Origin: Reinekea marina | GTDB taxonomy: Bacteria; Pseudomonadota; Gammaproteobacteria; Pseudomonadales; Natronospirillaceae | DNA: 64,000 nucleotides | Reading direction: 5' to 3' | NCBI RefSeq assembly: GCF_030409715.1 | Contig: NZ_JAUFQI010000001.1 | Location: 2,654,501-2,718,500, forward strand | Part shown: piece by piece, positions 1 to 64,000 of the stretch | Layout: each line of letters begins with the position of its first letter | Position numbering within the stretch: the stretch's first letter is position 1 | Notes under the pieces: generated by a model | Told to the model about the DNA's origin: nothing | What the model saw: the letters and a program-made list of their open reading frames with translations, nothing else | Database searches by the model: none | Program-made: the position numbers and the translations under genes

Positions 1-1077
1 TCTAAATTTAAAGCCAAAGTATTGGTCATTACATCTTCTACCGATGAAGACGATCTCGATACTAAATTGCTTGAGAAAGGTGCCGATTTTTCAATCGCGA
101 AGCCGTTACGCAGCTCGGTAACCTATCAGGCTGTTATGCAGGTGCTGAACCCTGAAACCCCCAAAACAAAAGAAGCGCGCGATTTGAAACTCGGTTCAAG
201 CCAAACCGAAGTGCGAGTATTGGCCGTTGATGATAACTCCGCCAACTTAAAGCTCATTGCCGTTTTATTGGAAACGTTAGGCATCATGGTTACATCGGTG
301 AGCAGTGGCGAAGAAGCGGTAGAAAAAGCCATTGTTAATAATTACGACCTGATTTTTATGGATATTCAAATGCCAAATATGGACGGTTTAGAAGCAACTC
401 GCCATATTCGACGCCAAGAAGCAACGGACCGACACGTGCCCATTATTGCACTGACGGCTCATGCCTTAGCCGAAGAGCAAGAAGCCATGTTAGCGGCCGG
501 CATGGACGATTACCTTGCGAAGCCGATTGATGAAGACCAGCTTCAGCGGACGCTGTTTAAATGGACCGGCGCTATGCTCGGTAACAGTATCAACCCCAAC
601 GTTATTGAACACTCTGAAGATTCGGTCGAAACTTTCCCAACGGTCGATACGGACGCGCTCGCAGAATACGAAACCGTAGACCTAGTCTTTAGCTTAGAAA
701 AAGCCAACGGCAAACTCAGCCTTGCGAAAGATATGTTTGCTATGCTGCTCGACTCATTAGAAAAAGACCAAGAACAAATAAACAACCAATATCAACAAGG
801 CGATTACAAAGCATTGTTAGAGCTAGTACATCGCTTACATGGTGCGTGCGCTTATTGTGGAGTGCCTAGATTAAAACTAGCGGCTTACAGTACCGAATCA
901 TTACTTAAGCAAGGCTTTTATGCGCAACTCGAAGATGCGTTATTTGTACTAAATGAAGAGATTAACCACTTGGTGCGTTGGGCAAAAGACAGCGAGATTG
1001 ATGAAGCCTTTGATCGTGCTTTAAAAGTATACGCTTTGTCTAAACAACAAAAGAAAACCTCACTCACTCTGCAATAG
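1..1077 (+). CDS. barA: Hybrid sensor kinase, C-terminal part (receiver-receiver-Hpt), BarA/GacS-like, cut by the window edge
   Basis: The frame is open to the left edge, so the true start lies outside. In the 358 visible residues the first ~45 are the end of a degenerate receiver-like module. A complete receiver follows (~70-185) with the acidic pair D77/D78, phosphoacceptor D121 in FMDIQMPNMDG and lysine K174 in AKPID. A C-terminal Hpt domain carries the phosphotransfer histidine H277 in VHRLHG. This receiver plus Hpt tail is the known arrangement of unorthodox kinases such as BarA/GacS, which pass phosphate to UvrY/GacA. The kinase core is not visible, so the specific name rests on domain order and on the acpS/recO neighbourhood. 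It converges on acpS with only 15 bp between the stops. Confidence 0.8.
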   Translation, partial: SKFKAKVLVITSSTDEDDLDTKLLEKGADFSIAKPLRSSVTYQAVMQVLNPETPKTKEARDLKLGSSQTEVRVLAVDDNSANLKLIAVLLETLGIMVTSVSSGEEAVEKAIVNNYDLIFMDIQMPNMDGLEATRHIRRQEATDRHVPIIALTAHALAEEQEAMLAAGMDDYLAKPIDEDQLQRTLFKWTGAMLGNSINPNVIEHSEDSVETFPTVDTDALAEYETVDLVFSLEKANGKLSLAKDMFAMLLDSLEKDQEQINNQYQQGDYKALLELVHRLHGACAYCGVPRLKLAAYSTESLLKQGFYAQLEDALFVLNEEINHLVRWAKDSEIDEAFDRALKVYALSKQQKKTSLTLQ

Positions 1078-1092
1078 ATGTGCGTGAGGCCA

Positions 1093-1464
1093 CTAATTGA
1101 GAACGACAAACGCGACCGCGTAATCTTTCTCATCTGATAAGCTGATTGAAACTTGCTGACCGCCCTTTTCTTTAAACAATGCTAGCGCATAACCGTACAA
1201 TGTAACGATGGGGGCTCCGAATTCATTAGGCAGTATTTCGAGATCGTTAAAGTTTACTCCTTTAGCGATGCCGGTGCCTAACGCTTTCGCAATCGCCTCT
1301 TTTGCAGCGTACCGGTTTGCTAAAAATGCCATAGATTGCTTTCGAGCATCAAAGACTTCACGTTCCTTTTCAGTAAGCAATCGCTTTAAAAAACGCTCAC
1401 CTTGCTTTTGGTAAACCTTTTCTATGCGCTCTATTTGCACAATATCGGTGCCTAGCCCAATCAT
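1093..1464 (-). CDS. acpS: Holo-[acyl-carrier-protein] synthase AcpS
   Basis: AcpS transfers 4'-phosphopantetheine from CoA to the serine of acyl carrier protein, activating it for fatty acid synthesis. The 123-residue length is typical. The N-terminal GTDIV motif gives metal ligand D7, and the NRYAAKEA helix gives the second ligand E56. The start ATG overlaps the recO stop by 4 bp (ATGA type), so translation is probably coupled to recO at the end of the rnc-era-recO transcript. In most relatives pdxJ sits between recO and acpS; here it is absent. Confidence 0.96.
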   Translation of the reverse strand: MIGLGTDIVQIERIEKVYQKQGERFLKRLLTEKEREVFDARKQSMAFLANRYAAKEAIAKALGTGIAKGVNFNDLEILPNEFGAPIVTLYGYALALFKEKGGQQVSISLSDEKDYAVAFVVLN

Positions 1465-2147
1465 TTGTTAGCCTCGCTTTGAACGGGTAATGTTTTTAAC
1501 CACTCTCGACTTAAAATAGGCTCATTATCGAGCGCCATCAATAATTGTTGGTGCTGGCATTCTCGCGCCGTTGCTAATGCGCCTTTTACTTCATAATCGC
1601 TTCGTGCGTTGGCAAGAATGGCCTCACCTTTGAATGCGCCAGTAGCCTGTTCACAGAAGCCTTGCCCGGCTTCAAAGTGGTAACGATGTTGCGCATGAAT
1701 GGCAACACCATTAACACTCATCAAATAATCAATGCCCAAGCCGATATGCACCAACAACTGCTTTTCAAAAAAACGTAAATTGGCTAGGCGGTGGTTATCG
1801 GCCTGCAATTGAATCAGCGTGCTGATATAGGTGCCAAAAAAATTATCTATGTCCACTTGCGTGGGTACCAACCGATACACCAGTTCATTCAAATATAAGC
1901 CATACAACCGTGCGGGTGATGAATCAATGAGTAGCGTTTGCGTGTAGCGAAAATCATGACACGAATAAAATTGATTGGTTTCTTTGAGTTTTATTTCAAA
2001 TTGGCGAAAAAATTCAGGATGCTGACGATGAAACTTACAGCGAATGAGCCCAAGAGTTGGGCTCAGTAAGGCGCACATAAAGTTATGCTCTTCTATGGCT
2101 TGCGCATGCACTAGAAAACCTTGAATAACCGAAGCACGCACAGCCAT
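1461..2147 (-). CDS. recO: DNA repair protein RecO
   Basis: RecO works with RecR and RecF to load RecA on SSB-coated single-stranded DNA during gap repair. The protein has 228 residues, the normal size. Its N-terminal ~80 residues match the OB-fold part of the family (ASVIQGFLVHAQAIEEHN, then LIRCKFHRQ) and the remainder is the helical part. A zinc-finger cysteine cluster is not evident, as in other gammaproteobacterial RecO. It lies 8 bp after era and overlaps acpS by 4 bp, so it is the middle gene of a tightly packed operon. Confidence 0.93.
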   Translation of the reverse strand: MAVRASVIQGFLVHAQAIEEHNFMCALLSPTLGLIRCKFHRQHPEFFRQFEIKLKETNQFYSCHDFRYTQTLLIDSSPARLYGLYLNELVYRLVPTQVDIDNFFGTYISTLIQLQADNHRLANLRFFEKQLLVHIGLGIDYLMSVNGVAIHAQHRYHFEAGQGFCEQATGAFKGEAILANARSDYEVKGALATARECQHQQLLMALDNEPILSREWLKTLPVQSEANK

Positions 2148-2155
2148 AATTTGGA

Positions 2156-3064
2156 TTACTCGTCGAAATAGCCCAAGCTTTTTAGCGCGCGCTCATCATC
2201 GGCCCAGCCACCTTTTACCTTCACCCAAAGGTTCAGCATAACCTTGGTTTCAAATAAGGATTCCATGTCGATTCGCGCTTCTTGGCCAACTTGTTTGAGT
2301 CGAGCGCCTTTATCGCCAATCACAATGCGCTTTTGACCCGAACGCTCGACTAAAATAAGCCCATGTATATGCAATACTCGGTCTTCAAAGGTAAATTGTT
2401 CAATTTCTACGGCCGTTGAATACGGTAATTCGGCCCCTAACTGACGCATTAGCTTTTCACGGATAATTTCAGAAGCCATAAACCGCTGACTGCGGTCTGT
2501 AATTTGATCTTCGGGGAAGTAATACAAACTTCTCGGCATCTGAGCGGTTATCAGCTCCATTAAACGATCTAAGTTATGACCGCGCAATGCCGAAATAGGC
2601 AGCACTTCTTTAAAGTCGAATTTTTCAGATACTTTATCTATATGCGGAAGCAGTGTTTCTTTATTTTCAAGGTGATCCACCTTGTTAATCACTAAATAAA
2701 CGGGTGCTTTTACATGCTTAAGTTTATCGAGCACCCATTGATCTTCATCGGCCCAAACGGTTCTATCGACCACCATCAAAATGGCATCAACATCGGCTAG
2801 CGCAGAATCCGCAGCGCGGTTCATAACTTTGTTTATGGCTTTTTCTTGGCCTCGGTGCATCCCTGGGGTATCCACGAAGATTACCTGAGTTTTATCTTCG
2901 GTATAAATACCGACAATTTGATGCCTTGTGGTTTGCGGCTTACGCGAGGTAATCGATATCTTTTGGCCTAAAATATGGTTCATCAACGTCGACTTACCGA
3001 CATTTGGACGACCAACAATGGCGACATAGCCGCAATGAGTATCGAGTGTCTGGTTTTCTGTCAT
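2156..3064 (-). CDS. era: GTPase Era
   Basis: Era is an essential GTPase that binds the 3' end of 16S rRNA and helps mature the 30S subunit. G1 is GRPNVGKS (18-25), G3 is DTPG (65-68), and G4 is NKVD (127-130). The C-terminal third is the KH RNA-binding domain, including the VIGDKG stretch followed by a lysine-rich helix. The length of 302 residues is standard. Its ATG overlaps the rnc stop by 4 bp, the coupling usual for rnc-era. Confidence 0.97.
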
Positions 3065-3747
3065 GATTTTTCTACCTCACCTAACAAGGTTAATGCGTGT
3101 CGGGCCGCTTCTTGCTCGGCAATTCTGCGGCTGTTGCCTACCCCTTCGACGACTTCTGATTGGCCTTCAATGGTGCAATGAACGGTAAACTCTTGTTGGT
3201 GTGCTTCACCGGTAATATTCACAACTTCATACACAGGCAAAGCCAGGCGACGAGCTTGTAAATATTCTTGTAACCGTGTTTTAGAATCTTTAATGTTTTC
3301 TTTTAAATCTAAGTTCGCTAAACGCCCTTCAAACCAACTCAGTAAAACCTTTTGAGAAGTCGCTAAATCGGCATCTATGCTTATCGCACCAATGATAGCC
3401 TCTACTGCATCGGCTAAAATACTGTCACGACGAAATCCGCCACTTTTCAGCTCACCACTGCCCAGTTTTAAAAAATCGCCAAGCGCAAATTCACGGCCAA
3501 TTTCAGCCAAGGTTTCACCCTTAACTAAATGCGCACGCAAGCGCGACATCTGGCCTTCTTTGGCTTTTGGAAATTGCTCGTAAAGCGCTTGTGCAATGGT
3601 GCAATTTAAGATCGCATCGCCTAAAAATTCTAAGCGTTCATTGTTGGTTCGCGAAAAGCTTCTATGCGACAAAGCCTGCTCTAGCAGGCTTTGATTTGTA
3701 AATTGGTATTGAATGGATTTCGTTAATCGAAAGTATTTATCAGCCAA
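3061..3747 (-). CDS. rnc: Ribonuclease III
   Basis: RNase III cleaves double-stranded RNA in rRNA precursors and structured mRNAs. The signature [13 protein letters not shown] is at 35-47 with acidic residues E40 and D44, and a second acidic cluster is in DAVEAIIGA. The double-stranded RNA-binding domain occupies about 154-222. The start is TTG, directly after the DUF4845 gene stop (2 bp between); no in-frame ATG gives a full-length N-terminus, and the predicted N-terminus aligns well with the family. A weak start right behind a stop suggests translational coupling and low output, in keeping with the known autoregulation of rnc. Confidence 0.96.
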
Positions 3748-3749
3748 AG

Positions 3750-4115
3750 CTATAACTCATATGTTTCTGAAAAGGACAAAACGGCGTCGACATTACCCAT
3801 CAGGTGTACGCGTTTTTCGTAATTTAATTCAATGACGATAGGCTGAGAACGCTTATTAATTTTTAGATCCTTCTTTAAATCTAGTCGAATATTGTTAATT
3901 TGCATGTTCTTTTGAAGTCTATCTTTAAACTGAGATTCATCAAATCGGCCTGCGCTAAAGTCACTCAAGCTGGTCGAAATCATTTTATCTAAGGTCATGT
4001 GATCGTAATAATGGCCACTCAATTTAACGAACAAAAGCCCGAAAAAGATAACCAAAAATAGTAGAAAGGCCACACCATACAGGCTTAACCCTTGTTGTTT
4101 GCTTAATCCAGCCAT
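3750..4115 (-). CDS. DUF4845 membrane-anchored protein
   Basis: This small protein of 121 residues has one hydrophobic helix near the N-terminus (~10-30, [15 protein letters not shown]) and a C-terminal domain of mixed strands. It matches the DUF4845 family that sits between lepB and rnc in Pseudomonas and relatives; no function is established. It follows lepB by 20 bp and precedes rnc by 2 bp. Its conserved place suggests an envelope role or simply a shared transcript; that is inference. Confidence 0.85.
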
Positions 4116-4135
4116 GGTTTTAGCTCCTAATTAAA

Positions 4136-5239
4136 TTATTGAATGGCGCCTGTACGAGAAAAGCTAGGATAAAAGCCCTTCCAGTGCATCCATACCACGA
4201 AAGCCTTACCTAAAATGGCGTCTTCGTCAACAAAGCCCCAAGCATTATTGCCTTTATTGCTGGCATCACCTTCGTATAAACGGCGCGTTCCTTCCCAATA
4301 GCGAGCATCGTGACTGTTATCTCTGTTATCACCCATCACAAAATATTTGCCTTCTGGCACTACAACACCTTGAATTGGCAGCCATTCATCACGTCGGCGG
4401 CTGGCAGGCGATTGATTGGTATAAATGGAGTGGTCCTGATCAAATAAATGCTCGGTATACAAATTAAATCGCTCACCGTTTACATCAACACGCTCTTCTA
4501 GCGTTTTTTCTATCAACACCCCATTGACGCGCAATTGTTTGGTGGCGTAATCGTATTGAACACGATCACCCGGTACTGCAATGACACGTTTAATGAAGTT
4601 TTTATCCGGCTCATGAGGTGGCTTAAATACAATCACTTCACCGCGTTCGGGCTGATCGACCGGAATTAACACCTTATTACTGATAGGCACACGAATACCG
4701 TATGCGAAGCGATTCACTAATATAAAATCTTTAATTTCGAGTGTAGGTCGCATAGAACCCGACGGGATTTGGAAAGGCTCAACCAAAAAACTACGCAATA
4801 CAAACACAAACACTAAAATTGGAAAAAAGGCTTTGCTGTTTTCGATTAAACCTGGCTCTAAGGCACTGCGATCAACCTGATCATCAAAATTCGGAATGGT
4901 CTCTTCGGCTTTGGCCAGCAAGCGATCGCGTGCTTTTTTGGTCAGAATCTTATCAACTCCCCAAACCACACCCGAAAATACCGTTGCCCCGAGCATCAAT
5001 ACCGCGAAATCAAAACCCTGCTTTATGGTTTGCAATATCAGGTAACCCAATACTGCAATCAGTGCGTAACCTAAAATTCTTTCCAACCAGGTCGATTTAA
5101 ATACGGTCTCTAATTGCTCGACACTGAGCGATTGACCCGATTCAATGCTTTGAAGGCGATTTCGGTAACTCCAAAAGACTAGTCCGGTTTGCGCTAATGC
5201 AAACACTAAAATCGCCAAAGACAGCGCATACAAGCTCAT
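4136..5239 (-). CDS. lepB: Signal peptidase I LepB
   Basis: LepB removes signal peptides from exported proteins at the inner membrane. The nucleophile is S162 in PSGSM and the general-base lysine is K217 in NFIKRVIAVPGDRV. The later box GDNRDNSHDARYW is also present. Hydrophobic segments lie at ~4-24, ~55-71 and ~77-93, with another just before the catalytic domain (~138-152). At 367 residues it is longer than the E. coli enzyme (324) because the region before the catalytic domain is larger. The ATG has an AAGGGA ribosome-binding site 7 bp upstream. It is co-oriented with lepA. Confidence 0.96.
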   Translation of the reverse strand: MSLYALSLAILVFALAQTGLVFWSYRNRLQSIESGQSLSVEQLETVFKSTWLERILGYALIAVLGYLILQTIKQGFDFAVLMLGATVFSGVVWGVDKILTKKARDRLLAKAEETIPNFDDQVDRSALEPGLIENSKAFFPILVFVFVLRSFLVEPFQIPSGSMRPTLEIKDFILVNRFAYGIRVPISNKVLIPVDQPERGEVIVFKPPHEPDKNFIKRVIAVPGDRVQYDYATKQLRVNGVLIEKTLEERVDVNGERFNLYTEHLFDQDHSIYTNQSPASRRRDEWLPIQGVVVPEGKYFVMGDNRDNSHDARYWEGTRRLYEGDASNKGNNAWGFVDEDAILGKAFVVWMHWKGFYPSFSRTGAIQ

Positions 5240-5262
5240 TTAATTTCCCTTGATATTAGTCA

Positions 5263-5308
5263 CTCGGCTCCATTAGGGGCTAATTAGAGCACTCTGAAAA
5301 GAGCCGAG
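5263..5308. other. Long-range inverted repeat between lepA and lepB
   Basis: Perfect 8-bp arms CTCGGCTC (5263-5270) and GAGCCGAG (5301-5308) flank a 30-nt loop in the 94-bp space between lepA and lepB. No T tract follows, so this is more likely an mRNA structure or processing site than a terminator. Confidence 0.4.
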
Positions 5309-5333
5309 GGTCATTCCGACACGATATTTACGT

Positions 5334-7148
5334 TTAGTTATCTACTTTCAACACGGCTAAAAACGCTTCTTGTGGAATCGATACAGATCCCACCTGTTTC
5401 ATTCGCTTTTTGCCTTCTTTTTGCTTTTGAAGCAGCTTCTTCTTACGCGAAACGTCACCACCATAGCATTTTGCGGTAACATTTTTACGCAATGCCTTTA
5501 CAGTGGTACGCGCAACAACATTAGAGCCATGGGCGGCTTGAATAGCCACATCAAACATTTGACGAGGGATCAGCTCTTTCATTTTTTCACACAGTGAACG
5601 GCCGCGGCGCTGAATAGAGTCAGCATGCATAATAATAGCCAATGCATCCACTCTCTCGCCATTCACTAAAACGTCTAAGCGCGTAAGGCGTGCGGCTTCA
5701 AAACGATCAAAGCTGAAATCGAGCGACGCAAATCCACGACTGACCGATTTTAATCGATCAAAGAAATCTAAAACCACTTCAGCCATAGGAATATCGTAGG
5801 TTAGCGACACTTGTCCGCCCAAAAACTGCATATCGGTTTGTACGCCACGCTTTTCAACACACAATGTAATAACGTTACCGACGTGCTCCTGTGGCACCAA
5901 AATATTCGCTTTAACGATAGGTTCACGGAACTCTTCAATGTTATTAACCGCGGGCAATTTTGAAGGGTTATCTACATAGATCACTTCGCCATCGGATTTT
6001 AAAATTTCATACACCACGGTTGGCGCTGTGGTGATTAAATCGAGGTCATATTCTCGCTCTAAACGCTCTTGGATGATCTCCATGTGCAGCATGCCCAAGA
6101 AGCCACAACGGAAACCAAAACCCAATGCGTCTGAGCTTTCTGGCTCATAAAACAGCGAGGCATCGTTTAAGCTTAATTTTCCGAGTGCTTCACGAAACGC
6201 TTCGTAATCGTCAGAGCTGACGGGGAATAAGCCGGCATAAACCTGAGGTTTAACCTTTTTGAATCCGGGTAACTGAGCGACATCTGGCGTTGAAGCATGG
6301 GTTATTGTATCCCCTACTGGAGCGCCTTGAATTTCTTTAATAGAGGCACAGATAAAGCCCACTTCACCGGCTTTTATCTCTTTTAGTTCGTTCATTTTAG
6401 GTGTGAAAAAGCCTAGGCGATCAACAACGTGGGTTCGACCCGTGCTTTTAACACTGATTTTATCGCCCTTTTTCAGCACGCCATTCTTAACACGCACTAA
6501 GGAGACAACGCCTAGATAGTTATCGAACCATGAATCAATAATTAAGGCCTGTAAATCGGCTTCTAAATCACCCTCCGGAGGCGGAACGGCACGAACAATC
6601 TCTTCAAGGGTTTCTTCAATACCAATGCCACTTTTCGCAGATGCTTGAACCGCACCATGTGCTTCAATACCAATAATTTCTTCAATTTCAGCCGCTACTC
6701 GCTCAGGCTCTGCTTGGGGTAAATCCATTTTATTCAGGATAGGCACTACTTCTAGCCCCTGCTCAATAGCCGTATAGCAGTTTGCGACCGATTGCGCTTC
6801 TACGCCTTGAGCGGCATCTACCACCAACAATGCGCCTTCACAAGCCGACAAAGAACGCGATACTTCGTACGAAAAATCAACATGGCCGGGGGTATCAATG
6901 AAGTTTAATTGGTAGGTTTTACCGTCTTTCGCTTTATAGTCCAGCGTGACACTTTGGGCCTTAATTGTAATACCGCGCTCTCGCTCAATATCCATTGAAT
7001 CGAGTACTTGCGCGGCCATTTCACGGTCTTCTAGACCACCGCAGAATTGAATAAAACGGTCAGCCAAAGTCGACTTGCCGTGGTCGATATGGGCAATAAT
7101 GGAAAAGTTGCGGATATGAGATAAATCGCTGCTCACAAATGTCTTCAC
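5334..7148 (-). CDS. lepA: Elongation factor 4 (LepA), back-translocating GTPase
   Basis: LepA/EF4 is a ribosome-binding GTPase related to EF-G. The P-loop AHIDHGKS is at 19-26, the G2/G3 region has RGITIKAQ and DTPGHVDF, and G4 is NKMDLP. The family-specific C-terminal domain ends with the [14 protein letters not shown] block and a lysine-rich tail that contacts tRNA. At 604 residues it is full length. It heads the lepA-lepB-rnc-era transcript and is separated from mucD upstream by a perfect hairpin at 7199-7231. Confidence 0.98.
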
Positions 7149-7198
7149 TTGGCTGAAAAATGGGGCGTGGAGTTTATACTATTTAGCCCCTGAACTCT

Positions 7199-7231
7199 AT
7201 GGTTTTGCCCACGAAGTGCGGGCAAAACCAT
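7199..7231 (-). terminator. Perfect hairpin between mucD and lepA, terminator-like
   Basis: Arms ATGGTTTTGCCC (7199-7210) and GGGCAAAACCAT (7220-7231) pair perfectly over 12 bp around a 9-nt loop. It begins just after the mucD stop on the minus strand. No clear U run follows, so it may be a weak terminator or an RNA-protective hairpin at the mucD 3' end. Confidence 0.5.
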
Positions 7232-7240
7232 ATTTTGAGG

Positions 7241-8608
7241 TTACTTAATGGGAATTGCCAGATAGACGATACTGTTGCCTCGGATAATTCGCACCGCAAC
7301 GGCCCCATTAGCGGGCAGTTCTGACATAATTCGATCGAAATCATCTTTGGTACGAACAAACTCATTACGCATCATGGTAATGATGTCATTGGCTCGCATT
7401 CCCGCGCGTTTCGCAGGGCCCTCCAGCACTTGCTCAACCAAGACCCCATTTTTGCCACCCGCGTCTCTCACAACAATGTTTAATGGATTATCGGCTTCAG
7501 GGTTGACCGCTGACGATGAGGCCAAACTGCTTTCATTCAACACCCCGATTGTCACGCTTACTTTACGCTCTTTACCATCGCGCAAAATAGTAGCCTCAAC
7601 CGTTTCACCTGGCTTAATGGCACCCACCAGCGGCGGTAAATCACTGTATCGCTGCACCGTATTGCCGTTTAGCTCAATAATGACGTCGTTGGCCTGCAAA
7701 CCTGCTTTATCGGCGGGACTGTTATTGAAAACTCGGGCAACTAATGCGCCTTCTGCCCGTTCAAGCCCGAGTGATTTAGCCAATTCCAAATCATCGTTAA
7801 AGGCGGCATACATTTCTACACCTAACCAACCGCGCTGTACTTCCCCAGTTTCTACTAACTGTTCGGCAACACTCATGGCAATATTAATTGGGATCGCGAA
7901 TGAAACCCCCATAAATCCGCCCGAGCGAGTGTAGATTTGTGAGTTGATACCCACTACGTCGCCGTCTAAATTAAACAGCGGACCACCAGAGTTACCCGGG
8001 TTAATAGCCACATCCGTTTGAATAAAGGGCACATAGCGATCGTTGCCGCCTAATGCACGGCCTTTGGCGCTCACTATTCCCGCTGTTACGCTGTACTCAA
8101 AATTAAAGGGTGAACCGATAGCGAGTACCCACTCACCTACTTTTAACGCATCACTGTCGCCTAAAGTGACGGCCGGAAGATCGTCGCCCTCAACCTTTAA
8201 AACGGCCACATCGCTGGCTGAGTCTGCACCAATAAGCTCAGCTTCATATTCATCGCCATTGGTTAAGCGTACGGTAATTTTATCGGCCCCCTCAACCACG
8301 TGATTATTCGTTAAAATATAACCATCTTCGCTGTAGATAAAACCAGACCCTAACCCTTGGCTCGGCTGAGGTTGGTTGTAGTTGAAATCATCGGGCAGTT
8401 GATCACCAAAGAAGTACCTGAACAGTTCAGGAACATCTTCGCGCCCTTGGGCAACCGCTTTACGAGTTGACTGGGTACTTATTTTCACCACCGAAGGTGA
8501 TTGGTCTTCAACCAGCTGAGTAAAATCGGGCAAGCCGGATGACAAGGCGTATGTCATCGACGCTGAAATAAATTGTAGATTGATCAGTAGTATAAGCCGC
8601 TTGGCCAT
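7241..8608 (-). CDS. mucD: Periplasmic serine protease MucD/DegP family
   Basis: This is a DegP/HtrA-type protease-chaperone of periplasmic quality control that limits sigma-E/AlgU activation. An N-terminal signal peptide covers about the first 22 residues. The catalytic triad is H103 (LTNNHVV), D133 (SASDVAVLKV) and S207 (NPGNSGGP). Two PDZ domains follow, roughly 265-350 and 370-450. The length of 455 is typical of MucD. It lies downstream of rpoE-rseA-rseB-rseC in the same direction, as algU-mucABCD in Pseudomonas. The 97-bp gap to rseC leaves room for its own promoter, but no sigma-E consensus was found there. Confidence 0.95.
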   Translation of the reverse strand: MAKRLILLINLQFISASMTYALSSGLPDFTQLVEDQSPSVVKISTQSTRKAVAQGREDVPELFRYFFGDQLPDDFNYNQPQPSQGLGSGFIYSEDGYILTNNHVVEGADKITVRLTNGDEYEAELIGADSASDVAVLKVEGDDLPAVTLGDSDALKVGEWVLAIGSPFNFEYSVTAGIVSAKGRALGGNDRYVPFIQTDVAINPGNSGGPLFNLDGDVVGINSQIYTRSGGFMGVSFAIPINIAMSVAEQLVETGEVQRGWLGVEMYAAFNDDLELAKSLGLERAEGALVARVFNNSPADKAGLQANDVIIELNGNTVQRYSDLPPLVGAIKPGETVEATILRDGKERKVSVTIGVLNESSLASSSAVNPEADNPLNIVVRDAGGKNGVLVEQVLEGPAKRAGMRANDIITMMRNEFVRTKDDFDRIMSELPANGAVAVRIIRGNSIVYLAIPIK

Positions 8609-8705
8609 AATGCCTACTCCTGTGATACAGCACTTAGTTAGCGCTTAGAGTAAGGGCTCTACAGGAGGTTAGAAGTCGCTTTACGTCTGTTTTACAAGGT
8701 TTGTG

Positions 8706-9179
8706 CTAATTTGACGAAGCAATCACATTAGGCTGACGCTTACCATACACTCGCACAATCTCTGGGGTAAGTCGCGGCGTTTTTATAAACGACATACGCT
8801 GCAAAAACACGTAGCTGGCAAGGATACCGCCAACGAACCCAATCAATTGAATGGCCTCATTTAGATTTAACTTAGTGGCCAAAAACATCAAAACAAAGCC
8901 CACCATTAGAGGTGCGATATAGACGATCATCGCAACGTGAGAGACAACATCTGGGTGCATACCTAAGGTGACAGTATCTCCCACCTGCAACGATTGCTCA
9001 GTTGGAATACTGAAATGATTCTTAGCCTGCTGCTTGGTTTCATCGCCCCATTCGCTCAAAACAGCTTGTCCGCATCCCTGTTTAGCCTTACAGCTTTGAC
9101 AGGCGCTTGTACGCAGTACCTCAACGATAACTTCATTGGGCTTAACGGCAACCACAGAGCCCTGTTCTTCAATCATCAT
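8706..9179 (-). CDS. rseC: RseC/MucC family membrane protein
   Basis: RseC-type proteins are inner-membrane factors encoded with the sigma-E regulators and linked to SoxR-reducing complexes. A cysteine cluster lies at C27, C30 and C36 (SACQSCKAKQGCG), followed by two adjacent membrane helices (~85-106 and ~110-129) and a short polar tail. The 157-residue length fits. It starts 5 bp after rseB, so the two are co-translated. Confidence 0.9.
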   Translation of the reverse strand: MMIEEQGSVVAVKPNEVIVEVLRTSACQSCKAKQGCGQAVLSEWGDETKQQAKNHFSIPTEQSLQVGDTVTLGMHPDVVSHVAMIVYIAPLMVGFVLMFLATKLNLNEAIQLIGFVGGILASYVFLQRMSFIKTPRLTPEIVRVYGKRQPNVIASSN

Positions 9180-9184
9180 GCGGG

Positions 9185-10132
9185 TTAAAAATCCTTAATT
9201 AGGGTCACACTTTGTGCGAGTTTCATCGCTGTTTGTTCAGGTATTTCACCAACGACAGTGACCCCCAGTTTATCACGACTGACCATAATTGCAGTGGTCG
9301 CACCCATTTTTGCCATGGTTGATTGTGAACTGGCCAAGCCTTGGCTATCAACAAAGACAGAGAAACTCGTTAACCCATCGCTGTAACTGATTTTTTCAGT
9401 CCAGCCATTGGCGCTGGCCATTGTTTGAGAGTGGTTCACTAAGAAGCCGCTGGGCACCCAAGTTAGCGTAACTTTGTCGCTCTTGACTTGGTTCGACTGA
9501 TGATTGACCTGGCTCGATTGCACTAGAGCTGGCTGTTCAATTTTAGGCCGCAACTCTTGGTTCGATAAAGCGACATTCAACTCTAAGCGCGTAAACCTAA
9601 ATTGCTCTAAAACTTTACCATGGCTGTCGATGATTTCAGACTGCAAAAGCATGTGCGTTTCTTTTTCTAACCAAAATCGATACTCGTAACGCCACTGATC
9701 GGAAGTTAGCTTGATAATATTTGCCATATATCCCGCCACACGATCCTCACCCACCTCGCTAGCGGTATAGGCTAGGCTAATTTGCTCCAATCCCATCTCA
9801 CTGAGCTGACTAAACGGTGCTGCGGGGACAGGATGCTCAGCTGCACTTTCTGTGCCTTCAGGAAAATAGCAGGTAAGCTTCTCACCTTGGCGTAACACCT
9901 CAATCATATGGCCATCCAGCTGCCGCAACAATTCAGTTGCCGTTCCGTCGGTAAAGCGATGCACAATGCTAAACACCTGCGTATCGTCTCCTCGCCGATG
10001 CATAAACTCGCCTCGGTAATTGAGTTGCTGAACCGAGAGGCGCATTTTCTCTAACCACATCCATTCCATGGCATGCAACGGGCTGCACACCACAATCAAC
10101 AGGAACATTGCGCTGACTACTCGCTTATTCAT
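9185..10132 (-). CDS. rseB: Sigma-E regulatory protein RseB/MucB
   Basis: RseB is a periplasmic protein that binds the RseA periplasmic domain and shields it from cleavage; off-pathway outer-membrane proteins or lipids release it. The N-terminus has a signal peptide (~1-20, hydrophobic then LHA). The large N-terminal domain (~22-190) resembles lipoprotein carriers and the smaller C-terminal domain (~215-315) contacts RseA. The 315-residue length is normal. Its start overlaps the end of rseA by 8 bp. Confidence 0.93.
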   Translation of the reverse strand: MNKRVVSAMFLLIVVCSPLHAMEWMWLEKMRLSVQQLNYRGEFMHRRGDDTQVFSIVHRFTDGTATELLRQLDGHMIEVLRQGEKLTCYFPEGTESAAEHPVPAAPFSQLSEMGLEQISLAYTASEVGEDRVAGYMANIIKLTSDQWRYEYRFWLEKETHMLLQSEIIDSHGKVLEQFRFTRLELNVALSNQELRPKIEQPALVQSSQVNHQSNQVKSDKVTLTWVPSGFLVNHSQTMASANGWTEKISYSDGLTSFSVFVDSQGLASSQSTMAKMGATTAIMVSRDKLGVTVVGEIPEQTAMKLAQSVTLIKDF

Positions 10133-10625
10133 CGGCAGTTTTCACCTCTGTCCATATAAGTTCACTGGGAATAACCCCATGACCGGTCGAAAAAGATGCC
10201 TGTTCAATATGCTGTTTTAAAAAGTATTCCAGCCTCTGCTGCGCCTGGAATTGTGACGCCGATATGGCTGCGTCGGTTGGTTCTGTGCTGTTTACGCTGA
10301 TTCGTGGTATATCATCGTTCAGAGAAGGCGTTTGCATCACCCAATAGCCGCTGCTAATGGCCACGGCAAACAATGCGGCCACCGATATTTTCGGCATCCA
10401 GCTTATTTTTTGAACCTCGGGTTTGGGCTCGGCAGCGCTGGCCTCTGAGTTTAGCCCCGCCTGACTGATTTCATCACCTTGCAAAACAGCTTGAGCACAA
10501 GAAACCTGATGCCATTTCTCGATGACACTGGGGTCTTCTTCCATCGCATTTAACATGCGCTGGACGTCTAATTCACTGGCTTCGCCATCTAAGAAGGCTG
10601 AAAAACTCTCATGTACTTTTGTCAT
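10125..10625 (-). CDS. rseA: Anti-sigma-E factor RseA/MucA
   Basis: RseA holds sigma-E inactive at the membrane until regulated proteolysis. The cytoplasmic anti-sigma domain (~1-80) contains the family opening ESFSAFLDGEASELD and WHQVSCAQAVLQGD. One membrane helix follows at about 89-105 (ISVAALFAVAISSGYWVM), then a short periplasmic domain of ~60 residues ending WTEVKTADE. The 166-residue length is close to other MucA proteins. It lies 12 bp after rpoE. Confidence 0.93.
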   Translation of the reverse strand: MTKVHESFSAFLDGEASELDVQRMLNAMEEDPSVIEKWHQVSCAQAVLQGDEISQAGLNSEASAAEPKPEVQKISWMPKISVAALFAVAISSGYWVMQTPSLNDDIPRISVNSTEPTDAAISASQFQAQQRLEYFLKQHIEQASFSTGHGVIPSELIWTEVKTADE

Positions 10626-10637
10626 TTAACAACGACC

Positions 10638-11243
10638 TCAACTTTGCGCGTGTAAACGGTTACGACCGGCCATAACCGACTGCATGTTAGTTTCTATAAA
10701 CTCTCTTGCCCTAAAGATTCTTGAGCGCACCGTACCAATGGGCGTGCCCATAATGTGCGAGATATCTTCATAGCTCTTTCCTTCAAACTCTCGCAGCGTA
10801 ATCGCAACTCGCAATTCTTCCGGTAATGTATTTAATAATTGATTCAACTCAGATTCTAATTGCCCTCGAGCGAGTAGATTATCGGGAGACTCTTCACTTT
10901 TTAAAGGCTCCGGTGTTTCTATCACCATCATGGCATCTAAGTCTTGCGCTCGATAACTCGGCTTCCGAGCAGCCGATTCAAGGTGATTCTTCGCCGTATT
11001 CGTGGCAATTCTATGCAGCCAAGTAAAAAAAGCACTGTCTCCACGAAACCCAGACAAAGCTCGATAAGCTTTCACAAAGCTTTCTTGGACAATATCCTCA
11101 ACAATATCGCGCTCAGAAACGAGTTGTATAACAACCGTGGCGAGTTTGTGTTGATATTTCAACACCAGCAAATCAAACGCCCGCTTATCACCGGCTTGCG
11201 CTTTTTTAACTAGGATTAAATCAACATCGGTGGCTTCTGCCAT
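10638..11243 (-). CDS. rpoE: RNA polymerase sigma factor RpoE/AlgU
   Basis: This is an extracytoplasmic-function sigma factor for envelope stress. Region 2 contains DIVQESFVKAYRAL and FFTWLHRIATNTAKNHL; region 4 contains LREFEGKSYEDISHIMG and TVRSRIFRARE, the -35-binding helix-turn-helix. The 201 residues and the order rpoE-rseA-rseB-rseC-mucD match algU-mucABCD. A sigma-E type promoter about 30 bp upstream points to autoregulation. Confidence 0.97.
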   Translation of the reverse strand: MAEATDVDLILVKKAQAGDKRAFDLLVLKYQHKLATVVIQLVSERDIVEDIVQESFVKAYRALSGFRGDSAFFTWLHRIATNTAKNHLESAARKPSYRAQDLDAMMVIETPEPLKSEESPDNLLARGQLESELNQLLNTLPEELRVAITLREFEGKSYEDISHIMGTPIGTVRSRIFRAREFIETNMQSVMAGRNRLHAQS

Positions 11244-11271
11244 TCCGTCTGCTCCAATTTACGAATACTTC

Positions 11272-11299
11272 ATAGACGATGATCACTGCGAAAAGTTCC
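11272..11299 (-). promoter_or_regulatory. Sigma-E type promoter of rpoE (autoregulatory)
   Basis: On the minus strand GGAACTT (11299-11293) is followed by a 16-nt spacer and TCTAT (11276-11272). E. coli RpoE promoters use GGAACTT, about 16 nt, then TCTGA or TCTAA. The -10 lies 29 bp upstream of the rpoE ATG, so a short leader is expected. Confidence 0.8.
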
Positions 11300-11408
11300 T
11301 TCAGGGTTGAAATTACCTCAGTTCGAAGAGATAAATGCAATTTCTGAGATGCACTGACCTTGCAAACTCCGTACAATCTTCGCCGATTCATGTCTTGAGT
11401 ATAGAATT

Positions 11409-13010
11409 ATGTCCGCTCGTCTTGCTACTGATGTTTTAATTGTAGGCTCTGGTGCCGCCGGTTTAACCATGGCCTTAAGCCTGCCCAGCCATATGAATAT
11501 ATTGGTACTCAGTAAAGGCGAATTGGGTGGCGGCTCTACAGCCTGGGCGCAAGGCGGTGTTGCTGGCGTGCTCGACGAAGTAGATTCTGTAGATCAACAT
11601 GTAGAAGATACCTTAAATGCCGGTGCCGGCCTGTGCGACCCAAAAGCAGTGCGATATACCATTGAACGCTCGGCCTGTGCGATTCATTGGCTGGTCGATC
11701 AAGGTGTGCCTTTTACCATGGCCGATGGCTCTGACGCACAATTTCATTTAACCCGTGAAGGCGGCCATAGCCAACGGCGAATTATCCACGCGGCTGATGC
11801 GACCGGCATGGCGATATCTACTACCTTGATTGATCGTGTCAACCAAGCCCCGAATATTCTCGTGCTCGAGAATCACGTCGCTATAGATCTAATTACCTTA
11901 GAAAAGCTTGGCGTTACCAACGAACCGAACCGCTGCGTGGGCGCGTATGTACTCGACACAACAAAAGATGAAACCATCACCATTGGCGCTAGTTTCACTT
12001 TGTTAGCCACGGGCGGCGCCAGTAAGGCTTATTTGTTTACATCGAACCCCGATGGAGCTACCGGCGATGGCATTGCGATGGCTTGGCGCGCGGGCTGCCA
12101 AGTCGTTAATATGGAGTTTAATCAATTCCACCCTACTTGTTTGTATCACCCTAAAGCTAAATCGTTTTTAGTGTCTGAAGCGGTTCGCGGTGAAGGTGGC
12201 TTGCTTAGGTTGCCTAACGGCCAACGATTTATGCATAAGTTTGATGAACGTGCCGAATTAGCACCACGAGACATTGTTGCTCGAGCCATCGACCATGAAA
12301 TGAAACGCTTGGGTGCCGACAATTTATTTTTAGACATTTCTCATAAACCAGCCAGTTTTATTAAGTCGCACTTCCCCACCATCTACAAACGGTGCCTTGA
12401 ATACGGTTATGACATGACCAAAGAGCCATTACCAATTGTACCTGCGGCACACTATACCTGTGGCGGTATTCGCACTAATGAACACGGATCAACTGATTTA
12501 GTCGGGCTTTATGCCGCGGGCGAATCTGCCTATACGGGTTTACACGGCGCTAACCGTTTAGCTTCTAACTCATTACTTGAGTGCATCGTTTATGCACGAG
12601 CGGCCGCTGAACACATAGTGAGTTCGAGCTTAAAACCGTTCAACGCCGAACAGTTGCCATTGTGGGATGAATCTCGCGTCAGTGATTCCGATGAGCTCGT
12701 TGTGATTACTCATAACTGGGACGAACTGCGACGATTCATGTGGGATTACGTAGGTATTGTGCGAACCGATAAACGCTTAGAACGAGCGCAGCGCCGAGTA
12801 AAACTGCTAAAGCAAGAAATAATGGATTACTACTCAAATTATCGAGTGAATGCGGATTTATTGGAATTACGTAACTTAGTGGTGGTGGCCGAGTTGATCA
12901 TTGAGTCGGCTTTATCTCGCAAGGAAAGCCGCGGTCTGCATTATACTCGCAGCCACCCACAAACGAATGACAATGCTGAAATTACGGTGTTGTCTTCAAC
13001 AGAGCGTTAG
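11409..13010 (+). CDS. nadB: L-aspartate oxidase NadB
   Basis: NadB oxidises L-aspartate to iminoaspartate, the first step of de novo NAD synthesis, using FAD. The dinucleotide motif GSGAAG is at 13-18. Further FAD and active-site blocks of the fumarate reductase/NadB family are present: [22 protein letters not shown], the arginine of [14 protein letters not shown] and [13 protein letters not shown]. The 533 residues are full length. It is divergent from rpoE, the usual partner arrangement, and its 3' end overlaps the convergent ygfX gene by 29 bp. Confidence 0.97.
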
Positions 13011-13407
13011 CTTGTAATGCTTGAGATTGCCAAACCGTAAACGCCATGTTTAAGGCGCGCCAGCTGCTGTCACTGACCTGGTCTTTCCAGACGACTAAAC
13101 GCTCTTTGCCTTGTTCGCTTTTAAGGTGCCAAAGTATAAATTGCGAAGATCGCCGACCACGCCCAGTCCATTGCCATTCACTTTCGTCGTGTTCAAAGCC
13201 AAACGTCAATTTACCCATTTGCCATGATAAACGAGAAATTGGCATGGGTCTAAAAAACCCATAACTGGCAAAAGCCATAAACCAAACTACGAAGGCAAGT
13301 AGGCCGATATATTGAGCCAACACTATTGAAAAAAGCAACCAGCCAATACAATGCACGCCCATTGGCCAGCGGCTTTTAGTTAAAGATACGTTAACCGTTG
13401 CGGGCAT
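12982..13407 (-). CDS. ygfX: YgfX/CptA family membrane protein
   Basis: This protein of 141 residues has a hydrophobic pair of helices at about 20-52 ([25 protein letters not shown]), then a soluble tail with [21 protein letters not shown]. That layout and its place next to sdhE fit YgfX (DUF1434/CptA). In E. coli it was described as a toxin acting on MreB/FtsZ, with the SdhE homologue as partner, though its function is debated. It overlaps sdhE by 17 bp and the 3' end of nadB by 29 bp. Confidence 0.8.
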
Positions 13408-13657
13408 AGTCTAAAATTATCTCGACCATACGTTGCAGCTCGGCATCTTCACTTTTAGATTTCTGCATAAACCAATCGAACAAATCTTGATCTTCACTAT
13501 CGATTAACCGGCGATATAAGAACTTATCGGCCTCATTTAGGCTGCGAAACTTATTTTCGGTAAATGGGACTAGCAAACCATCGAGTTCTAGCATGCCTCG
13601 CCGACTGTGCCACCAAAGACGTCGAATTTCTTGCTCTTCTTTTTCCTTTTGATCCAC
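13391..13657 (-). CDS. sdhE: FAD assembly factor SdhE (YgfY/CptB)
   Basis: SdhE promotes covalent attachment of FAD to the succinate dehydrogenase flavoprotein. The small helical protein of 88 residues has the diagnostic RRGMLELD, which holds the family RGxxE motif. Its partner ygfX overlaps the 3' end. It is divergent from ygfZ, another factor tied to iron-sulfur enzyme maturation, across a 67-bp gap. Confidence 0.94.
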
Positions 13658-13724
13658 TTTCGATTACTCTACACCATTGAATATTGTCGATAGTTTACCA
13701 TTTTCTAGAGTCAAACCGAGCCTT

Positions 13725-14531
13725 ATGAACAAAATAACTCAACATCCGTTAAAACATTTAGCATCATTGTCTGTACAAGGTCACGATGCATTCACTTTTT
13801 TACAAGGCCAATGCACCCAAGATTTATCGAAGATCCCAGACTTTGGTGCGCTTCCTGGCGCATTTTGCACACCAAAAGGCCGAGTGGTTGCGAACGTTTG
13901 GCTATACAAAGTCGGAAATAATAACGAGGCTTTTGAGTTAGTGTGCCATGAAAGCATCGCTGAAGTGCTTTATAAACATCTCAAGAAATACGTCCCGTTT
14001 TTCCGTGGCACAACCATGACGGTGTCTCCCTCTGATGAGTTGCAAGCCAGTGGGCACTTAGGTTTAGGTGAAAAACCTGGGTTTATGCTTAACGAGCACA
14101 TGTCTATCGAGCTTCATTCTCAACTTCCAGAGGATTCATCAGCGACGCCTTGGCAGATCGCTGAAATAGAAAACGGTGTGCTTTGGTTGAGTGACTCTCA
14201 ATCTGAACAATGGATTCCGCAAAACGTTAATTTAGACAGCCTAAACGCCGTGTCATTTAGCAAGGGCTGCTATACCGGACAAGAAGTGGTTGCACGATTG
14301 CACTACAAAGGCAGCAGTAAAAAAAGACTCTTTGCGGTAAAATCAACGATAGGCTTTGCAAGCAAAAGCTTAATTAACCAAGAAGGTAAGGCCGTAGGCG
14401 ATGTCATCCAACATATCGATGCAATACCTTTTAGTTTTGCTTTGGTTGTTATGAAAACAGAAGCCGCAGAGTCGCCAATTTTTGTCACAGAAAACGAGCA
14501 GGTTTCAGTAGAACTGCTACACTCATTTTAA
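13725..14531 (+). CDS. ygfZ: Folate-binding Fe-S cluster maturation protein YgfZ
   Basis: YgfZ is a tetrahydrofolate-binding protein related to the T protein of glycine cleavage and needed for some Fe-S enzymes. The signature KGCYTGQE has its conserved cysteine at residue 182. The N-terminal FLQGQCTQDL block is also typical. The ATG at 13725 is chosen. A TTG at 13677 would add 16 residues without similarity to the family and would run into the sdhE/ygfZ promoter region. The length is 268 residues against ~326 in E. coli, with a shorter C-terminus. Confidence 0.93.
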   Translation: MNKITQHPLKHLASLSVQGHDAFTFLQGQCTQDLSKIPDFGALPGAFCTPKGRVVANVWLYKVGNNNEAFELVCHESIAEVLYKHLKKYVPFFRGTTMTVSPSDELQASGHLGLGEKPGFMLNEHMSIELHSQLPEDSSATPWQIAEIENGVLWLSDSQSEQWIPQNVNLDSLNAVSFSKGCYTGQEVVARLHYKGSSKKRLFAVKSTIGFASKSLINQEGKAVGDVIQHIDAIPFSFALVVMKTEAAESPIFVTENEQVSVELLHSF

Positions 14532-14558
14532 ATAGCTTCGAACGGGCATAGAAAACAG

Positions 14559-15395
14559 ATGAGCAACATTGTAGAAACGGTCACGCAAGATATTATAGAT
14601 GCGCTAAATAATGACCAGTTAACACTACCTAGCCTTCCAGAAATAGCCTTAAAGGTCAGAGATATCGCAGAGTTAGAAGACACTACGATCAATGATTTAA
14701 CCGATATCATCATCCAAGATTCAGCTCTTACGGCCCGCATCATTCGGGTCGTGAACAGCCCTTTACTGCGTGCGCCTCAAGAAGTGAAAAACCTTCCTAT
14801 GGCGGTGAGTCGCTTAGGCATGAACTACACGTCAAATTTAGCCATTGGTTTAGCCATGGAACAAATGTTTCAAGCCACCAGTGAAATGATCGAAAAACGC
14901 ATGCGTGCCTTATGGCAGCTCACCGGTACAATTTCCACTTGGGCTTCGGTATTAGCGACCCACACCAAGATCTTACCACCCGATGAAGCCATGCTTGCGG
15001 GGTTAGTCCATCGACTGGGCGCACTGCCAATTTTAGCCTATGCCGAAGAACGGGATGACATTATTCAAGACAACATCACGTTGGGCAAAATCATTGATCG
15101 CTTGCATGGCCCACTAGGCGAAGCTATTTTAAAAAAATGGGAGTTTTCTGAAGATATCTCGCAAATTCCAAAACTGTACCGAAAAACGGATCGTGTTTCA
15201 GATGAGCCCGACTTTGTTGGCCTGATCACCTTAGCGAACTTAATCCACAACCGTGAAATCCATGCGGGGTGGGGTTTAAAAGAATGGAAAGATATTAAAC
15301 TCTTCGACCAATTTCATCTTCCTGCCGATAAAGAGCACGTGATTTACAATGAACTAGAAGAAAAGGTGAAGGCGTCACGCGCTGCACTTATGTAA
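14559..15395 (+). CDS. HDOD-domain protein
   Basis: The 278 residues form a single HDOD domain: LPSLPEIALKVRDIAE at the start, DSALTARIIRVVNSPLL, then AVSRLGMNYTSNLAIGLA. HDOD is a non-catalytic relative of HD phosphohydrolases found in signalling proteins; the full HD metal pair is not evident. Targets cannot be inferred from the sequence. It follows ygfZ by 27 bp and overlaps the convergent YkgJ-like gene by 8 bp. Confidence 0.88.
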   Translation: MSNIVETVTQDIIDALNNDQLTLPSLPEIALKVRDIAELEDTTINDLTDIIIQDSALTARIIRVVNSPLLRAPQEVKNLPMAVSRLGMNYTSNLAIGLAMEQMFQATSEMIEKRMRALWQLTGTISTWASVLATHTKILPPDEAMLAGLVHRLGALPILAYAEERDDIIQDNITLGKIIDRLHGPLGEAILKKWEFSEDISQIPKLYRKTDRVSDEPDFVGLITLANLIHNREIHAGWGLKEWKDIKLFDQFHLPADKEHVIYNELEEKVKASRAALM

Positions 15396-15651
15396 CGTTG
15401 ATCGTCGTAATCACTTCCAGATTATTAAGAATAGAGAGCGCCTGCTCTCTATTTACTCCACAAATAGCCGCTTCGGCCTTAAAATTAGCGCACACCGTTG
15501 GCCGCTCGGGTCGATCAAAAATTTTGCAATTAAATTTTTGATCTAAATGGACACAGACCACTCCGGCGGGCTTTCCACTGGGCATACCATAAAAAGGTTC
15601 ATTAATGCTGGGGGCAATGCAACAGGCACCGCACCCTAATCTACATTCCAT
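15388..15651 (-). CDS. YkgJ family cysteine-cluster protein
   Basis: An 87-residue protein with N-terminal cysteines C3, C7, C10 and C11 (MECRLGCGACC) and later ones in VVCVHL, FNCKIF, TVCANF and AICG. This matches the YkgJ/UPF0153 family of putative zinc- or iron-binding proteins; no enzyme activity is established. It converges on the HDOD gene with an 8-bp overlap. Confidence 0.85.
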   Translation of the reverse strand: MECRLGCGACCIAPSINEPFYGMPSGKPAGVVCVHLDQKFNCKIFDRPERPTVCANFKAEAAICGVNREQALSILNNLEVITTINVT

Positions 15652-15711
15652 TGAACTTGCCTATAACGGGAGAATCGATAAACTGCTTCACAACGATGAG
15701 AAGGAAACAGC

Positions 15712-16470
15712 ATGCTAAAAACAGAAACACTCGGCAGTGGACCCGATTTAATCTTTTTACACGGTCTTTTTGGTGCCGGTGATAACTGGAAAAGTATCGC
15801 ACGATCTTTGAGCGAGCACTACCGCATTCATTTAATTGACTTACCAAACCATGGTCGATCTGGCTGGACAGATGACCCTTCATACCCGGCTATTGCCTCT
15901 ATAATAGAAGAGTGGATTGAGTCTCAAGGCATTGACAGCTACCTATTGCTCGGTCATTCAATGGGCGGTAAAGTGGCCATGCAAATGGCGTTGAACGAAC
16001 ACAGTTCTCGTATCAAGAAATTGATCGTTGTTGATATTGCCCCCAAGTTTTACCCGCCGCACCACCAAAGTATTTTTAAGGCGCTGAACACACTAGATTT
16101 AACTCAACATAACAATCGCCAGGCAGTTGAATCCGAACTACGACCTTATGTAGAAGACCCAGGCATTCGCCAGTTTCTGTTAAAAAGCCTGTATAAAAAG
16201 GACGGCGTGTTAACCTGGCGTTTTAATTATTCGGTGTTGGAATCTAAATACGAAGAAATTGCTAAAGCGCCTACGGCATCGCAACCGTTCACTCTCCCGA
16301 CACTTTTTATAAAGGGTATGAACAGCCAATACATCACCAAAGAAGACCAACCAGAAATAAATCGATTATTCCCAAATGCGCAAGCTAAATTGATCGAAGG
16401 CGCTGGCCACTGGCCTCATGCAGAAAAGCCAACGGCTTTTCAAAAAATCATAGAAACGTTTTTAAAATAA
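15712..16470 (+). CDS. Alpha/beta hydrolase, YbfF-like esterase
   Basis: A 252-residue alpha/beta hydrolase. The nucleophile elbow GHSMGG places Ser83; the oxyanion-hole motif is [10 protein letters not shown] and the catalytic histidine is probably H233 in [16 protein letters not shown] after strand 4 is also typical of YbfF. YbfF acts on short acyl esters and acyl-CoA in vitro; its cellular substrate is unknown. An AAGGA ribosome-binding site precedes the ATG. It is followed after 10 bp by the DUF808 gene. Confidence 0.88.
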
Positions 16471-16480
16471 GGACACAACG

Positions 16481-17389
16481 ATGGCCGGAACTAGCCTACT
16501 GACCCTGATAGATGATATAGCAACCTTACTTGACGATGTTGCCGTGATGACCAAGGTTGCCGCTAAAAAAACCGCTGGTGTATTAGGCGATGATTTAGCT
16601 TTAAATGCACAGCAAGTGACTGGCGTTAAAGCCAATAGAGAGATACCCGTCGTCTGGGCTGTTGCAAAGGGCTCTTTTTTCAATAAGTTGATACTGGTGC
16701 CATTGGCCTTAATTATCAGCGTTTTCTTACCTTGGGCGATCACGCCGTTATTGATGCTAGGTGGAGCTTATCTGTGCTTCGAAGGCGCTGAAAAAATACT
16801 GCACAAATTTTTGCACTCTAAAGAAGAAGCCGATCATCAACACAAAGCCAAATTACAAGCCGTTGCAGACCCCAACGTGAATATGGTTTCCTTTGAACGT
16901 GAAAAAGTAAAAGGCGCCATTAGAACTGATTTTATTTTGTCGGCCGAGATTATTGCCATTACCTTAGGCACCGTAGCTACGGTAAACCTCACCACTCAAT
17001 TTTTTGTGTTGGCTACCATCGCAACCGTTATGACGGTGGGTGTTTATGGATTAGTTGCGGGCTTGGTCAAAGTAGATGATTTAGGTTTGTATTTAACTCA
17101 AAAGCCTGAGGCTTCCGCGTTTACTCAATCAATTGGTGCTTTATTGTTAAGTTTGGCGCCTAAAATGATGAAGTTTTTATCCATCGCTGGCACCATCGCA
17201 ATGTTTTTAGTGGGCGGAGGTATTATTGCACATGGTATTCCCGCGCTTTATCACTTATTTGAAACTTGGGCCGTTGAGTTCGGATTCTTGTTAACACTGC
17301 TTAACGGAATTACCGGTTTGATCGCAGGGTTTTTATTGGTAGGTCTGTATACAGTATTTGAGAAAGTTAAAGCGCGCCTTAGCGCATAG
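16481..17389 (+). CDS. DUF808 family inner-membrane protein (YedI-like)
   Basis: The opening [21 protein letters not shown], then [18 protein letters not shown], is diagnostic of DUF808/YedI. The 302 residues have hydrophobic segments at roughly 70-100, 150-195, 235-258 and 265-295, with a soluble section around 105-145. Its function is not known. A 10-bp gap from the esterase suggests a two-gene operon. Confidence 0.9.
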
Positions 17390-17453
17390 CCTTTTCTAGT
17401 ACAAATTAAAAGGCGGCGAAACAAATGTTCAGCTGCCTAATACTTTTTAACTA

Positions 17454-17735
17454 TTAACCATAAACGCACAAGTAAGCCGTACTTACTGGCACTTGCAATT
17501 GAAACTTACTGTTAGCGGGTACATGAAACTGGGTGCCGCTTAAATAAGTGATCCAATCTTCAGTCCCTGGCAATTTCACAATTAACTCACCTTCAATGAC
17601 CTTCATTAGCTCAGCGGCTTCAGTACCAAACTCATAGCGGCCTACCGACATAACACCGACTGTGGCTGGCTTATCGTGATCATCCAGCGTTAAAGATTGA
17701 ACCGCTCCGGCAAAGTACTCATTATGTTTAATCAT
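17454..17735 (-). CDS. ppnP: Pyrimidine/purine nucleoside phosphorylase PpnP
   Basis: PpnP (YaiE, DUF1255) is a small cupin that phosphorolyses several nucleosides. The 93 residues include KPATVGVMSVGRYEFGTEAAE, then GELIVKLPG and GTQFHVPANSKFQL, the usual cupin strands of this family. The size agrees with the E. coli protein (94). It is convergent with the DUF808 gene. Confidence 0.93.
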   Translation of the reverse strand: MIKHNEYFAGAVQSLTLDDHDKPATVGVMSVGRYEFGTEAAELMKVIEGELIVKLPGTEDWITYLSGTQFHVPANSKFQLQVPVSTAYLCVYG

Positions 17736-17803
17736 TTAATTTAATCCTAATAATAGTGTTTATTGTGCTTTTTAAGCCTCAGCTCAGAAGCGCAGAGTTG
17801 AGG

Positions 17804-19633
17804 TTATTCCTCGCCTAAAAAGCCACCAGTCTGATGTTGCCACAATGCGTTATAAATTCCGCCTTGTGCAATGAGTTCTTGATGCGTACCTTGCTCTACT
17901 ATACGGCCTTGATCCATCACGACTAATCGATCCATCGCGGCAATTGTCGATAACCTGTGCGCGATAGCAATAACAGACTTACCTTCCATAAGTTTATAGA
18001 GGTTTTCTTGGATGGCCGCTTCTACTTCAGAATCGAGTGCTGACGTTGCCTCATCTAACACTAAAATGGGGGCGTCTTTCAACAAAGCTCTTGCTATGGC
18101 GATACGCTGGCGCTGACCTCCGGAAAGTTTTATCCCGCGCTCACCCACTTGTGCGTCGAATCCTTTTAACCCATTTGGGTCGGTCAGATCGGCAATAAAA
18201 TCGAGTGCCTCGGCTTTTTTACATGCGGCTAATAGCTCATCTTCGGTTGCGTCGGGTTTGCCGTATAAGATGTTTTCTCGCACCGAGCGATGCAGCAGCA
18301 TAGTATCCTGAGTCACCATACCTATTTGCGCCCGTAGAGATTCTTGTTGCACAGACGATATTTCTTGGCCATCAATTCGTATTGCGCCAGTTTCAACATC
18401 ATAAAACCGCAGCAACAAATTAACCAACGTAGATTTACCCGCACCAGAGCGGCCAACCAGACCCACTTTTTCACCAGGTTTAATCTGCAAATTGAACGAA
18501 TCAATAACCCCAGCACCTTTGCCATAGTGGAACCCTACTTGATCAAATTCAATGGCACCTTGATGTACATTTAACGCTGGAGCATTTGGTTTATCTTCAA
18601 TTGCAATAGGCTTGCTTAATGTAGATATGCCATCAATGACGGTACCAATGTTTTCAAACAATGCCGTTACTTCCCACATGATCCAATGGCTCATGCCGTT
18701 TAAGCGCAGCGCTAAAGCCAACGCAACGGCTATAGCGCCAACTGTTATACTGCCTTGCAACCACAAATACACCGACAATGCGCCAATTGAAAACACCAAG
18801 GTGTAATTCAGCCATTCAATGCACAAGTTTAAACCCGTCACTAAACGCATTTGTTTATGAACTGTTTTTAAAAAACCATCCATACCTTCTTTGGAGTAAT
18901 CGGCTTCGCGTTCGGTATGAGCGAACAACTTAACTGTTTGAATATTGGTATAGCTGTCTACGATACGGCCTGTCATCAGTGATCGAGCATCGGCTTGCTC
19001 CGCAGCGACATTTCTTAACTTTGGCACGTAATAGCGCTGAATGGTTATATAGCCTACCAACCATACCAGCATTGGAATCACCAAAATCTTTTCAGCATTA
19101 CCCACTAAAAAAACCATGGTAATAAAATAAATAACCACATAAACCAATACATCCAACAGCTTCATGACGGACTCACGTACCGACAGCGAGGTTTGCATAA
19201 GCTTTGTGGCTACTCGACCTGCGAAATCGTTCTGATAAAACGATAAGCTTTGCTTAATCAAATACCGGTGCGCTTGCCATCGAATGGCCATTGGGTAGTT
19301 TCCAAGCAGCGTTTGATGCACCAACATAGAATGCAACAAGACGACACCCGGAATGACGACTAACAGTAAAATACTGATAGCTACGAGTTCGAATTGATAA
19401 TCGATTAAAAACGTTTCTGGATTACTGGTGCTAAGCCAATCGATCACGACACCGATCATGCCAAACATAGACGCTTCAGCAATGGCTACGAGCGACGTCA
19501 GTAAAGAAACAAACAGAATAGGCCACCACATTCCGCGGGTGTAGTGCAAACAAAACTGAATCAGTGTTGATGGTGGCTGTTCGGGCTGTTGAGAAGGGAA
19601 CGGATTTAAAATCCGTTCGAAAAAAGAGAGCAT
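17804..19633 (-). CDS. ABC exporter, fused permease and ATPase
   Basis: A half-transporter of 609 residues. An N-terminal six-helix permease domain (~30-330) is followed by an ATPase with Walker A GRSGAGKST, signature LSGGQRQR, Walker B ILVLDEATSALD and the switch histidine in AIAHRLST. The architecture is the MsbA/multidrug type, working as a dimer at the inner membrane; the substrate cannot be told. It starts 17 bp after the carbonic anhydrase gene and probably shares its transcript. Confidence 0.92.
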   Translation of the reverse strand: MLSFFERILNPFPSQQPEQPPSTLIQFCLHYTRGMWWPILFVSLLTSLVAIAEASMFGMIGVVIDWLSTSNPETFLIDYQFELVAISILLLVVIPGVVLLHSMLVHQTLLGNYPMAIRWQAHRYLIKQSLSFYQNDFAGRVATKLMQTSLSVRESVMKLLDVLVYVVIYFITMVFLVGNAEKILVIPMLVWLVGYITIQRYYVPKLRNVAAEQADARSLMTGRIVDSYTNIQTVKLFAHTEREADYSKEGMDGFLKTVHKQMRLVTGLNLCIEWLNYTLVFSIGALSVYLWLQGSITVGAIAVALALALRLNGMSHWIMWEVTALFENIGTVIDGISTLSKPIAIEDKPNAPALNVHQGAIEFDQVGFHYGKGAGVIDSFNLQIKPGEKVGLVGRSGAGKSTLVNLLLRFYDVETGAIRIDGQEISSVQQESLRAQIGMVTQDTMLLHRSVRENILYGKPDATEDELLAACKKAEALDFIADLTDPNGLKGFDAQVGERGIKLSGGQRQRIAIARALLKDAPILVLDEATSALDSEVEAAIQENLYKLMEGKSVIAIAHRLSTIAAMDRLVVMDQGRIVEQGTHQELIAQGGIYNALWQHQTGGFLGEE

Positions 19634-19650
19634 GGAACCCCTTAAAAATT

Positions 19651-20262
19651 TTAATCGATAAAGTTAACAACCCCAGTTTCAAGCGAATACTCTGCCCCGA
19701 CCACGGTTACTCTTTCTTGCTGTACCAATTTCTCTAAAATAGGCGATGAATATCGAATGTGACCTACAGAGGCTCTAACATTGGCGCGAATGGAATATTT
19801 TTTCAATTCTTCTTCATCTTCGCTGATATTCGATTCACAAAGCGTCTCAATAACAGGACGAATACGGGAAACGATGGAATTGAGATTGTGTGATGAAGAA
19901 TCAACATTTCCGCGTATGACGTCGATAGTCGACTTTATCGCACCGCAATTACTGTGCCCTAACACCACTACTAAAGGTGTACCAAACTGCTCTACCGCAA
20001 ACTCAATTGACCCTACCTGAGAAGGCGCAACAATGTTGCCCGCGACACGAATCACAAACAAATCACCTAAGCCTTGGTCAAAAACGATTTCCGCTGGAAC
20101 GCGCGAATCAGAACACCCTAAAATAACCGCAAAAGGTTTTTGCTCAGCAACCACAAGCTGCCTACGCTTCTCTGAAGACATTTCTTCATGCTGGCTGTTT
20201 CCAGCAACGAATCGTTCATTTCCTACTTTCAAACGCTCTAAGGCTTCAGCCGCCGTGATCAT
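19651..20262 (-). CDS. Beta-class carbonic anhydrase
   Basis: It interconverts CO2 and bicarbonate. Zinc ligands are C50 (CSDSRVP, with the D52-R54 dyad), H103 and C106 (GHSNCG). The 203-residue length is typical. It is the first gene of a pair with the ABC exporter, a known combination in some Pseudomonas relatives but without an obvious functional link. Confidence 0.95.
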   Translation of the reverse strand: MITAAEALERLKVGNERFVAGNSQHEEMSSEKRRQLVVAEQKPFAVILGCSDSRVPAEIVFDQGLGDLFVIRVAGNIVAPSQVGSIEFAVEQFGTPLVVVLGHSNCGAIKSTIDVIRGNVDSSSHNLNSIVSRIRPVIETLCESNISEDEEELKKYSIRANVRASVGHIRYSSPILEKLVQQERVTVVGAEYSLETGVVNFID

Positions 20263-20427
20263 AGTAACTCCAACTTAATTCATTTTCTCTAAGATATCGC
20301 AATATGCGAACACCGCAAGACTAGAATGGTCAGAGCAATAGTGAATTTTTGGAAAAAACGATCACATACGCAGTTACAGGCTCGCATATGGACGCCAGCC
20401 TGATCTGCAACCTAATGTAACTATCTA

Positions 20428-21606
20428 TTAAGCCGGCACGTGCACTTGACCACTCATGATAATGCGCGCACTTCGGCTCATGGTGGCTTTTGTGACTTGC
20501 CACTGGCCATTCACTTCTTTTGCTTCGGCACCAACTTTTAACGTACCCGATGGGTGTCCAAAGTTTACCGAAGCCTGTGCACCGCCGGCGGCATTGCTGA
20601 CTGTGGTGCCAGGAATTGCGGCCGCAGCCCCAATGGCTACCGCGGCGGTACCCATCATAGCGTGGTGCAATTTACCCATAGACAATGCTCGCACATTAAG
20701 CTGAATATCGTAGTCGTTTACGGGGGCGCCACTGGAGCTTTTATAACTTTGAGGCGGTGCAACAAAAGCGACCTTTGGCGTATGTTGCCGTTCAGCCGCT
20801 TCTTCAATACTGGCGATCAATCCCATTTTTACGGCGCCCAAAGCACGTATTGTCTCGAACCGACTAAGGGATTTTTCATCACCATTAATGGCTTCCTGTA
20901 ATTCGGTTCCTGTGTAGCCAAGCTCAGCGGCATTGAGGAAGATGGTTGGAATGCCTGCGTTTATGAAGGTGGCATTTAACACGCCACTTGCAACAATTGC
21001 TTCAGGTACTTCCAATTGGTCGATGACATTGCCCGTTGGAAACATTGACCCTTCGCCATCGGCTGGGTCTATAAATTCCACCACAATTTCAGCGGCAGGA
21101 AAGGTAACACCATCTAATAGAAAATCACCCGTTTCTTGAACCTGGCCATCGCACATTGGCACGTTCACAACGATGGTTTTTTGAATGTTAGCCTGCCAAA
21201 TTCTCACTGCCGCTAAACCATTTTCAGGAATTCGATCGGCATCAACCAAGCCTTTGTGGATAGCGAATGCTCCTACCGCGGCCGTTAGGTTGCCGCAGTT
21301 TCCGCTCCAATCAATAAAAGGTTTATCAATCGCTACCTGACCAAATAAATAATCAACATCGTGGTTTGCTTGGCTACTTTTGGACACGATGACCGCTTTA
21401 CTGGTGCTTGACGTGGCAGCGCCTAAACCATCGGTGTGCTTTCCGTAAGGGTCGGGGCTACCGATGACTCGCATAAGTAGTGCATCTCGTGCCGCACCGG
21501 CCTGTTGAGCATTTAGCGGCAAATCATCAAGGCTAAAGAAAACACCTTTACTGGTACCGCCGCGCATATAAGTCGCCGGTACCGTCATTTGAGGCGTGTG
21601 CTTCAT
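20428..21606 (-). CDS. prpF: 2-methylaconitate cis-trans isomerase PrpF
   Basis: PrpF isomerises the 2-methylaconitate made by AcnD so that aconitase can hydrate it in the methylcitrate cycle. The family opening TYMRGGTSKGVFF is present, along with DPYGKHTDGLGAATSSTSK and WSGNCGNLTAAVGAFA, which carries an active-site cysteine. The C-terminus has VSNAAGGA and FGHPSGTL. The 392 residues match the family. It is the last gene of the prp operon, 19 bp after acnD. Confidence 0.96.
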   Translation of the reverse strand: MKHTPQMTVPATYMRGGTSKGVFFSLDDLPLNAQQAGAARDALLMRVIGSPDPYGKHTDGLGAATSSTSKAVIVSKSSQANHDVDYLFGQVAIDKPFIDWSGNCGNLTAAVGAFAIHKGLVDADRIPENGLAAVRIWQANIQKTIVVNVPMCDGQVQETGDFLLDGVTFPAAEIVVEFIDPADGEGSMFPTGNVIDQLEVPEAIVASGVLNATFINAGIPTIFLNAAELGYTGTELQEAINGDEKSLSRFETIRALGAVKMGLIASIEEAAERQHTPKVAFVAPPQSYKSSSGAPVNDYDIQLNVRALSMGKLHHAMMGTAAVAIGAAAAIPGTTVSNAAGGAQASVNFGHPSGTLKVGAEAKEVNGQWQVTKATMSRSARIIMSGQVHVPA

Positions 21607-21625
21607 AACTGTTTCCTTTTTTAAT

Positions 21626-24217
21626 TTAACCGACTGTTGATTCTAAGAAATCTTCGGCAAAACGCTGCAGAACACCACCGGCTTTATAAACCAACACTTC
21701 ATCTTTCGTATCGAGTCGGCATATAACCGGTACTTTTAGGGTGTCACCGTTACGGCGATGTATCACTAAGGTCAGTTCCGCTCTGGGTGCAGCTTCGCCT
21801 TCTACATCGAACGTTTCAGTACCATCAATGCCATAGGTTGCTCGGTTTTCACCCGGTTTAAACTCTAACGGCATCACACCCATGCCCACAAGGTTGGTAC
21901 GGTGAATGCGTTCAAAGCCTTCCGCGACAATCGCTTCAACACCGGCTAATCTCACACCTTTTGCCGCCCAATCTCGCGAAGAACCTTGGCCGTAATCGGC
22001 ACCAGCAATAATGATCAGCGCTTGTTTTCGTGCCATGTAAGTTTCTATCGCCTCCCACATACGCATTTCTTGGCCTTCAGGTTCAACGCGTGCGTAGGAA
22101 CCTTGCTTAACTTTTCCAGCTTCTTGCACCATTTCATTTAACAGTTTTGGGTTGGCAAAGGTGGCGCGCTGAGCCGTTAGGTGATCGCCTCGGTGGGTTG
22201 CGTAAGAGTTAAAGTCTTCTTCGGGTAACCCCATTTTATGCAAGTATTCACCCGCCGCGCTTTCTCTTAAAATGGCATTAGACGGTGATAAATGGTCTGT
22301 CGTGATGTTGTCACCCAACACGGCTAACGGGCGCATACCTTTTAAAGCACGTTCCCCGGCGAGCGCACCTTCCCAATAGGGAGGACGACGAATATAAGTC
22401 GATTGCGGTCGCCAATCGTATAATGGACTGATCGATTCGCTTAACGCTGGTGTTGCGTCAAACATAGGAATATACACTTCTTGAAACTGTTCAGGCTTCA
22501 CGTGTGCTTTAACAATGGCATCAATCTCTTCATCACTTGGCCAAATATCTTTGAGGCGAATTTCGTTTCCAGCGTTATCGGTACCGAGAACATCTTTTTC
22601 AATATCAAAACGAATCGTACCGGCAATGGCATAAGCAACCACCAGCGGTGGCGAGGCTAAAAAGGCTTGCTTCGCATAAGGATGAATGCGCCCATCGAAG
22701 TTACGGTTACCCGAAAGTACCGCCGTAGCGTAGAGATCACGGTCAACAATTTCTTGCTGAATGCTTGGGTCTAAGGCACCACTCATACCGTTACAGGTGG
22801 TGCAAGCAAACCCGACAATGCCAAACCCTAGTTGCTCTAATTCGGGCAACAGTTGGGCATCGTTTAAATAAAGTTCAGCAACTTTCGAGCCCGGTGCAAA
22901 GGAAGTTTTCACCCAAGGTTTGCGTTCAAGACCCAGCTCATTGGCTTTTTTAGCCAACAGTGCAGCGGCCACAACATTGCGAGGGTTACTGGTGTTAGTA
23001 CAACTGGTAATGGCGGCAATAATAACGGCACCGTCTGGCATCTTGTCACTTTGCGGCTCCATTGCGCCTGAAATACCTTGCTGTGCTAAATCGGCCGTAG
23101 ACACACGACGATGCGGATTTGACGGGCCTGCAATATTACGACCGACTGTTGATAAATCAAATTGCAGCACACGTTGGTATTTAACCTTGCTCATGCCATC
23201 GGCCCATAAGCCGGTGTGCTTAGCGTAATCTTCAACTAACTGAACTTGCTCTGGCTCACGCCCGGTAATTTTTAAATAGTCGATGGTTTGTTCATCAATA
23301 TAAAAAATACCCGCACTGGCACCATATTCCGGTGTCATATTTGAAATGGTGGCCCTATCGCCAATGGTCAATTTAGCTGCGCCTTCGCCAAAAAATTCCA
23401 AGTAAGACGAAACCACTTTTTCATTACGCAAAAACTCAGTAATGGCTAATACGATATCGGTTGCGGTAATGCCTGGCTGACGTTCACCGGTAAGCTCCAC
23501 CCCTATGATTTCAGGCAAACGCATATAGGAAGGTCGACCCAACATGACGTTCTCTGCTTCTAAACCACCCACGCCAATGGCGATGACGCCTAAGGCATCT
23601 ACATGAGGGGTATGGCTATCGGTACCGACTAAGGTATCGGGGAAGGCCACGCCATCAACATGGTGAATCACCGGCGACATTTTTTCTAAATTAATTTGAT
23701 GCATGATGCCGTTGCCTGGCTGAATCACATCGACATTTTTAAAGGCTTTTTTTGTCCAGTTAATAAAATGGAAACGATCTTCATTGCGGCGGTTTTCGAT
23801 AGCACGGTTTTTATCAAAGGCATCTTTTTCAAAACCTGCGTGTTCAACAGCCAAAGAATGGTCAACAATAAGTTGCGTAGGTACCACAGGGTTAACCAAG
23901 GCAGGGTCGCCACCGCGCTCGGCAATGGCATCTCGTAGGCCTGCTAAATCGACTAACGCGGTTTGGCCTAAAATGTCATGGCACACAACGCGGGCTGGGT
24001 ACCATGGAAAATCTAAGTCTTGTTTGTTGTCTATAATTTGCTTAAGCGAATCGGTTAAGGCTTCTGGCGGACACTTACGTACTAGGTTTTCAGCTAACAG
24101 TTTTGAAGTATAAGGCAAGGTGTCGTATGCGCCCGGTTTTATTGATTCTACGGCTTCACGAGTATCGTAAAAATCGACACTCGCGCCCGGTAATTGCTTT
24201 CGAAATTCAGTATTCAT
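21626..24217 (-). CDS. acnD: Fe/S-dependent 2-methylcitrate dehydratase AcnD
   Basis: AcnD is an aconitase-like enzyme that dehydrates 2-methylcitrate. Together with PrpF it replaces PrpD. The 863 residues carry the aconitase cysteine motifs SCTNTSNP and FACTTCNGMSG for the 4Fe-4S cluster, and the swivel domain has GADYGQGSSRDWAAKG. The opening LPGASVDFYDTREAV is characteristic of AcnD rather than AcnA. It lies between prpC and prpF; no prpD gene is present. Confidence 0.96.
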   Translation of the reverse strand: MNTEFRKQLPGASVDFYDTREAVESIKPGAYDTLPYTSKLLAENLVRKCPPEALTDSLKQIIDNKQDLDFPWYPARVVCHDILGQTALVDLAGLRDAIAERGGDPALVNPVVPTQLIVDHSLAVEHAGFEKDAFDKNRAIENRRNEDRFHFINWTKKAFKNVDVIQPGNGIMHQINLEKMSPVIHHVDGVAFPDTLVGTDSHTPHVDALGVIAIGVGGLEAENVMLGRPSYMRLPEIIGVELTGERQPGITATDIVLAITEFLRNEKVVSSYLEFFGEGAAKLTIGDRATISNMTPEYGASAGIFYIDEQTIDYLKITGREPEQVQLVEDYAKHTGLWADGMSKVKYQRVLQFDLSTVGRNIAGPSNPHRRVSTADLAQQGISGAMEPQSDKMPDGAVIIAAITSCTNTSNPRNVVAAALLAKKANELGLERKPWVKTSFAPGSKVAELYLNDAQLLPELEQLGFGIVGFACTTCNGMSGALDPSIQQEIVDRDLYATAVLSGNRNFDGRIHPYAKQAFLASPPLVVAYAIAGTIRFDIEKDVLGTDNAGNEIRLKDIWPSDEEIDAIVKAHVKPEQFQEVYIPMFDATPALSESISPLYDWRPQSTYIRRPPYWEGALAGERALKGMRPLAVLGDNITTDHLSPSNAILRESAAGEYLHKMGLPEEDFNSYATHRGDHLTAQRATFANPKLLNEMVQEAGKVKQGSYARVEPEGQEMRMWEAIETYMARKQALIIIAGADYGQGSSRDWAAKGVRLAGVEAIVAEGFERIHRTNLVGMGVMPLEFKPGENRATYGIDGTETFDVEGEAAPRAELTLVIHRRNGDTLKVPVICRLDTKDEVLVYKAGGVLQRFAEDFLESTVG

Positions 24218-24286
24218 AATGTGTCCAAAATAAATGAATGAACCTAAACAACAAAGCCACCGATAACGGCAGCTTTGTATTTTGGT

Positions 24287-25411
24287 TTAGCGTTCAGAAA
24301 TGGGTTGATATTTGCGAGGCTCTTCACCAATGTAATCGGCATTCGGACGAATGATTCGATTATTTGCACGCTGCTCTTTAATGTGAGCCGTCCAACCTGC
24401 AACACGTGACATAACAAAAATAGGCGTGAACAAATCGGTCGGGATACCCATGTGGTGATAGGCCGAGGCATGGTAAAAATCCGCGTTTGGAAACAATTCT
24501 TTTTCACGCCACATCACTTTTTCACAACGCTCAGAGATATCGTATAAACGCGTATCACCCACCTCTTCGCTGATCTTCTTCGCCCATTCTTGAATGACGA
24601 CACTGCGTGGATCACTGGTGCGATACACGGCGTGGCCAAAGCCCATAATTTTATCTTTGGCCGCTAACATGGCCATTAAACCTTTCTCGGCATCATCCGG
24701 GTCTGTAAATGAACTGATTAACGCCATGGCTGCTTCGTTTGCACCACCATGCAGTGGGCCTCTGAGCGTTCCAATCGCACCCGTAACGGCACTGTAGATA
24801 TCGGTTAAGGTGCTCGCAGCAACTCGGGAGGCAAACGTCGAAGCATTGAATTCATGCTCAGCATATAAAATGAGCGACACTTGCATGGCATTAATATGCA
24901 ACTCGCTTGGTTTAGTTTGAGAAAGTAACGTTAAGAAATGCTCAGCAATAGAGTCGGCGTTTGAATCGGTATCAATTTTTTTGTTGCTGAAATGAAAGTG
25001 GTACCAGTAATTCATAATGCCTGGGAATTTGGCCAGCATATTCACAATGTGCTCGTCTTGCTCGGCAAAACTTTGCTCGGGTTGTAACACCCCTAAAGCC
25101 GAACAACCGGTACGCATCACATCCATTGGGTGCGCCGTTTTAGGAATGCGTTCTAATATTTCTCGAAGTGCCACCGGCAATTCACGTTGCTGTTTCAAAT
25201 TTTGCTTGAAGGTATCGAGCTCGGACTGTGACGGTAGCTCACCATGTTGCAGCAAAAATGCGACTTCTTCAAAGGTGGCGTTGGCGGCTAAATCGGCCAC
25301 ATCATAACCGCAATAGGTTAAACCACTGCCACTGACACCCACGGTACACAGTGCTGTTTCGCCAGCGACTTGACCGCGCAAGCCTGCCGTTGACGTTGAT
25401 TTTTGAACCAT
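24287..25411 (-). CDS. prpC: 2-methylcitrate synthase PrpC
   Basis: PrpC condenses propionyl-CoA with oxaloacetate. The 374 residues belong to the short citrate synthase family: GLRGQVAGETALCTVG near the N-terminus, LHINAMQVSLILYAEHEFNAS, GPLHGGANEAAM with an active-site histidine, MGFGHAVYRTSDPR and the C-terminal SRVAGWTAHIKEQ. Its operon place between prpB and acnD supports the methylcitrate rather than citrate role. Confidence 0.96.
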   Translation of the reverse strand: MVQKSTSTAGLRGQVAGETALCTVGVSGSGLTYCGYDVADLAANATFEEVAFLLQHGELPSQSELDTFKQNLKQQRELPVALREILERIPKTAHPMDVMRTGCSALGVLQPEQSFAEQDEHIVNMLAKFPGIMNYWYHFHFSNKKIDTDSNADSIAEHFLTLLSQTKPSELHINAMQVSLILYAEHEFNASTFASRVAASTLTDIYSAVTGAIGTLRGPLHGGANEAAMALISSFTDPDDAEKGLMAMLAAKDKIMGFGHAVYRTSDPRSVVIQEWAKKISEEVGDTRLYDISERCEKVMWREKELFPNADFYHASAYHHMGIPTDLFTPIFVMSRVAGWTAHIKEQRANNRIIRPNADYIGEEPRKYQPISER

Positions 25412-25456
25412 GATGTTCTCCTTATTTTTGTATGAGTATTAGATCAAAACGGATCG

Positions 25457-26326
25457 TTATTTTTTAGTGAACAGTGCGTCTAGCTTTTGTTCAAATTCGT
25501 GATAATTCAGCACATCGTATAAGTCCATACGTGTTTGCATGGTGTCGACAACCGCTTTTTGATCGCCATTTTCGTGAATGCTGCTGTAAACATTCAGCGC
25601 CGCTAAGCTCATCGCACGGAAGGCACTTAAGGGGTAAAGCACCATGGCACAGCCCACCTCGCCTAATTCTTTTTGGTTGTACAAAGGCGTTTGCCCAAAC
25701 TCAGTAATGTTCGCTAGGACAGGTACATCGAGCGCATCGGTGAAGGCTTTATAGTCTTCTAAGGTATGAACCGCTTCAGCGAAAATGCCATCCGCTCCGG
25801 CTTCAACACAGGCTTTTGCACGATCAAGTGCGGCTTCTAACCCTTCTTGAGCAAAGGCATCGGTACGCGCCATGATAAAAAAGTTTTCATCCACGCGAGC
25901 ATCAACACAGGCTTTAATGCGATCGACCATTTCTTCTTTACTGACAATCTCTTTATTCGGACGATGTCCGCAGCGTTTTTGTGCAACCTGATCTTCAATG
26001 TGAACCGCCGCAACGCCTGCACGTTCCATCTCTTGAATGGTACGAGCAATGTTAAACGCGCCGCCCCAACCCGTATCGATATCAACCAATAGCGGTAAAT
26101 CACAAGCCGCTGTGATACGACGTGCATCTTCAACAACATCGTTCATAGAAGTAACGCCTAAATCGGGTAGCCCAAAAGAAGCATTAGCCACACCACCACC
26201 CGATAAATATATTGCGCTGTGCCCTGCTCGCTTAGCTAACATGGCAGTGTAGGCATTAACCGCGCCAACGATTTGGAGTGGTGAGTGGGCTGCTAGAGCT
26301 TGACGAAATTTTAAACCTGCGCTCAT
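25457..26326 (-). CDS. prpB: Methylisocitrate lyase PrpB
   Basis: PrpB splits 2-methylisocitrate into pyruvate and succinate. The catalytic motif KRCGH is at 117-121 with C119. Metal-binding acids lie in VDIDTGWGG, and IEDQ precedes the lyase loop. The 289 residues are standard. It is 11 bp after the GntR regulator and heads the enzyme genes of the operon. Confidence 0.97.
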
Positions 26327-26337
26327 GGGGAATCCTC

Positions 26338-26994
26338 TTAATGTTGTATGTCGTTCGACGAAAGCAAAAGTTGCTTAGCCGCTTGAATGTGTCGCTTCAT
26401 CAGTAAGGCGGCCAATTCACCGTCTCGATTTGATAAAGCCTGAAAAATGCGCTGATGCTCTTCTAACGCCTTCGACGGACGACTGCGTTGGTGTGCTGAT
26501 TGATAACGGTACATTCTTACGCGGTGATACAATTCATCGCATAATAAACGAATAAGCCATTGGTTTTCTGAACACTGAATGATAAAAAAATGAAAATCTA
26601 AATCAGGATCTTGGTCAATATAGGTTTGACCATCATTACTGTCTAAATAGGCTTTATGGCGCTCCAGTATAGACTGTAATTCCGTCAACTTAGCGTCACT
26701 CATATTCCTAGCGGCCAACTCACAGGCCAACGCTTCCAAGTTTTCACGCAGCTGGTAAATCTCAAGGATTTCACGTTCATCAAAGGCAATGACTTGCGCG
26801 CCAACATTTGGCACTTTAGTGATCATTTTACGGGCTTCTAATTTATGAATTGCCTCACGCAAAGGCCCACGCCCTACCCCGAGCTCTACCGCCAATTCAG
26901 TCTCCCGAAGGCGAGCATTGGGGGCTAAATCACCCTTCACAATAGCTTCTAACAGATACTGATAAACTTTCTCAACACTGGATAAATCAGCCAT
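26338..26994 (-). CDS. GntR-family (FadR subfamily) regulator of the prp operon
   Basis: The N-terminal winged helix-turn-helix includes [26 protein letters not shown] (~25-50 in the chosen frame), typical of GntR proteins. The C-terminal helical FCD domain has acidic and histidine residues in [11 protein letters not shown] and HRVRMYRYQ that usually bind metal and ligand. GntR-type PrpR proteins control methylcitrate genes in many marine gammaproteobacteria, unlike sigma-54 PrpR of E. coli. The ATG at 26994 is chosen; a GTG at 27009 would add five residues. Neither has a strong Shine-Dalgarno. The start abuts the operator at 26995-27006. Confidence 0.92.
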
Positions 26995-27006
26995 ATTGTT
27001 AACAAT
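26995..27006. promoter_or_regulatory. Palindromic operator of the GntR regulator, site 1
   Basis: ATTGTTAACAAT is a perfect 12-bp palindrome immediately before the regulator ATG. Its size and shape fit GntR/FadR operators and resemble the ATTGTCGACAAT-like motif predicted for GntR-type PrpR. Occupancy would block the start of the whole operon. Confidence 0.7.
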
Positions 27007-27058
27007 CACTAATATTTTCAGGCAAAAATACGCTTTTAATCCTAAAATTACAACAATT

Positions 27059-27068
27059 TTGTTAACAA
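27059..27068. promoter_or_regulatory. Palindromic operator of the GntR regulator, site 2
   Basis: TTGTTAACAA repeats the core of site 1, centred 63 bp upstream. An extra AACAA half-site lies at 27052-27056 just beside it. Two identical cores in one short intergenic space support cooperative autoregulation. Confidence 0.65.
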
Positions 27069-27222
27069 TACATAAAGTGGAGGTGAGGGAAGAATCTGTT
27101 AAACGGCTCAGTTAAAGAATGCAGGCCACGTAAATGCCTATGATGATTAGTGGTTTGAAAGCCAATGGATGGGCAATAAGGATTCGAAGGGTTACTTAAG
27201 TTTTTTGGTTCTTAGGTACGGC

Positions 27223-27696
27223 CTATAGAGTAAGACTCATTAACATTGGAGCACCCTTGGCGCTTTCATGGGATATTTGCGTAAACCCTATCTGCCGATA
27301 TAAATGAATGGCCTGGGCATTTTGCGGCATCACTTCGAGAAACAAAGCACTTAAACTAGCCGATTTACAGGTGCTTAGTAAGACATTCATTAGCAGAGCA
27401 CCAAAGCCTTTATTCTGATACTCAGGCTTAACGTACATTTGAATTATTTCGCCCGAATTTAGTTGACGCTCTGTTTCAAAGGTAACACCGCAAATACCCA
27501 CCAGCTGCTCACCATCAAACGCGCCAAACATAAGCCCTTGATTTGATTGCTCTTCGATGATTCGTTCAAAATACAATTTATCCAGACTTAATTGCTGTTC
27601 ATAGCCAACCCCAAAATGCTCAGGGTAGCGTTTTAATGCTTCGAGCCGTAGTGACCGATATCTTAAAGCATCCTCTGATTGCAATATCCGAATCAA
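27223..27696 (-). CDS. GNAT family N-acetyltransferase
   Basis: A 157-residue acetyltransferase. The acetyl-CoA loop is QNKGFGALLM (Q/RxxGxG/A form), preceded by the strand IIQMYVKPEYQ and followed by AIHLYRQIGF, both typical GNAT elements. The substrate is not predictable. The start is TTG at 27696, with a strong GAGGA ribosome-binding site 7 bp upstream and no in-frame ATG nearby. It lies 28 bp after the Rof-like gene. Confidence 0.87.
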   Translation of the reverse strand: MIRILQSEDALRYRSLRLEALKRYPEHFGVGYEQQLSLDKLYFERIIEEQSNQGLMFGAFDGEQLVGICGVTFETERQLNSGEIIQMYVKPEYQNKGFGALLMNVLLSTCKSASLSALFLEVMPQNAQAIHLYRQIGFTQISHESAKGAPMLMSLTL

Positions 27697-27724
27697 ATTA
27701 AATTCCTCAAGTTCAACTAGGTAC

Positions 27725-27970
27725 TCACTTAAAATTGACTTGTTTTACATGAGGATTATCAATGGTTACCTCTAATGATTTGATCGATCCAATTTCCTGT
27801 AAAAAAACAGAATCGTCTAACGTCAACTTTACGCACTCCGCGTTCGCCTCATTGCGCACAGTATCCAAGGCCGTACCCAAGATAACGTCACCCGTTACCA
27901 ATGTTAATTTAACTGGGTACCGAAACATGCAAACAATTTCAATGTAATCGTGGTACTCACAACTCAACAT
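27725..27970 (-). CDS. rof: Rho-binding antiterminator (Rof/YaeO family)
   Basis: Rof binds Rho and weakens termination. The 81-residue protein matches the family in the opening SCEYHDYIEIVCMFRYPVKL and in the later TLDDSVFLQEIGSIKSLEV block. The ATG at 27970 is preferred over a GTG two codons earlier, because an AGAAGGGG ribosome-binding site lies the right distance from the ATG and would touch the GTG. It follows the S66 peptidase reading frame, once restored, by 13 bp. Confidence 0.85.
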   Translation of the reverse strand: MLSCEYHDYIEIVCMFRYPVKLTLVTGDVILGTALDTVRNEANAECVKLTLDDSVFLQEIGSIKSLEVTIDNPHVKQVNFK

Positions 27971-27983
27971 TACCACCCCTTCT

Positions 27984-29013
27984 TTAAATTAAATGCTGAT
28001 GAATAAAGCCCACGTTGTCTTTTAACCCAATTTCAGCGTAACTGCCATTAATTAAGGTTAAATTAGGGGGGTACATGGCCAATATCGACATCATACAGAA
28101 CAGGTATTCCCTTGTTCGCTAAATGCGCTTGCAATACATCGAGGTAACTTAATTCATCCTCCGGCTTATCAACACGGAAATTACGCCCTAAAACTAGCCC
28201 ATTAATCGATGAAAAAACACCTCTAAACATCATACTGTGAATTGCACGAATTAAATCACAAGGCGACATTTCAACATTTTCTAAATAAAGTAAAACACCT
28301 TCCAAGTGCCTCTCCTTAAAAACTGACAGAGGCAAAAAAGTGGTTTCGATTAAATGCGTTAGTATATCCCAGCAACCCCCAACAAGCCTTCCAGACATAA
28401 ACTCACCATTTTCAGGAGGCACCAACCACATCCACTGGGTGGTTTCATCTCCGACAATAAACGCACTAGGGTTTTTCTCAATATCTGGCCATTTCCGTGT
28501 GTGTTTTTCGGAATTATTTTGCGTAAAATTCGATCCCGCAGGTAGCGATAAATAATTTAAAGCTTGTTTTGTGAGAGCGTCTTCACAGGTGCTTATTAAA
28601 TCCATCAAATTAGAACAATGAGCACTTGCCCAACCTAGCTTTGAATAAAGCGCAACCGATATAGTACAAACGTCTGAAAAACCCAAAATCCATTTAGGTT
28701 TCGCTTTCTTTAATCGCTCAAAGTTTATTAAAGGCAACAACTCAATCGCCAACTCACCACCCCAAGGTGGCGCAACAGCATCAATATTGTCGTCCAATAA
28801 AAACTGCATTAATTCATCCGCTCGCTCCTCCTTCGGTGCACTGACATGCTTTTCATTACCAAAGAGGCACTGCCCAAAAACCACATTAAAGCCCTGCACC
28901 CGTAAACCATCAACCACCGCCTCTAATCTAGGCTTTTGAGATTCAGTCACGCCTGAAGAGAACGCAGTAACGGCAATGGTAGAGCCTTGTTTCAAGGGTG
29001 CGGGGTAGATCAC
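27984..29013 (-). pseudogene. S66 family LD-carboxypeptidase (MccF/LdcA-like), frameshifted in a six-C run near the 3' end
   Basis: S66 serine peptidases cut murein tetrapeptides or, as MccF, microcin C. VAPPWGGE and the GFSD box holding the nucleophile serine are present, and DIGHVPP holds the catalytic histidine near the end. The start is GTG with AGGAG 6 bp upstream. The frame from 29013 stops at 28063 directly after a run of six C (28066-28071 on the complement). Removing one base continues VPPNLTLINGSYAEIGLKD and 10 more residues to a stop at 27984. That tail matches the usual S66 C-terminus and ends neatly before rof. This is either a sequencing slip, a genuine mutation or a phase-variable tract. 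The 316-residue product keeps all catalytic residues and may still work. Confidence 0.82.
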
Positions 29014-29157
29014 GGAATACTCCTGTTAGATAGTGCTGGGTGGACTCCAGCTTCTCGCAAAGTGCATTTAAATGCAATGGGTTTGGATTTGGGCTGCAAG
29101 CTGTATGCTGCATGGAAAATGAAAACACATTGAACTAGAGTGCGGTAGAACAAGTTA
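29014..29157. other. Promoter region of the S66 peptidase gene with a 14-bp palindrome
   Basis: This stretch lies upstream of the peptidase start. It holds a perfect palindrome TGCATTTAAATGCA (29063-29076) and a short tract GGGCTGCAAGCTG that resembles the start of the REP-like units. No coding potential was seen. Confidence 0.5.
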
Positions 29158-29267
29158 GCTTGTGTGGTCAGTTTTATTTTTGTGGGCATCTGAGCCAGGA
29201 AGGCGAAGTTGAGCGGTGCATGGATGCACGAAAAGCGACCCGCGAAAATGAAACTGGCCGCACGAGC
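29158..29267 (+). repeat. Structured intergenic element, copy A
   Basis: Arms 29158-29186 and 29239-29267 pair over all 29 positions, 23 Watson-Crick and 6 G.T. They enclose a 52-nt core (29187-29238) that starts CATCTGAG and ends AGCGA. Inside the core, GCC/GGC forms one hairpin and GTGCA/TGCAC around TGGA forms a second. Five copies in the window share the core but have different stem sequences. Confidence 0.8.
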
Positions 29268-29280
29268 CGAGGTTGGCTAG

Positions 29281-29365
29281 GGGCTGCGGCTGCGGGCTGC
29301 GGGCTGCGGGTAAAATCAAAACACTTAAACAATCGCGTCTTCGCTTTGCTTCGAGCGCTCCTACT
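29281..29365 (-). repeat. REP-like unit with GC-rich minisatellite (unit 1)
   Basis: On the plus strand it opens with four tandem GGCTGCGG-like repeats, then TAAAATCAAAACAC, and ends in GCGCTCCTAC. Read on the minus strand it begins GTAGGAGCGC and runs to CGCGA, the form of GTAG-type REP sequences known in Pseudomonas. It lies 13 bp after structured copy A and just before the 3' end of the next gene. Confidence 0.65.
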
Positions 29366-29373
29366 TTATTTGG

Positions 29374-30264
29374 TTAGTTTTTTAGCCATACCGCGAAATA
29401 CTTTGCAATTTTATTTATTTCATTCGAATGGCTTGGGAATTCTTTTTCTAGCAATACTAGAGCATCGGCTAAGGTTACCTGATGAAGATTAATGCAGTCA
29501 TCGAAAATTAACGCATTAATATTTTGTTGGAAAGTTGCTGAACTGCTCTCAAGGCTTTTAAGAATGCTTTCGTCTAACATATCTTCAGGGTCTTCTAGAG
29601 GTAATGTTGCTTGGTTGTACAAATGCAGATATATCTGAGCCAACTGTGTTGGCGTAAATGTTTCTTTGCTCCGGATTAACCAAGCTAATGATATTAGATT
29701 ATGACCAAAAAAATGAGGCTGCTTTAAACAGGCATCTAGCAAAGTTGATAGACTAATCTCTTTTGAATTTCTGCTGATCGGAAAGCTACTATGAATGTAA
29801 TAAGTAGAAGTGACGAACTCCGTCATTCTATTTAAAAACACGGGAATTTGACCCGATTTTAACAGAGGGTACATACATTTAAACGCAAGCAGAATAGTTA
29901 TGTTATGTGACAAGGTATCGCTTTGCTTTGAAGCAAGATCAGCATAAAACTCGAAAATACTCTCAAAGCCCTTTTGCTCATGCCACTGCCACATAGCTTG
30001 ATAAGCCGCAGGGTAAATCCCGCTTTGTAATATTCGCGCAATACGCACTTGTGAGAATTTTGGCGCTTCGACTTGAACTGAGAACTCCCCTGTAACGGTT
30101 AACTCACTCTTAGAGATTAATTTACTAACTTGAGACCAAATTGCATCGTTTTGCTCAAATGCCGTTTGAAGGAAACTAGCCGCCAAAAACGCCTTAAGTG
30201 CATGTGGCTGGTGAATACTAGCACTGCTATAGAGTGCACATTCAAGTAAACCTTCTTTAGTCAT
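29374..30264 (-). CDS. Hypothetical protein, unrecognised
   Basis: I do not recognise this 296-residue protein. It looks soluble and mostly helical, with no signal peptide or membrane segment. Histidine-bearing helices such as SHNITILLAFKCMYPLL and PHFFGHNLISLAWLIR are the most distinctive parts, but no known active-site motif is seen. The ATG has GGAG 5 bp upstream. It is divergent from the Fur-box gene at 30450 and has repeat elements on its 3' side, so it sits in an accessory region. Confidence 0.75.
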   Translation of the reverse strand: MTKEGLLECALYSSASIHQPHALKAFLAASFLQTAFEQNDAIWSQVSKLISKSELTVTGEFSVQVEAPKFSQVRIARILQSGIYPAAYQAMWQWHEQKGFESIFEFYADLASKQSDTLSHNITILLAFKCMYPLLKSGQIPVFLNRMTEFVTSTYYIHSSFPISRNSKEISLSTLLDACLKQPHFFGHNLISLAWLIRSKETFTPTQLAQIYLHLYNQATLPLEDPEDMLDESILKSLESSSATFQQNINALIFDDCINLHQVTLADALVLLEKEFPSHSNEINKIAKYFAVWLKN

Positions 30265-30387
30265 TTAAACTCCAAAACAATCCATCGCAATTATGTTCAC
30301 ACTAAACACACCTTGATTACACCACGTTATTTTAATATGTGTGGCAGTACAAGCTCATTATTGGTGATTACGAAAGGAACAATCTAC

Positions 30388-30415
30388 TTGACTCCCAAAT
30401 GAGAATGACTATCAT
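30388..30415 (+). promoter_or_regulatory. Sigma-70 promoter of the 72-residue gene, overlapped by a Fur box
   Basis: TTGACT (30388-30393), a 16-bp spacer and TATCAT (30410-30415) form a good promoter reading toward the gene at 30450. The -10 falls inside the Fur-like palindrome. Confidence 0.65.
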
Positions 30416-30417
30416 TT
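30397..30417. promoter_or_regulatory. Fur box
   Basis: TGAGAAT-G-ACTATCA (30400-30414) matches 12 of 14 positions of the 7-1-7 Fur consensus TGATAAT-N-ATTATCA. Flanking AAA/TTT extend the symmetry to 30397-30417. Overlap with the -10 suggests iron-dependent repression. Confidence 0.7.
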
Positions 30418-30449
30418 GAATTCGAGGAACAATAATTAAAGGAACACCT

Positions 30450-30668
30450 ATGAGCTATCACATCAATGCCTGGTTAGAAAATGGCGTACCTCAGCTGCAA
30501 GTTATTGATGCTCAGACAAAACGTGTTTGTATGAATTGGAGTTACCAATCTGAGTCCGAGCCAAGCGAGCAGCAAAAACACGAGATACAGCGGCTTTTTA
30601 GAGAGTTACTGCTGCTGACTTGTAAGCAAGATATTGCGAATTGTCGGGTGTTTAGGGTTGGGGTTTAG
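30450..30668 (+). CDS. Small protein under a putative Fur box, function unknown
   Basis: A 72-residue soluble protein with two cysteines (VCMNW and LTCKQD) and a third in ANCRVF; the middle is polar and acidic (SESEPSEQQKHEIQ), followed by a helix FRELLLL. I do not recognise the family. AAGGA lies 7 bp before the ATG. The Fur box and promoter directly upstream suggest expression under iron limitation. The repeat array begins straight after the stop, so the three structured elements B-D could lie in its 3' untranslated region. Confidence 0.75.
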   Translation: MSYHINAWLENGVPQLQVIDAQTKRVCMNWSYQSESEPSEQQKHEIQRLFRELLLLTCKQDIANCRVFRVGV

Positions 30669-30670
30669 GT

Positions 30671-30732
30671 TTTTTTTAGCTGCAAGCTTCAAGCTGCAAG
30701 TTATTAGCTGCAAGTAAGGTCAAAATATTTAA
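30671..30732. repeat. Degenerate REP-like minisatellite (unit 0)
   Basis: Repeats of AGCTGCAAG and AGCTTCAAG are followed by TAAGGTCAAAAT, the same signature found inside the better REP-like units downstream. The terminal GTAG head is missing. Just after it, CCGCTTTGGTGGTG copies the inverted right arm of element B. Confidence 0.55.
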
Positions 30733-30748
30733 ACCGCTTTGGTGGTGT

Positions 30749-30819
30749 GTTTTAGGCTTCGGGCTGCGAGCTTCGGGTAAGGTCAAAACATTCGCGGCTT
30801 TGCTTTGCGCGCTCCTACT
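30749..30819 (-). repeat. REP-like unit 2
   Basis: It opens GTTTTAGGCTTCGGGCTGCG, continues to GGTAAGGTCAAAAC, then TTCGCGG through GCGCTCCTAC. GTTTT and AAAAC bracket the GC-rich part. On the minus strand it starts GTAGGAGCGCGC and ends CCGCGAA, a GTAG-type REP form. Confidence 0.7.
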
Positions 30820-30840
30820 TGAGTGTGATGCTGATGATTA

Positions 30841-30951
30841 GCTTTGGTGGTGGGTTTCGCTGGAGTGGGCATCTGAGGCATGGATGCCGAAGTTGAGCGG
30901 CGCTGGGATGCGCGAACAGCGATCCACGGAAGTGGAACGCACCACCAAAGC
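30841..30951 (+). repeat. Structured intergenic element, copy B
   Basis: Outer arms GCTTTGGTGGTG (30841-30852) and CACCACCAAAGC (30940-30951) are a perfect 12-bp stem. After one mismatch, 8 further pairs follow, then a GGA/GGA internal loop and 5 pairs GTGGG/TCCAC. The core 30870-30922 has hairpins GGC/GCC and GCGC/GCGC. Confidence 0.8.
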
Positions 30952-30967
30952 GGAAATAAACCCATGA

Positions 30968-31057
30968 GTTTTAGGCTGCGGGCCTCAAGCTGCGAGCTGC
31001 GGGCTGCGGGTAAAGCCAACACATTCGCGGCTTCGCTTTGCTTTGCGCGCTCCTACT
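30968..31057 (-). repeat. REP-like unit 3
   Basis: The same plan as unit 2, with a longer minisatellite (GGCTGCGGGCCTCAAGCTGC and onward), ACACATTCGCGG and the terminal GCGCTCCTAC. It sits between structured copies B and C. Confidence 0.7.
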
Positions 31058-31078
31058 TGAGTTTGATGCTGATGATTA

Positions 31079-31189
31079 GCTTTGGTGGTGGGTTTCGCTG
31101 GAGTGGGCATCTGAGGCATGGATGCCGAAGTTGAGCGGCGCTGGGATGCGCGAACAGCGACCCACGGAAGTGGAACGCACCACCAAAGC
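31079..31189 (+). repeat. Structured intergenic element, copy C
   Basis: Almost identical to copy B and lying 238 bp downstream. The inner stem is GTGGG/CCCAC, fully Watson-Crick where copy B has one G.T. The core is 31108-31160. Confidence 0.8.
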
Positions 31190-31205
31190 GGAAATCAACC
31201 CATGA

Positions 31206-31283
31206 GTTTTAGGCTGTGGGCCTCAAGCTGCGGGCTGCGGGTAAGGTCAAAACATTCGCGGCATTGCTTTGCGCGCTCCTACT
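31206..31283 (-). repeat. REP-like unit 4
   Basis: GTTTTAGGCTGTGGGCCTCA leads to GGGTAAGGTCAAAAC, then TTCGCGGC and GCGCTCCTAC. It separates structured copies C and D. Confidence 0.7.
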
Positions 31284-31304
31284 TGGGAGAGGTGCTGTAG
31301 GTTA

Positions 31305-31415
31305 GCCTTGTTGGGTGGCTTTGCTGGAGTGGGCATCTGAGCCATAGATGGCGAAGTTGAGCGGCGCTGGGAAGCGCGAACAGCGACCCGCGGAAGTGAA
31401 GCCAGCCATCAAGGC
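31305..31415 (+). repeat. Structured intergenic element, copy D
   Basis: Arms 31305-31333 and 31387-31415 pair at 24 of 29 positions, including GCCTTG/CAAGGC outside and TGGCTT/AAGCCA inside. These are different bases from copies B and C at the same places. The GGA/GGA internal loop is kept. The core is 31334-31386, with GCC/GGC and GCGC/GCGC hairpins. Confidence 0.8.
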
Positions 31416-31505
31416 GGAACAATGGTGCAAAACAAAAATAACAGGGTAATAAACAGCGATTGAAATGAGAAACAGGAAGTAAATAGAAACAAACTGGGGA
31501 AAGTT

Positions 31506-31582
<77 letters not shown>

Positions 31583-31591
31583 CTTTTAACT

Positions 31592-31680
31592 GGCGGTGAG
31601 TGAGAGATTCGAACTCTCGATACGATTTCTCGTATACACGCTTTCCAGGCGTGCTCCTTCAGCCACTCGGACAACTCACC
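31592..31680 (-). tRNA. tRNA-Ser (anticodon GGA)
   Basis: An 89-nt class II tRNA on the minus strand. Acceptor arms are GGTGAGT and ACTCACC, the anticodon loop is CTGGAAA within CACGC/GCGTG, and a long variable arm is formed by ATACGA and TCGTAT. CCA is encoded. It lies 9 bp upstream of tRNA-Pro, so the two are probably one transcript. Confidence 0.97.
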
Positions 31681-31821
31681 TAAGGGTAAGTGTTGGCTTA
31701 ATGACATAAGCTCTGACTCACCTCGTTTTCAAAAGAATGACTCCTCTCGAAAACGGGAGCGAACTTTACCCAAATATTCTTAAGTTCGCAAGTTTTATTT
31801 TTAAAAACAACGAGTTACCCG

Positions 31822-32403
31822 TTATTTAAGGCTTAATTCGGTAACATAATCTTCTACAACCAAGCGCTGAATGTGCTTATCATCGTTCGAAGGTGTGCCT
31901 AAATATAAAAAACCGACAATTTTATCTGTTTTTTCTAAACCCAGAGCCTCAACTAAATATTCTGAATCTGCCAAAGCGCCTGTTCGCCAAACGGCGCCAA
32001 AACCCTGCGCGTATGCCGCCGCGACGATATTTTGAGCCGCACACCCGGTCGCAACTATCTGCTCCCAAGCCGGCACCTTTGGGTGATCTTGAATGTGGGC
32101 CACCGCAATAATCACCAGCGGTGCCCGCAGGGGACCTTTTTGTGCCTTTGCCACAACGGCTTCAGCAGCGTCAGCATCGTTTGCTAATACAGCTTTTGCC
32201 ATTAACTCACCCAAAGCCTCTCTTTGCTGGCCACGCACTTCAATAAACCGCCAAGGCCTCAAATAAGCATGATCTGGCGCGCGAAATGCCGCCTTATAAC
32301 ATTGCTCCAGTACAGACTTATTTGGAGCAGGTTCAGTTAGAATGGCGTGAGAAACACGATTTTGCAGTCCTTCCAAGAATTCAGGGTTTTTATTAATAGT
32401 CAT
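31822..32403 (-). CDS. ydjA: Nitroreductase family protein, YdjA-like
   Basis: An FMN-dependent oxidoreductase of 193 residues. It matches the minimal YdjA type in AAFRAPDHAYLRPWRF, then PLRAPLVIIAVAHIQDHPKVP, the GCAAQNIVAAAYAQGFGAVWRTG block and KIVGFLYLGTP. The physiological substrate of YdjA proteins is not known. It is followed by the two tRNA genes on the same strand. Confidence 0.92.
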   Translation of the reverse strand: MTINKNPEFLEGLQNRVSHAILTEPAPNKSVLEQCYKAAFRAPDHAYLRPWRFIEVRGQQREALGELMAKAVLANDADAAEAVVAKAQKGPLRAPLVIIAVAHIQDHPKVPAWEQIVATGCAAQNIVAAAYAQGFGAVWRTGALADSEYLVEALGLEKTDKIVGFLYLGTPSNDDKHIQRLVVEDYVTELSLK

Positions 32404-32509
32404 GGTTAAGCCAATGATTTAATTTGGTTTTATCATACATTATTTAGCTAAATCCGCTATGATAGCAAAAAATCAATAATAATTAGATTAGAAGAAGTGA
32501 AGGCACTCG

Positions 32510-33973
32510 ATGGCGCGGCAAAAAACACCCCAACACCCCCTTAAAAAATCCGAGCAAAAGTCGAACAACTTAAGCCAACATGAAGTCACCCAAGAGCTTG
32601 AACTGTTTGATGATTTTACTGTACTGCCCATATCAGCCGAATTTAACTCGCGGTCGATCATTTATTTAACATTGGCCGGCACATTAGTGAGCAGCATCTC
32701 GTTTGGTTCAATGTCCTCCCTGTTTTCACTGGTTGTTGCCTTTTGTTTATTGTATCCAACCTTTATTCGCTTTTTGAGTTTGCCTCTTCGCCGTCAGCAC
32801 CCAAAACAAATCGGGTACACCCTAATATTATTTGATGCCTTCTTTATCGGTGCAATCTTAACGGTCATGGGCTTGCCACTCGAACCAACCATTTTCATTC
32901 TCATCATGGCGAATGCCAGCTTTATTGCCTTGGGCGGCGCAATGGCCTATTTGCTCTGTGTACTATTTCTATTTGGCGGTGCAGCAGCATCCTATTCTAT
33001 TCAACCTAATTTCATGATTCATGAAACCAGCACATTAATGATGTTTATAGCCGCATTTGGTACAGGTTTGTATGTTGCCGTTACGGCTTACTATACCAAT
33101 CAGTCGGCCCGTCGTTTGAAAGTTGCTCGTTTAGACGCCTACCAACAAAATGAAAAGTATCGGACCATATCTCGCCAACTGTCTAAGTACTTATCGCCAC
33201 AAGTTTGGGAAAGCGTTTTCAGCGGAAAACGTGACGTGAAATTAGAAACCACACGAAAGCGCTTAGTCGTATTCTTTAGTGACATTAAAGGCTTTAGTGA
33301 ACTCTCAGAACAAATGGAATCTGAAGCCTTAACGGAATTAATTAACACCTACTTAACCGAGATGAGCCGAATCGTGATGAAGCATGGCGGCACCATCGAT
33401 AAGTTTATCGGTGATGCCATCATGGTGTTTTTTGGAGACCCAGAAACAAAAGGCGTAAAGAAAGACGCTGAAGCTTGCGTGTCGATGGCTATTGAAATGC
33501 GACGACACATGAAAGTACTTCGACAACGATGGAAAGCGCAAGGCATTAAGCACCCTCTTGAAATTCGTATGGGCATCAATACGGGGTATTGTACAGTGGG
33601 TAACTTTGGTGCTGAAACGCGAATGGATTACACCTTGCTCGGCAAAGAAGTGAACCTAGCCTCACGATTAGAGTCGGCCTCTGAACCTGGTGAAATTTTA
33701 GTCTCATACGAAACCTACTCACTGATTCAAGACCGGATATTATGCAAAGAGAAAGGGCAAATCCGAGCTAAAGGGTTTTCACGTCCAGTTCCTGTTTATC
33801 AAGTTATCGATTTTAGACGTGACCTAGGCGGTAGCCGAACCTTTACGGAAGTTGAAATGGATGGCTTCTCAATGGCGCTAGATTTAGAAAAGATTAAAAA
33901 CTACGACAAAGATCGTATTTTAGAGGCCTTAGAAAAAGTGAAGAAAACCGTTGTAAGTAAAACGATCCCGTAA
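32510..33973 (+). CDS. Membrane-bound class III adenylate cyclase
   Basis: The first ~50 residues are cytoplasmic, followed by about six hydrophobic helices (~55-205) and a short linker. The cyclase catalytic domain spans about 248-430. Metal-binding aspartates are D258 (FFSDIKGF) and D302 (GDAIMVFFGD). Purine-recognising residues are K298 (DKFIGD) and T375 (DYTLLG), the lysine/threonine pair of class IIIb adenylate cyclases. cAMP is therefore the likely product. The closest architecture is CyaB of Pseudomonas. A short hairpin lies between its stop and queF. Confidence 0.88.
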   Translation: MARQKTPQHPLKKSEQKSNNLSQHEVTQELELFDDFTVLPISAEFNSRSIIYLTLAGTLVSSISFGSMSSLFSLVVAFCLLYPTFIRFLSLPLRRQHPKQIGYTLILFDAFFIGAILTVMGLPLEPTIFILIMANASFIALGGAMAYLLCVLFLFGGAAASYSIQPNFMIHETSTLMMFIAAFGTGLYVAVTAYYTNQSARRLKVARLDAYQQNEKYRTISRQLSKYLSPQVWESVFSGKRDVKLETTRKRLVVFFSDIKGFSELSEQMESEALTELINTYLTEMSRIVMKHGGTIDKFIGDAIMVFFGDPETKGVKKDAEACVSMAIEMRRHMKVLRQRWKAQGIKHPLEIRMGINTGYCTVGNFGAETRMDYTLLGKEVNLASRLESASEPGEILVSYETYSLIQDRILCKEKGQIRAKGFSRPVPVYQVIDFRRDLGGSRTFTEVEMDGFSMALDLEKIKNYDKDRILEALEKVKKTVVSKTIP

Positions 33974-33983
33974 AACTTAATGA

Positions 33984-34011
33984 CAGCCATGACCGGTTTG
34001 GGCTATGGCTG
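33984..34011. terminator. Hairpin between convergent cyclase and queF genes
   Basis: CAGCCAT (33984-33990) and ATGGCTG (34005-34011) form a 7-bp stem with a 14-nt loop in the 50-bp convergent gap. T tracts are weak on both sides, so this is a possible bidirectional terminator only. Confidence 0.4.
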
Positions 34012-34023
34012 CACTCTTTAGGC

Positions 34024-34851
34024 TTATTGCCGAACCAATCGAATGTTCTCAGGCTGAGCACCCTCTACATTGGAACGAAACGGATTAATATCCAAGCCAC
34101 CTCGGCGCGTGTACCTTGCATATACAGAAAGCGACTCGCAATGACACTGCGCCATTAAATCTGTATATATGCGCTCCACGCATTGTTCATGAAACTCATT
34201 GTGCTGCCTAAACGATATTAAATATTTAAGTAACGCCTGCTGATCTATTTTCGGTCCAGTGTACTCAATCACAACACTGCCCCAGTCTGGCTGACCTGTA
34301 ACTAAGCAGTTGGATTTTAACAAGTGCGATATTAGTCTTTCAGTGACTAATACCTCGCTATTTGCCACCAGCATATTAGGTAGAGTTTGATAGTGCTCAA
34401 TATCGACATCATGATCATCAATGCATTGCGCTTCAATAGTACCAATATCAGCCGAATGGCCCGCCTGATGCAAATACACGACAGTAGCGTGCACCTCAGC
34501 ACCCGCTGCACTCGATAAATCAGCCTCTAATTTATTTTGCACGGATTGCAAAGAATCGAACTTAGATTGATTAAAACTGTTTAAATAAAGCTTAAACGAT
34601 TTTGACTCAATCAAATTTGGTGAGCTTGCTGGAATAAAAAATTCAGCCAACGCCACCACTGGTTTGCCTTTTAAATTCAACCACGATAACTCGTAAGCAT
34701 TCCAAATATCGACTCCTGAAAAGGGAAGCTCGCCCTCAATACCCAGCTCAAGGCGCTTCTCAATTCTAGGAATAGGGAACAGCAAAGAAGGATCGTACTG
34801 ATCTATGTAGGCACTGGATTTTCCCAACGGTGATTGTTCTGGCGTTGCCAT
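34024..34851 (-). CDS. queF: NADPH-dependent 7-cyano-7-deazaguanine reductase QueF
   Basis: QueF reduces preQ0 to preQ1 in queuosine synthesis. The 275 residues are the long, bimodular type. The NADPH motif ESKSFKLYLNSF lies at 82-93 and the nucleophile is C182 (NCLVTGQPDWGS), with D189. GAGG sits 5 bp before the ATG. It follows the YadGH-like ABC genes by 24 bp on the same strand. Confidence 0.96.
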   Translation of the reverse strand: MATPEQSPLGKSSAYIDQYDPSLLFPIPRIEKRLELGIEGELPFSGVDIWNAYELSWLNLKGKPVVALAEFFIPASSPNLIESKSFKLYLNSFNQSKFDSLQSVQNKLEADLSSAAGAEVHATVVYLHQAGHSADIGTIEAQCIDDHDVDIEHYQTLPNMLVANSEVLVTERLISHLLKSNCLVTGQPDWGSVVIEYTGPKIDQQALLKYLISFRQHNEFHEQCVERIYTDLMAQCHCESLSVYARYTRRGGLDINPFRSNVEGAQPENIRLVRQ

Positions 34852-34875
34852 ATTAACCTCTATGTTAACGAATAT

Positions 34876-35646
34876 TTAAGAGCGTAGCCCTTTTGCGGTA
34901 TTTAACAAATGGAGCGCCCATCCGCCTAACACCAATACAAATATAGCCAACATAATATATGCAATGCCTACCGGTATATCGGTAATACCTATGATGCCAT
35001 ATCGAAAAGTGTTTACCATGTATAGAATTGGATTCAGTTTACTGACCCACTGCCAAAGCTCAGGCAATAAAGAAACCGAATAAAAAACGCCACCTAAATA
35101 GGTTAATGGCGTTAAGATGAATGTTGGTACTATGGTCACGTCATCAAATTTAGTAGCGAAAATTGCGTTGATCAAACCGGCGGTAGCAAAGACAATCGCA
35201 GTTAATAGTATCACCGATAAGGTGACCCAAATGTTATGAACGTGTAGGTCTGTAAACCACAACGAGAGAGCGGTAACAATTAACCCGCAAGCAAGCCCGC
35301 GCGCCACCCCGCCAATGACAAACCCAGCTAAAATAATCCAATTAGGGACAGGAGCAACAAGTAATTCTTCAATAGATCGCTGGAATTTATTTGAGAAAAA
35401 ACTGGAGCTTACATTCCCATAGGCGTTGGTGATCACAGACATCATGATCAGCCCGGGTACAATAAACTGCATGTAATCGAAACCATCCATTTCACCAATA
35501 CGGGAGCCGATTAGGTTTCCAAAAATCACAAAATAAAGCACCATTGTTATCGCAGGCGGCAGTAATGTCTGTGGCCAAATTCTAAGGAATCGTTTTACTT
35601 CTTTATAGACGATAGACCAAAATGCGACCCAATATGGATGACTCAT
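34876..35646 (-). CDS. yadH: ABC-2 type permease, YadH-like
   Basis: A 256-residue inner-membrane permease with six hydrophobic segments, beginning AFWSIVYKEVKRFLRIWPQ and containing the conserved ELLVAPVPNW loop and PLTYLGGVFYS. It matches YadH, partner of YadG. Its start overlaps the ATPase gene by 4 bp. The substrate is unknown. Confidence 0.92.
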   Translation of the reverse strand: MSHPYWVAFWSIVYKEVKRFLRIWPQTLLPPAITMVLYFVIFGNLIGSRIGEMDGFDYMQFIVPGLIMMSVITNAYGNVSSSFFSNKFQRSIEELLVAPVPNWIILAGFVIGGVARGLACGLIVTALSLWFTDLHVHNIWVTLSVILLTAIVFATAGLINAIFATKFDDVTIVPTFILTPLTYLGGVFYSVSLLPELWQWVSKLNPILYMVNTFRYGIIGITDIPVGIAYIMLAIFVLVLGGWALHLLNTAKGLRS

Positions 35647-36581
35647 AATGCGGTCTCCTTAACTTGCTCTTTCCCAGTTAAATCAATAAACAACTCTTCT
35701 AACCGATTAGTTTTTGGTCGAATGCTATTCACTTCTAACCCAACCTCTGAAAGTGCTGAAAATATTGTGTTCAAACTGCGACCTTTTTGTAAGCTAAATT
35801 CTAAACTGGTGTTATCTACTAGGCGTGCATCGAATGGTGCTAAAGACTCAGGGACCTCTGCACACTCACCGGTTAAATCGGCAACAAAGGTCGATTTATT
35901 TTTCTCTTTAAGTAATTCCTTCGTTCGCCCTTGGGCAATGATACTACCTTGGCCGATGATAGCGATATTTCGACATAAGCTTTCCGCTTCTTCTAAATAG
36001 TGCGTCGTTAATATTATGGTTGTGCCTTGAGCGTTGAGCTCTTTCAAAAAAGTCCACATCGAGCGGCGAATTTCTATATCAACACCCGCCGTTGGTTCAT
36101 CTAAAATGAGCATTTTGGGTTCATGAACCAAGGCACGGGCAATCATTAATCGGCGCTTCATACCACCCGATAATCGTTGCGCCTGAGTGCTTCGCTTATC
36201 CCATAAATCGAGTTTTTTGAGATATTTTTCGGTTCTTTCTTTGGCAAGTTTTCTGGGCAAACCATAGTAGCCTGCCTGCTGAATGATGATGTCCTCTACT
36301 TTTTCGAATGAGTTAAAGTTAAATTCTTGAGGCACAATCCCTAAACATCTTTTTACTTGCTCACGCTGTGTATCTAGGTCATAACCAAATACCTTCACAT
36401 TACCAGCAGATTTATTCACCAAAGAGGAAACAATACCCAGCGATGTCGACTTACCTGCGCCATTCGGACCTAACAATGCAAAGAAATCACCTTCCTGTAC
36501 GGCTAAGTCGATGCCTTTTAAAGCACGAAAACCATTTTCATAGACTTTTTCTAGCTGAGAAATTTCTAATGCATTCGACAT
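35643..36581 (-). CDS. yadG: ABC transporter ATPase, YadG-like
   Basis: The 312-residue ATPase shows Walker A GPNGAGKST, PQEFNFNSFE at the Q-loop, signature LSGGMKRR, Walker B MLILDEPTAGVD and switch TTHYLEEAE. Similarity to E. coli YadG runs over the whole length. ATG at 36581 is chosen, with AGGG about 7 bp upstream; a TTG at 36614 would add 11 residues unlike the family. The ABC pair exports an unknown compound. Confidence 0.93.
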   Translation of the reverse strand: MSNALEISQLEKVYENGFRALKGIDLAVQEGDFFALLGPNGAGKSTSLGIVSSLVNKSAGNVKVFGYDLDTQREQVKRCLGIVPQEFNFNSFEKVEDIIIQQAGYYGLPRKLAKERTEKYLKKLDLWDKRSTQAQRLSGGMKRRLMIARALVHEPKMLILDEPTAGVDIEIRRSMWTFLKELNAQGTTIILTTHYLEEAESLCRNIAIIGQGSIIAQGRTKELLKEKNKSTFVADLTGECAEVPESLAPFDARLVDNTSLEFSLQKGRSLNTIFSALSEVGLEVNSIRPKTNRLEELFIDLTGKEQVKETAL

Positions 36582-36649
36582 AGCGGCCCTACTTTTACCA
36601 AAAGGAAGACCCAATATGGGTCTGATTCAACAAAGTTCAACATGTATTA

Positions 36650-37885
36650 TTAAAATCGCTTTGACAGCACGTTATCTATATAGCTTCGAGAGGCACACTC
36701 CATTCCAACGTCGTGTCCTTTTTCCTCGCTCAAATACCAACGATGCTCGAGAATTTCATGGAACATCTCAGCATCATCCAAGTCACCTTTTAAGTGAGAC
36801 GGAATTTCCTGAACGGCGGGGTTGAATATTTCAGATAACCAACGATAGGCTGCTACCGGCAATGGTACTTCTGAACCGGCCTGCTCAGACAAGGTGACTT
36901 TGTAGCGATACAGGCTATTGAGCAACCGGCGGGCTTGGTTTTCTTGCACTTGCAAGCCCGTTAAAGAAGCCAACCTTCTTTTATGATGCCAGTGCTCCAC
37001 GACTCTAGGCACCATTCGAACCTGCTTTCCGTTGTCGACGGTGGTGATTTCCATCTCTTCTACATCGAACCCTAAGTCGTTTAATCGACCAATTCGCTTC
37101 TCTATTAGGTATTGGTCTTCTGGGTCGAACACTTCATCGCGCGTTAACTCAGCCCAAAGCAAGTTATAGCGTTCCACGAGATAATCGGACAAATCAACTG
37201 GATCAAGATTTCCGGGTAACCCAACGGATGCTTCCAGATCCATTAAATCTCCCGCAATATTTGTATGCGCAATATCGACATCAAATTCACGTCGGTTTTG
37301 CGACACTTCGTCCATAAGCTCACCGGTTTCGGCATCCACTAAATAGGCCGCCATGAGTCCAGCATCGCGCCTAAACAATGCGTTCGAGAAAGAGCAATCG
37401 CCCCAGTAAAACCCTGACAAATGCAATCGAACCAATAATTCGGCCAAAGCATCCAGCATTTGGTGCATTTGAGCCGGGCTAATGCCTTGTTGAATTATAA
37501 TTCTATAAGGAAGAGCCCCGACTAAATAATTTGTGATTAATAAGCCTCGGCCTTTCATATCAAAATGGCGTTCTGACGTAACTAAATGCGAGCTGGCTTC
37601 TTGGATATTTTCATTTCGATGCGTCACCAAACCCACAGGCTCTACCACCGGTAATCCCATTTCTTCTAGTTCGCGCAGTAACCGGTATTCTTTTGTTGCT
37701 ATCGGTGTTGCCAATTCTTTAAGTGCATACACACGTTCTTTGTGGCTGATAAATTTAACAACGTTTCGATGTATTCCTCGGGCAACCTCAACAAACAACG
37801 ATTCCGGCCACTCATTAAGATGGCGAGACCATGGCAGCCTTAAGTCTGTAAAGTAATGACTGGGTGACGCTATCTGAAATTTCAT
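36650..37885 (-). CDS. DUF4032 kinase-like protein
   Basis: The N-terminal half resembles a protein- or lipopolysaccharide-kinase fold: K56 (VYALKELA), a catalytic-loop-like GDCSFSN with D163 and N168, and a metal-binding-like D184 in YLVDAETGE. The C-terminal half corresponds to DUF4032, which is better known in actinobacteria. The substrate and function are unknown. The 411 residues have no signal peptide or membrane helix. It is transcribed after the ABC ATPase gene at 37997 but separated from it by a strong terminator. Confidence 0.8.
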   Translation of the reverse strand: MKFQIASPSHYFTDLRLPWSRHLNEWPESLFVEVARGIHRNVVKFISHKERVYALKELATPIATKEYRLLRELEEMGLPVVEPVGLVTHRNENIQEASSHLVTSERHFDMKGRGLLITNYLVGALPYRIIIQQGISPAQMHQMLDALAELLVRLHLSGFYWGDCSFSNALFRRDAGLMAAYLVDAETGELMDEVSQNRREFDVDIAHTNIAGDLMDLEASVGLPGNLDPVDLSDYLVERYNLLWAELTRDEVFDPEDQYLIEKRIGRLNDLGFDVEEMEITTVDNGKQVRMVPRVVEHWHHKRRLASLTGLQVQENQARRLLNSLYRYKVTLSEQAGSEVPLPVAAYRWLSEIFNPAVQEIPSHLKGDLDDAEMFHEILEHRWYLSEEKGHDVGMECASRSYIDNVLSKRF

Positions 37886-37939
37886 TTTAGGCTCACTTTA
37901 TGTATACAACTGTACATTGATTTAAACCGAAACCATTAA

Positions 37940-37965
37940 AAAAGCCGACATTATCGTCGGCTTTT
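37940..37965 (-). terminator. Rho-independent terminator of the MalK/UgpC-like gene
   Basis: AAAAGCCGAC (37940-37949) and GTCGGCTTTT (37956-37965) pair over 10 bp with a 6-nt loop. On the minus strand a run of six T follows the stem. It would end the transcript coming from 39091. Confidence 0.9.
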
Positions 37966-37996
37966 ATGATTCAACTTCTACACTAACATACCTGTA

Positions 37997-39091
37997 CTAT
38001 AGACGCTCTTGCGTTTCGGCATCAAAAATATGCAATTTATCCGCATTAACATGTAAAGCCACTTCATCGCCCATTTTAGGCGTTTTATGAACGTCCATTT
38101 TAGCAATAAAAGGCGCTTTTTCACCCGCAACGGTAAAGTGAACCACAACTTCGTGGCCTAAAGTTTCTACAATACTCACATTACCCGTAATGTTTGCCAC
38201 GTTTTTCCATTCGTGTTCTTGAGCTTCACGGACAAACTCAGGACGGAAACCAACGACAACTTGCTTACCTTTACGTGCTTCAACACCTTCTTTCCATGCC
38301 TCTGGAGTATTAAAAGTAACGCACTCACTGACTAACTGTTTGCCATCTTCTGAAACCGTCATTGTTAGAACGTTCATATTTGGCGTACCAATAAATTGGG
38401 CCACAAAAACGTTCGCTGGCGTATCGTACAAATCTAATGGCGTGCCCACTTGACGTAAATGGCCGTCGTGTAAAACAGCAATACGGTCACCCATGGTCAT
38501 TGCTTCAACTTGGTCATGGGTCACGTAAACAGCGGTAATACCTAATCGCTTTTGCAGGTTCGCAATTTCGGCACGCATTTGCACACGTAACTCGGCATCT
38601 AAGTTCGAAAGTGGCTCATCGAACAAAAATACTGAAGGCTTACGAACAATCGCACGGCCTAAAGCAACACGCTGGCGCTGGCCACCAGAAAGCGCCTTTG
38701 GTTTTCTATCTAATAACTGAGCTAAACCTAAGGTTTCAGCGGCTTCAGTCACCAGACGATCAATTTCATTTTTATCCATTTTACGCAAACGCAAACCGAA
38801 AGCGATGTTTTCGAAAACGGTCATGTGCGGGTATAGCGCATAACTTTGAAACACCATCGCCACATCACGATCTTTTGGGTGAACCGTATTTACAACTCGG
38901 TCACCAATGTAGAGTTTTCCGTCGGTGATTTCTTCTAGCCCTGCAATCATGCGTAATGTTGTAGATTTACCGCAGCCAGAGGGTCCAACCAGAACCATGA
39001 ATTCTTTATCTTGAATCTCTAGGTCTAGCCCTTTAATGATGTTCACATCACCGTAACTTTTTATAACGTTCTCGAATTTAATACTCGCCAT
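37997..39091 (-). CDS. ugpC: Sugar ABC transporter ATPase, MalK/UgpC family
   Basis: The 364-residue ATPase shows Walker A GPSGCGKST, Q-loop MVFQSYALYPHMTV, signature LSGGQRQRVALGRAI, Walker B FLFDEPLSNLDAELR and switch YVTHDQVEA. A C-terminal TOBE/MalK regulatory domain starts around 240. No permease or binding-protein genes are near, so it probably serves uptake systems encoded elsewhere. The position between malQ and the glucose genes, and a HexR-like box upstream, point to maltose/glucose-type sugars; that is inference. Confidence 0.9.
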   Translation of the reverse strand: MASIKFENVIKSYGDVNIIKGLDLEIQDKEFMVLVGPSGCGKSTTLRMIAGLEEITDGKLYIGDRVVNTVHPKDRDVAMVFQSYALYPHMTVFENIAFGLRLRKMDKNEIDRLVTEAAETLGLAQLLDRKPKALSGGQRQRVALGRAIVRKPSVFLFDEPLSNLDAELRVQMRAEIANLQKRLGITAVYVTHDQVEAMTMGDRIAVLHDGHLRQVGTPLDLYDTPANVFVAQFIGTPNMNVLTMTVSEDGKQLVSECVTFNTPEAWKEGVEARKGKQVVVGFRPEFVREAQEHEWKNVANITGNVSIVETLGHEVVVHFTVAGEKAPFIAKMDVHKTPKMGDEVALHVNADKLHIFDAETQERL

Positions 39092-39252
39092 TAGTGTTTA
39101 CTCGTTTGTCGATTCAACTCGTCTACTCATCTTCTCAGAGGATGAGAGCCCGTGCATGCTTACCCCCTGAGGGTTCGCATAGATACCGCTTTTATTTTTG
39201 TTGTTTTATTACAGCACAATTCGAATTTCATGTCGAACTTTTTCCAAACACC

Positions 39253-39267
39253 TGTAATTAAACTACC
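39253..39267. promoter_or_regulatory. HexR-like box upstream of the sugar ABC ATPase gene
   Basis: TGTAATTAAACTACC matches the HexR consensus TGTAATTAAATTACA at 13 of 15 positions. It lies 162 bp upstream of the ATPase start. Confidence 0.6.
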
Positions 39268-39284
39268 AATTGACACCCTATATT

Positions 39285-39309
39285 AAAAAGCCCCACTTTA
39301 TGGGGCTTT
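39285..39309 (-). terminator. Rho-independent terminator of malQ
   Basis: AAAGCCCCA (39287-39295) and TGGGGCTTT (39301-39309) form a 9-bp stem with a 5-nt loop. On the minus strand it ends in TTTTTA, 47 bp after the malQ stop. Confidence 0.85.
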
Positions 39310-39355
39310 CAGAAGAGTCAATGACGCAAAATAATCCACAACAACGTTATTTAAC

Positions 39356-41548
39356 CTAATTTGCTCGGATTTTATTCAAAGATTTACAAAATTGAACAAT
39401 TTCCGGTTGTTTGAAGAGAGCTTCGGTACTTTTTGAAAGTTTTCTACGCCAATTCGGATACTCAGAACTGGTTCCTGGAATATTCACTGGCTTATTAATC
39501 AGCATGAGATCTTCTAGCTGTACCGCGACTATTTGCGAATTTACCTCGGCTAACTGCGCATGTATCGCCATGCAGAGTGCTTCTGTCATTTCAGGTACTT
39601 GCTCTACTTCGCTCGACACGGTGCTCGGTAATCGATTATACCGCTTTAACAGGGTTAAAATATGCTGCTTATTTGTATCGCGGGTAACTTGCTCTGCAGT
39701 GTAGTCTTGCTCTGAACCGAACATACCCAGCTCCCAGCGTAGCGCAAGGTCACTTTTATTCCAAAACGCTTTGAGCGTTGGCATATCATGGTTACACACA
39801 ATCGCCAATGCTTTGCTCGCGTAGTCCGCAGGTTCCGTACACCCTTGCTCCGCTATTTCAAAATAGAACACCTTATTCGAATAAAGCTCTGCTTTCGGGA
39901 AAAACTCCGTCACTTCATCCGGTACCGTTCCTAAATCTTCAGCAATCACCAAACATTGGTTACGCTGCGACTCTAAATTTAAAATGCCGAGCATATCGAA
40001 CATATCGTAATAAACATAAGTACCGTAGGCGGCCGTTTTGCCAGGTGGGCACCACCATAAACGCAAAAGAGACATAGCATGATCTATGCGGAGTGCACCA
40101 CATGCCCTCATGTTATTTCGCAGCAATGTAATAAACGTACTGTAAGCATTATCTTTTAGTTTAACAGGGTCTAACGGAGGCAAGCCCCAGTTTTGGCCGT
40201 TTGGTCCTAAGGCATCAGGCGGTGCTCCCACCGAGGCATCTAAGCAAAAGCTTTCTTTATTCGACCAGATTTCAGCGCCACCCTTGTCTGCCCCGACGGC
40301 TAAATCACGGTATATCCCGATTTTCATGCCTAACTGTTTCGCTAACGCATCTACCGCTTGCAGCTGCTCATCGGTAATAAATTGCAAGTATTGCCAGTAG
40401 CGAATAGCTTCTTGGTTTTCTTTTTTAAAGGCTTTAACTTCTGCAGAGCGATGGTCTTTATAGGCATCCGGCCAAACCGGCCAACCCCAGGCATTAATAT
40501 CGAGCGCTTTAAAGTGAGCCAGCAATGCTTCAAACAGTGCGTGCTGCACTAGTGGCTCACCTTGTTGCTCTACAAATGCATTGAAGGCCTGTTCTCGCGC
40601 CGAGCCAGTGCCGTGGTGCTCTTTCAAATAGGTTTGATACAGCAATTCAAAGCATTCATGTTTTGCGGCACTCACGCCCTGATAGTCTACATCTTCAACA
40701 GCTCTAAGCTGCTTTAGACGCTCATTAAACACCTTTGAACTGACCTTTTTTTGCAAGGCTTTAGAGTGCTTAAACTCTGGCACCTTCGTCACATCCGCAT
40801 ACAAGCTGTTCAAAAAACTTCGATTCGAAGGAGAATATGGACTGTTGTGATCTGGACTGATTGGATAAAGCGCGTGAATAGGATTTAATCCAATGACATC
40901 AGCGCCTTGGGCGGCTAAATCTTCTATAAGCTGAGCCAGGTCGGTGAAATCTCCCATCCCCCAGTTGCTGTCGGAGCGCAAGGTATATAGCTGAATCGCT
41001 GTACCCCAAATTTTATCACCTCTGGCCATTGGCTCAGACTGAAAGCTGGTTTTAGGGGTGACAATAAGCGGGCGAGTTTCTACCCGATCACCAACGACAA
41101 CTTTAATTTGGTGATATCCTAAGGGTAAATCTGGCGGCAACGTGAGAAGTCTTCGTACATATTGTGTCTCACCCATCCAATAATCACCGGTTTGAGTCAG
41201 CATATCTAAATGCACAACACTCTCTAAAGTACTTCCGTCTTCAAAGGAAATTTGCCAGTTAGAAGGAGTCATTAAATCTTGGCTGGTGATGTACAAATTA
41301 ACACCCCAAGAATCACGTAATGGAGACAACACAGTAATTGGTTCGAGTAAAGTTAACCACTGATGTGTATCTAATTGCGTAGCTTGCACACTTAAAGCTT
41401 CATCATCGTCAAGGTTGTAACCCATTGCGCGTAGAATTAACTCTATATTTTCAAACGCAACGTCAGCTTCATTACCAAGATAATCTACAAATTTATTTGA
41501 AACGTGACGCAGATGAGCAACTTTAGATGAAAGCTCATAGTTTGCCAT
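39356..41548 (-). CDS. malQ: 4-alpha-glucanotransferase MalQ (amylomaltase)
   Basis: MalQ transfers 1,4-glucan chains between maltodextrins and releases glucose, feeding the glk gene upstream. The 730 residues match the long E. coli-type enzyme with an N-terminal extension. GH77 motifs include GDFTDLAQLIEDLAAQGADVIGLNPIH, the nucleophile region IGIYRDLAVGADKGGAE, LRIDHAMSL and the acid/base region VIAEDLGTVPDEV. The downstream NHDMPTLKAFW is also typical. It lies 163 bp after eda on the same strand and has its own terminator. Confidence 0.95.
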   Translation of the reverse strand: MANYELSSKVAHLRHVSNKFVDYLGNEADVAFENIELILRAMGYNLDDDEALSVQATQLDTHQWLTLLEPITVLSPLRDSWGVNLYITSQDLMTPSNWQISFEDGSTLESVVHLDMLTQTGDYWMGETQYVRRLLTLPPDLPLGYHQIKVVVGDRVETRPLIVTPKTSFQSEPMARGDKIWGTAIQLYTLRSDSNWGMGDFTDLAQLIEDLAAQGADVIGLNPIHALYPISPDHNSPYSPSNRSFLNSLYADVTKVPEFKHSKALQKKVSSKVFNERLKQLRAVEDVDYQGVSAAKHECFELLYQTYLKEHHGTGSAREQAFNAFVEQQGEPLVQHALFEALLAHFKALDINAWGWPVWPDAYKDHRSAEVKAFKKENQEAIRYWQYLQFITDEQLQAVDALAKQLGMKIGIYRDLAVGADKGGAEIWSNKESFCLDASVGAPPDALGPNGQNWGLPPLDPVKLKDNAYSTFITLLRNNMRACGALRIDHAMSLLRLWWCPPGKTAAYGTYVYYDMFDMLGILNLESQRNQCLVIAEDLGTVPDEVTEFFPKAELYSNKVFYFEIAEQGCTEPADYASKALAIVCNHDMPTLKAFWNKSDLALRWELGMFGSEQDYTAEQVTRDTNKQHILTLLKRYNRLPSTVSSEVEQVPEMTEALCMAIHAQLAEVNSQIVAVQLEDLMLINKPVNIPGTSSEYPNWRRKLSKSTEALFKQPEIVQFCKSLNKIRAN

Positions 41549-41711
41549 TGATAACCCCTTTGTTTATGCACAACGTCGTCAATCTTGGTTGTACAATTAT
41601 CCAATTTATTGAGGCATTTTAGAGCACTATTAGAAAGAGCGCGCGTAAGAAATTATCTTTTAAGGTGGGATTTTTCATCAGGTGGAGTTTCTAAATCTAG
41701 AACGCCACTGT

Positions 41712-42335
41712 TTACTTTCCCAAGGCACTTTGAGCTAATTGAGTTACACGAGACCAGTCTTGCTGATTAATGGCATCGGCAGGCACCAGCCAAGACCCTC
41801 CGACACAAAGCACACTCGGAAGCTCGAGATAGTGTTTAAAGTTAGCCTCTGTAATGCCACCCGTAGGGCAAAAAGATACATCCGGAAATGGACCAGCAAA
41901 AGATTTAAGCGACTCCACACCACCGGCGGCCTCGGCTGGAAAAAATTTAAAGCAACGATACCCGAGCTCAATACCTTGCATCATATCCGACACACTTGAA
42001 ATGGCCGGTAAAAAAGGCACACCGACACGCTTTCCAGCTTCCAATAACTTTGGCGTTGCACCGGGGCTGACGGCAAAGTCTGCCCCTATCGATAACAACT
42101 CATGCAATTGGCCTTCGCGAGTTACCGTACCTGCACCAATGAGTAGCCCGTCGATTTTTTTCATTTCGGCTATGGCATTCATGGCAGCGTCCGTTCTTAG
42201 GGTAACTTCAATTACACGAATACCACCTTGTTTTAGCGCCATCGCTAAAGGCAGCGCATCTTCCACTCGATTTACAGTTAACACTGGAATCACAGGCGCT
42301 GCGAGCGCCAGGATTGCCTCAATTTCTTTACTCAT
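41712..42335 (-). CDS. eda: KHG/KDPG aldolase Eda
   Basis: Eda splits 2-keto-3-deoxy-6-phosphogluconate to pyruvate and glyceraldehyde 3-phosphate, the last step of the Entner-Doudoroff pathway. The Schiff-base lysine is K130 (RCFKFFPAE) and the proton-relay glutamate is E43 (VIEVTLRT). GAGTVT and CPTGGIT complete the family motifs. The 207 residues are standard. It follows glk by 27 bp; edd, zwf and pgl are not in the window. Confidence 0.96.
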   Translation of the reverse strand: MSKEIEAILALAAPVIPVLTVNRVEDALPLAMALKQGGIRVIEVTLRTDAAMNAIAEMKKIDGLLIGAGTVTREGQLHELLSIGADFAVSPGATPKLLEAGKRVGVPFLPAISSVSDMMQGIELGYRCFKFFPAEAAGGVESLKSFAGPFPDVSFCPTGGITEANFKHYLELPSVLCVGGSWLVPADAINQQDWSRVTQLAQSALGK

Positions 42336-42362
42336 TTTACCAATCTCAATGTACTTCGCATT

Positions 42363-43370
42363 TTAATTCTGAGTATGAACTTGATGATTCAATACCGCCG
42401 CCGAGCCCAACAAACCTGGTTGCTTCGCCATAACAACGTACGTTGGAATGCTCTCAACAAATCCCGACAACCTCGCTTTTTCTTCGAACCGAGCTCGAAA
42501 CTCGCTTTCCAAGAAATAGTCTAGAAAACGCGGCACAATACCACCCGTAATATACACACCGCCTTTTGCTCCAAGGGTTAAGGCCACATCACCGGCGTAA
42601 CTTCCTGTGATTGCGCAAAACGTAGATAAAGCTTCTTCGGCTATCGGATCTGCTTGCTCAAGCGCTCTTTTCGAAATTTCAGGTGCCGTTAATTCTACAA
42701 TGGGTTGCTTATTAAAATAACAAAGCCCTTGATAAATATTTTCTAAACCCATGCCAGACACTAATCGCTCGTTCGAGACTCGATCATGCTTGGTCAATAG
42801 ATACTGCAATATGGCGATTTCTTTTTCATTCGTTGGGGCAAAGTGAGCATGCCCACCTTCTGTTTCTATGGTGATAGGTCCTAAATCATTAAAGGCCAAC
42901 GCAGCCAAACCCAACCCTGTTCCCGGACCTGTAATTGCCATCGGTTTGCCAACTACGGCTTCACCACGCCCTACTTTCACTAATTCGTCAGCGGCCAAAT
43001 GCGGAATAGCGTTTGCCATTGCATTGTAATCATTAATGAATTTTAAGCTCACTAATCCTAAACTCGCTTTGAGCGCAGAAACCGAGAATGACCAGGTGTG
43101 ATTGGTCATGGTGATTTGGTCTTTGTCCGTTGGGCAGGCAATTGCCATAACCGCATGCTTAGGTTTTGAGTATTCTTTATCAAGGCCCGATAGATAGGCT
43201 AAAATGGCGGCTTCAATCGTTTCATATTCTGCGCCGTTTAAGGCCTTCGGGGCAACAAGCTCACTTTCAGACAAACTCAGTAAATGGGGATGTTCAAAAC
43301 TTTTGATAGGCGCTAGCGCGAACCGAGCATTAGTGCCGCCAATATCCGCGATTAATCCATACTGAGTCAT
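42363..43370 (-). CDS. glk: Glucokinase Glk
   Basis: Glk phosphorylates glucose with ATP. The 335 residues are the bacterial Glk type: ADIGGTNARFA phosphate loop at the N-terminus, the catalytic aspartate in FINDYNAMANA, GPGTGLGLAAL, and the glucose-contact ETEGGHAHFAP. YITGGIVPRFLD is the later ATP-site motif. It forms an operon with eda and is divergent from hexR. Confidence 0.96.
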   Translation of the reverse strand: MTQYGLIADIGGTNARFALAPIKSFEHPHLLSLSESELVAPKALNGAEYETIEAAILAYLSGLDKEYSKPKHAVMAIACPTDKDQITMTNHTWSFSVSALKASLGLVSLKFINDYNAMANAIPHLAADELVKVGRGEAVVGKPMAITGPGTGLGLAALAFNDLGPITIETEGGHAHFAPTNEKEIAILQYLLTKHDRVSNERLVSGMGLENIYQGLCYFNKQPIVELTAPEISKRALEQADPIAEEALSTFCAITGSYAGDVALTLGAKGGVYITGGIVPRFLDYFLESEFRARFEEKARLSGFVESIPTYVVMAKQPGLLGSAAVLNHQVHTQN

Positions 43371-43410
43371 TATGTAAAACCCTTATAAAGTTAAAAATTG
43401 AAATGCTTTT

Positions 43411-43425
43411 TGTAACTATATTTCA
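43411..43425. promoter_or_regulatory. HexR-like box between glk and hexR
   Basis: TGTAACTATATTTCA matches the HexR consensus at 12 of 15 positions. It lies 41 bp upstream of the glk ATG, and an ATTGAAAT/ATTTCAAT inverted repeat surrounds it. Confidence 0.55.
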
Positions 43426-43654
43426 ATTAAGGTCGCCATTGCCACTTTTTATAGCATTATCTAGTAACTTAATTACCAAAAATCTAAAATTTAAGCCCAT
43501 ACTAAAGCCCATGGTTTCATGCGAGCGGGCTTCTTTGTTCACAATATTCGAACTTAGTTTATATAAAACGGAAATCTATCGCCTTTTTGCTTTACCTCGA
43601 CTACTGATATTCCCTACAATCTACCGAAGACCCACTGTTCGGAATACAATTATA

Positions 43655-44515
43655 ATGGCCACAAATATACTAGATCGCCTCAAATCGAACCCAAGCGTTT
43701 TAAGCAAAAGCGAACGCAAAGTGGCGGTCGTAATATTACAAGATCCCAACAAAGCGATTCGCTCCAGTATAGCCAGCTTAGCAAAATCAGCTGACGTATC
43801 AGAACCTACCGTGAATCGCTTTTGCCGGTCATTAGACTGTACAGGTTTTCCAGATTTTAAATTGAAACTCGCGCAATGCTTGGCGACCGGAACCCCTTAC
43901 GTTAACCGAAATGTTGAGCCTGATGATCGTGTCGAGGACTACAGCAGTAAAATATTTGAAGCAACCGTGAGCGCTATCAGCGATGCCAAACGCTCCATAG
44001 ACCCAAATGCGTTAAGCCGTACGGTTGATGCGCTTTCACAAGCAAGAAGAATAGAGTTTTACGGATTAGGCGCATCAGGCTCAGTTGTGATGGATGCCCA
44101 GAATAAATTTTTCCGTTTAAACACGCCTTGTGTCGCCTATATCGATGTTCTACAACAAAGAATGGCCGCAGCCGCTACCAAGCCTGGCGATGTCGTAGTT
44201 ATTATTTCCAATACGGGTCGAACAATTTCCTTGGTAGAAACAGCAAAGATCGCCAAAGATTCTGGCGCAACGGTTATAGCATTAACCTCTCCGCATACAC
44301 CACTGGCTAACAGCAGCCATATTTTGTTAGGCGTTGATAGCCCTGAAAACACCGACATCTATACTCCACAGACGTCTCGATTAGTGCACTTAACTATCTT
44401 GGATGTGTTAGCGACTGGCGTTACCTTAAAGCTAGGTCCCGAATTTCAAAGCCATCTCAAGCGAATTAAAGCCGCTCTGTCTGAAACGCGTTTTCAAGAA
44501 GAACAAAGCGACTGA
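43655..44515 (+). CDS. hexR: HexR transcriptional regulator (RpiR family)
   Basis: HexR is a repressor of glucose and Entner-Doudoroff genes that is released by KDPG. The N-terminal HTH (~1-77) contains LSKSERKVAVVIL and ADVSEPTVNRFCRSL. The C-terminal SIS domain (~120-260) contains EFYGLGASGSVVMDA and VVIISNTGRTIS. The ATG at 43655 gives the 286 residues usual for HexR. The frame is open 84 codons further upstream, but that extension crosses the glk/hexR promoter region and has no similarity. It is the presumed ligand of the five boxes in this window. Confidence 0.95.
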   Translation: MATNILDRLKSNPSVLSKSERKVAVVILQDPNKAIRSSIASLAKSADVSEPTVNRFCRSLDCTGFPDFKLKLAQCLATGTPYVNRNVEPDDRVEDYSSKIFEATVSAISDAKRSIDPNALSRTVDALSQARRIEFYGLGASGSVVMDAQNKFFRLNTPCVAYIDVLQQRMAAAATKPGDVVVIISNTGRTISLVETAKIAKDSGATVIALTSPHTPLANSSHILLGVDSPENTDIYTPQTSRLVHLTILDVLATGVTLKLGPEFQSHLKRIKAALSETRFQEEQSD

Positions 44516-44541
44516 TCCCTTCTTTTCTCACTATTTATACC

Positions 44542-44571
44542 CACACCTGCTTAACTCAATTTGCAGGTGTG
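44542..44571 (+). terminator. Hairpin after hexR
   Basis: CACACCTGC (44542-44550) and GCAGGTGTG (44563-44571) pair perfectly over 9 bp with a 12-nt loop, 26 bp after the hexR stop. The following sequence is only moderately T-rich. Confidence 0.55.
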
Positions 44572-44595
44572 ATTCGTTTGAGAATCGAATCTAAT

Positions 44596-44610
44596 TGTAA
44601 TAAAATTACA
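44596..44610. promoter_or_regulatory. HexR box upstream of pykA
   Basis: TGTAATAAAATTACA matches the HexR consensus at 14 of 15 positions, the best site in the window. It lies 80 bp upstream of the pykA ATG. Confidence 0.8.
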
Positions 44611-44690
44611 AAATCAACTTATTATTGCTTGTACTGTAGTAGACTCCATTGGTTTTTTTCATATAAAAATTGAACAAGAGAGCCAAAAGA

Positions 44691-46142
44691 ATGACCTTAA
44701 GACGCACTAAAATTGTCACCACGCTTGGCCCAGCCACCGATGCAGAGGGTGTTTTAGAGCAACTACTGATAGCCGGTGCCAATACAGTTCGTCTAAATTT
44801 CTCTCATGGCGACGCGGAACAACACCGTCAGCGAGCATTAGCCGTTCGATCTATTTCTAAAAAATTAGGTATTTCTGTTGCGATTCTAGCCGACTTGCAA
44901 GGCCCAAAGATTCGTATCGCTAAATTTAAAGACAACAAAACCGTCCAACTTCAAAACAACCAATCTTTTATCCTTGACGCCGATTTCGATAAAAACGAAG
45001 GCTCAGAATCAATAGTTGGCATTGATTACCCAGAGTTAGCGCACGACAGCAAACCGGACGATGTTTACCTTTTAGATGACGGACGTGTTCGAGTAAAAGT
45101 CACTGAAATAGTAGGCAATGCCGTACATACTACGGTCATCCAAGGTGGCCCGCTGTCTAATAACAAAGGGATCAACAAGCTAGGCGGTGGGCTTTCGGCG
45201 GCCGCCTTAACTGAAAAAGATAAAGAAGACATTAAGTTAGCTGCCGAGCTTGAGGCCGATTATTTAGCCGTATCATTTCCGCGCGGCCCTAAAGACATGC
45301 ATGAAGCAAGGCAATTGCTCAATGCGGCCGGTTCAAGCGCAGAATTAGTGGCTAAGCTAGAGCGAGCGGAAGCCGTTCTCGATCATGAAAACTTAGACAA
45401 CATTATCTTAGCGTCTGAGGCAGTGATGGTTGCACGCGGTGACTTAGGTGTTGAGATTGGCGACCCGGAATTAATAGCCGTACAAAAGCACATTATTAAA
45501 CGAGCACGCACATTAGACAGAATAGTCATAACCGCGACTCAAATGATGGAATCGATGATAGAGCACCCGTTTCCAACTAGAGCCGAGGTGTTTGATGTCG
45601 CTAACGCAGTGCTAGATGGCACAGATGCTATTATGTGTTCTGCTGAAACCGCTGCCGGCAAATATCCATTAGAAACGGTCCGAGCCATGAGTGATATTTG
45701 CATCGGAGCCGAAAAGCACAAATTGACTACCGAGTCTCGACACCGATTGGGCTCTGAGTTTAAGCGCATTGACGAAACGATAGCCATGACTGTCATGTAT
45801 GCGGCTAATCATCTTCGCGGCGTCAAAGCTATAATTGCCATGACCGAATCGGGTTCCACGGCTAAATGGATGTCACGAATCAGTTCTGGCATGCCTATTT
45901 ATGCACTGACTCGCCATGAAGCAACACAAAGTCGCGTGTCTTTGTATCGTGGCGTTGAAGCCATTCCATTTGATTTATTTAGTATCGAAGACAAACAAAT
46001 TAACAAAGCCGCTGTTGATGAATTAAAAAAACGAAATCTGGTTAAAGATGGCGATTTAGTCATCTTAAGTTATGGCGATCATTCGGGCGTCCATGGCGGC
46101 AGCAATACATTTAAGATTGTAAGTGTTGGCAATATACTGTAA
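44691..46142 (+). CDS. pykA: Pyruvate kinase, PykA type
   Basis: It makes pyruvate and ATP from phosphoenolpyruvate and ADP. The 483 residues align with E. coli PykA ([16 protein letters not shown] opening, [23 protein letters not shown], then [16 protein letters not shown] and [10 protein letters not shown]). ATG at 44691 is chosen, with GAGAG upstream; a TTG at 44670 adds only 7 residues. A second isozyme, pykF type, lies at 51348. A HexR box precedes the gene and a strong terminator follows it. Confidence 0.95.
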
Positions 46143-46167
46143 AAAGGCGTCCGTTAAATAACATTTC

Positions 46168-46202
46168 CCAAACGGCAGCCTCGGCTGCCGTTTGGCGTTT
46201 TT
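46168..46202 (+). terminator. Rho-independent terminator of pykA
   Basis: CCAAACGGCAGCC (46168-46180) and GGCTGCCGTTTGG (46183-46195) form a 13-bp arm pair with a tight loop, followed by CGTTTTT. Confidence 0.92.
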
Positions 46203-46284
46203 GGGACAGAAAAAAGCGTAATTTCGCCAGTTTTCTTTAACTCGCTAAATGGCGTAAGTTAGCTAAAGTAAACTGATTAAATGA

Positions 46285-46300
46285 CAAACATAGATGTTTG
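46285..46300. promoter_or_regulatory. Palindrome in the aceE leader, possible operator
   Basis: CAAACAT-AG-ATGTTTG is a perfect 7-bp inverted repeat, ending 33 bp before the aceE ATG. It is not the PdhR motif. Confidence 0.35.
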
Positions 46301-46333
46301 AAACACACCATTGGGGCAAGAGGGTATTAACCT

Positions 46334-48994
46334 ATGGAACATGATTTAGATCCTATCGAAACACAGGAATGGCTAGATGCACTGGCATCAGTCGTACGTG
46401 AAGAAGGTAATAATCGAGCGCAATTCTTATTAAAGCGATTATCGGACCAAGTAACAGACGGAGGCTCAGACGTTCCGTTTGCAATCAACACGCCGTTTCG
46501 CAATACCATTAAGCTTGAAGATGAGCCAAAGTACCCAGGCGATAATGAAACGGAGCGAAAAATCCGTGCGATGATTCGTTGGAATGCGGTAGCAATGGTA
46601 GTTAAAGCCAATAAATCTGGCGATGACTTAGGCGGCCATATTTCAAGTTTCCAATCTTCTGCAACCTTATACGATATTGGTTTCAACCATTTTTGGCGTG
46701 CACCAACCGAAACCCATCCAGGTGATATGATTTATTTCCAAGGTCACATTGCTCCGGGTATTTATGCACGCTCTTATGTTGAAGGCCGTTTAACCGACGA
46801 GCAGCTTGAGAATTTCCGCCGTGAAGTAGACGGTAAAGGTCTGTCCTCTTACCCTCACCCATGGTTAATGCCAGACTACTGGCAATTCCCAACGGTTTCG
46901 ATGGGCTTAGGTCCTATTCAAGCCATTTACCAAGCCCATGTAATGCGTTATATGGAAAACCGTGAAAAGATCGACAAAGGGGGTCGTGTTTGGGCTTTCT
47001 TAGGCGACGGAGAAATGGATGAGCCAGAATCATTGGGTGCCATTTCGTTAGCTGGACGCGAAAATCTTGATAACTTAAACTTTGTGATCAACTGTAACCT
47101 TCAGCGCTTAGACGGCCCTGTTCGTGGAAACGGAAAAATCATTCAAGAACTTGAAGGCATGTTCCGTGGCGCGGGTTGGAATGTCGTTAAAGTTGTCTGG
47201 GGTCGACATTGGGATCAACTGTTTGCTAAAGACAAGAAAGGTTTCATGCAAAAGCGCATGGACGAAGTCGTTGATGGCGAATTACAAGCCTACAAATCTC
47301 ATGGCGGTGCGTACACGCGTGAATTCTTCTTTGGAAAATACCCTGAGCTGGCTGACCTGGTTAAAGATATGTCCGATGAAGAAATTTATCGCCTAAACCG
47401 AGGTGGGCACGATCCGTATAAAGTTTATGCCGCTTTCCAAAAAGCCGTAAGCGACAACAATGGCAAACCAACGGTAATTTTAGCGCATACCGTTAAAGGA
47501 TACGGCATCGAAGCGGGTGAAGCGAAAAACATGACTCACTCGTTGAAAAAGCTATCGGTCGATGATCTAAAAACGTTCCGTGATCGCTGTGGTGTTCCTA
47601 TTAGCGACAAAGACTTAGAAGATGGGAAGATTCCATTCTATCGTCCAAGCGAGAACAGCCCTGAGATGCAATACATTCGTAACCACCGCAACAACCTAGG
47701 CGGTTACATTCCAGCACGACGCATCAACGCCGCTGAAAAAATTAAAATTCCAGGTATTGAAACGTTTGAAGCGCTAACCAAAGAAAGCGGTGAGCGTGAA
47801 ATTTCGACAACCATGACTTTTGTTCGTATGTTGTCGCAATTAATGAAAGATAAAACCATTGGTGATCGTATTGTTCCTATTGTGCCTGATGAAGCACGTA
47901 CTTTCGGTATGGAAGGCATGTTCCGTCAGTTTGGTATTTATTCTCCGTGGGGGCAAACGTACATCCCGCAAGATAAAAACCAAGTCATGTGGTACAAAGA
48001 AGACATCAAGGGTCAAATACTCCAAGAAGGTATCAACGAAGCTGGCGCTATGAGTGCTTGGATTGCAGCTGCAACCTCTTACAGCACTTACAACCACCAA
48101 ATGATTCCGTTCTACGTTTATTATTCTATGTTTGGTTTCCAACGCATCGGCGACTTAGCTTGGGCGGCGGGTGATCTACAAGCCAGAGGCTTCTTAATTG
48201 GTGCTACGTCTGGTCGTACCACTCTTAACGGCGAAGGCTTGCAGCATCAAGATGGTCACAGCCATATATTGGCAGGCACTATTCCAAACTGCATCACTTA
48301 CGATGCTACCTATGGTTATGAAGTTGCCGTGATCATCCAGGAAGGCATGCGCCGAATGGTCGAAAACCAAGAAAATGTTTTCTACTATCTCACTACGCTG
48401 AATGAAAACTACCAAAACCCAGGTTTGGTCGATGACAAAATGGCCGAAGGCATCAAGAAAGGCATGTATTTGCTTGAAGATGGCGTGAAAAAAGGCAAGA
48501 AAGCCGTTCAGCTAATGGGGTCTGGTTCTATCTTGCAAGAAGTTCGAGCAGCCGCAGAAATTTTGCGCAACGACTTTGACGTACAAGTCGATGTTTGGGC
48601 GGTTACATCGTACAACGAACTGACCCGCGACGGTTTAGATATTGATAGAACCAATTTATTAAACCCTGAATCTAAACCAAAAGAGGCGTATGTCACTAAG
48701 ACATTATCGAAGCGTCGTGGACCGGTTATTTCGGCCAGTGATTACATGAAAAACTACGCCAACCAAATCCGTAAATGGGTGCCACAAGATTACCATGTCT
48801 TAGGAACCGATGGTTTTGGACGCAGTGATTCTCGCGCGAAATTGCGTCACTTCTTTGAAGTGGATCGCCATTGGGTCACCGTAGCAGCGTTAAAAGCGCT
48901 AGCAGATGAAGGAACGATCGAAGCGAAAGTCGTCTCACAGGCGATCGAAAAATTCGGTCTAGACATCAATAAACCAAACCCAATGACAGTGTGA
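46334..48994 (+). CDS. aceE: Pyruvate dehydrogenase E1 component AceE
   Basis: E1 decarboxylates pyruvate with thiamine diphosphate and acetylates the lipoyl groups of AceF. The 886 residues are the homodimeric gammaproteobacterial type. The ThDP motif is GDGEMDEPESLGA through NLNFVINCNLQRLDG; other blocks are HTVKGYG, RTFGMEGMFRQ and LQHQDGHSH. It is transcribed with aceF (21-bp gap). No lpd gene follows, so E3 must be encoded elsewhere. Confidence 0.98.
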   Translation: MEHDLDPIETQEWLDALASVVREEGNNRAQFLLKRLSDQVTDGGSDVPFAINTPFRNTIKLEDEPKYPGDNETERKIRAMIRWNAVAMVVKANKSGDDLGGHISSFQSSATLYDIGFNHFWRAPTETHPGDMIYFQGHIAPGIYARSYVEGRLTDEQLENFRREVDGKGLSSYPHPWLMPDYWQFPTVSMGLGPIQAIYQAHVMRYMENREKIDKGGRVWAFLGDGEMDEPESLGAISLAGRENLDNLNFVINCNLQRLDGPVRGNGKIIQELEGMFRGAGWNVVKVVWGRHWDQLFAKDKKGFMQKRMDEVVDGELQAYKSHGGAYTREFFFGKYPELADLVKDMSDEEIYRLNRGGHDPYKVYAAFQKAVSDNNGKPTVILAHTVKGYGIEAGEAKNMTHSLKKLSVDDLKTFRDRCGVPISDKDLEDGKIPFYRPSENSPEMQYIRNHRNNLGGYIPARRINAAEKIKIPGIETFEALTKESGEREISTTMTFVRMLSQLMKDKTIGDRIVPIVPDEARTFGMEGMFRQFGIYSPWGQTYIPQDKNQVMWYKEDIKGQILQEGINEAGAMSAWIAAATSYSTYNHQMIPFYVYYSMFGFQRIGDLAWAAGDLQARGFLIGATSGRTTLNGEGLQHQDGHSHILAGTIPNCITYDATYGYEVAVIIQEGMRRMVENQENVFYYLTTLNENYQNPGLVDDKMAEGIKKGMYLLEDGVKKGKKAVQLMGSGSILQEVRAAAEILRNDFDVQVDVWAVTSYNELTRDGLDIDRTNLLNPESKPKEAYVTKTLSKRRGPVISASDYMKNYANQIRKWVPQDYHVLGTDGFGRSDSRAKLRHFFEVDRHWVTVAALKALADEGTIEAKVVSQAIEKFGLDINKPNPMTV

Positions 48995-49015
48995 TTGCGG
49001 AATTAGGAGTCTTAT

Positions 49016-50926
49016 ATGACAACTGAAATAATCCGAGTACCCGATATCGGTATGGATTCTGCCACCTGCATCGAAGTGGCAGTAAAAATAGGTGATACGA
49101 TCAATGAAGACGACACTCTCATTGTTCTAGAATCAGACAAGGCGTCAATGGATGTTCCGTCGCCTATGTCTGGAAAAATAACTCAAATTAAAATTGCCGA
49201 AGGTGATGAAGTTAAAGAAGGCGATGAGTTGGTTTACCTTGAAGTTGAAGGGTCCAGCAATGCCAATGAAAACTCGGCACCAAAAGCGGAAGCTTCTGAT
49301 GCATCCAATAGCGAAGAAAGCACAGCCAATGCGCCAGCCTCTAGTAGCGTAGAAGAAATTGCGGTACCAGACATTGGTATGGACAGTGCGAATGTTATTG
49401 AGATCGCTGTGAAGGTAGGTGATACCTTATCAGAAGATGACACTTTGGTTGTTTTAGAATCAGATAAAGCGTCCATGGATGTTCCGACACCCAAGGCCGG
49501 TGAAGTTGTCGCGATTCGCGTTAAAGAAGGCGATGAAGTTTCTCAGGGCGCTATTTTAGTCGAGTTGAAAACAGCGTCTTCAGGCGCTGAAGCTTCGGCT
49601 CCTGCACCATCGAAAACGGCCGAATCAGCACCGGTAGCATCCGCTGAATCGAGTGTTGAACAAGTAAAAGTTCCCGATATCGGCATGGACAGCGCAAAAG
49701 TCATTGAGATCGCCGTTAAACCGGGTGACCAATTGAGTATTGACGACACTTTAGTAGTTCTTGAGTCTGACAAAGCCTCTATGGATGTTCCTTCTCCCGT
49801 AGAAGGCGAAGTTACCGCGGTAAAAGTTTCTGATGGCGACGAAGTATCTCAAGGTGATTTGCTAATAGAAGTAAAAGTAAAAGGATCGGCGACATCGTCT
49901 TCTCCTGAAAGCCCTGCGCCAGCTAAAACGTCTAGCGCAGCGCCGGCGAGTTCTCCAAAAGCCGCAGCAGAAGAGCAACCGGCTGTATTAGCTCATGCCT
50001 ATGAATCTGCCCCTGTTAAACCGAGCAAAAACGTTCATGCAGGCCCTGCTGTGCGCCGTTTGGCTCGCGAATTTGGTGTTGATTTAGCGCTAGTGCCCGG
50101 TACAGGACCACGCAACCGTATTATAAAAGACGATGTGGCAGCATGGGTTAAAAAGCGCTTACAAGAGCCAAAGCAAGAAACCGTGGGTGGTGCTTTGCCA
50201 ACTGTGCCAGACCAAGATTTCTCGAAATTTGGCGATATCGATATTGTTGAGATGAATCGTATTCAACAAATAACTGCGGTCAATATGACGCGGAATGCGT
50301 TGGTCATCCCACATGTAACGCAATTTGATGAAGCTGACATCACTGACACCGAAAGTTTCCGACAGTCTTTAAAGCCTGAGATGGAAAAACGAGGCGTCAA
50401 AATCAGTCCGCTTGCTTTCATTGTAAAAGCTTGTGCTTCGGGCTTAGTAGAATTCCCGAAATTCAACGTTTCACTCATGGCAGACGGTAAACGCATGGTG
50501 CAGAAGCACTATGTAAATATTGGCATTGCGGTGGATACTCCGAACGGCTTAATAGTTCCGGTCATTAAAGATGCTGATAAGAAGTCGATCTGGCAAATTG
50601 CTGAAGAAATCATTGATTTTGCAAAGCGCGGCCGAGATGGCAAAGTGAAACCAAACGAAATGCAAGGCGGTTGCTTCACTGTCAGCAGCCTGGGCGGATT
50701 AGGCGGAACAGCCTTTACACCAATCGTAAATGCTCCTGAAGTGGCCATTCTAGGCGTTTCTAAGAATGCCGTGAAACCGCATTGGAACGGTTCTGAATTT
50801 GTTCCTCGTACATTCACTCCGTTGTCGCTTTCATACGATCATCGAGCGATTAATGGGGCTGATGCCGCAAAATTCACTACTTACATAGCCAGTGTAATGG
50901 CTGATGTGAGAAGGCTAGTGCTATAA
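49016..50926 (+). CDS. aceF: Dihydrolipoyllysine acetyltransferase AceF with three lipoyl domains
   Basis: E2 carries acetyl groups from E1 to CoA. Three lipoyl domains lie at about 2-76, 110-186 and 218-294, each with the lipoylation motif SDKASMDVP and joined by Ala/Ser/Pro-rich linkers. A peripheral subunit-binding domain follows (~335-371, HAGPAVRRLAREFGVDL). The catalytic domain (~405-636) ends with the DHRAINGADAAKF active-site motif. Near-identical lipoyl repeats suggest recent duplication or homogenisation. It forms an operon with aceE. Confidence 0.97.
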   Translation: MTTEIIRVPDIGMDSATCIEVAVKIGDTINEDDTLIVLESDKASMDVPSPMSGKITQIKIAEGDEVKEGDELVYLEVEGSSNANENSAPKAEASDASNSEESTANAPASSSVEEIAVPDIGMDSANVIEIAVKVGDTLSEDDTLVVLESDKASMDVPTPKAGEVVAIRVKEGDEVSQGAILVELKTASSGAEASAPAPSKTAESAPVASAESSVEQVKVPDIGMDSAKVIEIAVKPGDQLSIDDTLVVLESDKASMDVPSPVEGEVTAVKVSDGDEVSQGDLLIEVKVKGSATSSSPESPAPAKTSSAAPASSPKAAAEEQPAVLAHAYESAPVKPSKNVHAGPAVRRLAREFGVDLALVPGTGPRNRIIKDDVAAWVKKRLQEPKQETVGGALPTVPDQDFSKFGDIDIVEMNRIQQITAVNMTRNALVIPHVTQFDEADITDTESFRQSLKPEMEKRGVKISPLAFIVKACASGLVEFPKFNVSLMADGKRMVQKHYVNIGIAVDTPNGLIVPVIKDADKKSIWQIAEEIIDFAKRGRDGKVKPNEMQGGCFTVSSLGGLGGTAFTPIVNAPEVAILGVSKNAVKPHWNGSEFVPRTFTPLSLSYDHRAINGADAAKFTTYIASVMADVRRLVL

Positions 50927-50952
50927 CAGCAATTTTCTAAAACTGCTCATGT

Positions 50953-50984
50953 AAAGCCAACGTGTTCATCGTTGGCTTTTTTTT
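50953..50984 (+). terminator. Rho-independent terminator of aceEF
   Basis: AAAGCCAACG (50953-50962) and CGTTGGCTTT (50970-50979) form a 10-bp stem with a 7-nt loop, followed by a long T run. Confidence 0.93.
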
Positions 50985-51060
50985 GCCTCAAAGACGAATA
51001 TGAAAAGGCATAATTTTAGGTGAGCTTCTGCATTAACAATCTATAAAAATCATAAATTGT

Positions 51061-51075
51061 TGTAATTAAACAACA
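51061..51075. promoter_or_regulatory. HexR-like box upstream of pykF
   Basis: TGTAATTAAACAACA matches the HexR consensus at 13 of 15 positions. It lies 273 bp upstream of the pykF ATG, within a 421-bp gene-free stretch. Confidence 0.55.
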
Positions 51076-51237
51076 AAAATACGCTATTCACCCACCTATT
51101 TTACTTGGAATGAGCCCAGTAACTTAAAGGCATTACAGCCATCGCACCCTTTATTTGCTCCCTTAAACGCCATTTATAGCGACAACTAGCGTTTTTTTTG
51201 GCATAATCTAAACTTATAATGAACACCGCATACAAGC

Positions 51238-51264
51238 TAAATTTTGTAGTATTACCAAAATTTA
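51238..51264. promoter_or_regulatory. Inverted repeat in the pykF upstream region
   Basis: TAAATTTTG (51238-51246) and CAAAATTTA (51256-51264) are perfect 9-bp arms around 9 nt. In AT-rich upstream DNA this could be an operator; it does not match HexR. The rest of 50985-51347 shows no coding potential. Confidence 0.35.
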
Positions 51265-51347
51265 ACGCCAACTAAGTGACATTATAATAATTTAAAGTTT
51301 AGCGGGTTCTATCATTACGTAACCATTCCATAAGGGGTTTCTTTACC

Positions 51348-52757
51348 ATGAGAAAGACTAAGATCGTTTGTACTATCGGACCGGCTTCCGAATCTAAAGA
51401 GATGCTAACTCAGTTAGCCAATGCTGGCATGAATGTCATGCGACTCAACTTCTCTCACGGTGATTACGAAGAGCACGGATCTCGTATTCAAGCTGTTCGT
51501 GAAGTATCTAAAGAAACCGGCAAGAAAATTGCGATTCTTCTCGACACCAAAGGTCCAGAAATTCGAACAATGAACCTAGCCGATGGCGATGTTCTCCTCA
51601 ATGCAGGTCAAACATTTACGCTCACCACCGATCAAAGCGTTGTTGGCGACAGCACTAAAGTGGCCGTCACCTACCCTGATTTCACCAAAGATTTAAGCGT
51701 CGGCAATACGGTTTTACTCGACGATGGTTTGTTAGAACTCACTGTCACTGAAATTAAAGACAATGATGTTATTTGTCGAGTAGAGAACACTGGTGAATTA
51801 GGCAATAAGAAAGGCGTCAACCTACCAGGCGTTAGCGTTAAATTACCGGCACTATCAGAAAAAGATAGGTCAGACATCATTTGGGGTTGCGGACAAGGCG
51901 TAGACTTTGTTGCGGCTTCGTTTATCCGCAAAGCCTCGGATGTTGAAGAAATTCGTGCATTATTGAACGCAAATGGTGGCGAACAAATTAAGATTATATC
52001 TAAAATCGAAAACCAAGAAGGTGTTGATAACTTCGCTGGGATTCTTGAAGCCAGTGATGGCATCATGGTAGCTCGTGGTGACTTAGGTGTTGAAATAGCC
52101 GTAGAAGAAGTTATATTTGCACAAAAAATGATGATTAGCGCCTGTGTTGAAGCTCGTAAACCCGTTATTACGGCAACGCAGATGCTTGACTCGATGATTA
52201 AGAACCCTCGACCCACACGTGCCGAAGCTGGTGACGTTGCAAACGCAATCATCGATGGCACCGATGCCGTGATGTTGTCGGGTGAATCAGCAAAAGGTAA
52301 ATACCCTGTAGAAACTGTTTCTATCATGGCACAAATTTGTGAGCGTACCGATGATGCCATGTCGCAAGTTGAGCGAATCAGCAACGAAGAAGGTGGTGAA
52401 CTTCGCGTCACGGAATCTGTGTGTAAAGCAGCCGTGCAAACAGCTGTTGATTTAGATTCATCTGTCATTGTCGTTGCTACGCAGCATGGTAAATCAGTTA
52501 AATCAGTCCGTAAGTACTTCCCGAAAGCGCAAATTTTAGCGCTCACGCGAGACCCTAAGACAGCTCAACAATTATGCCTAACTAAAGGCGTAACGACTTC
52601 TGTAGTTGAGCCATTTGAGAACAGCGATTGCATATTTGAAAAGGCCAAAGAAAAAGCCGTTCAGTATAATCTCGCTAAATCTGGCGAGCCTATTGTCGTT
52701 GTTGGAGGCGCTTTATTTGCATCGACCAATACCATGTCAGTGCATTTTATAGACTAA
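51348..52757 (+). CDS. pykF: Pyruvate kinase, PykF type
   Basis: A second pyruvate kinase of 469 residues with the type I sequence ([77 protein letters not shown]). In E. coli this type is activated by fructose 1,6-bisphosphate. It differs clearly from the 44691 isozyme, so the pair is not a recent duplication. A strong terminator follows. Confidence 0.96.
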
Positions 52758-52804
52758 CTTTTGGTAGGGCGTAATCGCCTATACCTATAAATCGGTATAA
52801 CCAC

Positions 52805-52831
52805 AAAAGGCTTGTTCGCAAGCCTTTTTTT
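52805..52831 (+). terminator. Rho-independent terminator of pykF
   Basis: AAAAGGCTTG (52805-52814), TTCG loop and CAAGCCTTTT (52819-52828), continuing into a T run. Confidence 0.95.
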
Positions 52832-52916
52832 ATTTTTTAAACTTTTTAAATATTAATTTATAAATTATTCCTCTCAGCCTACTCTGGCTATAAACTAAGC
52901 TAAACTTTCAAAATAC

Positions 52917-53269
52917 TCAGTCGCAGCCGCGGTCCAAGAATTGAGTAATTCTATTCAAGAGATTGCGAATAGTGCTCAAGGTACAGCAGAGTCAACCAAT
53001 GATGCCAACGAAGAGACTCAAGCTGGACTAAAAAACCTCAACAGTGCAACCAAGAAAACCGAATCTCCTGTTGCTACTAGGAATGATACTGAAAAATCAG
53101 TGAATCAACTCAACAATCTGTAACGGCAAATGAAATCAGCAGTAGCTTAGAAAGTGATTTAGCATTAACAGCCGACTTAGCCGAAAGCGCAGCCCAAACT
53201 ATGCAATTCGGAGATGACTTGAAGCAACGATCCGAGCAACAAGCAAAAGTGATTCGTCAGTTCAGATAA
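52917..53269 (+). pseudogene. Methyl-accepting chemotaxis protein remnant
   Basis: The first frame reads SVAAAVQELSNSIQEIANSA, then a further ~45 residues to a stop at 53121, which resembles the cytoplasmic coiled-coil of chemotaxis receptors. In the next frame from 53123, TANEISSSLESDLALTADLA continues to QAKVIRQFR and a stop at 53267. The conserved signalling tip (E-rich hairpin that binds CheA/CheW) and the whole N-terminal sensory part are missing. There is no start codon with a ribosome-binding site. This is a decayed 3' piece, stranded between pykF and gap. Confidence 0.75.
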
Positions 53270-53279
53270 AATGCTGAAA

Positions 53280-53313
53280 CAAAAAAAAAAGCTTATACCG
53301 AAGTATAAGCTTT
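53280..53313 (-). terminator. Rho-independent terminator of gap
   Basis: AAAGCTTATAC (53288-53298), loop CGAA and GTATAAGCTTT (53303-53313) form an 11-bp stem. On the minus strand it is followed by a run of ten T. Confidence 0.95.
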
Positions 53314-53343
53314 AAAGTCTACCACACTTAAAATTGGGTCAGA

Positions 53344-54429
<1,086 letters not shown>

Positions 54430-54563
54430 TCACCATATACTGCGCAAATACACTCAAATATGTTGAAAGATAACAACAAAAATGCATAAAAGTGTGGTGT
54501 AGCTAGCAGTTTAGTAAATTGACCACGTTTTGCATGGGAAAAGTTTTTGGGTTTTTTTGGAGT

Positions 54564-54634
54564 GTTTTGGGCTTCGGGCTGCGGGCTTCGGGTAGGGTCA
54601 AAACATACGTGTCTTTCCTGCGAGCGCTCCCTCC
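54564..54634 (-). repeat. REP-like unit 5
   Basis: GTTTTGGGCTTCGGGCTGCG, then GGGTAGGGTCAAAAC and CGAGCGCTCC. The GTAG head is degraded (GGAGGGAGCGC on the minus strand). It precedes structured copy E. Confidence 0.6.
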
Positions 54635-54662
54635 ATTAAATATAGATTGGTACCGTTTTGAG

Positions 54663-54770
54663 CTTGGGTGGCTACTGCCCATTGATCGGAATCTGAGCCT
54701 GGAAGGCGAAGTTAAGCGGTGCATGGATGCACAAACAGCGACCGAACAATGGGCATTGGCCGCCTAAGCG
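54663..54770 (+). repeat. Structured intergenic element, copy E
   Basis: Arms 54663-54690 and 54743-54770 pair at 26 of 28 positions, 3 of them G.T, including CTGCCCATTG-type pairing unlike any other copy. The core 54691-54742 (52 nt) keeps ATCTGAGCC through ACAGCGA, with GCC/GGC and GTGCA/TGCAC hairpins. It lies between gap and galU, about 23 kb from the other copies. Confidence 0.8.
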
Positions 54771-54773
54771 GAG

Positions 54774-54840
54774 TTTTAGGCTGCGAGCTGCTGGCTTCGG
54801 GTAGGGTCAAAACATTTGCGGTGACGCTAGTGCTTCTCCC
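54774..54840 (-). repeat. REP-like unit 6
   Basis: GTTTTAGGCTGCGAGCTGCT, then GGGTAGGGTCAAAAC and TTTGCGG; the terminal GCGCTCCTAC is degraded. It follows copy E by 3 bp and ends before the galU 3' end. Confidence 0.6.
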
Positions 54841-54905
54841 TTAAAGGAATGCCGCCATAAAATGCATTAGTAATCTGCTTCATTATGGCGGTTCAAAAAG
54901 GCTGA

Positions 54906-55754
54906 TTAGTTGCCTTTACCTTCTTTATAAAGGTTTTCATAGCAATATTGAGTCGCTTCGACAAAGCCCTCAACTGAACCACAATCGAAACGTGTGCCTT
55001 TAAAGCGGTACGCTAACACCACACCATCTTGGGCTTGTTGCTTTAATGCGTCTGTAAGTTGAATCTCGTTGTTCTTGCCTGGAGGCGTGTCTTTTAAGAT
55101 TTCAAAAATGTCCGGTGTTAAAATGTAACGCCCGATAACGGCCAAGTTACTTGGAGCATCTTCTTTATCGGGCTTTTCAATCATATCACTGACTCGATAA
55201 AGGCCATCTTTCATGGCTTCACCTGCAATGACACCGTATTTATGGATCTCGTCTTCTGGTACTTCCATGACGGCCACGATTGAGCATCGGAATTGCTTAT
55301 AAACCTTAACCATTTGCGCAAGGACATTATCTTCACCAGAATCGCCCACGCATAAATCATCGGCTAAAACCACGCCAAACGGCTCATTACCCACCAGAGT
55401 CTCGCCGGCTAAAATTGCATGACCTAAGCCCTTCATTTCTTTTTGGCGGGTATAAGAAAAAATGCCTTCATGCATCACGTGTCGGATAGACTGAAGATAC
55501 TGTTCTTTAGATGTACCGCTGATCTCTTGCTCTAACTCATAAGAGATATCAAAATGGTCGGCAATTGCACGCTTGCCCCGCCCTGTAACGAACCCGACAT
55601 AATTTAAGCCGGCCTCGATCGCCTCTTCTACACCGTATTGAACCAACGGCTTATTTACAACAGGCAACATCTCTTTTGGTAATGCTTTGGTTGCGGGAAG
55701 AAATCGAGTGCCATAACCACCCACCGGGAACATACATTTGCGTATCATTTGCAT
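54906..55754 (-). CDS. galU: UTP-glucose-1-phosphate uridylyltransferase GalU
   Basis: GalU makes UDP-glucose for envelope polysaccharides. The nucleotide-binding motif GGYGTRFLPATKALPKEML is near the N-terminus. EEAIEAG, MHEGIFSYTRQKEMKGLGHAIL, VLADDLCV and MIEKPDKEDAPSN match the family. The 282 residues are standard. AAGGA lies just before the first of two close ATGs. Confidence 0.96.
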   Translation of the reverse strand: MQMIRKCMFPVGGYGTRFLPATKALPKEMLPVVNKPLVQYGVEEAIEAGLNYVGFVTGRGKRAIADHFDISYELEQEISGTSKEQYLQSIRHVMHEGIFSYTRQKEMKGLGHAILAGETLVGNEPFGVVLADDLCVGDSGEDNVLAQMVKVYKQFRCSIVAVMEVPEDEIHKYGVIAGEAMKDGLYRVSDMIEKPDKEDAPSNLAVIGRYILTPDIFEILKDTPPGKNNEIQLTDALKQQAQDGVVLAYRFKGTRFDCGSVEGFVEATQYCYENLYKEGKGN

Positions 55755-55969
55755 TTTTCCTTAAATTCAATACACCGAGACTGACGATTACCGTTACATT
55801 GAGCACAGCGACCATAGTCAATTAGATTTTACGGCTTTATAGAGCCTATTGTGCCCTATATTTTGAAGTTACACTACCATCGCAAAAGATCGCTTGGCAA
55901 AACATTGCTTCCTATTAATTTTGGCATTAAAGTCAACGCCCTCCATAAAACTGCCAATATCGAGAGCGA

Positions 55970-56869
55970 ATGCCGAGTCATCAAAACCAAGGTGTGATCT
56001 TTGCTTTAGTAGCCTATACCTTTTGGGCATTTGCCCCAATCTATTTTAAATTAATAGACCAAGTTCCAGCTACAGAAATATTAACGCATCGAGTTATCTG
56101 GTCTTTGCTAATTACGCTAATTATTATTGCATTGACGAACCGTAAGGCCGCATTATTAGAGGCGTTAAAAAGCTCTAAGACACGAAAATACCTGCTCTTA
56201 ACCACCTTACTCATTGGCGGTAACTGGGGCGTATTTATCTGGTCGGTCAATGACAACCGAATGCTCGATGCCAGCCTTGGTTACTATATAAATCCGCTCA
56301 TCAACATTATATTAGGAATGTTATTTTTTGCCGAACGGCTCGACAGACCGCAAATTATTGCCGCTGCACTTTGTGTGATCGCGGTAGGTTTCGAGCTTAT
56401 TCAGTTTGGTAAAGTGCCATGGGTCGCCTTATTTCTTGCGACCAGCTTCGCATTATATGGATTTTTTCGAAAAAAACTGGGCGTAGACAGCTTCGTAGGC
56501 ATGGCACTAGAAACGGGTCTTTTACTACCCATTTTTGCAGTTTACTTTCTATGGATGCCCCACACTACACTGAACTTGACAGAAAACAGTACGAGCCTAA
56601 ACGCACTTTTAGTATTAGCTGGCCCTGTCACGATGATCCCGCTGCTGTGCTTTGCCGCGGCAGCCAATCGAATTTCCCTTTCGGCGCTTGGCTTTTTCCA
56701 ATACATCGGTCCCAGCGGCATGTTCCTTTTAGCTGTCTTTGTTTACGATGAACCCTTTAGCACAGAAAAGCTCATTACCTTCTCAATAATATGGTCAGCA
56801 CTTGCGATTTTGATTTGGGACAATATTTTAAAAGTTAAACACCGTCGAGGCGCAATCAAGCAAATATAG
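55970..56869 (+). CDS. rarD: RarD family EamA transporter
   Basis: A 299-residue inner-membrane protein with about ten helices in two EamA halves. The opening GVIFALVAYTFWAFAPIYFK and EILTHRVIWS, then NWGVFIWSVN and LGYYINPL, are RarD hallmarks. It was linked to chloramphenicol sensitivity in Pseudomonas, but the substrate is not settled. It is divergent from galU. Confidence 0.93.
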   Translation: MPSHQNQGVIFALVAYTFWAFAPIYFKLIDQVPATEILTHRVIWSLLITLIIIALTNRKAALLEALKSSKTRKYLLLTTLLIGGNWGVFIWSVNDNRMLDASLGYYINPLINIILGMLFFAERLDRPQIIAAALCVIAVGFELIQFGKVPWVALFLATSFALYGFFRKKLGVDSFVGMALETGLLLPIFAVYFLWMPHTTLNLTENSTSLNALLVLAGPVTMIPLLCFAAAANRISLSALGFFQYIGPSGMFLLAVFVYDEPFSTEKLITFSIIWSALAILIWDNILKVKHRRGAIKQI

Positions 56870-56974
56870 GGCGTTCGGCTGATAACCTTACGCGTTTAGC
56901 CGCAGTATGCTGTCTCTATTCTCAGTCGAGCAATTAACGCTCAGAAAACAATAAAGCGACGTTGGAGACCTCTC

Positions 56975-57778
56975 GTGAACATAAAAGATTTTTACTCTGC
57001 TCTTTGGCAAGACTACGTAAACATGACACCCCAGGCCGAGACAATTGCCAATGCTTTGCGCCAACGCGGTGAAGAAGTGTTGAACGATCATGTCGCATTC
57101 CGAACATTTAATATCGGTCCAATTACCATTAAAGATTTAGAGCCTTATCTTTTAGAATTAGGCTATACAAGGTACGAGCCTTATCATTTTGCGGCCAAAA
57201 AACTCGATGCCTATGGCTACACGCCACCCTCAAAAGATTTACCACGTGTATTTTTAAGCGAACTTAGGGTTGAAGAGCTCTCCGATACCGCTCAGAAAAT
57301 TGTCCACGATTTGGTGGTACAAATTGACGCCAAAGAAGTCAACGACCCGAGCATTTTTTGGCGCGGGCGCTTATGGCGAGCACCGAGTTACGAAGACTAC
57401 TTAACGTTAGCCGAAGAGAGTGAATATGCAGCATGGTTAAGCATCATTGGGCTAAGAGCCAATCATTTTACTATCAACGTAAATGCATTAATGCAAACCA
57501 CGGAAGTCGCTCAAGTGAACGATCTCGTTGAAGAGCTTGGCTTTCAAATTAATGAAAGTGGCGGGCGCATTAAGGGTAGCCCTTCTGTATTGCTTGAACA
57601 GAGCTCGACCATGGCATCTAAACAAGAATTTGAATTCTCAGATGGCCAGAAGCATGAAGTCACTACTTGTTACTACGAATTCGCAAAACGCTATTTTGAT
57701 GAAACGGGCGAATTGTATCAAGGCTTTGTCGCAGCGAGTGCAGATAAAATCTTTGAATCGACCGACATGAAAAAATAA
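56975..57778 (+). CDS. DUF1338 family protein (2-oxoadipate dioxygenase/decarboxylase-like)
   Basis: DUF1338 enzymes such as HglS convert 2-oxoadipate to D-2-hydroxyglutarate in lysine catabolism using Fe(II). Likely metal ligands are the histidine of NDHVAFRTF, the histidine of RANHFTINV and the glutamate of CYYEFAKR. At 267 residues this is the short form; HglS is about 460, so the substrate could differ. The start is GTG with GGAG about 8 bp upstream. Confidence 0.85.
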   Translation: MNIKDFYSALWQDYVNMTPQAETIANALRQRGEEVLNDHVAFRTFNIGPITIKDLEPYLLELGYTRYEPYHFAAKKLDAYGYTPPSKDLPRVFLSELRVEELSDTAQKIVHDLVVQIDAKEVNDPSIFWRGRLWRAPSYEDYLTLAEESEYAAWLSIIGLRANHFTINVNALMQTTEVAQVNDLVEELGFQINESGGRIKGSPSVLLEQSSTMASKQEFEFSDGQKHEVTTCYYEFAKRYFDETGELYQGFVAASADKIFESTDMKK

Positions 57779-57804
57779 CAATCTTACGATTGTTTCGGTA
57801 AACA

Positions 57805-57837
57805 CACTGCTCTAAACTCGATAGTTTTAGAGCAGTG
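57805..57837 (+). terminator. Hairpin after the DUF1338 gene
   Basis: CACTGCTCTAAACT (57805-57818) and AGTTTTAGAGCAGTG (57823-57837) pair over 14 bp with a CGAT loop and one bulged base. No strong T run follows, so it may be a weak terminator or an mRNA-end structure. Confidence 0.55.
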
Positions 57838-57846
57838 ATTAAACAA

Positions 57847-58215
57847 ATGACTTCACACAGCAATGCTATTGTATGGTTAGACATCCCCGTTTCTAATTTA
57901 CCGCGTGCCATATCGTTTTATCAGGCTGTATTAAATTTTGATCTCGTCTCGACACAATCGAACCCTGATATGGCAACGCTGATGAAGCAAGGCTCAACAA
58001 GTGGTCTTTCGCTGCTCAGCATACCGAATGTAACACCTACCCCAAACGCCATGCTGCCCTACTTTAATTGTGAAGGGCGATTAGAACAAGCCGTCAGTAT
58101 AGCAAAACTGGAAGGTGGAAAAGTATTACAGGCGATACATTCTATGGAACCTTTTGGCCATCGCGCAGTCTTACAAGATGTTGATGGCAATCGATTTGCT
58201 GTGCATTCTAGCTGA
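57847..58215 (+). CDS. VOC superfamily (glyoxalase/bleomycin-resistance fold) protein
   Basis: A 122-residue protein of two VOC half-domains. IVWLDIPVSNLPRAISFYQAVL opens the fold and FGHRAVLQDVDGNRFAVHS ends it. The substrate is not predictable. ATG at 57847 is used: the in-frame GTG at 57835 lies inside the hairpin at 57805-57837. Confidence 0.85.
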   Translation: MTSHSNAIVWLDIPVSNLPRAISFYQAVLNFDLVSTQSNPDMATLMKQGSTSGLSLLSIPNVTPTPNAMLPYFNCEGRLEQAVSIAKLEGGKVLQAIHSMEPFGHRAVLQDVDGNRFAVHSS

Positions 58216-58246
58216 CAAACTTTAATCTCTTAAGAGCGAAACCTCC

Positions 58247-58993
58247 ATGTGCTTAGCTGTTTTTTCTTGGCAACCTCAGTCACAGTACCCTCTTACCGTG
58301 GTCGCCAACCGCGATGAATTCAGAGCGCGACCAACACAAGCTATGCACTGGTGGTCGAATGAAATTCTTGCGGGTAAAGATTTACAGGCGGGCGGAACAT
58401 GGCTTGGACTAAATCGTCAAAATAAGTTCGCATTGTTGACGAATATACGCCCTGGATACATCGGCATGAAAAGAGAACTTAGCCGCGGCGAACTGGTAAC
58501 AAAATTTTTATCATCCGAATGCAGTATCGAGACTTTTCATGAAAGCATCACCCCCAAGATAAACGATTATGCTGGGTTCAATTTATTACTGTGTGATGGT
58601 AAACGCTTGTTTTGGTTTAGTTCGACGAATCCTTCTGGTCGTTTTTTAAACCCTGGAATATACGGGCTGAGCAATGACGCCTTAGACACACCTTGGCCAA
58701 AACTCAACGAGGCTAAACAACAGCTACATGATCAACTTCCCAAGGTGCAGAACACTCTCACGGCACACAGCGTTCTGTGTTCTACTGAACCTGCTCCGAA
58801 AGAACAACTGCCTAACACAGGCGTACCAATAGAATGGGAAGCTAAGCTTTCTTCGCAATGTATTTTAGGCGAAGAGTATGGCACCCGTTGCCGAAGCCAT
58901 ATCGTGCAAGATGCCACAGGGCTAACCCGAGTGTGCGAACAGCAAATTGATCTCAATGGGAATATCACACATACGAATCAATGGGCGTTTTAG
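58247..58993 (+). CDS. NRDE family protein (TANGO2-like)
   Basis: The 248 residues carry the family name motif in VVANRDEFRARPT and begin MCLAVFSW with a conserved Cys2. GTWLGLNRQNKFALLTNIR is also typical. Bacterial members have no settled function; eukaryotic TANGO2 is linked to lipid and haem homeostasis. It converges on the nitrilase gene with 1 bp between the two stops. Confidence 0.9.
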   Translation: MCLAVFSWQPQSQYPLTVVANRDEFRARPTQAMHWWSNEILAGKDLQAGGTWLGLNRQNKFALLTNIRPGYIGMKRELSRGELVTKFLSSECSIETFHESITPKINDYAGFNLLLCDGKRLFWFSSTNPSGRFLNPGIYGLSNDALDTPWPKLNEAKQQLHDQLPKVQNTLTAHSVLCSTEPAPKEQLPNTGVPIEWEAKLSSQCILGEEYGTRCRSHIVQDATGLTRVCEQQIDLNGNITHTNQWAF

Positions 58994-58994
58994 A

Positions 58995-59801
58995 TCACGA
59001 AAGGCGCCGGTGCTGGTTTACAGGAACGGCGCTGCGAAACTCCGACACTTCTGAGAAATCAACCTCAACAATCAAAGCGTCAACATCTTCAACCAGTGTG
59101 TCTACCGTTCCATTAGGGTGAACCAATTGGCTGTGCCCCCATGTTTGTCGTTTTTCATCGTGTTGCCCAGTTTGATTGACACCGGCCACAAAATATCCGT
59201 TTTCAATCGCACGCGCTTTAATCAACGCGTCCCAGTGCATTTTGCCGGTTTTATAGGTAAATGCTGAGGGTAAAAGAACCAATTCAGCCCCTTGATCATT
59301 TAAAGACCTAAACACTTCTGGAAAACGAAGATCGTAACAAACAGCCAAACCTAAACGCCCCCAAGGTGAATCAAAAACTACCGGTTCACGGCCATAAGAA
59401 TAGCTATCAGATTCTTTGTAACTTCCTTGTGTATCCCCTACCGTTGCATCAAACAAATGTATTTTATCGTAGAAGGTTATGAGCTCGCCTTGATCATCAA
59501 CGACATGGCAACGCGCTTTTGGTCTTTCTCCATCTTGGGCATCTACCGGCACGGTTCCGGCAACGATCCACACACCATGTTCTTTCGCCAGTGAACGAAT
59601 TATTCTCCCGACTGGTCCGTTAAAGTGTGTCTCGAGCGCAGCAAGCTCTGTCGTATCCGATACGCCAAACTGAGCAAACATTTCAGGTAAAACCAATAAG
59701 TTACAACGATGACTGGAAGCCTGCTGTGCAAACTCTTGAACAGCTGCAAGGTTTGCGTGAATATCTTTTACACTGGTCATCTGTGCTAAAAGCATCTTCA
59801 T
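58995..59801 (-). CDS. Carbon-nitrogen hydrolase (Nit/YbeM-type omega-amidase)
   Basis: The nitrilase catalytic triad is visible: E40 (LVLPEMF), K113 (FYDKIHLFD) and C155 (AVCYDLRFPEVF). The 268 residues fit Nit2/deaminated-glutathione amidase-like enzymes. This subgroup often lies next to yhdP and rng in gammaproteobacteria. It starts 9 bp after the yhdP stop. Confidence 0.92.
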   Translation of the reverse strand: MKMLLAQMTSVKDIHANLAAVQEFAQQASSHRCNLLVLPEMFAQFGVSDTTELAALETHFNGPVGRIIRSLAKEHGVWIVAGTVPVDAQDGERPKARCHVVDDQGELITFYDKIHLFDATVGDTQGSYKESDSYSYGREPVVFDSPWGRLGLAVCYDLRFPEVFRSLNDQGAELVLLPSAFTYKTGKMHWDALIKARAIENGYFVAGVNQTGQHDEKRQTWGHSQLVHPNGTVDTLVEDVDALIVEVDFSEVSEFRSAVPVNQHRRLS

Positions 59802-59810
59802 AGTTATCTC

Positions 59811-62800
59811 CTATGGATTCGCGGTTGAAGGAACCACACTCTTTAGACGATCCGTAACCGTCTGGTCTTCATTGCCTAACTGACTGTCGAATACGCGATA
59901 AAACTTAATAATTGGCTCTTCAAATGACCCTGTAATGTGCATACGAGCGGAACTGATTTTTTTTAGCTCGTTGTTAAATACTCGCTCAGTTACATAAATT
60001 GCCGCCGCTGCTTGAGGGGAAACACCTGCTAATAATGCCACCAGCGGAAAAGTGCTCGACAACGGTACCGTTAACACCATATCGATATCAATAACATTGG
60101 CGAGCAAGTCCGCATCTCCACTGAATTGAAAATTGGTGGAAGCGCCATCAATTACTAAACCTTCGCCAACTCGAGCAAACCCTCGGTCAAACAGCAATTC
60201 GCCTTCAATGGTATCGAAGGTAATGCCGCTCGAAAGAAGATCTGAGAAATCTAAAGCAATACGCTGCAAAACACGGGTGAAATTTAACAACCCAATTAAT
60301 TTTATTCCCTCATACTCTTCGACTTTTAAAATAGCCCCTTTGGTAAGGGCTAAATTTATTTTCCCTTGCACTCGTTTGAAATCGAAAAACGCAGGCGAAC
60401 CTAACCAATTCAGAGATACATTAAACAGCCCATCTCTACTGGTCAGCACGGGGGCATACTCCCACTCATTTAAAACGGTTAATACATCACCCGTTATAAT
60501 GTTGCCACTAAAGTCAGTAAAGTGCTCTTCGTCTTCGTGTCGCCAAACCATATCACCTGTGAGCGTAGCACCCGGCATATTCCCGACTATCGAGTTTACC
60601 GAAAGGGAATGACCCGTAGAAGTTAAGGTAGCGCGCCAGTCTCCCATGTCTTGTTCGTTCCAAACTAAGTTTTTAATTTGAATTTCCATATTTGGAACGT
60701 CAGATGGTAGATATTCAGTTAATGGGTCTTGCTCTTCAAGCCAAGGAAGTTCAGGTTCTTCCGTTTCTATGGACAACCACTCAATATCAGCGAACATTGA
60801 ATCGTCACTGTGGGGAACAAGCACGTTCCCGACACCTTCATCTGCTTCGAACTCAATAAGCCAAGCATCGTTATTTCGCAATAGCTGAACAGCCGCCTGA
60901 GACCAATCGCGACCTAAATAAGAGCCTAAATTTACATTCACATTAATTTCTTTCAATTTTGATTCAAAACTAGGTCCTTGAGCCGATTCAGTTGCTTTTA
61001 CTGAATAAATTGACCTCATGTTTTGAATCGTTTGCCACCAAGCTTGTCCGTCAATATAGTGAGCTTGAACATCAATAAACACCCCTTCTTCTGGGTGCAC
61101 TTTTAAAGCTTGACCTACGGAGAAACTGGCTCGCGTAATTTCGTTATCAGAACTTAATTCTAGAAGCCCTTGGAGTCTATCTTCAATATCAACATGTACT
61201 GATTTTTCATTTTCGTTATTGATATTAATATCAAAAACGACCGGCCAAGCGTCGTCGCTTTGCTTATTCAACGGAATGGGGAGGTTAAATTCCGGCCCTA
61301 TAAAATCACTATTAACGGTTATTCTTACAAAATCGTCATAAATCTTTATATCCGTTTGGTGAGCAACCGATTCACTAAACCCTTTGAGGTAAGGATCATT
61401 AAAGTACTCCCCCCAAAATGCTAAAGGGGTTTCTCCACTCGCTTCAATCGAAACTAACTGACGGTTGTCTGATAAATCTCGACTTAATGATAGCTTTTGT
61501 ATAACACCAGCATGTAAAGCCTCAATATTTTTGGCCTCAAATCCAAGCTTATTATTGAACTGTAGCAACCCGTTAATTTCTGATAGCTCTAACCCTAAAT
61601 CCACCAGCTTAAGTTCAGCTGATAGAACATCGGACAGCGAAGTGACATTCAACTCATTGGGCTTATTTAAATTTACCTCGAGAGACACTTCACTGTGAAC
61701 ATTCCCGGTGGCCTGCCAATCATTAATGACGGCTGGTGCAACCGGTTGAAGCGCACCGGTTTTAAACAGCCGTAGGTATTCAAAGGCGTCGCCCTCAACA
61801 CCAAAATCAGCTTGAAGGTCACCTTTGGAGAAGTCTAATGACAAATCACCGCGTGAAATATTTAGGGCTTCGTACTGCGCTGAATTTATCTCAAGATTCA
61901 GTGATTCTTGATTAATACTGAGCTGACTCTGATGCACTGTCAGTGGCGACCAACCCTCTAAGAACGAGAGCGTTGCAGAATTAACAGAGGCCACTAAATC
62001 AAAGTGTGATTTACGAGATTCTTTTTCGCCTCGGCTAAAATAGCCGAATTCAGCTTCTGTTGCACTTCCACTTAAAAAACTGTCTAAAACATAACGACTA
62101 GCACTGTCAGGTATGAGTTTACTGCTGGCAACATACTTCACCCACTCGTTATTGATCTCTGGCGCACCCAAAACTAGTCCTAAGCTGTTTTCATAACCTT
62201 CATTTTTCATAGCCTGGTTTTTTAACGAAGCAAACCACTGCACATTTAAAGGTAATTTTGAATCGTTTAAGTGCTGAATGTTTGCACTGTGCTCCCCTTC
62301 TAGCAAAACACCTACCCCTTCCACGATGCGCCAATCAACGATCGATTTTTCTATCGAAGCTAATAGTGAATCATCATTGAATACTGGATATCGGAATCGA
62401 GACTCCGAAGGGTTTAGCATTATTTGACCTTGGAGGTTATCTACCGTAACAGTGCCTGATAAATTATCTAACCCTGGGACACCCATATAAGCATTGACTC
62501 GGGTATTACTAAAGGTGCTGGATATTTTTAAACGTTGAGCTTCACCAAACTGGTAGTGAGCCATGCCTTTATGAATATCGCCTTGCAGCCCTAAATTGCC
62601 CCAAAAATCGGACGTATCATTCATTGCAAGCCATGCGCCGACCAACGAAGCCGAGAGTTGACTCCAAGTTACTCGGTACTCTTCTGGTAAAATGTCTAGC
62701 GTCAGTTCAGTACCATTGATGGCCAAATCATTCACGGAATAGGTATCGACGATGGATTTAGCAAAAAAGCCGTTCCTGGTTTTCTCTAAAACCGTTGTCG

Positions 62801-63665
62801 ATTTAACATCGGTCAGTTTTAGTGGTTTCGCTTTGCCTTCCACGGTGAGTACTTCAATCATCGAGCGCGCCGTCAGTGATCGCCATTGGGTGCCATTAAA
62901 ATTTAACCAATACTCTCCTGACGCTTTTGCTTCACTGACCATCGACGCTGATTTATTCAGCCAAGGGGCGAAATCAATTGCGCCATGTTTGACATAAATG
63001 CTATTTAAATTGGGATTATTTTGATGAAATTCGGCTTGTAGCTCAACAGGAACCGTTAATTGTGAATATTCAATTTGAGCGTCGGCCGTTAAGGAGTTAT
63101 GCCCCTCGTAACCGGAGAGTTCACCTTTGTTTAAGGTTAAATTGAATGAAGGTAACTCTAAAGGAGAGATTTTTAACGATGAGGCTATAAATTGAATATT
63201 TTGCTGTCTTTGCAGCAACTTCAGTAACTTATCGAAACTAAACGCTGGCCGCTCGGCTTGCTGAGACCCTTTCAACCCAATTAATTGCCACCCTTGCTCC
63301 GATTGTTTTAAGTGACCATGAAATTCACTTAGTTCAAATTTTAAGAACGAGAGACCACCGTGACTTAACGATTCAAAGACGCCAGGGGCCAGCACCATTT
63401 CTTTAATATCCAGAGATTCGCCGATGCTGATGTTCGTTAAGGTTACGATAGGACCAAACCGAGCCCACTCACCTTTAATGGAACCTATTTCAACTCGCTC
63501 TTGAAATTGCCCCGATAACCATTGTTCTATCGAAGTTTCATATCGTTCAATATAAGGAAAAAACTGACGACCTAATGCCAAGTAAACAGCAAATAGCAAA
63601 ACCCAGAAAACAAAAACTTTTAAGACGGCACTTTTAAGAGCTCGCCAAATAGAGCCAATGTTCAT
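59811..63665 (-). CDS. yhdP: YhdP family AsmA-like envelope protein
   Basis: YhdP is an inner-membrane-anchored bridge-like protein implicated with TamB and YdbH in phospholipid transport to the outer membrane. The 1284 residues have one N-terminal membrane helix (~16-31, VLKVFVFWVLLFAVYLAL). A long periplasmic beta-rich body follows, and the AsmA-like C-terminal part includes TIEGELLFDRGFARVGEGLVIDGAST. The length matches E. coli YhdP (1266). It lies downstream of rng, as usual. Confidence 0.95.
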   Translation of the reverse strand: MNIGSIWRALKSAVLKVFVFWVLLFAVYLALGRQFFPYIERYETSIEQWLSGQFQERVEIGSIKGEWARFGPIVTLTNISIGESLDIKEMVLAPGVFESLSHGGLSFLKFELSEFHGHLKQSEQGWQLIGLKGSQQAERPAFSFDKLLKLLQRQQNIQFIASSLKISPLELPSFNLTLNKGELSGYEGHNSLTADAQIEYSQLTVPVELQAEFHQNNPNLNSIYVKHGAIDFAPWLNKSASMVSEAKASGEYWLNFNGTQWRSLTARSMIEVLTVEGKAKPLKLTDVKSTTVLEKTRNGFFAKSIVDTYSVNDLAINGTELTLDILPEEYRVTWSQLSASLVGAWLAMNDTSDFWGNLGLQGDIHKGMAHYQFGEAQRLKISSTFSNTRVNAYMGVPGLDNLSGTVTVDNLQGQIMLNPSESRFRYPVFNDDSLLASIEKSIVDWRIVEGVGVLLEGEHSANIQHLNDSKLPLNVQWFASLKNQAMKNEGYENSLGLVLGAPEINNEWVKYVASSKLIPDSASRYVLDSFLSGSATEAEFGYFSRGEKESRKSHFDLVASVNSATLSFLEGWSPLTVHQSQLSINQESLNLEINSAQYEALNISRGDLSLDFSKGDLQADFGVEGDAFEYLRLFKTGALQPVAPAVINDWQATGNVHSEVSLEVNLNKPNELNVTSLSDVLSAELKLVDLGLELSEINGLLQFNNKLGFEAKNIEALHAGVIQKLSLSRDLSDNRQLVSIEASGETPLAFWGEYFNDPYLKGFSESVAHQTDIKIYDDFVRITVNSDFIGPEFNLPIPLNKQSDDAWPVVFDININNENEKSVHVDIEDRLQGLLELSSDNEITRASFSVGQALKVHPEEGVFIDVQAHYIDGQAWWQTIQNMRSIYSVKATESAQGPSFESKLKEINVNVNLGSYLGRDWSQAAVQLLRNNDAWLIEFEADEGVGNVLVPHSDDSMFADIEWLSIETEEPELPWLEEQDPLTEYLPSDVPNMEIQIKNLVWNEQDMGDWRATLTSTGHSLSVNSIVGNMPGATLTGDMVWRHEDEEHFTDFSGNIITGDVLTVLNEWEYAPVLTSRDGLFNVSLNWLGSPAFFDFKRVQGKINLALTKGAILKVEEYEGIKLIGLLNFTRVLQRIALDFSDLLSSGITFDTIEGELLFDRGFARVGEGLVIDGASTNFQFSGDADLLANVIDIDMVLTVPLSSTFPLVALLAGVSPQAAAAIYVTERVFNNELKKISSARMHITGSFEEPIIKFYRVFDSQLGNEDQTVTDRLKSVVPSTANP

Positions 63666-63716
63666 TGCACGACTCTACGACTTTTCTGTGAGACTTTGCA
63701 CATGTCATTCCTGAAT

Positions 63717-64000
63717 CTACTGCAAAATAACATCAAACTGCTCTTGGCTATACATCGGCTCTACTTGGAATCGAATCGGCTTATTAATAAACTCTTCTAG
63801 ATCGGCCACATTGGAAGACTCTTCGTCTAGTAGCGTATCAATGACCTGTTGCGAAGCTAACACCAAATACTGTGCCGTATTGTAAGCGCGCTCTTCTCTT
63901 AATATTTCTCTAAACACTTCATAACACACGGTTTGTGCGGTTTTTAAGCGACCTCGCCCAGCACAAACATTGCAGTGCTCGGTTAACACGTGCTCTAGGC
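63717..64000 (-). CDS. rng: Ribonuclease G, C-terminal fragment cut by the window edge
   Basis: The frame is open to the right edge and ends at 63717. The visible 94 residues begin LEHVLTEHCNVCAGRG, with the two zinc-link cysteines (CxxC), then KTAQTVCYEVFREILR, both typical of RNase G/E. RNase G matures the 16S rRNA 5' end. The N-terminal S1 domain is outside the window. It precedes yhdP on the same strand. Confidence 0.93.
   Translation of the reverse strand, partial: LEHVLTEHCNVCAGRGRLKTAQTVCYEVFREILREERAYNTAQYLVLASQQVIDTLLDEESSNVADLEEFINKPIRFQVEPMYSQEQFDVILQ

Follow-up and report, generated by a model that had tools for sequence, protein, structure and literature searches.

A high-copy, probably TwoAYGGAY-related family of structured elements with CsrA-type hairpin loops in Reinekea marina

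Introduction

A 64,000-nucleotide stretch of the Reinekea marina genome (hereafter the window) contains five intergenic elements of 108-111 nt in which a conserved core sits on a long stem of changing sequence. What are these elements, on which strand is their structure kept, and what might they do? A preliminary description of the window saw them as a five-member family with a structure under selection, and could not place them in any known RNA or repeat family. NCBI taxonomy places the genus in the Saccharospirillaceae, Oceanospirillales; a literature search on Reinekea found nothing on repeats.

Here we follow the elements through their own genome, a sister strain and related genomes, using two covariance models: R1, built from Reinekea copies, and R2, built from a wider set; E-values of both are rough. 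Stretches carrying copies are designated L and genomes G.

Results

Five elements of one architecture

All five elements are present in the window, four of them exactly where the preliminary description had put them and the fifth displaced by one nucleotide (54662-54769, not 54663-54770):

29158..29267, + strand: TwoAYGGAY-like copy 1; loops AGGAA and ATGGAT; 29/29 basal pairs, including six G-U; R1 113.4, R2 101.3 bits
30841..31415, + strand: tandem array of three elements; unit spacing 238 and 226 nt; linkers are REP-like (CTCCTAC) and GCTGCGGG-type repeats
30841..30951, + strand: TwoAYGGAY-like copy 2, array member 1; R1 115.9, R2 102.8 bits
30841..30869, + strand: copy 2, basal stem P1, 5' arm (alignment A1)
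30873..30892, + strand: copy 2, hairpin 1 (P2); CTGA/GAAG tandem G.A helix; stem GGC/GCC; loop ATGGAT at 30880-30885
30900..30913, + strand: copy 2, hairpin 2 (P3); stem GCGC/GCGC; loop TGGGAT at 30904-30909
30923..30951, + strand: copy 2, basal stem P1, 3' arm (alignment A1)
31079..31189, + strand: TwoAYGGAY-like copy 3, array member 2; R1 118.9, R2 106.1 bits
31305..31415, + strand: TwoAYGGAY-like copy 4, array member 3; hairpin 1 loop ATAGAT (without GGA), hairpin 2 loop TGGGAA; R1 112.7, R2 96.0 bits
54662..54769, + strand: TwoAYGGAY-like copy 5; loops TGGAA and ATGGAT; R1 98.8, R2 87.3 bits

Each element consists of a 5' part of 31-32 nt, a core of 49-50 nt and a 3' arm of 28-29 nt, and each can fold on the + strand into a basal stem of about 29 bp topped by a three-way junction with two hairpins; in copy 30841 the two loops are 24 nt apart, GGA to GGA. 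The 24-29 paired stem positions reported earlier are borne out, with standard pairs at 29/29 (29158), 25/29 (30841), 25/29 (31079), 24/29 (31305) and 26/28 (54662) positions, and the exchanges of GCC/GGC in hairpin 1 and of C-G for T-A in hairpin 2 both appear in the alignment. Of the four unrelated stem middles that had been proposed, those of 29158 and 54662 are clearly different, whereas the stems of the tandem copies 30841, 31079 and 31305 are visibly homologous.

Several other features lie around the array. REP-like repeats (reverse complement GTAGGAG) occur at 30810-30819, 31050-31059 and 31275-31282, each upstream of an array copy at a similar distance, and the open reading frame over the array also covers tRNA genes. 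At 30388-30450 there is a promoter-like sequence (TTGACT, spacing 16, TATCAT) upstream of a small frame starting at 30450; it is overlapped by a sequence that we take to resemble a Fur box, and the Rfam PrrF model matches this region far below the PrrF cut-off.

The family proved far larger than five. The genome (3.70 Mb, 9 contigs) holds 64 copies at E<=5e-8 in the 32 stretches searched, three weaker copies (an insertion sequence splits the one in L123) and six more that R2 found and R1 missed, giving 73.

The fold is kept, and on one strand

The basal stem is kept as a stem while its sequence changes, since pairs of the structure change on both sides in each of three alignments. In A1 (27 copies from two strains) 91.4% of pairs are standard and 20 of 36 pairs are changed on both sides; none of 500 shuffles reached any of five measures of covariation, and sliding the partner strand lowered pairing to 36-46%. 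In A3 (57 copies from 14 genomes, fitted to R1) both-side changes affect 38 of 42 pairs, with 0/500 shuffles as high, and in A5 (64 own copies, fitted likewise) 30 of 36. Selection on structure, with a fixed core on a variable stem, is thus strongly supported by both-side changes beyond those in shuffles, and genome-wide the stem differences leave pairing intact, with 88.5% of basal-stem cells paired in the 64 own copies.

Wobble pairs reveal the strand. In the basal stems of the 64 own copies, G-U cells outnumber A-C cells by 204:10, with G-U in excess in 61 copies, equal in 3 and fewer in none; the ratios in other genomes are 42:4 (A3) and 25:3 (A4). If dnaA (354.8 kb) marks the origin and the terminus is assumed opposite, own-genome copies running with replication show 16:1 and those running against it 188:9. 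Because the excess holds in both orientations, replication asymmetry fails to explain it, and the GGA-bearing strand is therefore the selected strand: in the window, it is the + strand that keeps its fold. Such a strand is most naturally read as RNA; the wobble alone is also compatible with single-stranded DNA.

Relation to TwoAYGGAY

Rfam at gathering thresholds returned nothing relevant for the window copies, and at E<=10 over 29050-31450 it returned no match to RF01731, the TwoAYGGAY family, with PrrF and sR2 far below their cut-offs. Run on the own genome, RF01731 gave 25 matches at E<=10, all below its cut-off of 43 (best 39.2) and none in the window. The connection is made by relatives. 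Among six loci found by R2 and scanned with RF01731, L163 (47.7 bits) and L093 (44.7 bits) exceed the gathering score of 43; L083 (40.8), a second copy in L093 (36.5), L151 (33.9) and L090 (32.0) fall below it, and L160 gave no match. The RF01731 members L210 and L211, which themselves pass the gathering score, match R2 in return at 44.8 and 47.6 bits (E 1.5e-8 and 3e-9).

In Weinberg et al. 2010 (PMC2864571), TwoAYGGAY is listed for human gut, gammaproteobacteria and Clostridiales as probably an RNA and probably without a cis-regulatory role. PMC4333381 notes tandem GAs and two motifs for CsrA binding in the family, and proposes, rather than validates, CsrA sequestration. As far as those texts describe the family, the Reinekea elements share with it an outer stem, here of 29 covarying base pairs, two hairpins with AYGGAY-type loops and tandem G.A pairs in one stem, to which the reciprocal model match is added. 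By contrast, the alignments of the relatives delete the long internal strands that the RF01731 consensus has between outer stem and core, and Reinekea has 64 or more copies in a single genome, where they form tandem arrays and divergent doublets. We conclude that the window copies are very probably homologous to TwoAYGGAY, and that they form a divergent branch outside the curated family because they fall far below its cut-off. The elements can therefore be placed, contrary to the preliminary description, since relatives pass the cut-off and family members match R2 back; the match to a described family is reciprocal through those relatives, the window copies themselves staying below the gathering score.

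Loops of CsrA type

The loops and the junction are the most conserved part of the element, and the basal stem the least. Weighted information content is near 2 bits in each loop and the C-G pair that closes it (CANGGANG in both cases), in the AGC and GCG of the junction, at its columns G74 and G102, and in the GG/CC at the inner end of the basal stem. The loops tend toward (C)ANGGAN(G) or a pentaloop containing GGA, on stems that vary freely. Strict CANGGANG occurs in 54/64 first loops and 32/64 second loops of the own copies, many second loops being pentaloops, and GGA is present in both loops of 58/64. Elsewhere GGA occurs in 54/57 first and 57/57 second loops of A3, and in 33/33 first and 32/33 second loops of A4, where at least one second loop (L163:1273) is misaligned and its GGA not secure; R1 and R2 were built from GGA loops, so these distant matches are partly selected for GGA, and their loops are no independent sign of conservation. 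The first loop is unusual in four of the 33 A4 rows: three lack the C-G closing pair and one is longer.

Beside hairpin 1, the CTGA and GAAG strands of Reinekea can pair as C-G, U-A and two G.A, and so fit the tandem GAs that PMC4333381 describes for TwoAYGGAY; in other genomes these positions are often Watson-Crick, for example CGGC/GCCG or CTGC/GCAG.

The consensus of both loops has the form of a CsrA/RsmA site, an ANGGAN loop closed by C-G, a likeness absent from the preliminary description; the core of the Rsm consensus is given as CANGGANG in PMC4353343. The own genome has one csrA (G000:C1:2827223-2827378), so CsrA is available to the elements; csrA is found in all 57 genomes searched, and its presence therefore does not discriminate.

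A patchy distribution

Counting the own genome and the sister strain, 15 of 22 genomes from the bacterial family have R1 matches at E<=1 (per-genome counts include reverse-strand shadows). R1 has none in four of the five other genomes of the genus (G001, G002, G004, G005), all four of which possess csrA, a combination that we count against the CsrA-binding explanation. A genome of another genus, G018, has 131 R1 matches, reverse-strand shadows included, so that the distribution is patchy. R2 reaches 120 of 293 genomes of the order, in 57 of 118 genera, as against 16 of 194 in which RF01731 passes its cut-off; 13 candidates per genome were scored in the R2 search, which is thus no measure of copy number. 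At E<=0.001 RF01731 matches 29/194 genomes of the order, 8 of these 29 with at least 10 matches among the 13 scored candidates.

The exact core pattern is found, among 57 genomes (own and 56 relatives), in the own genome only; in public genomes it is found in Reinekea forsetii G2M07 (10 stretches, 12 matches) and at 8 other loci. These 8 and four viral-contig stretches were judged from their folds to be chance matches, and the 12 were left out of A1. A plasmid search with one TwoAYGGAY locus gave no match.

Discussion

CsrA-binding modules as the preferred explanation

A CsrA dimer can clamp two ANGGAN-type loops on one small RNA, and the Reinekea element offers two such loops on a stem whose sense strand is kept. 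We consider it likely that the elements bind CsrA, and the explanation we favour, which we hold to be probable, is that they are CsrA-dimer-binding RNA modules transcribed by read-through. Copies would be transcribed mostly from neighbouring units, and the two loops would clamp one CsrA homodimer; pairing of sites with the CsrA dimer is discussed in PMC4333381. The long basal stem would hold the clamp in a rigid position, perhaps also shielding it from nucleases. Locally, any transcript carrying a copy would become a CsrA ligand, and the seventy-odd copies jointly could form a dispersed CsrA sink. That such a cell-wide sink is what selection acts on we propose only tentatively; it is less certain than CsrA binding, both being predictions. 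Against CsrA-binding modules we count the 6/64 own copies that lack GGA in at least one loop, namely window copy 31305 and five others. The strict CANGGANG form, present in no more than 54/64 first and 32/64 second loops, counts against them too, as do the lack of promoter, terminator and GacA-box signals in consensus scans of the copies and their inconsistent orientation to neighbouring genes.

Dispersal, mobility and the strongest rival

The strongest rival is a DNA-level mobile element, which would spread, in the manner of a REPIN doublet or an attC site, as single-stranded DNA in its folded form; loops and junction would then be recognised by a recombinase or transposase rather than by CsrA. 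Its natural ground is copy number and mostly intergenic dispersal: 67 own copies form 39 clusters, 29 of which overlap no frame and 10 of which overlap one or two frames of 90-253 codons (frames of 90 or more codons found by script, some of the overlapping ones probably spurious). G.T pairs form in DNA too, so the wobble asymmetry is compatible with single-stranded DNA. The rival is weakened by the match of the loops to a known protein-RNA site.

Orientation bears on both readings. With the terminus assumed opposite dnaA, 27 clusters run against replication, 9 with it and 3 are mixed (p=0.004); GC skew is positive over most of one side and negative over most of the other, though some parts deviate. 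A head-on orientation is normally avoided by strongly expressed RNA genes, so the 27:9 bias counts against CsrA-binding modules, and it is in favour of mobile DNA. Yet it would put the structured strand mostly on the leading-strand template, the opposite of the lagging-template preference of single-stranded DNA transposition.

Opposite-strand neighbours less than 600 nt apart are always divergent: 15/15 among the 150 matches listed for RF01731, 5/5 in the 73 own copies and 12/12 in 61 fetched copies of other genomes. As counted this is 32:0, none convergent, and at least 31 distinct loci among the matches listed, one G014 locus standing in two sets and some own pairs being near-identical copies, thus not independent events. 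Same-strand neighbours number 27, all in the own genome save one. This doublet rule, like the orientation bias and the lack of promoters at copies and in divergent spacers, fits mobile DNA well. A candidate hairpin role for the divergent spacers was rejected as not general, with z below -4 in 3/16 (L100, L093, L166), -2.7 in L117 and weak values in the others. In L117, L118, L123, L128 and L130, divergent pairs or single elements lie near apparent rRNA operon ends, presumed from a 112-codon frame that recurs there and is typical of 23S rRNA.

Comparison with the sister strain also favours mobility. There, 30 of 35 stretches align over at least 1.4 kb to an own-genome stretch, but array sizes differ, sister against own, being for example 4 and 2 (L172/L139), 1 and 3 (L190/L122) and 3 and 4 (L185/L112). 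Two of the five stretches without counterpart were examined: L193 contains 549 bp, with two copies, that are missing from the own genome, where the site is empty; a 12-base overlap in a GGCTGCGAG-type repeat marks the junction, and the own-genome site corresponding to L177 is filled by different repeats.

The flanks are more equivocal. The REP-like CTCCTAC (the reverse complement of GTAGGAG) lies within 150 nt upstream of 27/67 own copies, at 20-36 nt in 26, as mobile DNA would have it; against this, neither CTCCTAC nor GTAGGAG flanks any of 52 copies from other genomes. Among recurring neighbour frames compared by length, only two IS110-type transposases are conspicuous; they occur at 7 own stretches and have the look of invaders, which again weakens the rival. 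One belongs to an insertion sequence with a 351-codon transposase, which we take to be IS110-type. At two loci this insertion sequence interrupts the loop of hairpin 2, behind GCATGGAT, and a third locus shows a matching right junction:

L134:3060-3215, own genome: insertion-sequence locus
L123:3320-3475, own genome: insertion-sequence locus
L133:2560-3015, own genome: insertion-sequence locus

A second IS110-type frame (366 codons; L111, L128, L132, L138) lies 29-40 nt upstream of the 5' arm at 3 of its 4 stretches, and the sister-strain site corresponding to L128 (L178) is the same without that frame. Other IS110/IS1111 members are reported to target REP and attC (PMC11187229).

Taken with the strand-selected fold and the CsrA-type loops, which fit it less well, a DNA-level mobile element seems to us unlikely, if the most serious competitor. 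The known DNA systems also differ from the Reinekea elements. REP and REPIN sequences (PMC3116915) are likewise intergenic, of high copy number, arranged as tandem or inverted doublets and targeted by IS110-type elements; the Reinekea elements are about 110 nt long, with a three-way junction, an unconserved stem sequence and a sense-strand wobble asymmetry, and the CTCCTAC/GTAGGAG tag is missing from those 52 copies of other genomes.

In integrons, the structured strand of attC lies on the leading-strand template. The Reinekea elements resemble attC in this and in keeping a fold with variable stem sequence, and differ in being conserved at the tip, not the base.

Other explanations

CsrA-binding RNA might instead come from dedicated genes. 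CsrB/CsrC and RsmX/Y/Z carry GGA in hairpin loops and potentially bind CsrA dimers. The Reinekea copies would then be CsrB/RsmZ-like small RNA genes, each with its own promoter and terminator, and a divergent pair would share one bidirectional promoter at its centre. The presence of two CsrA-type hairpins in each unit and the divergent pairing would suit such genes, as would the membership of RF01731 in Rfam clan CL00106, which presumably holds CsrA-binding sRNAs. PMC4333381 proposes a sequestering sRNA and describes the same loop features in CsrB/CsrC and RsmX/Y/Z. Consensus scans tell against dedicated genes, detecting no promoter, terminator or GacA-box signal at the copies. In scans for the sigma-70 consensus, the best upstream scores are no better than those of shuffles, and 16 divergent spacers average 7.41 against 7.49 in shuffles. 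Spacers of divergent pairs can be as short as 43-44 nt. A T-run lies within 15 nt downstream in 2/67 copies, and the four Gac-like boxes (2 mismatches) in 275 kb all lie more than 700 nt from any copy. Unlike genes of the CsrB/RsmZ type, the Reinekea units also have two sites rather than many, at dozens of scattered loci. We regard dedicated genes as improbable, and read-through transcription of CsrA-binding modules is favoured because these scans found no promoter, terminator or Gac box of their own.

It is just as improbable that the elements are 3'-UTR stabilisers or transcription-end elements that act, REP-like, through the long hairpin, with loops of no role. Copies in other genomes do lie near stop codons, and for 20 of 29 classified copies the gene downstream is convergent, at a median distance of 31 nt; a hairpin of this kind is hard to reconcile with conservation that is greatest in loops and junction and least in the stem. 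Of 35 single copies in other genomes 29 could be classified, 15 of them antisense to both neighbours (5, 5 and 4 otherwise), while the wobble asymmetry selects the sense strand. The 36 own clusters of one orientation comprise 12 antisense to both neighbours, 10 and 5 mixed, and 9 sense to both. A cis-regulatory link to neighbouring genes was considered and dropped, no consistent orientation or link being seen in own or other genomes. Hammerhead, HEARO, attC and retron readings were set aside, their defining motifs being absent.

Implications

What is known here is the RNA family TwoAYGGAY; what is new is a high-copy divergent branch with an organisation that we did not find described. In the main text of open papers, our searches found no description of high-copy dispersal, tandem arrays, the 27:9 head-on bias or divergent-only neighbours, and nothing on CsrA with REP and the GGA motif. 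The family placement is firm, and function is inference. The divergent-doublet rule points to a mechanism of propagation or expression, none being found described in the literature searched.

Reinekea forsetii can be cultured, which makes the CsrA question directly testable. TwoAYGGAY was described in 2010, and its CsrA role is a proposal (PMC4333381); there is now a branch with more than 70 copies beside a single csrA. We suggest, as a speculation that is rather unlikely to hold, that TwoAYGGAY is a self-propagating parasite of genomes, a mobile unit on the scale of REPINs that began as a divergent doublet and whose RNA form serves to capture CsrA. If so, a parasite that titrates a global regulator would manipulate its host, or would be kept as a distributed CsrA buffer set by copy number.
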